From a virus: a stretch of 25,424 nucleotides of DNA. The translations under genes and the position numbers were made by a program. Position 1 is the first letter of the stretch; each line of letters begins with the position of its first letter. Shown here piece by piece: positions 1-25,424 of the stretch. The notes under the pieces were generated by a model that saw only the letters and a program-made list of their open reading frames with translations, was not told where the DNA came from and searched no databases. The stretch spans positions 1 to 25,424 of the IMG/VR virus record IMGVR_UViG_3300021962_000594. One strand, given 5' to 3'.

Positions 1-11
1 GTCTCTATATC

Positions 12-79
12 GAGGCGTGGCATCTTATAATCGTCTCCAGACACTTCGTGTCCTCCACCGATTCAGCCTGCCACTTCTC
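12..79 (+). other. Nested inverted repeats, possible structured RNA
   Basis: Four paired segments nest inside one another: GAG 12-14 with CTC 77-79, GTGGC 17-21 with GCCAC 70-74, AATCG 29-33 with CGATT 59-63, and GACAC 40-44 with GTGTC 48-52 around a TTC loop. This gives one long interrupted stem. It has no tRNA-like T-arm or anticodon arm. Its function is unknown, and a chance arrangement is possible because each helix is short. Confidence 0.35.
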
Positions 80-80
80 T

Positions 81-108
81 GTAGCTGTGTCGCAAGCTCC
101 TACGCTAC
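81..108 (+). repeat. Hairpin family copy A (conserved loop TCGCAAGCTCCT)
   Basis: GTAGC at 81-85 pairs with GCTAC at 104-108, enclosing TCGCAAGCTCCT at 90-101. The same 12-base word occurs in the loops of two other hairpins about 400 and 500 bases downstream, with unrelated stem sequences. This copy is the most divergent: it lacks the TAG before the word, and its stem is only 5 bp. Confidence 0.5.
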
Positions 109-150
109 CCCCTTGCTTTATTTTTTTGTGTCTGTCTCTTGAACACATAA

Positions 151-233
151 TGCAACAAGTTGCAAGCAGCAAGCTGCTGTGTCCGCTAACAAACCTACCA
201 TATATGCAGCAAGCTGCAAGATACTTCGTATCT
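151..233 (+). repeat. Cluster of small hairpins with CAAG or TTC loops
   Basis: Three perfect 5-bp stems each close on a CAAG loop: TGCAA/TTGCA (151-164), AGCAG/CTGCT (166-179) and TGCAG/CTGCA (205-218). The last is followed without a gap by AGATAC/GTATCT around TTC (219-233). A similar TTC-loop hairpin lies at 40-52. Stems differ while the loop stays CAAG, which recurs again in the hairpin at 830-859. The function is unknown. These could be protein-binding RNA sites or DNA sites. Confidence 0.45.
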
Positions 234-481
234 ATTCAGGTTTGTAAAAATAATAATAATGTGTTTCTATTGTTCTACCATATCGTCGGTAAACACGTAA
301 ACCTAACGTCCAATTTATATTTCCACAAAGTTTTGTTCACGTCTAAGTGCAACAGCTATATCTCCCTGCGGTCGTATATCTGTAAGCAACTATCCGCTCC
401 AAACTCTTTGCTCCAATAAAATATGTACATTAAGGTTTACTTGTCAAATCAATCGTTTGTTGCTAACAAAAATTCTTCTAA

Positions 482-519
482 CATGATACACATAGTCGCA
501 GGCTCCTTGTGTATCTATG
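482..519 (+). repeat. Hairpin family copy B (8-bp stem, 15-nt loop)
   Basis: GATACACA at 485-492 pairs perfectly with TGTGTATC at 508-515 around the 15-base loop TAGTCGCAGGCTCCT. CAT at 482-484 and ATG at 517-519 can extend the stem past one bulged T. A competing pairing, CATAG 491-495 with CTATG 515-519, is also possible and exists in copy C as well. On the minus strand the loop reads AGGAG, nine bases, ATG, so the repeat could instead be a sequestered minus-strand ribosome binding site. Confidence 0.6.
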
Positions 520-588
520 CCCATAACAATTTTTATCATCAACTGGCACAATCGCTTTGACAGCAAGCCGACGACTACACAAACCCAG

Positions 589-623
589 AGATCCACATAG
601 TCGCAAGCTCCTTGTGGTCTATG
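589..623 (+). repeat. Hairpin family copy C (same loop, changed stem)
   Basis: CCACA at 593-597 pairs with TGTGG at 613-617 around the 15-base loop TAGTCGCAAGCTCCT, and AGA 589-591 with TCT 618-620 extends the stem past a bulged T. The loop matches copy B at 14 of 15 positions. The stem differs, and its changes occur on both sides so that pairing is kept. That pattern suggests selection for the folded form. Confidence 0.6.
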
Positions 624-735
624 CTGTGTTTGCTTGCACAGGTGTATGGGAACAAAAAGAATCCACATTAATATTATTTAATTACTTTAGTGTGGTTCAA
701 GTAATCGCAATTGTCTACATGTTAGGAGGTAAAAA

Positions 736-870
736 ATGTGGCAAATCGACGAATACGTAACAGGTAACTTAGTTGACGACTTAGTGAGTCAACTTTGCAA
801 CCTTTGCAATGCAAAAGTTGCAACTAATCAGCTAGAAACACACAAGTGTGTCTCTAGCTTAGTGGGATAA
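736..870 (+). CDS. Small Cys/His protein or leader peptide, 44 aa
   Basis: A very strong Shine-Dalgarno site (TTAGGAGGT, 722-730) lies six bases before the ATG. The same GTTAGGAGGT string precedes the next two larger genes, so this frame is probably translated. The product has an acidic first half and then C21-x2-C24, H36 and C38, a spacing that could hold one zinc ion. I do not recognise a family. The 3' half of the gene folds into two strong hairpins (796-822 and 830-859), so it may also act as a leader peptide or attenuator controlling the operon. It is the first gene of the early rightward set. I am fairly sure that it is translated but have no evidence for its role. Confidence 0.55.
   Translation: MWQIDEYVTGNLVDDLVSQLCNLCNAKVATNQLETHKCVSSLVG
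796..859 (+). promoter_or_regulatory. Two adjacent hairpins inside the 44-aa ORF
   Basis: TGCAAC-TTTGC pairs with GCAAA-GTTGCA (11 bp, one mismatch, AAT loop, 796-822). AGCTAGA-ACACA pairs with TGTGT-TCTAGCT (12 bp, one mismatch, CAAG loop, 830-859). No T-run follows the second stem, so it is not a simple terminator. A ribosome translating the short ORF would melt both, which allows attenuation-like control of the genes downstream. Confidence 0.45.
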
Positions 871-875
871 TTATC

Positions 876-1019
876 ATGGATAATTACATACCACTAATTG
901 GTTGCTTATTCATGTCGCTTATGGCGACACATCTAGTGTTCAGTATCCAAGCGTGGATACTGCGAACACTAGAAAAATTAGATAAATGGTATAATACAAC
1001 TGTTAGGAGGTTGAAATGA
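876..1019 (+). CDS. Small membrane protein, 47 aa
   Basis: The product is short, with a hydrophobic stretch at about residues 5-28 (IPLIGCLFMSLMATHLVF and onward) followed by a basic tail (RTLEKLDKWYNTTVRRLK), so a single-span membrane protein with a cytoplasmic basic end is likely. Its stop overlaps the ATG of the next gene in an ATGA junction, typical of translational coupling. The ribosome binding site is weak (GGGAT about 10 bases upstream). Part of its sequence is probably also promoter and Shine-Dalgarno sequence for the next gene (987-1010). No family was recognised. Confidence 0.55.
   Translation: MDNYIPLIGCLFMSLMATHLVFSIQAWILRTLEKLDKWYNTTVRRLK
987..995 (+). promoter_or_regulatory. 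Candidate extended -10 promoter
   Basis: TGGTATAAT matches an extended -10 element perfectly. No good -35 is seen, which extended -10 promoters tolerate. Transcription would start near 1002, just ahead of the Shine-Dalgarno site of the gene at 1016, and would drive the unknown pair, the amidoligase and the amidotransferase. Confidence 0.4.
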
Positions 1020-1309
1020 GTAGATTATCATTTGATGACTGTGATCCACGCTATGCAAGTGCAGAACGTGACACGTCTAATGTCAGAAATACGTTAGCAC
1101 TTATCGGCACATATGCCGACAAGCGTAACGCAATCGTCAATGTAATTCAAATGGAATTACTTGACGATAATGACTTCGTCAAATACACAAGTATTTGCGA
1201 TACATACGAAAAAGTCATACGTGACCTAGTTCGTATCTACAACGCCGATTCGGACAATGTCCAAATCGACGTTGAATCAATGTTGGCATTTGTAAAGTTA
1301 GGAGGTTAA
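1016..1309 (+). CDS. Unknown early protein, 97 aa
   Basis: I do not recognise this protein. It is acidic, looks mainly helical, has no membrane segment or signal peptide, and contains two cysteines (in DDCDP and SICDTY). The start is fixed by TTAGGAGG six bases upstream and by the ATGA overlap with the small membrane protein. The next gene starts two bases after the stop, with its own AGGAGG inside this gene's last codons, so the two are made together. Its position directly before the amidoligase/amidotransferase pair makes it a possible partner or substrate. That is guilt by association only. Confidence 0.75.
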   Translation: MSRLSFDDCDPRYASAERDTSNVRNTLALIGTYADKRNAIVNVIQMELLDDNDFVKYTSICDTYEKVIRDLVRIYNADSDNVQIDVESMLAFVKLGG

Positions 1310-1311
1310 AT

Positions 1312-1566
1312 ATGCCAAAAGTACACGTTGACATTCAAACACAATCAGTCGTGTTTGATTATAAAGAATTGCAATCGTTGATTGCTAATTCTTTGCGTGA
1401 TGAAGTACAAGTACTTCCACGCTTTATCAATATTATCGACTGTGTAATGCGTACCCCAGCCCCAAATTATAAGGCAGAGGTAACGTTCAATATACAAATT
1501 AATTTTGCAGATTTACGCAGAACTAATTCAGATAACTCAGAGGAGTATGCTAATGACAACTACTAA
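1312..1566 (+). CDS. Unknown early protein, 84 aa
   Basis: No family was recognised. The pattern of alternating hydrophobic residues (KVHVDIQTQSVVFDY at the start, AEVTFNIQINFADL near the end) suggests a beta-rich fold around a central helix. A strong AGGAGG lies about seven bases upstream. The last 14 bases overlap the start of the amidoligase gene, whose Shine-Dalgarno site (GAGGAG, 1540-1545) sits inside this gene. The C-terminus (SDNSEEYANDNY) is acidic and polar, probably disordered, and could in principle be an amidoligase target. I have no direct evidence for that. Confidence 0.75.
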   Translation: MPKVHVDIQTQSVVFDYKELQSLIANSLRDEVQVLPRFINIIDCVMRTPAPNYKAEVTFNIQINFADLRRTNSDNSEEYANDNY

Positions 1567-2623
1567 CCAAACCATTGGTTTACCACATGGTGCTATTTCC
1601 TACGGAAATGACGAATGTGGTGAAACATGGTATTACCACGAAGACTGTGCAGATTATCCAAATGTCAGAACAAGTGATTGTGACTGTGGAGAATCATTGT
1701 CAGGCTTTCACGAATGTGAATACAACTGTGAATTAGTTCACAGGTGTGAAAATTGTGAGAACTATGACTGCTATGTCGAAACCGATTATCCACAACTTTG
1801 GAACTATGGTTACAAACCCTTTGGTGGTATGTACCTAGACGTAATCGACGGAGAGTTCAAATGGTTACCCATTTCAACTCTCACTACTTCTAGCCCCATA
1901 GTCATGGGACTAGAACTAGAAGTCGAATATCGTAACGGTAGTGACTTTGATAACACTATGGAGTTTCTAACACAACTCAACGCTGCATTCGGTTCAAAAT
2001 ACAGTACAAGTCCTGTATTTTGCATAGCCAAAGAAGACGCTACAGTTGACGTCGAATTTGTAACTGCACCATTTACGGCAGCAGCTTTCAAGAAAGCTAC
2101 TATCGACCTTAAAATCGCCTTTGCTTACGCAAGAGAGCGATTCAAAGGTTTTTATGCAAACAGTGCAGGTGCACATGTTCACATAAATAAATCAGGCTTG
2201 TCACTTACTACTGCATACGCATGGATTCAGTTTCATTACCAGAATCCAGGATTAATTGCAGATATAGCACAAAGATCAATCGGCGAAGACGCCGAATGGT
2301 GCTATCTGCAAAAACCAAACCACCCTATTGCAGTCATTGCAAAACGTAAAGGTGGTTTTCCTAATCGTGGTGCATTAGCAGATAGTAGCTATACAATCGA
2401 ACACCGCTACTTTCGTAGCAATCTTCGATTTGAACGTATAGCTAAGAACATAGAGTTCTTAGAATCTATGCACAAGTACTTCAACACGTTGACATATCAA
2501 GATATGGCACGTGACGGTGCACATAAGCTATACGCTTATTTAGCACATGTCTCACTCATGAGACATGAGTACGAATACTTATACGACTACTTAGTAGAGA
2601 AAGGATATATCGCATGTGTGTAA
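1553..2623 (+). CDS. Putative amidoligase (GCS/glutamine-synthetase-like fold)
   Basis: This looks like an Amidoligase_2-type COOH-NH2 ligase, which uses ATP to join an amine to a carboxylate. Hallmarks are in order: GLELEVE (119-125) for the acidic metal/ATP strand, a D-x3-D-x-EF...P stretch (162-173), and GAHVH (206-210). The first 75 residues are unusual, with nine cysteines (including CxC at 43-45 and CxxC at 65-68) and several histidines, which suggests a zinc-binding or disulfide module fused to the catalytic part. I chose the ATG at 1553 because GAGGAG lies seven bases upstream. The upstream alternatives at 1505 and 1547 are badly spaced. It overlaps the next gene, a glutamine amidotransferase, by 10 bases, so the two are very probably one enzyme system. 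The substrate cannot be read from sequence. Confidence 0.72.
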   Translation: MTTTNQTIGLPHGAISYGNDECGETWYYHEDCADYPNVRTSDCDCGESLSGFHECEYNCELVHRCENCENYDCYVETDYPQLWNYGYKPFGGMYLDVIDGEFKWLPISTLTTSSPIVMGLELEVEYRNGSDFDNTMEFLTQLNAAFGSKYSTSPVFCIAKEDATVDVEFVTAPFTAAAFKKATIDLKIAFAYARERFKGFYANSAGAHVHINKSGLSLTTAYAWIQFHYQNPGLIADIAQRSIGEDAEWCYLQKPNHPIAVIAKRKGGFPNRGALADSSYTIEHRYFRSNLRFERIAKNIEFLESMHKYFNTLTYQDMARDGAHKLYAYLAHVSLMRHEYEYLYDYLVEKGYIACV

Positions 2624-3456
2624 TCGCACTTTCCCCAATCGGTAACAAACTCGACAAGTCGACTTTGACCGATATGTGGAATACCAATTCAGACGGTGCA
2701 GGTATTAGTTTCATAGATGAAACTAAAACCATACGCACCTACAAAACTCTTGACAAAGACGACTTTGTCAAGATTGCTTTGTCTGTATTCGACAAGTACA
2801 GCGTATCGTCACCGATACTTGTACATTGTCGTATTGCAACTCATGGTTCTGTTTGCCTTGCAAACACTCACCCATTCAACGTTGACAATCATACAGTCAT
2901 GGCACACAACGGCATAATCGACTGTGTCGAAACGCCCGACACGTCGGACATTTCAGACACACGTATGTTCATCAACACATGGTTACGCTACATGCGTCCT
3001 ACGTGGCTTGATGACCAGTACATGCTTGAGTATGTCGGTGACATAATTGGTTGGAGTAAACTTGCGTTTCTCACAACCAATCCGAACCTTCGTAAACAAT
3101 GGTACATTGTTAACGAAAAAGAAGGTTCGTGGTTAGACGGCACATGGTTTTCTAACACAAACCATTGTGGTATTAGTTATAAATACACCAACACTTCCTA
3201 CTTCACAGGACATGGTTGGTATGATAATTATGACACAATTGATGACGAAGATTACTATACTTACTCAACTGTTGAGGACGGTATAGAAATCGGACTGCAT
3301 GAACTCTCAGCCTATTCAGGCTTCGAGATTCAGCAGCTTAAGCGTCTCAGCTATCATGACATCAAAGACTTATTTGAAAGTGAGTTCGGCGGTGTCTGCG
3401 AGTTCACTGCTACGCAGTGGAACTCTTATCTAGTTAAGCACGGTTCCAGTGCTTAA
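2614..3456 (+). CDS. Class II glutamine amidotransferase (Ntn hydrolase)
   Basis: This class hydrolyses glutamine and passes the ammonia to an acceptor or partner. After Met removal, Cys2 would be the N-terminal nucleophile, which also fixes the start. AGAAAGGA lies about eight bases upstream. Family motifs follow: SDGAGI (26-31), HCRIATHG (71-78), NTHPF (84-88), HNGII (98-102) and SDT (114-116), matching the Arg, Thr-His, His and Asn-Gly positions known from GlmS-type glutaminases. The last 130 or so residues are rich in Tyr, Asp and Trp and match nothing I know. No synthase domain is fused, so the upstream amidoligase, whose gene overlaps by 10 bases, is the obvious ammonia acceptor. The stop codon lies inside a perfect 12-bp hairpin. 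Confidence 0.85.
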   Translation: MCVIALSPIGNKLDKSTLTDMWNTNSDGAGISFIDETKTIRTYKTLDKDDFVKIALSVFDKYSVSSPILVHCRIATHGSVCLANTHPFNVDNHTVMAHNGIIDCVETPDTSDISDTRMFINTWLRYMRPTWLDDQYMLEYVGDIIGWSKLAFLTTNPNLRKQWYIVNEKEGSWLDGTWFSNTNHCGISYKYTNTSYFTGHGWYDNYDTIDDEDYYTYSTVEDGIEIGLHELSAYSGFEIQQLKRLSYHDIKDLFESEFGGVCEFTATQWNSYLVKHGSSA

Positions 3457-3460
3457 CTAG
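3430..3460 (+). repeat. Perfect 12-bp hairpin over the amidotransferase stop codon
   Basis: CTAGTTAAGCAC (3430-3441) pairs perfectly with GTGCTTAACTAG (3449-3460) around a 7-base loop. The right arm contains the TAA stop. No T-run follows, so it is not itself a terminator. It may protect the mRNA 3' end or act with the terminator that begins four bases later. Confidence 0.6.
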
Positions 3461-3463
3461 TAA

Positions 3464-3525
3464 CAAACTAAGCTGTTGCAAGATCCGACATTCGTCGGCT
3501 TGCAACAGCAAGTTTGTTTTTTTTT
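3464..3525 (+). terminator. Strong Rho-independent terminator of the early operon
   Basis: CAAACT, GCTGTTGCAAG and CCGAC pair in turn with GTCGG, CTTGCAACAGC and AGTTTG, giving about 22 bp with small bulges and an ATTC loop. Nine T residues follow, then C and more T. It ends rightward transcription after the amidotransferase. Confidence 0.88.
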
Positions 3526-3536
3526 CTTTATCTTGT

Positions 3537-3660
3537 AAAGTTGTTCGTACCTCACAACTTTCCGCTTATAACTCACTCACAAGTTCGTTCGTGACGTTCG
3601 TTCACAAGTTCACTCACTCATTTATTCGCTACACTTCGTTCCGCTCAGTCTCAGACACAA
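3537..3660. repeat. Repeat-rich gap beside the primase gene
   Basis: AAAGTTGT and ACAACTTT form an 8-bp inverted repeat (3537-3544, 3554-3561). GTTCGTTC occurs twice (3583-3590, 3596-3603), separated by GTGAC. CACAAGTTC occurs twice, 25 bases apart (3578-3586, 3603-3611), flanked on both sides by CACTCAC-type repeats. More TTCGTT follows to about 3640. On the minus strand a run of seven T at 3659-3665 could help end primase transcription, but no clear stem precedes it. Direct repeats next to a RepB-type primase make a replication origin plausible but unproven. Confidence 0.4.
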
Positions 3661-3713
3661 AAAAATACCGCAGGGGGGATATTGCAAGGCGTAAAAGTTG
3701 GTATGCGAGTCAG

Positions 3714-4595
3714 CTAAACTGCGACTTTGTGTTTTGCGATTTGTGTCCATAAAGTATTAGGACGAGTAATAAATTTATTCCAAGGTGCGTGCCATATCAA
3801 ACTAAAAACCATTTCAGGTTCGTATACTTTTATTAATTTTCTAATAACAGTAGTAATTAAACTACTTCTATCTATAACACCATGTGCTTTGTACTGCTCA
3901 TCAGATATAGATAACCAATACCTAGCTTCGAGTGGTATCTTGTTCCACTCTTGTGATATTAAACCTTGCCAAGAAACATAATCCAGTAAGGCAGGCATAT
4001 CACTTTCAACATAAGTTGTGTGATTCGATACAACTAAAGGAATAGAATCAAAGTCATCATAGTTAAATACAAAGTCAGGTTCATATCTAACTATCTTTCC
4101 TTGTTGACCACCCCTTTTATAATTTACAGAACCAGGAACCCTCAACACACGTGCTGCGTCCCACGCCCCAGTGTCTGCTTTCAAATGATATGCTAACCTT
4201 CTGTTAACTTCTTGTTGTGTAGATATTTGTATTGTGTCTTCAAGAAGCCAAATTGCTTGCCACCTGTTCCCACTTGTCTCCCAAATAAAATTAGGTTTAG
4301 GAACTATGACAAAACAATCCTCATAGCTGATATCAGTTCTATCCATATCAACATATAAAACTCCGACTTTATCTTTTGCATTAATTGCTTTTCTAGATTG
4401 GTCCGTGTGAAAAGTTAAAGGTGTCCAATAGATATCTGATCCCTGGGACTGATTGCTGATAGCCTTAAGAATACTGCCATAATCACTCCAATCATAACAA
4501 ATTTCTTCCCATTTAGTACCGTTGGTTGCCAACCATACTTTACCACCACCACTGTTAGCCCAAACATGGCTCATTAATTCTATTGTTTGTTTCAT
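3714..4595 (-). CDS. RepB-type primase (archaeo-eukaryotic primase superfamily)
   Basis: This probable DNA primase or primase-polymerase would make primers for phage replication. The catalytic acidic pair is YVDMD (D83, D85). A TSGNRWQAIW motif (107-116) follows where many AEP primases have an S-x-H motif, with Gln at the His position as I recall for RepB-like primases. A third acidic residue, D146, lies in DAARVLRVPGSVNYK. The C-terminal 100 or so residues look helical and may bind DNA. The start follows TTAGGAG by five bases. It is the only leftward gene among rightward early genes, it is divergent from the gene at 4647, and its 3' end faces a repeat-rich gap. No helicase or polymerase is visible, so this may be the main phage-encoded replication initiator. 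Confidence 0.75.
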   Translation of the reverse strand: MKQTIELMSHVWANSGGGKVWLATNGTKWEEICYDWSDYGSILKAISNQSQGSDIYWTPLTFHTDQSRKAINAKDKVGVLYVDMDRTDISYEDCFVIVPKPNFIWETSGNRWQAIWLLEDTIQISTQQEVNRRLAYHLKADTGAWDAARVLRVPGSVNYKRGGQQGKIVRYEPDFVFNYDDFDSIPLVVSNHTTYVESDMPALLDYVSWQGLISQEWNKIPLEARYWLSISDEQYKAHGVIDRSSLITTVIRKLIKVYEPEMVFSLIWHAPWNKFITRPNTLWTQIAKHKVAV

Positions 4596-4615
4596 TTAAC
4601 TCCTAACTATGCTAT

Positions 4616-4621
4616 TATAAT
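4616..4621 (+). promoter_or_regulatory. Candidate -10 box in the divergent intergenic gap
   Basis: A perfect TATAAT lies 26 bases before the ATG at 4647, between the divergent primase gene and the rightward set. I see no good -35, so activator dependence or a different sigma factor is possible. The 51-base gap must also hold the primase promoter or leader. Confidence 0.35.
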
Positions 4622-4646
4622 CTATGTTAATTTATATAGGAGAAAA

Positions 4647-4877
4647 ATGTCTGAGAATACAAAAAAATCTATGGCAGATTTTATGGCTCCAAAGATGCGT
4701 ACCAAATGGTATGTAGACAATAATGAGTTATTTAATCAAGTCATTGATGAAACCATTGAAAATGATTATCCGATATTATACGTTGCAGAGTATCTAGTCG
4801 AGCAGGGCTGTCCATTTGCACTTAAAACAATACAGAAACATGTCAAAACAGAAATCACTAGAAGACTTTCTAAATAA
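4647..4877 (+). CDS. Small protein with possible helix-turn-helix, 76 aa
   Basis: AGGAGA lies about five bases before this ATG, so I prefer it to an upstream in-frame start at 4587 that would run into the divergent primase gene. The C-terminal half (YLVEQGCPFALKTIQKHV) has the spacing of a helix-turn-helix, with a turn at QGCPF and a recognition helix after it. As the first gene after a divergent gap it could be a regulator of the early region, or a DNA-binding partner of the phosphoesterase whose start overlaps its end by 38 bases. The family is not identified. Confidence 0.65.
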   Translation: MSENTKKSMADFMAPKMRTKWYVDNNELFNQVIDETIENDYPILYVAEYLVEQGCPFALKTIQKHVKTEITRRLSK

Positions 4878-6042
4878 GCAAAAGGAAATAGAGGAGCATA
4901 AAACTGCTGCTAAGCAAAAGCACCCTACTGGTTTTGAACCTGGTGTATCGTATAATCCCAACACCAATACTGGATATGTAGTATCTAGACCTACTACTAA
5001 CCCCAATCCCACTTTCGATTCCCTGTTGCGAGAGTGGGGTTGGAATCCAGATGAGTATGAAATCGTAGGTAACTTACACGTTCGCACATGGGATATGAAT
5101 ATGGGTGACGGTGTTAAAGAACAAGCCTGGTATTACAAAGCTGACATCAGAAAAAAGAATCCAGAGAAAGAAGCTGACTTAAAAAGACTTATTGCAGAAA
5201 TTAAGAAACATAAACCTTATAAGAAACCTGCAGTTAAAAAAGGAGTTGGCTTTTTTTATTTTGCTAGTGACTGGCAAATAGGAAAATCTGACGGAGGTGG
5301 ACCACAAGCAACTATAGATAGAGTTAAGTTAAGTCTTGATAGAACTGTTGAAAGGTTAAAAGAGTTAAAAAAACTTGGTGTTGATGTTTCTACTATTTAC
5401 ATAATTTCACTTGGTGATCTAATCGAAGGAGTAACAGGGTTCTACCCTGGACAATCACACAAAGTACAGTTGGATAGATTAGAGCAGATAACGGTAACTC
5501 GTAGATTGTTTCTTGAAGTAGTAACTACTCTTGCAAAGCATGCACCTAAAGTTGTAGTAGGTGGTGTGCCAGGTAATCATGGTCAGAATCGTGGCAGAGA
5601 TAAAAACGTTATAACATCTGAGTTAGATAATGATGACATTGGTATCCTAATTTCATCTGCTGATGCTTTATCATATGGACCATACAATCATGTCAAATTT
5701 ATAATACCTGACGGTCATCATCTCACTTTAGATTGCAATGGTACTGTGATTGGATTTACTCATGGTCACCTTAGTCGTGCTGGTAGCAACCCTGGTGATA
5801 AGTTAATGAACTTTTGGAAAGGTCAAAGTTTTGGATTTCAAAGTTTAGGTGACGCTACTATCCTAGTCTCTGGTCACTATCATCACTTGCGTACTATACA
5901 AGACGGATTAAGAACTTGGTTTCAAGTTCCTTCATTAGATAAGAGTACATATTTCAAAGAACAGTATGGAACTGAAACTATTAATAATGTTTTAACTTTT
6001 ACTGTTGATAAAGACGGTTGGGACAATTTAAAATTATTATAA
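4840..6042 (+). CDS. Calcineurin-like metallophosphoesterase
   Basis: This is a two-metal phosphoesterase of the kind many phages carry, probably a nuclease or DNA-end processing enzyme. Motifs in order: SDWQ (143-146), GDLIEG (192-197), GNHG (245-248), THGH (about 310) and GHYHH (about 350). The first motif has D-x-Gln where most members have D-x-His. The N-terminal 130 residues form a phage-specific extension with charged helical stretches. The gene begins inside the preceding one (38-base overlap). ATG 4840 has no clear Shine-Dalgarno site, and a TTG at 4816 is the alternative, so the start is uncertain. Its location before Rad52-like and SSB-like genes fits a role in recombination or DNA processing. 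Confidence 0.82.
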   Translation: MSKQKSLEDFLNKQKEIEEHKTAAKQKHPTGFEPGVSYNPNTNTGYVVSRPTTNPNPTFDSLLREWGWNPDEYEIVGNLHVRTWDMNMGDGVKEQAWYYKADIRKKNPEKEADLKRLIAEIKKHKPYKKPAVKKGVGFFYFASDWQIGKSDGGGPQATIDRVKLSLDRTVERLKELKKLGVDVSTIYIISLGDLIEGVTGFYPGQSHKVQLDRLEQITVTRRLFLEVVTTLAKHAPKVVVGGVPGNHGQNRGRDKNVITSELDNDDIGILISSADALSYGPYNHVKFIIPDGHHLTLDCNGTVIGFTHGHLSRAGSNPGDKLMNFWKGQSFGFQSLGDATILVSGHYHHLRTIQDGLRTWFQVPSLDKSTYFKEQYGTETINNVLTFTVDKDGWDNLKLL

Positions 6043-6085
6043 TATCTTGACTAAAATTCTACCTGTACTAAACTTGAATCAAGTT
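6038..6085 (+). promoter_or_regulatory. Candidate -10 box and inverted repeat before the recombination genes
   Basis: TATAAT (6038-6043) overlaps the phosphoesterase stop codon. AACTTG and CAAGTT (6071-6085) form a 6-bp inverted repeat with a 3-base centre just before the AAGGAGG of the next gene. No convincing -35 is present. Together they could be a promoter with an operator, or a short mRNA hairpin. Confidence 0.3.
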
Positions 6086-6098
6086 ATAAGGAGGTAGT

Positions 6099-6356
6099 AT
6101 GCCAGAAGTATTCGATTCACTTCCAAAAAGTGTTTATGAAAAATCTGACAAAAGATCACTTGCTGAACGTATGGGATACATGGACATGATGTCTAAGTTT
6201 CCTGGCAAGTGGGTTAAGTTACTTTCTGTTAAGAAAAGCAAAAGACAGAAAATATACAATATGGCTTCTTACTTTAATAAGCAACACCCTGAGTGTGAGT
6301 TTAGAAGTATAAGCAAAGATACGACTGTCAATTTGTATGGGAGGATAAATGAATAA
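6099..6356 (+). CDS. Conserved-looking unknown phage protein, 85 aa
   Basis: An excellent AAGGAGG lies about five bases upstream. The protein is basic in its middle (KWVKLLSVKKSKRQKIYNMASYFNK) and ends with a short beta-like stretch (DTTVNLYGRINE). This layout resembles small proteins I have seen beside phage recombination genes, but I cannot name the family. Its stop overlaps the next start by eight bases, making it the first gene of a four-gene recombination set. A nucleic-acid-binding role is plausible from the basic helix. Confidence 0.75.
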   Translation: MPEVFDSLPKSVYEKSDKRSLAERMGYMDMMSKFPGKWVKLLSVKKSKRQKIYNMASYFNKQHPECEFRSISKDTTVNLYGRINE

Positions 6357-6903
6357 TCTGTACACAGATGATGTTTTAGATTTAGCTAAAGAAGTAGTTA
6401 AGTCTGAGACTATAGAGAACACTGAGATAGCATTTGAGATTGACGCTATGAAAGATGAAGACATAGCTATTGCTCGTATACCTATTTCAGCTGCTAAGAC
6501 TGCCACTACAAAAATCAATAATTATGCTGACGTACAGTTAGCTAAAAAGATTGAAGAAAGTGGCACGTTCAAACTTAATGGCACTGTGTTTCATGTAAAC
6601 AAAGGATATAAGTACAAGACATTAGACTTGCACGGTTTCCTTAATTGGTTACTTGAAGGTTCAGCTAGTGTAAGTTTGGTTTCTGATTTAGCAGCAATTC
6701 TTGGTAACACATTTGTACCTAAGTTAAGAGGACTAGATGCTGTAGCTGAAAAGCGTGGCATGAGTGCAAATGTTGCAAGAGATACTTTCTTAGAGAAAGT
6801 TATTGATGATGAATCAAAACTAGCAGTCATTAATTGTGACACAGCTAGTGCTCCTAGGTGGGCAGTCAATATGAAAGACGGTGATAGAATTGAAAAATCT
6901 TAG
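6349..6903 (+). CDS. Unknown recombination-set protein, 184 aa
   Basis: I do not recognise a named family. The N-terminal 45 residues are acidic. The middle includes ISAAKTATTKINNYADVQLAKKI, probably helical, and then short beta segments (GTFKLNGTVFHVNKGYKYKT). The last 80 residues are again helical. A GGGAGG lies about five bases upstream, inside the previous gene. The stop lies 23 bases into the Rad52-like gene. The context suggests an accessory factor for single-strand annealing or a nuclease subunit, but no catalytic motif is visible. Confidence 0.75.
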   Translation: MNNLYTDDVLDLAKEVVKSETIENTEIAFEIDAMKDEDIAIARIPISAAKTATTKINNYADVQLAKKIEESGTFKLNGTVFHVNKGYKYKTLDLHGFLNWLLEGSASVSLVSDLAAILGNTFVPKLRGLDAVAEKRGMSANVARDTFLEKVIDDESKLAVINCDTASAPRWAVNMKDGDRIEKS

Positions 6904-7315
6904 AGACTTAGCAAAACCTTTTACCAGTCTTGTTAAAAAGGGCAAAGACGCAGGTAAGTTTGGTGACTTCGTTGAACACAGTGCAGTTAACCAAAGGTTG
7001 CTAGCTCATATAGGTCCGTTTAGTCAAAGAGTTTCAGAGATTGTGTATGACATACACCCTCAGTTGGGTCAAGTCTGCACTGGCGTAGTCTTAGAACTCA
7101 CTATGACTATTGACGGCAAGGAGGTTGTTATCCAGGAAGCTGGTGATCTAGACAATCCGTTCGGTAAAGGTAGAACTAATGGCGATAGATTAAAAATGGC
7201 TATTAGTGACGCTTTAAAAAGATGTGCTATGAGAGTAGGTCTAGGACTACATCTTTACGCACAAGATGATTATTTCCTAGACAAATTATTGGAGGATAAA
7301 AATGGTACAAGCTAA
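6881..7315 (+). CDS. Rad52-like single-strand annealing protein
   Basis: The protein probably pairs complementary single strands during phage recombination. Recognisable features are NLRDLAKPF near the N-terminus, FVEHSAVNQRLL (about 30-41), and the conserved C-terminal segment NGDRLKMAISDALKRCAMRVGLG followed by LHLYAQDDYF (roughly 104-136), which is characteristic of the compact Rad52/Sak-type phage annealing proteins. The start is a GTG overlapping the previous gene by 23 bases, with a TTG at 6890 as an alternative. Neither has a clean Shine-Dalgarno site, so coupling to the upstream gene is likely. The next gene encodes an SSB-like protein, the usual partner of such proteins. Confidence 0.72.
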   Translation: MIELKNLRDLAKPFTSLVKKGKDAGKFGDFVEHSAVNQRLLAHIGPFSQRVSEIVYDIHPQLGQVCTGVVLELTMTIDGKEVVIQEAGDLDNPFGKGRTNGDRLKMAISDALKRCAMRVGLGLHLYAQDDYFLDKLLEDKNGTS

Positions 7316-7739
7316 AAAAATTAGTTTAACAACTGATGATATATCAGGTAATGGTGGTGCTAATCAAATTACCCCAGGTGATTATGAAGCAACAATCGTA
7401 GAAGTAGAAGACCATGTGGCTCAAAGTGGTAACGAAGGCTGGAAGTGGACTGTGCAAGTTGGAAGACTTAAACTAAGAACTTTCACTATGTTCACTGCAA
7501 ATGCAAAATGGAAACTTGTTGAGTTAATGGGTGCACTAGGGATACCTATGCAAGAAGGTGAGATTAGTTTCAATCCTCAAGATTATGTAGGTAAGCCTGT
7601 AGGTGTAGAGTTGATTGAAGATAAGAACGATACTCGTTACTTAGAAATCAACAAATTCTTCCCTGTTGGTACTAAGCCAGTAACTTCAGTTAGTGAAGAT
7701 GCTGAAAACAAGGTTGACAAATCTGAGGTACCTTTTTAA
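7302..7739 (+). CDS. SSB-like protein (DUF669-type), 145 aa
   Basis: This is probably a phage single-strand DNA binding protein. The body has a beta-rich pattern (GDYEATIVEVEDHV, WKWTVQVGRLKLRTFTMF) and a KWKLVELMGALGI segment resembling DUF669-type proteins found next to phage recombinases. The C-terminus ends in acidic residues and then VPF (DKSEVPF), much like the D-x-IPF tip with which bacterial SSBs recruit partners. The start has GGAGG seven bases upstream. It overlaps the Rad52-like gene by 14 bases and is the last rightward gene before the bidirectional terminator. Confidence 0.68.
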   Translation: MVQAKKISLTTDDISGNGGANQITPGDYEATIVEVEDHVAQSGNEGWKWTVQVGRLKLRTFTMFTANAKWKLVELMGALGIPMQEGEISFNPQDYVGKPVGVELIEDKNDTRYLEINKFFPVGTKPVTSVSEDAENKVDKSEVPF

Positions 7740-7791
7740 AATAAGAGTATCTAAGTTTATGGCAACCTCCTAACAAGTTGACATAATGATA

Positions 7792-7821
7792 AAAAAACCC
7801 TCTAGCAATAGAGGGTTTTTT
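7792..7821. terminator. Bidirectional terminator between convergent gene sets
   Basis: AAAAAACCCTCTA and TAGAGGGTTTTTT form a perfect 13-bp stem around a GCAA tetraloop. Both strands therefore show a G+C-rich stem followed by a T-run. It sits between the last rightward early gene and the end of the leftward late operon, and can serve both. Confidence 0.93.
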
Positions 7822-7852
7822 GTTTTATATATATGAAAGAGATAACTATGAA

Positions 7853-7927
7853 TTACATCTTTTTGCGAGATTTTCTCACAACTTTTTTCTTAGCTTTCTT
7901 TTTGTTTGATAACTTTGTACCGTACAT
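7853..7927 (-). CDS. Tiny Lys/Arg-rich peptide, 24 aa
   Basis: The ATG shares its A with the TAA stop of the holin gene (TAATG), the same coupling seen throughout the late operon, so translation is likely. The peptide has 11 lysines and 2 arginines in 24 residues (KKKAKKKVVRKSRKK). It is the last gene before the terminator. No family was recognised. A nucleic-acid, membrane or lysis role is possible. A second basic mini-gene is found at 17859. Confidence 0.5.
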   Translation of the reverse strand: MYGTKLSNKKKAKKKVVRKSRKKM

Positions 7928-8115
7928 TATTTTCCAATCTTTTTCTTAGCAAACTCTTTAAGAACAACCATAGCTGCAGATGCACCTGACATAGCAGCTA
8001 ACTGCCATAGTTCAACATTAACATCTACTAATGGTCCAACTGTCAAGACACCAAGAAATGCTTGAACAAATGTCCAAAGAGTTTTTTCCAATACTATTTT
8101 ATATTCTTCACTCAT
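7927..8115 (-). CDS. Holin (r1t-like), 62 aa
   Basis: This small membrane protein would open the inner membrane so that the amidase can reach the wall. Two hydrophobic segments (about residues 12-29 and 38-52) flank a short polar loop, and the end is basic (KEFAKKKIGK). The 'KTLWTFVQAFLG' segment resembles r1t-type holins. Its start overlaps the amidase stop in an ATGA junction. Confidence 0.75.
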   Translation of the reverse strand: MSEEYKIVLEKTLWTFVQAFLGVLTVGPLVDVNVELWQLAAMSGASAAMVVLKEFAKKKIGK

Positions 8116-8723
8116 TTAATTAGCCTTCCTAATTTTAATTTCGTTTCGATATTTTCTAGTTTAGCAATAATTGTGTCTAGTTTCTTATTTATAAACTGTG
8201 GGTGTACCATTTCAGGTGGACTATCGTTAGTGGCTTCTATCGGTTTATTTTTATTATCAACCCACTCAGATAATTGTGGACCAGGACAAGTTGTAGTTTT
8301 AAAATCCAAATGTTTCTTTAGCTCTCCACCTATAGTTTTGTGTAATTTTTCTATAGACTTTAAAGCAGCTTCACTAGCCATTGTTCTATCTTTACCACCT
8401 AACCAACACACAGAATAATAGTGCTTATTACCTTCGTTAGTCCCTTGTGATGCTGGTCTAGCGTTAAAACCTCTACCTTCATATATTTGTCCAGTGTTAC
8501 CAACTAAAAAGCTGTAAGCAATATCGTTCCAGTTTCTATCTACTTGATGTAATCTTTGAATACTTTTAAGTTGATCTATTTCTGCGTTGTTTCCTATAGC
8601 TCCTGGATAATAAGACCAATGTACAACTAACCCTTTAACTTCACCCATAGAAGCATAAGCTCTAAATGCAGGCTTAGCACCCCACATATCTCTACTTATC
8701 ACATTCACAGTTGATATCTCCAT
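8112..8723 (-). CDS. Endolysin: N-acetylmuramoyl-L-alanine amidase (PGRP/Amidase_2)
   Basis: The enzyme cleaves the bond between MurNAc and L-Ala in peptidoglycan at lysis. The PGRP-type N-terminus RDMWGAKPAF (11-20) is followed by zinc ligands H35 (VVHWS), H138 (KKHLD) and C146 (TTTCPG), with Y70 and the YEGRG motif (81-85). Residues 170-203 look like a charged amphipathic helix, possibly for oligomer formation or wall binding. The start is uncertain. ATG 8723 has no Shine-Dalgarno site, while GTG 8708 has GGAG nine bases before it. Both starts lie inside a tiny cysteine-rich gene, so coupling is likely. The holin follows by ATGA overlap. Confidence 0.92.
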   Translation of the reverse strand: MEISTVNVISRDMWGAKPAFRAYASMGEVKGLVVHWSYYPGAIGNNAEIDQLKSIQRLHQVDRNWNDIAYSFLVGNTGQIYEGRGFNARPASQGTNEGNKHYYSVCWLGGKDRTMASEAALKSIEKLHKTIGGELKKHLDFKTTTCPGPQLSEWVDNKNKPIEATNDSPPEMVHPQFINKKLDTIIAKLENIETKLKLGRLIK

Positions 8724-8781
8724 TCTTACAGTTACATATTCTTATAAAAGAACCGTCATCTTCCACACATATCTTGCACAT
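8692..8781 (-). CDS. Tiny cysteine-rich protein, 29 aa
   Basis: The frame starts two bases after the stop of the upstream small membrane gene and runs into the endolysin start. Six of 29 residues are cysteine in three pairs: C2-x2-C5, C16-x-C18 and C25-x-C27. Such regular spacing in an AT-rich genome is unlikely by chance and suggests metal binding. The strong neighbour spacing supports translation, but no independent Shine-Dalgarno site is visible. Its role in the lysis cassette is unknown. Confidence 0.5.
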   Translation of the reverse strand: MCKICVEDDGSFIRICNCKNGDINCECDK

Positions 8782-8783
8782 AA

Positions 8784-8966
8784 CTACATTATGAACGCAG
8801 CAATAACAAATGCTACTGTTGCCATTAATCCTAATACTTTATTGAAATCTGATTTATCTAATTTGCTGTCTAGCTTTTCATCTAGTTTATCTAACTTTTC
8901 TAATACCATTGCGTTTAACTCCTTCTGTGTAAATCCATTAGCGTATTTTTCAGATGAGTTAGACAT
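8784..8966 (-). CDS. Coiled-coil plus C-terminal membrane anchor protein, 60 aa
   Basis: Residues 14-42 form a heptad-like charged helix (LNAMVLEKLDKLDEKLDSKLDKSDF), followed by one membrane segment at the very C-terminus (VLGLMATVAFVIAAFIM). This resembles XhlA-type proteins that accompany holins and amidases. The start shares a base with the stop of the upstream gene (TAATG). I infer a lysis accessory function. Confidence 0.65.
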   Translation of the reverse strand: MSNSSEKYANGFTQKELNAMVLEKLDKLDEKLDSKLDKSDFNKVLGLMATVAFVIAAFIM

Positions 8967-9106
8967 TATGGTAGGTCGTCCTTAGAGATAAATTCCCATT
9001 CTTTATCCCAATTTCTATGAGATAAATCCCAATCGCTTATTCTTTTAATAAATAAACTAATTTCTTTTAAAAAATAACCTATTAAAAATCCTATTATGAA
9101 ATCCAT
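8966..9106 (-). CDS. Small membrane protein, 46 aa
   Basis: The N-terminus has a single hydrophobic segment (FIIGFLIGYFL) followed by a basic stretch and then a Trp/Asp-rich tail. The stop overlaps the next start as TAATG. No strong Shine-Dalgarno site precedes the ATG, so the exact start is less certain. It probably belongs to the lysis set. The family is not recognised. Confidence 0.5.
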   Translation of the reverse strand: MDFIIGFLIGYFLKEISLFIKRISDWDLSHRNWDKEWEFISKDDLP

Positions 9107-9129
9107 AAACAGGATTATAACATATATGA

Positions 9130-9432
9130 TTAAGCAGGTTTTGGATTATCTGATTTGACTTGTGCTATATGGTCTGCCCAAACAGTAGTTCCATTAACGC
9201 CGTCCCAGTACATCATATCTAACTGGTCAGCGATAGAACCATAAGCCTCTTGTCTAGCTTGTATATAACCAAACTGTTGGTCATTCCATTTGCTATTAGC
9301 AAGGTCTATTACTCTTTGGTCATAATCAGCTTGTGAAAATTCAAGTCTTTCATTATTAACTTGTTTAAATAAAGGTTTAGCAGCTTCAATCTCTGCTGCT
9401 GCCTCTACTTGTAGTTCTTCTAATGTTGCCAT
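9130..9432 (-). CDS. Small virion-associated protein with DQLDMMYxD motif, 100 aa
   Basis: The first 60 residues are helical and charged. The C-terminal half has QEAYGSIADQLDMMYWDGVNG and ends VKSDNPKP. This R/EAY-x-I-x-DQLDM...W...VK...PKP arrangement recurs at the ends of tail-associated proteins in marine phages as I remember them. GGAGAG lies about four bases upstream. It stands between the fibre genes and the lysis genes. A fibre-assembly or tail-tip role is my inference. Confidence 0.6.
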   Translation of the reverse strand: MATLEELQVEAAAEIEAAKPLFKQVNNERLEFSQADYDQRVIDLANSKWNDQQFGYIQARQEAYGSIADQLDMMYWDGVNGTTVWADHIAQVKSDNPKPA

Positions 9433-9464
9433 ATCTCTCCTATCTTACTATATATTTCTTATAC

Positions 9465-10013
9465 TTACTTCTTTAAACCATATAAAGTAAATGTTCCACT
9501 ATCAATATTATTTGCACTATCAATTTGAAAAAATAATCCATTAACACTAGAAGTGCTTGTAAATACACCACCACCCTGATTTCCATAATGCTCACTACCT
9601 GCATAATGTGAAGTTTCAAAAGTAATAAATGTGTATTCCCCTGAATTATTTGCATTAAAAATGTATATAACTGCATTGAAATTTCCTGTTGTTGCATTTA
9701 TAAAGCTACCTGACACATCCCATTGTGTAGCATTAGTATTATTGTTATTATCAAAAGCACCACTTGTTTTTAAACCTTTAGCTGCCCAATCATAATTAGC
9801 AGTTGAGTTATCATTTCCACCCTCTGTAACTCTACACTCTAAATTTTCAGCAGTATCAGGAGATAAACCATTTATCTTAACCATATACACATCATAAGTG
9901 CTATCAATAGAAGCATTTAATCCACTACTACCACTACTTCCACCACCAAGAATTACACTTGCTACTGGACTTGATATTGTAAATTCATCAACCTTTATTA
10001 AGCTACCTGCCAT
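9465..10013 (-). CDS. Tail-fibre-like beta protein, paralogue 3 of 3
   Basis: The protein shares a layout with the two genes upstream: a beta-rich N-terminus, a YDVYMVKINGL segment (as in YDVYYVSI and YNVHLLTV), a central YTFITFET (YSFV in the others), an N-G-x-x-F (NGLFFQI) and a C-terminal TLYGL. Such proteins recur in marine phage tail regions and are probably lectin-like receptor-binding or fibre-tip units. A glycine/serine-rich linker (GGGSSGSSG, about 24-32) is specific to this copy. TTAGGAG lies upstream. Confidence 0.65.
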   Translation of the reverse strand: MAGSLIKVDEFTISSPVASVILGGGSSGSSGLNASIDSTYDVYMVKINGLSPDTAENLECRVTEGGNDNSTANYDWAAKGLKTSGAFDNNNNTNATQWDVSGSFINATTGNFNAVIYIFNANNSGEYTFITFETSHYAGSEHYGNQGGGVFTSTSSVNGLFFQIDSANNIDSGTFTLYGLKK

Positions 10014-10021
10014 TATTACTC

Positions 10022-10552
10022 CTAATTACTAGCCAATCCATATACATTAACTGTGATATTGTCAAAACTTCCTGCTTCATTTAAAAATTGAATACCATTA
10101 CATTGTTGTGCAGATTTTAAAACACCAATATTTTTATATCCCTCTAAAGTTGTTCCTGCAAGAACAATAAAACTATTTTGTGCAGAAACAAAACTATAAG
10201 AGGAACTGTCATAAGGATTATAAACATAAATACTTGCACCTACTCCATCCTCTGCATCTCTAATTCCATAACCTACTGCACCAAATCCATAAGTTGCATT
10301 TGTTCCTCTACTTTCAGAAAAAGTTGTATTTGATTTCATAACTAAAGTTGCTTGGTCATAACTTGCACTTGTTATAGCAGTATTAGAACTGTCTAAAAAT
10401 CTATAAACTATACCTGTTCCTGTTGCTGATTGGTCAATTTTAGTAATTGATACATAATACACATCATAATCAGCACTAAAACAATCTGTTACTGTTAATG
10501 AAGTAACAGAAGTTCCACTAACAGATTTTATAAATTCTAAATTACCTGCCAT
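10022..10552 (-). CDS. Tail-fibre-like beta protein, paralogue 2 of 3
   Basis: The shared landmarks are YDVYYVSITKI, SYSFVSAQNSF, a GYKNIGVLKSAQQCNGIQFL segment and the terminal VNVYGLASN. It lacks the Gly/Ser linker of its downstream neighbour. Gaps to both neighbours are under ten bases, as expected for a tandem duplication within an operon. The divergence between copies is high, so the duplication is old or the copies are under pressure to vary. I infer a role in host recognition. Confidence 0.65.
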   Translation of the reverse strand: MAGNLEFIKSVSGTSVTSLTVTDCFSADYDVYYVSITKIDQSATGTGIVYRFLDSSNTAITSASYDQATLVMKSNTTFSESRGTNATYGFGAVGYGIRDAEDGVGASIYVYNPYDSSSYSFVSAQNSFIVLAGTTLEGYKNIGVLKSAQQCNGIQFLNEAGSFDNITVNVYGLASN

Positions 10553-10555
10553 AAT

Positions 10556-11128
10556 CTAACTCTCTGCAATTCCATATAGGGATATGTCATAATCTGTAAA
10601 GTTGTCAGTTACATTTGATTGCAACCTAAAAGCATTAACTGTATTTGCTTGTGCTAAAACTCCACTTCCAAAAGAACTAATTTGAACACCACTTATCATA
10701 TAATTATTGTGCATTGTTACAAAACTATATTTTGTGTTGTCCCCTAAGTTATATAAGTAAGCATAAAAGTTACAAGTTTCCCCTGTTCCATTTCCTGCAA
10801 AATATACAAATTGCAAACTACTTGTTCCTGCTGATTTATCTTCTGCAAAACTTCCATTTGCTTGACACCTTTGTTGTGCATATTGATAACCTGTATTGAT
10901 ATAACTAGTTCCACCATTAGTTGAGAACCGACTTAGCACCAAGCTACTGTTATTTGCTAAATGTAAATTATTAACAGTTAATAAATGAACATTATATGTA
11001 CTTTCTTGTAAATCAAGAAATTCAATAAATTCTACAGTTCCACTTGCAGTTTGAGTTTCAATTAATTCTAATTTGCCTAAATCTGCAACTCCACCAAGAA
11101 GTCCAAATCTTGCTGCACCTAATGGCAT
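10556..11128 (-). CDS. Tail-fibre-like beta protein, paralogue 1 of 3
   Basis: This is the largest of three tandem relatives, with YNVHLLTVNNL, KYSFVTMHNNYM, NAFRL and a C-terminal ISLYGIAES matching the same places in the other two. The extra N-terminal segment MPLGAARFGLLGG is rich in Ala and Gly and may attach the protein to the tail tip. The gene lies 10 bases after the preceding fibre gene and is probably co-translated. Confidence 0.65.
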   Translation of the reverse strand: MPLGAARFGLLGGVADLGKLELIETQTASGTVEFIEFLDLQESTYNVHLLTVNNLHLANNSSLVLSRFSTNGGTSYINTGYQYAQQRCQANGSFAEDKSAGTSSLQFVYFAGNGTGETCNFYAYLYNLGDNTKYSFVTMHNNYMISGVQISSFGSGVLAQANTVNAFRLQSNVTDNFTDYDISLYGIAES

Positions 11129-11138
11129 AAGCTAACTC

Positions 11139-11840
11139 CTAACTAAAATTTTGTAGTGCATTAAGTAATGGTGTTCCTGCATCTACAAATAAAAATGTCA
11201 CTAAGTCTATTGCACCACTACCTGTACTCATTGTAAAACCTGCACCACCTGCTGTTTTTGCAGTTACATCTCCACCACCATTTACTGTTACTGCATTAAT
11301 TGCAACTGTTCTTGCTGTGCTATCTTGTGTAATTTGTAAAGTAAAAGTTGAAACTCCATTAGCAGGAACATTAGTAAAATCTATATCTGTAATATTTTCA
11401 GTTAAAGTAATTGTTCCTGTGTTGCCATTGGCTAAATCTATTGCTACAACACCACTTGAACTTGTTACTGCTACATCTGTTTCTGCATAATCTTTTAATA
11501 CTACGGCACTTGCTACTTGATCTGCAAAAGCTACTTCACTATCTATTGATAAGTTAAGTGTAACATCACCTGAAGTTCCACCACCACTAAGGTTTGTTCC
11601 TGCTGTAACACCAGTTATATCGCCATCGCCAATATAACCTGCCCACGCTGATCCATTGTAAAATTGTAATTCGTTGGTATCTGCTAAATAACAAAACATA
11701 CCCTCTATTGGACTTGTTATTTGTGCGTCCCTTGCTGTACTATCTGCAAATATTGATATGGATTGTTCCATTAAGTAATCATTTACATCTGCTGCTGTTA
11801 AGACTTCGCCAACTGCAAAAACTTTAAATCCGTTTGCCAT
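11139..11840 (-). CDS. Tail fibre protein, 233 aa
   Basis: The N-terminus (FAVGEVLTAADVNDYL) is a common attachment motif of phage fibres. A segment reading GDITGVTAGTNLSGGG, then GDVTLNL, is the classic repeat found in fibre shafts of many phages. The rest is beta-rich and Gly/Thr/Ser-rich, as expected for a trimeric shaft. It follows the baseplate-type protein and precedes three smaller fibre-tip candidates, so together they probably form the adsorption apparatus. Confidence 0.75.
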   Translation of the reverse strand: MANGFKVFAVGEVLTAADVNDYLMEQSISIFADSTARDAQITSPIEGMFCYLADTNELQFYNGSAWAGYIGDGDITGVTAGTNLSGGGTSGDVTLNLSIDSEVAFADQVASAVVLKDYAETDVAVTSSSGVVAIDLANGNTGTITLTENITDIDFTNVPANGVSTFTLQITQDSTARTVAINAVTVNGGGDVTAKTAGGAGFTMSTGSGAIDLVTFLFVDAGTPLLNALQNFS

Positions 11841-11885
11841 ATTTTTAGTTTATCCCTTTCTTGTTTATTTTAATTGTATGTGTCA

Positions 11886-13115
11886 TTAATAACCTAACTT
11901 ATCATCATCTAATTGACCAAATAAAGCGTTATCTAAACGTAAAAATGCTTGTACATCTGCGTTAGATAGCTTATATGAACAGCTAAATATATCAGGTGTA
12001 ATGTTATAACTTATACTATCAATAACTTCTAAAGACGTTATTTGTGCTGGACTACCACCACCAGGTGGTGTTAATTCTACTTGTATTACGTCCCCAACTT
12101 CACGACTTAATATTGTATTTTGATTACCTGTAGTTGCTTCTGTTAGATCAACAATTAAATTATCAAAACGTATTAAAGCTGAACTATATTTACCAAGTAA
12201 AAAGTTTGCTGCGTCTAAAACATCACTATCACTATTGTTATACAATCCTGATCTGCTTAATGTTCTAATTAGATATTTACCTTGTGAAGCAACGTCTTGT
12301 ACTGTTTGTGTTGTACCACTTAAACGTTCTAATGAAATAATATTATAAATTTCATTGTCATCATTTATATAATCTACACGCAAATAAGGTACATCTGAAC
12401 CATCATCACTAAATGTAGCGTCTGGTGTGCTTGGGAACGTTGTATGCCTTGATTTAAACGTTAATTGGCCATTTTTAGCAATAAATAATAAACCATTTTC
12501 AGAACGTTCAATATTTTGTAAAACTGATAATGTATTTTCACTTAAACCACTTAATGATTGCATTGTGCTTATACCAGTTTCAATACTTCTACCAGCACCA
12601 AATTTAACATTTGCGTTATCTAAGACGTTGCCAATTAAAGTACCACTATCTGTACTGCTAAATGAAGCGTCTATAAGTTGTGTATTAGCAATCTTCATAA
12701 AACCATCATTAGCTATAAAATCAGCAAAAGAGTTATTTTTATCAGGATAATTAAGGTTTATATCTGTAACGAAACCCACATATAAATCTTCATACGTTGA
12801 TCCACCATTAGTTGTTGCGTCCACGTGTAATGTAATTAATGGTTCAATACCAGGATAATATGGACTTGATGTATTGGTGTTTTCATATTTACGTGCATTA
12901 TTTAATAATCGTACTGAACACGAACCTGCAAAAAAGCTATCTGTGTCCCTTGATCTACCACGATTAATACTTATGCTTTGTACATCACTTGTAACATCAG
13001 TTAATGGTGTTGCACCACCTAATTCAGCACTATCTAAAACACCACGAACTAAGTCATCAAGTGTAAATGTGTTTTGCGTAAAACCTATGCGAACACGTAC
13101 TACTGGTGCTGCCAT
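11886..13115 (-). CDS. Minor tail / baseplate protein, 409 aa
   Basis: It is encoded directly after the tape measure gene (TAATG overlap), where distal tail or hub proteins are found. The early segment VQSISINRGRSRDTDSF and then SVRLLNNARKYENTN, SPYYPGIEPLITL is a pattern I know from minor tail proteins of actinobacterial and marine phages. The central part has a TLSVLQNIERSENGLLFIAKNG segment reminiscent of hub proteins. The length is normal for this group. Confidence 0.75.
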   Translation of the reverse strand: MAAPVVRVRIGFTQNTFTLDDLVRGVLDSAELGGATPLTDVTSDVQSISINRGRSRDTDSFFAGSCSVRLLNNARKYENTNTSSPYYPGIEPLITLHVDATTNGGSTYEDLYVGFVTDINLNYPDKNNSFADFIANDGFMKIANTQLIDASFSSTDSGTLIGNVLDNANVKFGAGRSIETGISTMQSLSGLSENTLSVLQNIERSENGLLFIAKNGQLTFKSRHTTFPSTPDATFSDDGSDVPYLRVDYINDDNEIYNIISLERLSGTTQTVQDVASQGKYLIRTLSRSGLYNNSDSDVLDAANFLLGKYSSALIRFDNLIVDLTEATTGNQNTILSREVGDVIQVELTPPGGGSPAQITSLEVIDSISYNITPDIFSCSYKLSNADVQAFLRLDNALFGQLDDDKLGY

Positions 13116-14509
13116 TATTGTATTGTTATAACTCTATTTAACGCACCCTCTGTACGATTAAATTCTTTTAATCCTTGAATGACAACATCTTTAGCTTGTT
13201 GTGGATTAGTTACTGTTCCATTAAAGTTTACTGTTAAACCAGCACCAACTGTTTTATTTAATGACGCTGCTGCTTGTTGCTGACTTGCTGCTAATGCTGA
13301 TATTGTTGCAGCTGGATCTATTGTTTCTTGTGATACAACTGATTTAACTTTTTCATTAGCTAAACCAAACGATACTTCGCCAAATTTATTTAATTTAGGT
13401 AAATCTATATTTATACCAATCTTGCCTAATAAGTTTTGTGCTTTTTGTGCAAACCCATTGATTTTTTCAATAAATGTATTTAATGCACGAATTATACGAT
13501 TAATCATATTTTCAAAATTCTTTGGTAGGTTCGTTAAAAATGGTGCAATATATTTATTAACTATTTCTGTAAACTTTTTAAATGCTGGTGCTAATAAATT
13601 TAAAAGTAATGTAATGATTGCAATTATTGGTGGTGCTAAATCAGCAAATAATTGTCCTATTGAAGCAACAAACGGTGCAACTGTTTTAATTGCTTCAGTT
13701 AAATGCGGCCCAACTTCTTGAACCATATCAATAATAACTGGTAACAACTGTTCAACTATTGGTAATAATTCTGCACCTAATGTTGCTTGTAATTCTTTAA
13801 TTTTTGCTTGTGCTTGTTTAGATTTAGTTGCGAAACTATCTTGTTCAGCATTTAAGTAACCTTGTGTTGTTGCTGATTTTTTAACTAATAATTCATAAGT
13901 TGCTAATGCTTTTTCTTGTCTGGTTAATTCAGCAGCACTACTTTTACCAGTCATTTCAAACGCTTTAGTTTGTACTTCTGCTTCTGATATAGCTATACCA
14001 TAGGTTTTAAGACTTTCCCTTTCGCCTAATAGTGCTTTAGTAAATGCTTCTAATACTGGTTGCGTACCACCTTGAACGTTGTTAAACGCAGCTACGTCCC
14101 CAGCTACAGTTGCTAATTGTTGTGATAAGTTTGCTGACGCTTCAGCTGTAAAATCAATACCTTGTAGAACTGATCCAGAAGTTTTAAGTAAGTCTTTTAA
14201 TTCAAATGTTGCTAAACCAGCTTTAGCAGAAAAATCTTCAATAAAGTTACCAAATTCAGGTATTGCTTGACCAAATGTTGCTTCAAAAGCTGCTTCAGCT
14301 TCTTTTGCATTAGAAGCCAATTCAACCATATCTTTACCAACAGTTACAGCAGCAGCAGTTACAAGACCTAATCCTGCAACGGTTGCTTTACCAATAGCAC
14401 CTGCAACATTACCAAAACCACTTAATGCTTTTTGACCTTTGGTTAAAGATTTAACAAAATCATCAGTTTTACCAATGATTGCTATTGATACTTTTTTTTC
14501 AAATGCCAT
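13115..14509 (-). CDS. Tape measure protein, 464 aa
   Basis: The protein sets tail length and is threaded through the tail tube. Its position after the G/G-T chaperones, its Ala/Lys/Gln-rich helical composition and its hydrophobic segments (about 30-60 and 285-312) fit. A region with FEATFGQAIPEFGNFIEDFSAKAG through LLKTSGSVLQGIDF and ALLGERESLKTYGIAISEAEV matches TP901-type tape measures. At 464 residues it is short. The usual rule of about 0.15 nm per residue predicts a tail near 70 nm. The start overlaps the upstream stop as TAATG. Confidence 0.88.
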   Translation of the reverse strand: MAFEKKVSIAIIGKTDDFVKSLTKGQKALSGFGNVAGAIGKATVAGLGLVTAAAVTVGKDMVELASNAKEAEAAFEATFGQAIPEFGNFIEDFSAKAGLATFELKDLLKTSGSVLQGIDFTAEASANLSQQLATVAGDVAAFNNVQGGTQPVLEAFTKALLGERESLKTYGIAISEAEVQTKAFEMTGKSSAAELTRQEKALATYELLVKKSATTQGYLNAEQDSFATKSKQAQAKIKELQATLGAELLPIVEQLLPVIIDMVQEVGPHLTEAIKTVAPFVASIGQLFADLAPPIIAIITLLLNLLAPAFKKFTEIVNKYIAPFLTNLPKNFENMINRIIRALNTFIEKINGFAQKAQNLLGKIGINIDLPKLNKFGEVSFGLANEKVKSVVSQETIDPAATISALAASQQQAAASLNKTVGAGLTVNFNGTVTNPQQAKDVVIQGLKEFNRTEGALNRVITIQ

Positions 14510-15063
14510 TATTTAATTGCCTTTACTAATGCTTCGTACATTTTATCATTGTAACTTTCAAGTATTTCATCTTGATTACGTGCAATAGTTTTACCAACTA
14601 CATAACCTTGATTACCTAGTTTAGTAAATGTACTATCGCCACGATCCCTTGCGTTGCCAATCCATTTTCTATATGGGAACTTAGCACCTGGTCTTGAATG
14701 TGGTAATCTACCTACTTCAGCAGCAGTTATTGCCCTTGTCTTTCCACCACGAACTGGTACATATTGAAACCTACGACCAAATTCCATAGACAATGCTGAT
14801 GGATAGCGATCTGTTGTTTTTATATTAATTTTTGCTTCTGTTCTAGTTCCTGAAGCAGTAAAACCCATAGCTGATTTATTAGCTTGTGGTACTGGTTGTT
14901 TTCTAGCTAAAGTACGGCTTTGTGATAATTGTTCTTTGGCAAGTTCTCTGTGAAATTTAGCAAGTGTTTTTAAAACATCTGTTTTACCATATTGTTTTAA
15001 TTCTTTAACAAGTTCTCTAACTTCGCTATTGTCTATTGCTAAATCGGTCTTTTTAAATGCCAT
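14509..15063 (-). CDS. Tail-assembly / HK97 gp10-like protein, 184 aa
   Basis: The protein is basic and helical in its first half. The second half includes YPSALSMEFGRRFQYVPVRGG and HSRPGAKFPYRKWIG, loosely resembling gp10-type tail-completion proteins, where a '(M/V)EFG...PFxxPA' pattern is usual. The position is odd, because gp10-type genes normally stand before the tail-tube gene. Here it lies between the frameshift chaperone and the tape measure. It starts one base after the stop of the G-T product and overlaps the tape measure by TAATG. The assignment is tentative. Confidence 0.45.
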   Translation of the reverse strand: MAFKKTDLAIDNSEVRELVKELKQYGKTDVLKTLAKFHRELAKEQLSQSRTLARKQPVPQANKSAMGFTASGTRTEAKINIKTTDRYPSALSMEFGRRFQYVPVRGGKTRAITAAEVGRLPHSRPGAKFPYRKWIGNARDRGDSTFTKLGNQGYVVGKTIARNQDEILESYNDKMYEALVKAIK

Positions 15064-15064
15064 A

Positions 15065-15447
15065 TTATCTTTCGTACTTTTTGTTTATAACCCTAACTAA
15101 AGCGTCAAACATTTCCATATCAAGTTCTGCTATGTCTTGTGGACTTATCCCTGTTTCTATTGCTATGGTTGCAATTAAGTCAATAAATCCGTTTATCCTT
15201 TTAAATTATCACTTGATCCTGATATGTCTAATTCTTCAACTAAATTAATCCAGGTGTCATAATCTTCAGTAACACCATTTCGTTTAGCACCAAGCCACGC
15301 CAAATATAATAACCACTCATAACGTTGTTCTTCATTTAGCCTTGATACTGGTACGTTAAATTTGCGTTCAAACTGTACAATATCAGCTGGTTTAATTTTA
15401 ATTTCATATTTCTTGCCGTCTTGCATAACGACAATCATATTTCCCAT
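15065..15447 (-). CDS. Tail assembly chaperone G-T (programmed -1 frameshift product)
   Basis: Ribosomes that slip one base back at T TTA AAA (minus-strand reading, 15205-15199) leave the short frame after Lys83 and continue with R-I-N-G-F-I-D-L-I-A-T-I to the stop at 15065, giving about 127 residues. The coding join on the minus strand is 15447-15199 then 15199-15065. The added 44-residue domain (IETGISPQDIAELDMEMFDALVRVINKKYER) is helical. The location just before the tape measure region and the perfect heptamer match the lambda G/G-T arrangement, where G-T binds the tape measure and recruits tube subunits. Confidence 0.8.
15193..15447 (-). CDS. Tail assembly chaperone G, 84 aa
   Basis: This is the unshifted product. 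It has an N-terminal beta segment (MIVVMQDGKKYEIKIKPADIVQFERKF) and then a helical part with WLLYLAWLGAKRNG, typical of TAC proteins in siphoviruses, and ends SDNLKG. It overlaps the tail-tube gene as TAATG. The ratio of G to G-T would be set by slippage at the heptamer. Confidence 0.8.
   Translation of the reverse strand: MGNMIVVMQDGKKYEIKIKPADIVQFERKFNVPVSRLNEEQRYEWLLYLAWLGAKRNGVTEDYDTWINLVEELDISGSSDNLKG
15199..15205 (-). promoter_or_regulatory. Slippery heptamer T TTA AAA
   Basis: Read on the minus strand in the G frame, the bases are T TTA AAA G, a canonical X XXY YYZ -1 slip site. The zero-frame stop TAA is two codons downstream (15195-15193). I see no strong stem or pseudoknot just after it. 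Confidence 0.8.
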
Positions 15448-15854
15448 TAGGAAACGTTTCTGCTGATAGTTCCAGAAGTTGGGAACGATATGGACATTGT
15501 TGCAAGTTCGCCTACTCCGTTAGCAACTGGTATATGTTGGGTTACAAGCACATTACCAGAATAACTTGGGTTAGTTGAACTTACAGCACTTGATGTTGGT
15601 TTAACAACAAAAGCTGTAGTTGAACCTAACAATGGCCATAATGTAGCGTCTACTTCTGAAGCTGCGAAATCTTGTTGAAATTCAATAGATAAATTTCCAC
15701 TTTTTAAACCACCTGTTCTTTCAACAAATGTTGAACCCATAGCCGTAGTCGTTATTTCTTCAGCTGTAATTTCTAACGTAACACTTGAAACGTGGTCTGA
15801 TAGATCAACGCTATTCAAGGTTACACTAGCGTCTGTTAAAACAAATTTTGCCAA
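15447..15854 (-). CDS. Major tail (tube) protein, 135 aa, TTG start
   Basis: The probable tail-tube subunit. It begins MAKFVLTDASVTLNSVDLSDHVSSVTLEITAEE and contains ERTGGLKSGNLSIEF, a pattern shared with the neighbouring 241-aa protein, so the two are paralogues. The start codon is TTG with a good AAGGAG six bases before it. No ATG is available. The position just before the G/G-T genes is the classic place for the tube gene. The C-terminus (ELATMSISFPTSG) is the expected final beta strand. Confidence 0.75.
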   Translation of the reverse strand: MAKFVLTDASVTLNSVDLSDHVSSVTLEITAEEITTTAMGSTFVERTGGLKSGNLSIEFQQDFAASEVDATLWPLLGSTTAFVVKPTSSAVSSTNPSYSGNVLVTQHIPVANGVGELATMSISFPTSGTISRNVS

Positions 15855-15911
15855 TGTAAACTCCTTTCAAGTCTAATTTTATAGTTTAGTAAAGAAGTTA
15901 AGTTGTGTGTG

Positions 15912-16637
15912 TTATTCTATTCCGATTGTTGCGTGTATTGAAAAACTAGGTGTAGTTCCTGATATTGTGTAACTTAATCGCCAATAGTCATCTGTAATTA
16001 ATCCAGCTAAACTTTGAAAATCTGCACCTATTGCAGTTATATCTGTAAATGTTATTTGGTCTGTTGGACTTGTAAAACTAGCGTTGTCATCTGATTGCAA
16101 TTTAAAAGTAACTGTTGGTGTTGATGTTCCACTAACTGCGTAACAATGTATCGCTACATATATCTTTTCACTTGCACCAACTGAACCTAATTGTATTCCT
16201 GATGAATTACCAGTAGCAGTTAAATCACTATCTATTTCTACTTTGCCTTGAACTACTTTATCTGATGATTGTGATTTAGAAATACTAAATGGTGCAATCT
16301 CGCCTATAGTACCAAACATTGAATAACTAAATAACCTGGACTTCATAAAGTATGCTGTATTGCCTACACCTGCGTCTGGAACTGTTGTAACGATTAATTC
16401 ATTACCTATAGAAGCACCAAGTAATGCGTCTGGTTTTTCTGAACCAGCTTCAAAAAAACCGTCCATTGAAATACTGCTATCTTTCAAACCACCCAATACT
16501 TCCCTAAAACCACCACTATTTATTACCGTAGCGTCTAATTCTTCAGCGTTAATTTCTAAATTTACACTTGTTATGTGGTCTGATAAATTATAACCACCAC
16601 TAAATATTTTTCCGTCATTAAATACAAATTTAGCCAT
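15912..16637 (-). CDS. Second tail-tube-like protein with C-terminal domain, 241 aa
   Basis: The first 60 residues repeat the pattern of the 135-aa tube protein (MAKFV, NLSDHITSVNLEINAEEL, GGLKDSSIS). From about residue 150 a separate beta domain follows (ASEKIYVAIHCYAVSGTSTPTV, FKLQSDDNASF, DDYWRLSYTISGTTPSFS) of a kind I associate with tail or decoration proteins of marine and actinobacterial phages. It may be a second tube component, or the true major tail protein with a surface domain. It starts directly after the preceding stop, with only a weak Shine-Dalgarno site. Confidence 0.7.
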   Translation of the reverse strand: MAKFVFNDGKIFSGGYNLSDHITSVNLEINAEELDATVINSGGFREVLGGLKDSSISMDGFFEAGSEKPDALLGASIGNELIVTTVPDAGVGNTAYFMKSRLFSYSMFGTIGEIAPFSISKSQSSDKVVQGKVEIDSDLTATGNSSGIQLGSVGASEKIYVAIHCYAVSGTSTPTVTFKLQSDDNASFTSPTDQITFTDITAIGADFQSLAGLITDDYWRLSYTISGTTPSFSIHATIGIE

Positions 16638-16799
16638 TTATTTTTCTTTTTTCTTTCTAGGTTTTTCTTTAATAGTAATAGGTTCTATATGACCACCCTT
16701 TATTAATGACTTAGCAACATTTTCATCATCAATAGTTATTGTATCGCCTTTTTCTTTACCCATAACTTTTTTATTACCAATAATCTTAAACTTTGCCAT
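16638..16799 (-). CDS. Small unknown structural-operon protein, 53 aa
   Basis: The start shares a base with the preceding stop (TAATG) and the stop abuts the next ATG, so it is almost certainly translated. The layout (KFKIIGNKKVMGKEKGDTITID, AKSLIKGGHIEPI, basic tail) resembles a family of 50-70 residue phage proteins with 'V...G...ID...A..LI..G.I', often found next to head-tail joining genes. The function is unknown. Confidence 0.7.
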   Translation of the reverse strand: MAKFKIIGNKKVMGKEKGDTITIDDENVAKSLIKGGHIEPITIKEKPRKKKEK

Positions 16800-17221
16800 T
16801 AACTTGATCCTTTCGTATAAACTTCTATGTTTAATGTAGCACCTATACCATCAATGCCATTTAGGTTTACATCAGCTGCATAATTGGTCATATTAGTAAT
16901 TCTTGCGTCTGTTTCACTTAAACCTAAACTTCTATTGTTATATATTACTTGTCGTATGCTTGATGAACCACTTCCTGTAATAAAAGCGTCTAGTTTATCT
17001 TGTGCAGTTCTACTATCTGCACGTTGTACTGCAACTAACATATCAAAAGTATATAAATCTGTTCCCCTTTGCATAGCTAAATCAAAATCAATTCCTGTAG
17101 GTATAAATATTGCAACTGGGAAGTTTATTGCGTTATCTGGTATTGTATCGTAACAACGTAGTCCACTTATTGTGCCTACAGTTGTTTTAAGACCATCACG
17201 TATTTCTGATAGTGTTGCCAT
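16799..17221 (-). CDS. Tail terminator / tail completion protein, 140 aa
   Basis: This protein probably caps the tail tube at the head end. The pattern INFPVAIFIPTGIDFDLAMQRGTDLYTFDMLVAVQRAD, then AQDKLDAFITGSGSSSIRQVI, then a hydrophobic strand (ATLNIEVY), is typical of tail terminators in actinobacterial siphoviruses as I remember them. It lies after the connector gene with TAATG overlap and before the tube genes, which is the expected order. Confidence 0.7.
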   Translation of the reverse strand: MATLSEIRDGLKTTVGTISGLRCYDTIPDNAINFPVAIFIPTGIDFDLAMQRGTDLYTFDMLVAVQRADSRTAQDKLDAFITGSGSSSIRQVIYNNRSLGLSETDARITNMTNYAADVNLNGIDGIGATLNIEVYTKGSS

Positions 17222-17853
17222 TAAGCAACCCCTAAAACTGTGCCTTTACGAAATGGTGCTATTAGTCGTGTAATTTCTCTATTTTGTTGAATATTTACTA
17301 CGCCAAAATCCCCAACACCAGCAACACCAAGTGGTGCATTACGCATAGCAAATAATTCACTAGCTAACATTAATGTAGCTTGTTTAATTTGACTTGGTAC
17401 ACTTGGCCAACCCCAATTCGCAGTTATTTCAGCACGTGGTCTATTGCTTGAATAATCCATTGGCCATTCGTTATTGCCATCACTAATAAGTTCAATAATA
17501 TAATATGGATTTCCTTTAATACCATCAACAATGCCATTTATTGGAAGTACCTGGTATTGACTAGATGATACTGTTATTTCGTATGTGCCGTCATCATCGT
17601 CATCATATTTAACTACAAGTCCTGTAGTTGTTGAAATGTCATCTACACGTAATCGGTATAAATCGTTTACAAAAAACTTTCGTGCAGTAGCTGATCCATC
17701 AGCGTAAAAATATCTGCCACAAAAAGCGTCTATTTGACGACTAGCTGCGTTTACTGCGTCATCAATTAAAGTATCATCAGCTGTATCGCTTGTAGGTATG
17801 CCAACAAACGTCTTTAATTCATTTTGTGTACAGTAACCATTTGTAATTGCCAT
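17221..17853 (-). CDS. Head-tail connector (gp6-like adaptor), 210 aa
   Basis: The N-terminus YCTQNELKTFVGIP with DDTLIDDAVNAASRQIDAFCGRYFY (about 7-50) is the conserved helical part of HK97 gp6/SPP1 gp15-type adaptors that sit below the portal. The middle is beta-rich, and a C-terminal helical part follows (QIKQATLMLASELFAMRNAP). It stands after the capsid gene, as usual. No separate head-closure gene is obvious, so one of the unassigned proteins may fill that role. Confidence 0.75.
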   Translation of the reverse strand: MAITNGYCTQNELKTFVGIPTSDTADDTLIDDAVNAASRQIDAFCGRYFYADGSATARKFFVNDLYRLRVDDISTTTGLVVKYDDDDDGTYEITVSSSQYQVLPINGIVDGIKGNPYYIIELISDGNNEWPMDYSSNRPRAEITANWGWPSVPSQIKQATLMLASELFAMRNAPLGVAGVGDFGVVNIQQNREITRLIAPFRKGTVLGVA

Positions 17854-17858
17854 AAAGA

Positions 17859-17921
17859 TTACCTACCTTTACGACCTTTACCAGTATTACCTTTCATTTT
17901 CTTACTCTGATGTTTTGGCAT
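17859..17921 (-). CDS. Tiny basic peptide, 20 aa
   Basis: ATG with TAGGA upstream, five bases after the preceding stop and five bases before the connector ATG. The peptide has six lysines, two arginines and several glycines (KKMKGNTGKGRKGR). The exact fit between two genes argues for translation, but a chance frame of 20 codons cannot be excluded. Confidence 0.35.
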   Translation of the reverse strand: MPKHQSKKMKGNTGKGRKGR

Positions 17922-17926
17922 TAATC

Positions 17927-18103
17927 CTACTTGTCTTTTTTAACTACTTTTTTTTCAGCTTTAGGTTTCGCACTTTTATTTTCAATGCTACCACCAGCTT
18001 CTTTAATAGCTTTTTTAACTTCTTCAGCACGATCTGCTTTGCCATAAATCTCGTAATGTTTTAATTCTTTTTTTAATGCTTCTATTAATTTTTTATCTGC
18101 CAT
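17927..18103 (-). CDS. Small helical head-region protein, 58 aa
   Basis: A charged helical pair (KLIEALKKELKHYEIYGKADRAEEVKKAIKEAGG) is followed by a Lys/Glu-rich tail. Short proteins of this build, with a 'HY.....RA..V...I...GG' core, commonly sit between the capsid and connector genes of siphoviruses. Their function is not known to me. It is the first gene after a hairpin downstream of the capsid gene. Confidence 0.7.
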   Translation of the reverse strand: MADKKLIEALKKELKHYEIYGKADRAEEVKKAIKEAGGSIENKSAKPKAEKKVVKKDK

Positions 18104-18125
18104 AATTTTACTTTCTGTATGCAGT

Positions 18126-18153
18126 TTGGTGTATCAGTTGCCTGACACACCAA
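18126..18153 (-). other. Hairpin downstream of the capsid gene
   Basis: TTGGTGT pairs with ACACCAA and, inside, CAG pairs with CTG around a 4-base loop, with a 2x2 internal loop. No T-run follows on the minus strand, so read-through is expected. It may stabilise the upstream capsid mRNA or mark a processing site. Confidence 0.45.
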
Positions 18154-18167
18154 GACTACAATTTTAA

Positions 18168-19502
18168 TTAAAAGGTTGGTGTTACCAATCCTGTTCCACT
18201 CATCTTTGAAATACCTAGTGGGTATCTACCAGAAGCAAAAGCGACATATCCATAAACAACTAATTTAGTTGTTAATGAACCTGCGTTTGTTTCCTCAAAT
18301 TTAAGCTGGAAGATGTTATCTTCAAACAAAATATGGTCATCAGCTTTAACTAAGTATATTTGATCCTCGTTAGTACCTGCACCTGCGTTTGTTACAACGT
18401 TAGCGTCTGTAATAACTGGAATACCTAATAAGTTTCCAACGACATTACCATATTTAGCTGCTTCGCCTACACCGATTGCATTTTGTGGTGCATTACCTGT
18501 AGGTACAACTAATGGTCTGTTTGAACTATCAACACCTGCACAAATGAAACCCCAACGTCTTGGGTGCATAATAAATGCTGTTGGTGGTGCAAATCTGTTG
18601 CTGTTGATTTCTTGAACTTGATCTGCAAGTTTAGGATATAATTCGCCAACTGTTGGACTTGCGTCTGTGTAAGTTGTTTCATTAACACCTGAAACTGAAG
18701 CAATACCTAGTGGTTGTCCTGATGAACCAGAACCATTAAGCATTAAGTTATCAAGTTTTGTGTAATAAGCTGCTACCAAGTCTTGGAAGATAATGTTTTC
18801 CAAGTTGAAACCTGGTTGCCCACCTCTTTCAAGTGCTTGTCTTGAAACATCTTGCTGACCTGCGATTGTATCTACATTAACGGTCAATAAGGTATCGTCC
18901 ATATTGGTTTCTTGTACAGCTGAATTTTCAGAAGCCTGTTCGGCTGCTGCTGATCCAGTTGTTATTCTTGATATTTCTATTTTGTTACCAAATGCTGGTA
19001 ATGCTTTTTTAGGAACAGCATTATAAAATGCAGAACCTGCTCTTGCAATAGGTGCGAACTCGTCAATCATATACTGTGGTACGACCAATCCAGTAAATGC
19101 ACCAGTTCCAACATCTCTAGCTTCAAATTCTTGGTGTTTGTTTAATCTTTCTTGTGCTTTAAAGTCGCCACGTCTAGCAGCGTATGCGTCTGCAATAAAA
19201 GAGTGGTTTCCACCCTTTCTATACATATCTGGTTCGCTGACTTCTACAACAGCTTCTTTTTCGCCTAAGTCATCATCTTCAACACCAAGTGCCTTACGGC
19301 TTTCTTTTACTGCTTTTAAAGTTTCAGCAGCTTCTCTTGCTTCTTCAATCTTTTCGTTCATAGCTTTGATTTCAGCGTGAAGTTCGTTTGATCTTGCAAA
19401 TTTCTTGTCAAAATCTTCCCCAGCTTCCATTTCATCAAGTTCTGAAACAAGACCGTCAAGTTCAGCTACTTTTGCTTCTCTAGCTTCAATTAACTTTTTC
19501 AA
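18168..19502 (-). CDS. Major capsid protein (HK97 fold), TTG start, 444 aa
   Basis: The N-terminal 75-90 residues form a long charged coiled coil (the delta/scaffold domain), removed by the protease in this family. The shell domain then begins near TGAFTGLVVPQYMIDEFAPIARAGS and includes the AEQASENSAVQET and QDVSRQALERG segments, NLMLNGSG, and a C-terminal YGYVAFASGRYPLGISKMSG. The only sensible start is TTG, with AAGGA eight bases before it. A possible regulatory repeat lies upstream (19565-19586). Protease and portal genes come before it in the usual order. Confidence 0.95.
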   Translation of the reverse strand: MKKLIEAREAKVAELDGLVSELDEMEAGEDFDKKFARSNELHAEIKAMNEKIEEAREAAETLKAVKESRKALGVEDDDLGEKEAVVEVSEPDMYRKGGNHSFIADAYAARRGDFKAQERLNKHQEFEARDVGTGAFTGLVVPQYMIDEFAPIARAGSAFYNAVPKKALPAFGNKIEISRITTGSAAAEQASENSAVQETNMDDTLLTVNVDTIAGQQDVSRQALERGGQPGFNLENIIFQDLVAAYYTKLDNLMLNGSGSSGQPLGIASVSGVNETTYTDASPTVGELYPKLADQVQEINSNRFAPPTAFIMHPRRWGFICAGVDSSNRPLVVPTGNAPQNAIGVGEAAKYGNVVGNLLGIPVITDANVVTNAGAGTNEDQIYLVKADDHILFEDNIFQLKFEETNAGSLTTKLVVYGYVAFASGRYPLGISKMSGTGLVTPTF

Positions 19503-19564
19503 TGTTATTTTCCTTGTGTTTATTTCTTATACTTCTGCGTAGAGTGTGGTAGTTAAGTGTGATA

Positions 19565-19586
19565 CACGGCTATAACCACGGCTATA
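19565..19586 (-). repeat. Tandem TATAGCCGTG repeat upstream of the capsid gene
   Basis: CACGGCTATA (plus-strand reading) occurs at 19565-19574 and 19577-19586, a 12-base period, in the 89-base gap between protease and capsid genes. It could be an operator or promoter for extra capsid transcription, or a remnant of coding duplication, because the same word also encodes Ser-Arg-Gly within the protease and portal genes. Confidence 0.35.
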
Positions 19587-19591
19587 CGTCT

Positions 19592-20920
19592 TTAGCGAAT
19601 ACCGTCCCTTTCAAGTTTCATTTTTAACAAATCAACTTTAGGATTACTTCGCTTTTTATCAACGTCATTACTTTCAGCAACTTTGTTAATAAAACTTTCT
19701 AAAACTTCAGCAGCTTTTTCGCCACTTCTAGCTTCTACTAATTCTTTATGTAGGTTTTCTAATTCAACGCCACGTAGTTTTGCACCTGCCCACGGATTAG
19801 CTGGATATGTTACTACTGATACATCAAATAATCTTGCTTCGTTTACTTCCCTATTTTCGCCACTAACATCAAAATTATCTTTAATAGCTGCAAAAGCAAA
19901 TGACATTTCGTTTAAGTCGCCACGTTTCATAGCTGAAGCAACTTCTGCAACTGTTGGGTTTGATGGATCAAGTTCAGCACGTACAAATAAACCGTAATCA
20001 TCTTCTTCTAGTTGTAATGTACCTGATGATGTTCTTGCCAATGGTATGCCGTCGTGATTAACTAAAAATCTAACGTCATCTTGTTCTAATAAAGTCTTTT
20101 TGAAAGCACCAGGTTTAATTGTTTCATTGTATTGTCCACGGCTATCGTAAACGCCATAAGGTTTATTAAATACTGAAGCATATCCTGTAAATAATAAAGT
20201 ATCTGTATTATCTTCGCTTCTTTGCTCTACTGCACTAAATGTAAAACTTCTATTTTCAGTTTGTCTTTCCATTGTTTTTAGAATAGTATTTCTTTTCTGC
20301 ATACTAAGCGTTTGTGATATAGAAATTACTTTGTCAAATTTATCCATTAATCTAAACTCCCTTTTTTTCTTTTTTTCTTTTCTAGGTTCTAATTCGCCCT
20401 CGCTAACAAGTTGTGCAATTTTTCTATCTGCCCAATCAGCTGCTTTCATTGGTGCTGACCACGGATTAGAACCCCATAATAAAAATGCGACATCACTAGC
20501 AACCCAAGTTTTAGGATCATTTGGATTTGTTTTTTCTCTATCCAAATCGCTTAAATGTCTTTTATGCCACGCTGCAATACGAACTATTTTATCTATGCTA
20601 ATTTGTTCGCCATTTGCCATTTGCCTTGCTTCACGTTTTGTTTTTTCAGTAAGTCCGTCCCCTGCCTTATTAAGATTATCTAAACCACGTTGTGCATTTT
20701 CTTGCATAAATTTAGGTGGTGTTCTATCAACTTGCCTTAATTCTGCGTCTTGATCTAAACTGTTTTCTTCTTTTTGTTTAGCTTCGTTAATTAAAATAGC
20801 TTGTAATTGTGCTTCAGCTTCTTCGTGTGTTTCGTGGCAACCCATAATACGACCATCATCTAGTTTTACTACTGCGTGTCCTTTACAATCAGGATTATCC
20901 ATTTGTATTTCGTATGGCAT
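19592..20920 (-). CDS. Prohead protease with extra N-terminal domains, 442 aa
   Basis: Residues about 225-420 are an HK97-type prohead protease (U35): FTGYASVFNKPYGVYDSRGQY, IKPGAF, catalytic H289 in VNHDG, catalytic S340 in EMSFAF, and RLFDVSVVTYPA. It cuts the capsid delta domain during maturation. The preceding 200 residues are additional: a KGHAVVKLDDGRIMGCHET segment (13-31), and a helical domain with RGLDNLNKAGDGLT, ARQMANGEQIS and DVAFLLWGSNPW (78-154) that I recall from capsid-maturation proteins of actinobacterial phages. A Lys-rich linker (181-187) separates the parts. Internal Met residues (192, 207, 217) could give a shorter form. The gene overlaps its upstream neighbour by TAATG. 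Confidence 0.88.
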   Translation of the reverse strand: MPYEIQMDNPDCKGHAVVKLDDGRIMGCHETHEEAEAQLQAILINEAKQKEENSLDQDAELRQVDRTPPKFMQENAQRGLDNLNKAGDGLTEKTKREARQMANGEQISIDKIVRIAAWHKRHLSDLDREKTNPNDPKTWVASDVAFLLWGSNPWSAPMKAADWADRKIAQLVSEGELEPRKEKKKKREFRLMDKFDKVISISQTLSMQKRNTILKTMERQTENRSFTFSAVEQRSEDNTDTLLFTGYASVFNKPYGVYDSRGQYNETIKPGAFKKTLLEQDDVRFLVNHDGIPLARTSSGTLQLEEDDYGLFVRAELDPSNPTVAEVASAMKRGDLNEMSFAFAAIKDNFDVSGENREVNEARLFDVSVVTYPANPWAGAKLRGVELENLHKELVEARSGEKAAEVLESFINKVAESNDVDKKRSNPKVDLLKMKLERDGIR

Positions 20921-21174
20921 TAGTCTGGCCTTAAAATTGATATATTTCCTGTTGTACCCTCGCTTTTAGCGTAAAGTTCGTTATCTTGTGGTACACGTAT
21001 TTCTATTAATTCGCCATTGTCTAAATGTAAACCATTTGCTGAAGTTACATCACTTCCACCTAAATACATTTTATTTGAGTGGTTATTATGAACGTATATA
21101 TGCTGTTCAAAATTTTGTTTATCTAATATTTTTGTTGCAACAGTTGTGCTTACTGAAATAGCTTCACTAATCAT
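20920..21174 (-). CDS. Small beta-sandwich-like structural protein, 84 aa
   Basis: The pattern of beta strands (ISVSTTVATKI, QHIYVHNNHSNKMYLGGSDVTSANGLHL, LIEIRV, ELYAKSEGTTGNISILRP) is common in small phage proteins or C-terminal domains that decorate heads or fibres: 'V.V.N.....YLG...VT..NG..L..GE'. It lies between portal and protease, overlapping the portal gene by eight bases. A decoration or portal-associated role is my inference. Confidence 0.6.
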   Translation of the reverse strand: MISEAISVSTTVATKILDKQNFEQHIYVHNNHSNKMYLGGSDVTSANGLHLDNGELIEIRVPQDNELYAKSEGTTGNISILRPD

Positions 21175-22381
21175 TTGGTAACTCGTTTGTTGGGTCGTGT
21201 TGATCTACGCCTTGTGGTGTTATTAATGGATCAATTAAAGCACCTTGTAATCCTATATAGAATTTGTCGCCACCCTCGTACGGTTCTAAGTCCATTTTTG
21301 ACCTAGCTTCATTTGGTGTCATAATTCCAGAACTAATTGCAACTTGATATGATCTAACACGGCTTAATTGGTCGCCACGGCTATATTCATCTGTATCTAA
21401 TTTAACAAATTGCTTACCTGGTAGTAAAGAGCTTAAACCATCTTCAATACGTCTAATCCACGGCAATAATGTATGTCTAATAAAAGCTAATCCATTACTT
21501 TCAATATTGCTATAAACATTTGAAGCGTCTTTAGATAACAATAAATGTGCTGGTATTCTAAACACTCTTGCTATTTCATTTACAATTTGTTCTCTTGCGT
21601 CAATTAATTCTGAACCAGCAGAAGCACTAATTGCTTTCCATTTTAAGCCACCTGTTAATACAGCTGGTTTTCTATTTCTATTGTGGTTCATTATCCAAGT
21701 TTCCTTTAACACACTTGCTTGTTCAGCTGTTAAATCTCTATCTGTTTCAAGTACTGAACTTGGTGTACCACCTTGACCATAAAACTGTGCTATGTGTCTT
21801 TCCATAGCTAAAGCCAATCCATAAGTGTTTGAGTTAGTACGTAATGGACTTACACCAATTAAATTACCTGGATAAGAATACCAAACAAAATGTAACATAT
21901 TGTCTGATGTAATCTTTCGTTCAAATGAACCTTTTTTACTCATAAGCATATAAATTTTCATACCATTATCCATTTCAACTTTTACTTTCTCTGGGTGTAC
22001 TGGTGTAAGTTGTATTGGTCTGCCTTGTCTATCTTTATCAACTAAAATAAATGCGTTGCCGTGCATAGCTAATGAAGTAATTGTTTGATGTAATAATGAA
22101 AACATTGTTAAATCAAGACCAACGTTTGGTTTTTCTAAAAATTTAGGTTTTTCAGTATAAATTGTTTTTTGACCGTCATAACGAAGTGTTTTTACTGGAA
22201 GTAATGCGATACTATCAGCAATTAACGATATTGCACTAAATACTGTTGAAATACCAAGTGCTGACATTTCATTGACTTTTTCGCCTGTATAGTTATACAA
22301 GCCACCCTCACGCAACGCTAATAAATCAACTAGGTTGCCTAATGCTGCGTCCCTGTTTTCTACTCTTTTGAATAAACTCAT
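21167..22381 (-). CDS. Portal protein (HK97 family), 404 aa
   Basis: Twelve copies of such a protein form the DNA entry channel at one capsid vertex. Typical features: SALGISTVFSAISLIADSIALLPVK (about 41-65), a LTSLAMHGNAF-type segment (here ITSLAMHGNAFILVDKD), GVSPLR, an EAEG-like helical clip region, ARVFRIPAHLL with the SNIE motif (SNVYSNIESNGLAF), and NEARSKMDLEPYEGGD near the end. The length is normal. The start overlaps the stop of a 46-aa gene as ATGA. Confidence 0.94.
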   Translation of the reverse strand: MSLFKRVENRDAALGNLVDLLALREGGLYNYTGEKVNEMSALGISTVFSAISLIADSIALLPVKTLRYDGQKTIYTEKPKFLEKPNVGLDLTMFSLLHQTITSLAMHGNAFILVDKDRQGRPIQLTPVHPEKVKVEMDNGMKIYMLMSKKGSFERKITSDNMLHFVWYSYPGNLIGVSPLRTNSNTYGLALAMERHIAQFYGQGGTPSSVLETDRDLTAEQASVLKETWIMNHNRNRKPAVLTGGLKWKAISASAGSELIDAREQIVNEIARVFRIPAHLLLSKDASNVYSNIESNGLAFIRHTLLPWIRRIEDGLSSLLPGKQFVKLDTDEYSRGDQLSRVRSYQVAISSGIMTPNEARSKMDLEPYEGGDKFYIGLQGALIDPLITPQGVDQHDPTNELPND

Positions 22382-22518
22382 CTAACTGTTAAATAACTTC
22401 CTAATATCATAAATGCACCAGCTATTACAAACGCAAGTGATACATTAATTGTATATACTCCATAAATTATAAGTGTTGCACCTAGTACTTCAGTTAGTGT
22501 TGTTATATAGTTTTTCAT
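22378..22518 (-). CDS. Small two-segment membrane protein, 46 aa
   Basis: Two hydrophobic stretches (about 11-24 and 28-43) cover most of the peptide. AAGGAAAGG lies close upstream, inside the methyltransferase gene, with which it overlaps by 29 bases. The stop overlaps the portal ATG as ATGA. A membrane protein next to a portal gene is unusual, and its role is unknown. Confidence 0.6.
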   Translation of the reverse strand: MKNYITTLTEVLGATLIIYGVYTINVSLAFVIAGAFMILGSYLTVR

Positions 22519-23227
22519 CTATCCTTTCCTTTGCTATATTATAATATTCCTTATCTAATTCAATTCCAATAAAATCTCTATTAGTATTAACACAAGCTAC
22601 ACCTGTGCTTCCTGATCCCATTGTAAAGTCTAAAACTACTTCATTTTCTAAAGTGTATGTTTTTATTAGATATTCAAGTAAATCTGTTGGTTTTTGTGTT
22701 GAATGTTTTCTATTTTCATCAGTTTTAAAAAATTTTAAAGTTGTTGGGTATCTTAATTTATCAGCTATTTTTTTTGTAGTATCTGTATGTTTACCATAAA
22801 CTTTATTACCTTTACTGTAATTTTTATATGTCATTTTTTTATTATTGTAATTTAATCTTTGTTCTTTAATTGGATAATACTTACCAATTTTTTTATAAAA
22901 TATTGAAATTAATTCTGTATTTCTCATTGGCTGATGTTTTGAATTAAGAAGTCCTGTTGGTCTATTTTTTTCCCAAATCCAATCATATTTGTATTCATCT
23001 AAATTACTTAATCTTAAATGGCTACTAAATGGCTCTGTGCCAAATAAAGCAATTGCAGCATTATCTTTTCTAATTCTTTTAAGCTCTGCCCACATTGGCT
23101 CATAAGGTATTACAAAATCCCATTTACAAGCAGTTGTGCCATAAGGTGGATCAGTTAAAATAAAGTCAATAGAATTATCTGGTATATTTTGCATAATTTC
23201 TAAACAATCGCCATTGTATAATTTCAT
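22490..23227 (-). CDS. DNA methyltransferase, beta-class (N6-adenine or N4-cytosine), 245 aa
   Basis: The catalytic motif DPPY (26-29) comes first and the SAM-binding motif FTMGSGSTG (201-209) last, the order of beta-class amino-methyltransferases. STQKP (motif X-like) precedes the SAM site. The central variable part is rich in Lys, Asn and Tyr and should hold the target-recognition region. No restriction enzyme is nearby, so it is a solitary methyltransferase, likely protecting phage DNA or modulating packaging or expression. It sits between TerL (ATGA overlap) and portal, and its base composition looks more AT-rich than its neighbours, suggesting later acquisition. The recognition site cannot be read from sequence. 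Confidence 0.9.
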   Translation of the reverse strand: MKLYNGDCLEIMQNIPDNSIDFILTDPPYGTTACKWDFVIPYEPMWAELKRIRKDNAAIALFGTEPFSSHLRLSNLDEYKYDWIWEKNRPTGLLNSKHQPMRNTELISIFYKKIGKYYPIKEQRLNYNNKKMTYKNYSKGNKVYGKHTDTTKKIADKLRYPTTLKFFKTDENRKHSTQKPTDLLEYLIKTYTLENEVVLDFTMGSGSTGVACVNTNRDFIGIELDKEYYNIAKERIDEKLYNNTN

Positions 23228-24672
23228 AAATTAATTATTGCAACTTTTGGTTCATCATCTAATGGATCAGGTGCAGTTATACGGTCAAGCATAATAACCA
23301 TAGCTATTGCAGCGTCAATCTTTCTTTTACTTCTACCCTTTGATAAACGCCAACCCATATCAGTAGTTCTTTGTGCTGCTGACATTACTTGGTCGGTAAA
23401 TGTTGGGTCGCCATTGTGTCTTACTTTTGTGTTTGCAATTAAATCATAAGCGTTGCCACAAGCTGGTATCATACGGCTATGTGTCTGTGGGAAGTTTACC
23501 ATTGGAACGCCACGATCTAATAAAACTTGTGCTGAACGTTCAAAAAATGCTGGGTCGTATGCTACTTCTTTAACTTTGTAGTCTTTCATTAGCGAAACAA
23601 TAAATGCTTCTATTTCTTGGTAATCCATAAAGTTTTCATCATTTGGTAGCCATACTTTTGACATCATATTAATTATTTCATTGTCATCTTTTTGACCATA
23701 AACTATTGCAACGCTATCGTGCCTTAGTGCCATATCAACACCTACAAACAAATCAAGTCCTGGTTCTAGTTCTAATTGTTCATCTTGACACGCTAACCAT
23801 TGTTCTATTTCTATCCAGCTTTCTTCTTCTGTTCTTGTCCATTGATTTAAGTGATAACGTTGAAATTCATTAATTGGTAATGATTTATGCCTACGTCTAA
23901 GGTTTTCTATTGGCCACCAATCGTTAGGTATAGCTGGATTTACTTTTTCCCAAATCTTTTCATCACTTGGGTTATCTTCTTCTTTTGCACCAATCCATTT
24001 AAAATAAAATTCAGGATCATCTTGTTTACCAGCTTCTTTTAATAAGCCACGTTGGTACATACGACCTGCCATACTATCCATATCGTGACCAGCAGTTGTA
24101 ATATTTAGCACTAATCCGTCTTTACGTTTAGCTGTATTGTTTGATAATACATAATGCACACGTTCTAAGTTAATATTGTTCCACTCGTGGATTTCATCAG
24201 CTATAAAGCAACTATTTCTACCACCATCAGCTGTACCTGCTTTTGCAGCAACTCTAAATGCACGACCTGGTGCATTTTTAACTTGTATTTCATTTTCAAA
24301 TGTTTCAACCATATCTCGTAAAAATATACTTTCATTACACATAGTTTTCATAGTTCCAAAAACTAAGTTTGCTTGTTCATAACTAGCGGCCGCTACTGCT
24401 ACTAATGGACTTGTTACACCTGATCCAAGTAGTTCATACATACCTATTGCTGCTGCTAATGCTGTTTTACCATTACCTTTTGGCAACCCTATTAACGCTT
24501 CCCTGTATTTTCTTTCGCCATTATCTTTTATTTCGTATAATTCATAAATAATTGCTTTTTGCCAATCATCAAGTTTAAATGGTTCGCCAAAAAAATCGCC
24601 CTCGCCGTGTACACAAAACTTTTCAATAAATTTAACAACACGTGAACCCCTAGTTTCAGGTAAAGTAATCAT
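23224..24672 (-). CDS. terL: Terminase large subunit
   Basis: The ATP-driven packaging motor and nuclease. Walker A is GLPKGNGKT (62-70), Walker B is FIADE (156-160), and the nuclease domain begins near residue 300 with LFVGVDMALRHDS, followed later by DPAFFERSAQVLLDRG and a C-terminal KRKIDAAIAMVIMLD, typical of the P27/HK97-type large terminases. I chose ATG 24672, which overlaps the preceding stop in ATGA, over the GTG two codons upstream. The length (482 aa) is normal. Confidence 0.95.
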   Translation of the reverse strand: MITLPETRGSRVVKFIEKFCVHGEGDFFGEPFKLDDWQKAIIYELYEIKDNGERKYREALIGLPKGNGKTALAAAIGMYELLGSGVTSPLVAVAAASYEQANLVFGTMKTMCNESIFLRDMVETFENEIQVKNAPGRAFRVAAKAGTADGGRNSCFIADEIHEWNNINLERVHYVLSNNTAKRKDGLVLNITTAGHDMDSMAGRMYQRGLLKEAGKQDDPEFYFKWIGAKEEDNPSDEKIWEKVNPAIPNDWWPIENLRRRHKSLPINEFQRYHLNQWTRTEEESWIEIEQWLACQDEQLELEPGLDLFVGVDMALRHDSVAIVYGQKDDNEIINMMSKVWLPNDENFMDYQEIEAFIVSLMKDYKVKEVAYDPAFFERSAQVLLDRGVPMVNFPQTHSRMIPACGNAYDLIANTKVRHNGDPTFTDQVMSAAQRTTDMGWRLSKGRSKRKIDAAIAMVIMLDRITAPDPLDDEPKVAIINL

Positions 24673-24770
24673 TTGCACATATTACATTTCTTTATATTTT
24701 GACCATCATAAAAATAATCATTACATTTTTCGCACCTAGTTAAATATTCTTTTTGTTTATTATCAACCAT
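24669..24770 (-). CDS. Mini zinc-ribbon protein between terminase subunits, 33 aa
   Basis: It starts in a TAATG overlap with TerS and ends in an ATGA overlap with TerL, so it is translated in line with both. C13-x2-C16 and C29-x2-C32, with 12 residues between the pairs, are a classic four-cysteine zinc ribbon, and little else is present. I infer a DNA-binding or protein-bridging function in packaging. I know of no characterised homologue of this size. Confidence 0.7.
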   Translation of the reverse strand: MVDNKQKEYLTRCEKCNDYFYDGQNIKKCNMCK

Positions 24771-25288
24771 TATTCTTCTTCCAACATTAATAAACGTGGA
24801 TCAAGTAATTCTTTTTCTTCATCTTCTTGTAAAAGTTGTTGTAATTGTTTAAAACCCATTTGTGCTTCGCCAAACGCAATACCAAGTCTTTGTCTAGCTA
24901 ATGGTGTTAATCCTAGTTCTTGTTCTAGTTTTAAAATCTTTTCTTCTAGTTTTAACGTTAAGCTAATTAATGGATTGATTGTAGGTTGCCCTTTTGATCC
25001 AATACCAAGCAAACCATTATTTCCCATATTTTGAATTGTACGATTTGCACGTTCAACTTCATCATAATATTGAAACAAGCGATAAAAAGCTGGGAAGTCC
25101 ACTTTTTGTGCAGTTGAAGCTAAATCACTATCCCAATATTCGTTCCAATAATTTCTAGTTTTAGTAAGCCACCTAGAATTAGCTTTAGGTGTTTCAAATG
25201 CTTTACCACCTTGTATTACACTCAATGAATTATCCCTATGTCCTGTTAGCTTGTCTTTTTGCTTTGGTAAGCGTCCACGTTTAGCCAT
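24770..25288 (-). CDS. terS: Terminase small subunit (P27-type), 172 aa
   Basis: It recognises packaging sites and regulates the large subunit. The N-terminus is basic (MAKRGRLPKQKDK). The middle has WLTKTRNYWNEYWDS and FYRLFQYYDEVERANR, and the C-terminal helical part has NPLISLTLKLEEKILKLEQELGLTPLARQRLG, the 'NP...LGLTP..R.RL' hallmark of the P27 family. It is the first gene of the leftward late operon. AAGG lies about seven bases before the ATG, and tandem repeats lie just upstream. Confidence 0.85.
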   Translation of the reverse strand: MAKRGRLPKQKDKLTGHRDNSLSVIQGGKAFETPKANSRWLTKTRNYWNEYWDSDLASTAQKVDFPAFYRLFQYYDEVERANRTIQNMGNNGLLGIGSKGQPTINPLISLTLKLEEKILKLEQELGLTPLARQRLGIAFGEAQMGFKQLQQLLQEDEEKELLDPRLLMLEEE

Positions 25289-25340
25289 TTTATACCTTGT
25301 ATTTATAATCTTACTTAGATCAACTATTTAATAACATACT

Positions 25341-25377
25341 ACTACATAACACTACATAATTTCAGTTTTAGAAAACT
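25341..25377. repeat. Tandem decamers and palindrome upstream of TerS
   Basis: ACTACATAAC (25341-25350) is followed at once by ACTACATAAT (25351-25360), with a partial related unit before it. AGTTTT and AAAACT (25364-25377) form a 6-bp palindrome with a 2-base centre. The rest of the gap (25289-25424) shows no gene. These are candidates for a TerS-binding packaging site or a late-promoter operator. Confidence 0.4.
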
Positions 25378-25424
25378 TAGAACTAGGTAAATTTTACATA
25401 AATTTGAGTAGAAAAAAAGTGTGC

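Follow-up and report, generated by a model that had tools for sequence, protein, structure and literature searches.

Phage modules combining an amidoligase with a glutamine amidotransferase (GATase) were reportedly predicted as early as 2009, if not before (Iyer et al., cited in PMC10580990). The closest described counterparts of the locus reported here are the following. The simple pairs: gp105-gp106 of mycobacteriophage Marvin, for which the laboratory strain M. smegmatis mc2 155 is a host, and their equivalents in MEP401/402 (OM43 phages, Zobellviridae) encode the same two families, in the same order and adjacent to each other, as in our window. The EgtA/EgtC couple: this comprises a GCS-like ligase and a class II GATase-fold gamma-glutamyl hydrolase, which are the same two folds as those of the window pair. 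The MurT/GatD couple of Gram-positives: here a Mur ligase, MurT, is joined by a class I-type GATase, GatD. This couple performs a two-subunit, glutamine-fed amidation of the peptidoglycan precursor (PMC3267633) and is a functional analogy only, not being homologous to the window pair. The podovirus cassettes: RIO-1-like and LUZ24-like phages possess larger cassettes with an amidoligase and a glutaminase (PMC5498523, PMC3890496, PMC11945000), which have been assigned by their authors to peptidoglycan modification (PMC5498523, PMC11945000). Cassettes of the RIO-1/LUZ24/phiEco32 type contain amidoligases, a GATase, a gamma-glutamyl cyclotransferase (GGCT) and an ATP-grasp protein, with the amidoligase and class II GATase on the replication side; the window phage has the same placement but only two of these enzymes.

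The amidoligase and GATase have been annotated in the OM43 phages (PMC10580990), and that paper cites, for phiEco32, a cell-wall modification against superinfection. Blocking of a defence or exclusion of other phages has likewise already been proposed for such pairs (PMC10580990, PMC5498523), and we found no experimental test of an amidoligase/GATase pair in the open-licence literature. Given Marvin, the OM43 phages and the podovirus cassettes, the pair as such is prior art, and the window pair is a new, divergent and minimal two-gene member: compared to MEP401/402 and Marvin, its ligase is ~20% identical and shares with theirs a Cys-rich part, while its glutaminase is ~28-35% identical with a different C-terminal tail.

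The operon and its surroundings

The window, i.e. the whole stretch of 25,424 nucleotides analysed here, is the 25.4-kb record (IMGVR_UViG_3300021962_000594) of a marine tailed phage. Its relevant features are:

736-3456, plus strand: operon of six tightly spaced ORFs (from the sequence and its ORFs)
736-870, plus strand: ORF of 44 aa with a CxxC motif, upstream part of the operon
876-1019, plus strand: hydrophobic ORF of 47 aa, upstream part of the operon
1016-1309, plus strand: ORF of 97 aa, upstream part of the operon
1312-1566, plus strand: ORF of 84 aa, upstream part of the operon
1553-2623, plus strand: amidoligase (GS/GCS-fold carboxylate-amine ligase), 356 aa; from motifs, fold and the Amidoligase_2 matches of relatives
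2614-2623, plus strand: 10-base overlap ATGTGTGTAA, with the ligase stop and the glutaminase start Met-Cys-Val
2614-3456, plus strand: stand-alone class II glutamine amidotransferase, 280 aa; from GATase_4, phrog_25883, catalytic set and fold
3472-3525, plus strand: strong intrinsic terminator, with a U tract 3' of a long hairpin (-26.5 kcal/mol, z -6.4)
4.8-7.7 kb, plus strand: recombination/replication block of exonuclease, annealing protein and SSB-like protein
Minus strand: terminase, portal, maturation protease, capsid and tape measure

Both ORFs lie where the earlier note had placed them, with an overlap of exactly 10 bases. The amidoligase start is taken as the ATG at 1553, with in-frame alternatives at ATG 1547 and TTG 1505, and the terminator lies directly 3' of the glutaminase gene and closes the operon. 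That the pair dominates an early operon, as the note had it, is borne out in extent, the two genes occupying 1.9 kb of 2.7 kb; 'early' would be a reading of position, from the small promoter-proximal ORFs and the nearby recombination/replication genes. The 97-aa and 84-aa operon products have no significant Pfam or PHROG match, and PADLOC returned no match.

The window has no match to phages at the DNA level. Its terminase is nearest to that of a Pontimonas phage and its endolysin to those of Streptomyces phages, two weak clues, each pointing to an actinobacterial host. A scan of genome contigs with the glutaminase profile recovered no relative, and it thereby offers no clue to a prophage or host. 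Two further observations concern genome layout. A RepB-like primase gene (3714-4595, minus strand) sits between two plus-strand gene blocks, a position kept in two relatives (L019 and L026). Positions 1-9909 are 99.99% identical to IMGVR_UViG_3300021961_000296, the late genes of which are entirely different (a 2473-aa protein and another terminase and portal region); either the entire structural module was exchanged recently, or one of the two records is a chimeric assembly.

Upstream of the operon, positions 1-735 contain no conserved ORF, yet are strongly conserved in relatives (L013:3408-4125, L019:4469-5239, L075:17926-18682, L072:3521-4277). We consider this region a candidate for a large structured RNA, ~700 nt long and oriented divergently from the operon, the minus strand being favoured. 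On an alignment of five sequences from approximately three lineages, RNAalifold predicts 211 pairs at -164 kcal/mol for the minus strand, and 38 of these pairs show compensatory changes; 15 column-shuffled alignments give -80 +/- 7 kcal/mol and ~11 compensatory pairs (maximum 17). The signal is lower on the plus strand (-121 kcal/mol, 26 pairs), and the single-sequence z is about -7.5 on both strands. The region matches no Rfam family, and it might also be read as an element acting at the DNA level, for example a replication origin. Seven IMG/VR contigs contain its 5' motif, and six of them also bear this amidoligase family in the loci analysed. Within it, a 27-nt direct repeat, 93% identical between its copies at 485-511 and 590-616, is predicted to form a hairpin in each copy.

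Folds and catalytic residues of the two proteins

By itself, the window amidoligase scores 15.1 bits to Pfam Amidoligase_2, below the cut-off of 22, and the label hence needed testing. A tblastn search with it against phages found nothing, so that homology is argued from profiles, motifs and fold; a sequence search of the PDB returned no match either, and a profile of 11 sequences (A1) was too divergent for a scan of the collection. Among 21 aligned relatives, 18 match Amidoligase_2 at E <= 0.01 (best 8.4e-12). Across 11 divergent phage homologues G119-E121-E123, D162, H208-H210 and T281-E283-R285 are invariant and E168 is at least 90% conserved; the corresponding motifs GxExE, D..E, HxH and TxExR are invariant or at least 90% conserved also in 21 broader homologues. 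The acidic ATP/metal residues, the lack of which the earlier note had named as one point against its interpretation, are present. An AlphaFold2 model of modest confidence, built with 21 sequences (mean pLDDT 67; low over residues 1-80 and in parts of 244-272, higher in the catalytic part), has PafA, GS, YbdK and GCL as its top Foldseek matches (E from 5e-4), and the best 50 VIA-align rows are all GS-superfamily enzymes, with Z up to 9.7. Together, these structure matches and invariant motifs confirm that the first gene encodes a GS/GCS-fold amidoligase with all the motif residues of the family.

The catalytic domain spans approximately residues 93-350 and is preceded by the Cys-rich part at approximately residues 20-75, which varies in length, although all 21 relatives keep C65 and C68; it probably binds zinc. 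We considered a catalytic role for this N-terminus and rejected it, given its variability and its being far shorter in the L019 relative. The recurrence of this part, together with PafA bound to Pup being the top Foldseek match, is what would be expected if the pair amidated a protein or peptide tail, be it of the host or of the phage, or formed an isopeptide bond with it, much as PafA joins Pup to lysine, with the Cys-rich domain recruiting the target. We regard this as decidedly improbable, given that the PafA match (E 5e-4) barely betters those of glutamine synthetases, that VIA-align puts synthetases first, and that no Pup-like or tail substrate was found beside the pair.

The second protein comprises a domain at residues 1-185 and a lineage-specific C-terminal tail, and matches Pfam GATase_4 at 29.5 bits (cut-off 23) and phrog_25883 at 6e-19. 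The class II set is complete: the Cys nucleophile C2, the glutamine-binding R73 and D115, and the oxyanion hole N99-G100, all invariant in 11 divergent phage homologues. This upholds the earlier reading of an intact Cys2 and full motif set and confirms the protein as a class II glutaminase.

The structural model of the glutaminase, on the other hand, fits two enzymes equally well, the gamma-glutamyl hydrolase EgtC at Z 13.5 and the glutaminase of GlmS at Z 13.6, and fold comparison accordingly fails as a means of telling an ammonia donor from a gamma-glutamyl hydrolase. This tie, along with membership of GATase_4 and a match to the EgtC profile TIGR03442 at 1e-4, lends itself to a different chemistry, in which the ligase would join the gamma-carboxyl of glutamate to an amine on a small molecule or peptide as a handle, and the second protein would be a hydrolase removing it, with GGCT as an alternative eraser. 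Models for such a handle are EgtA/EgtC (in ergothioneine synthesis), PuuA/PuuD and BtrJ/BtrG. As the glmS and phage aminotransferase profiles fit the glutaminase better than that of EgtC, and there is no clear motive for a phage to ligate a group and then undo the ligation, we consider this unlikely, if a serious contender.

Linkage, gene overlap and the exchange of GGCT for the glutaminase

Searching IMG/VR with the glutaminase profile, the ligase not being used, yielded 44 loci. Of these, 41 have an amidoligase ORF immediately 5' of the glutaminase gene and running into its start; the overlap measures 10 bases at 33 loci, 1 base at seven and 20 bases at one. This is the adjacent pair that the earlier note proposed to look for in viral metagenomes. 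Of the remaining three, one is a contig that breaks off shortly before the glutaminase gene; the other two are records of a single larger type of phage with non-adjacent ligases, the ligase lying 1.5 kb upstream of the glutaminase in one record. Since the 44 loci collapse to 26 clusters at 95% glutaminase identity, seven at 70% and three at 50%, the 41 paired loci are not 41 independent events. Independent pairs are nonetheless found in Marvin, MEP401/402, MW202733, MW202828, the fecal MT835576, the Christensenellales, Bifidobacterium, C75C1 and Stenotrophomonas phages, and further on a Mycobacterium intracellulare plasmid, and each followed-up glutaminase homologue in annotated phages and the plasmid has an amidoligase adjoining or neighbouring it. 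Acinetobacter phage vB_AciJM_313 (PX050566.1), which has both families, holds two or more distinct amidoligase-GATase pairs, one of them with a copy at each end of the record.

The distances between ligases and between glutaminases correlate across 19 lineages (Mantel r 0.55, P 0.001) and across 13 deeper ones (r 0.41, P 0.012), and the correlation drops in the deepest 11 (r 0.27, P 0.07). Both genes evolve under purifying selection: comparison with the nearest relative gives dN/dS of 0.28 and 0.51, and comparison with two further relatives, for which dS is high, gives 0.22-0.27. The 10-base overlap reappears at ~30-35% protein identity in the OM43-type phages MEP401/402 and on the mycobacterial plasmid, and it probably serves translational coupling. 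The dN/dS values of 0.22-0.51 for both genes and the recurrence of the overlap in unrelated phages together indicate that the pair is more than a chance juxtaposition.

On the plasmid (NZ_CP015269.1; L089:4084-5756), the overlap is ATGTGCATAG, in the same place, and the annotated GATase start (5037) probably lies 36 bases too far downstream. We also considered a functional role for the Cys-Val or Cys-Ala at the ligase C-terminus and rejected it: the frame of the overlap explains these residues, ATG TGT... of the glutaminase being read as TGT GTG TAA.

The linkage is one-way: the glutaminase almost always occurs with the ligase, while the ligase also occurs without the glutaminase. The earlier claim of gene linkage thus holds insofar as the homologues form a conserved coupled unit, with the qualification that amidoligases also exist without this glutaminase. 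The other arrangements are the following: an amidoligase with GGCT and without such a glutaminase, in Bacillus 055SW001 and Geobacillus GR1; an amidoligase with both GGCT and glutaminase, in Arthrobacter phages Salgado and Ottawa; a glutaminase fused to a C-terminal GGCT domain, in C75C1 and MW202828 (L005:5001-6218 and L010:5001-5897; GGACT 7.5e-18 and 2.7e-21); and an amidoligase with neither, in Porphyromonas, Clostridioides and Microcoleus records. The GGACT profile detects no GGCT in the window record or related contigs, which may be fragments, and this weighs against a gamma-glutamyl handle in the window phage. Among ten non-structural window proteins scanned (Pfam, PHROG) there is no ATP-grasp protein or second COOH-NH2 ligase.

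That GGCT replaces, accompanies or is fused to the glutaminase, taken with the EgtC tie, keeps the gamma-glutamyl ligase/hydrolase chemistry live. A broader form of it would be a reversible gamma-glutamyl (or amide) mark written by the amidoligase and erased or edited by the class II GATase, GGCT or their fusion, the erasers being partly interchangeable; this we hold to be quite unlikely.

Possible chemistry and substrate

Our tentatively favoured reading, which we put at a little under even chances, is an amidoligase of two subunits that is fed by glutamine and acts on a carboxylate in the cytoplasm that is conserved across many bacteria, with the peptidoglycan precursor as the leading candidate. 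It is suggested by the overlapping genes, the near-obligate presence of the ligase and the intact glutaminase, and the overlap of the genes in distant lineages implies a fixed stoichiometry. Amidation by the pair, of whatever target, would take place in a putative complex: the N-terminal Cys of the glutaminase, exposed after removal of Met1, would hydrolyse glutamine; the freed ammonia would pass to the GS-fold subunit, which, with ATP and Mg2+, would activate a carboxylate and convert it to an amide; and the Cys-rich N-terminal region of the ligase would probably bind the substrate or the glutaminase partner. Relatives occur in phages of both Gram-positive and Gram-negative hosts, including Gram-negative methylotrophs, mycobacteria and bifidobacteria among others, which argues for a widespread substrate. 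An N-terminal Cys nucleophile and the lack of an evident export signal in either protein (by inspection) point to a cytoplasmic site. The stem peptide of the peptidoglycan precursor is favoured since it is common to these cells, is cytoplasmic, and was proposed by authors for the fuller cassettes; its alteration during infection could benefit the phage by shutting out later phages or tuning lysis.

Against this reading stand the equal nearness of the glutaminase fold to a gamma-glutamyl hydrolase and the fading of the distance correlation in the deepest lineages, and the replacement of the glutaminase by GGCT in some related phages speaks against a simple supply of ammonia. We know of no characterised glutamine-dependent enzyme in which a GS-fold ligase works together with a glutaminase of class II. 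Alternatively, the pair could serve auxiliary metabolism, making a small amide or secondary metabolite, or shifting glutamine/ammonia pools, with no macromolecule altered: the authors of the OM43 phage study list both genes as auxiliary metabolic genes (PMC10580990), and their paper cites a secondary-metabolite proposal for Marvin. The coupling of ligase and glutaminase favours directed chemistry over bulk glutaminase action, and no other biosynthetic genes are recognised in the early region by Pfam or PHROG, making this the least probable of the readings.

The one-way dependence of the glutaminase on the ligase, together with its replacement by GGCT or fusion to it, limits the reactions that the pair could carry out. 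In this phage group the two-gene overlapping form lacks the GGCT known from larger cassettes, which opens the core chemistry to direct testing; the pair is also present in Marvin. If the amidoligase does write a reversible mark, this would be a new host take-over chemistry common to phages of very different hosts.
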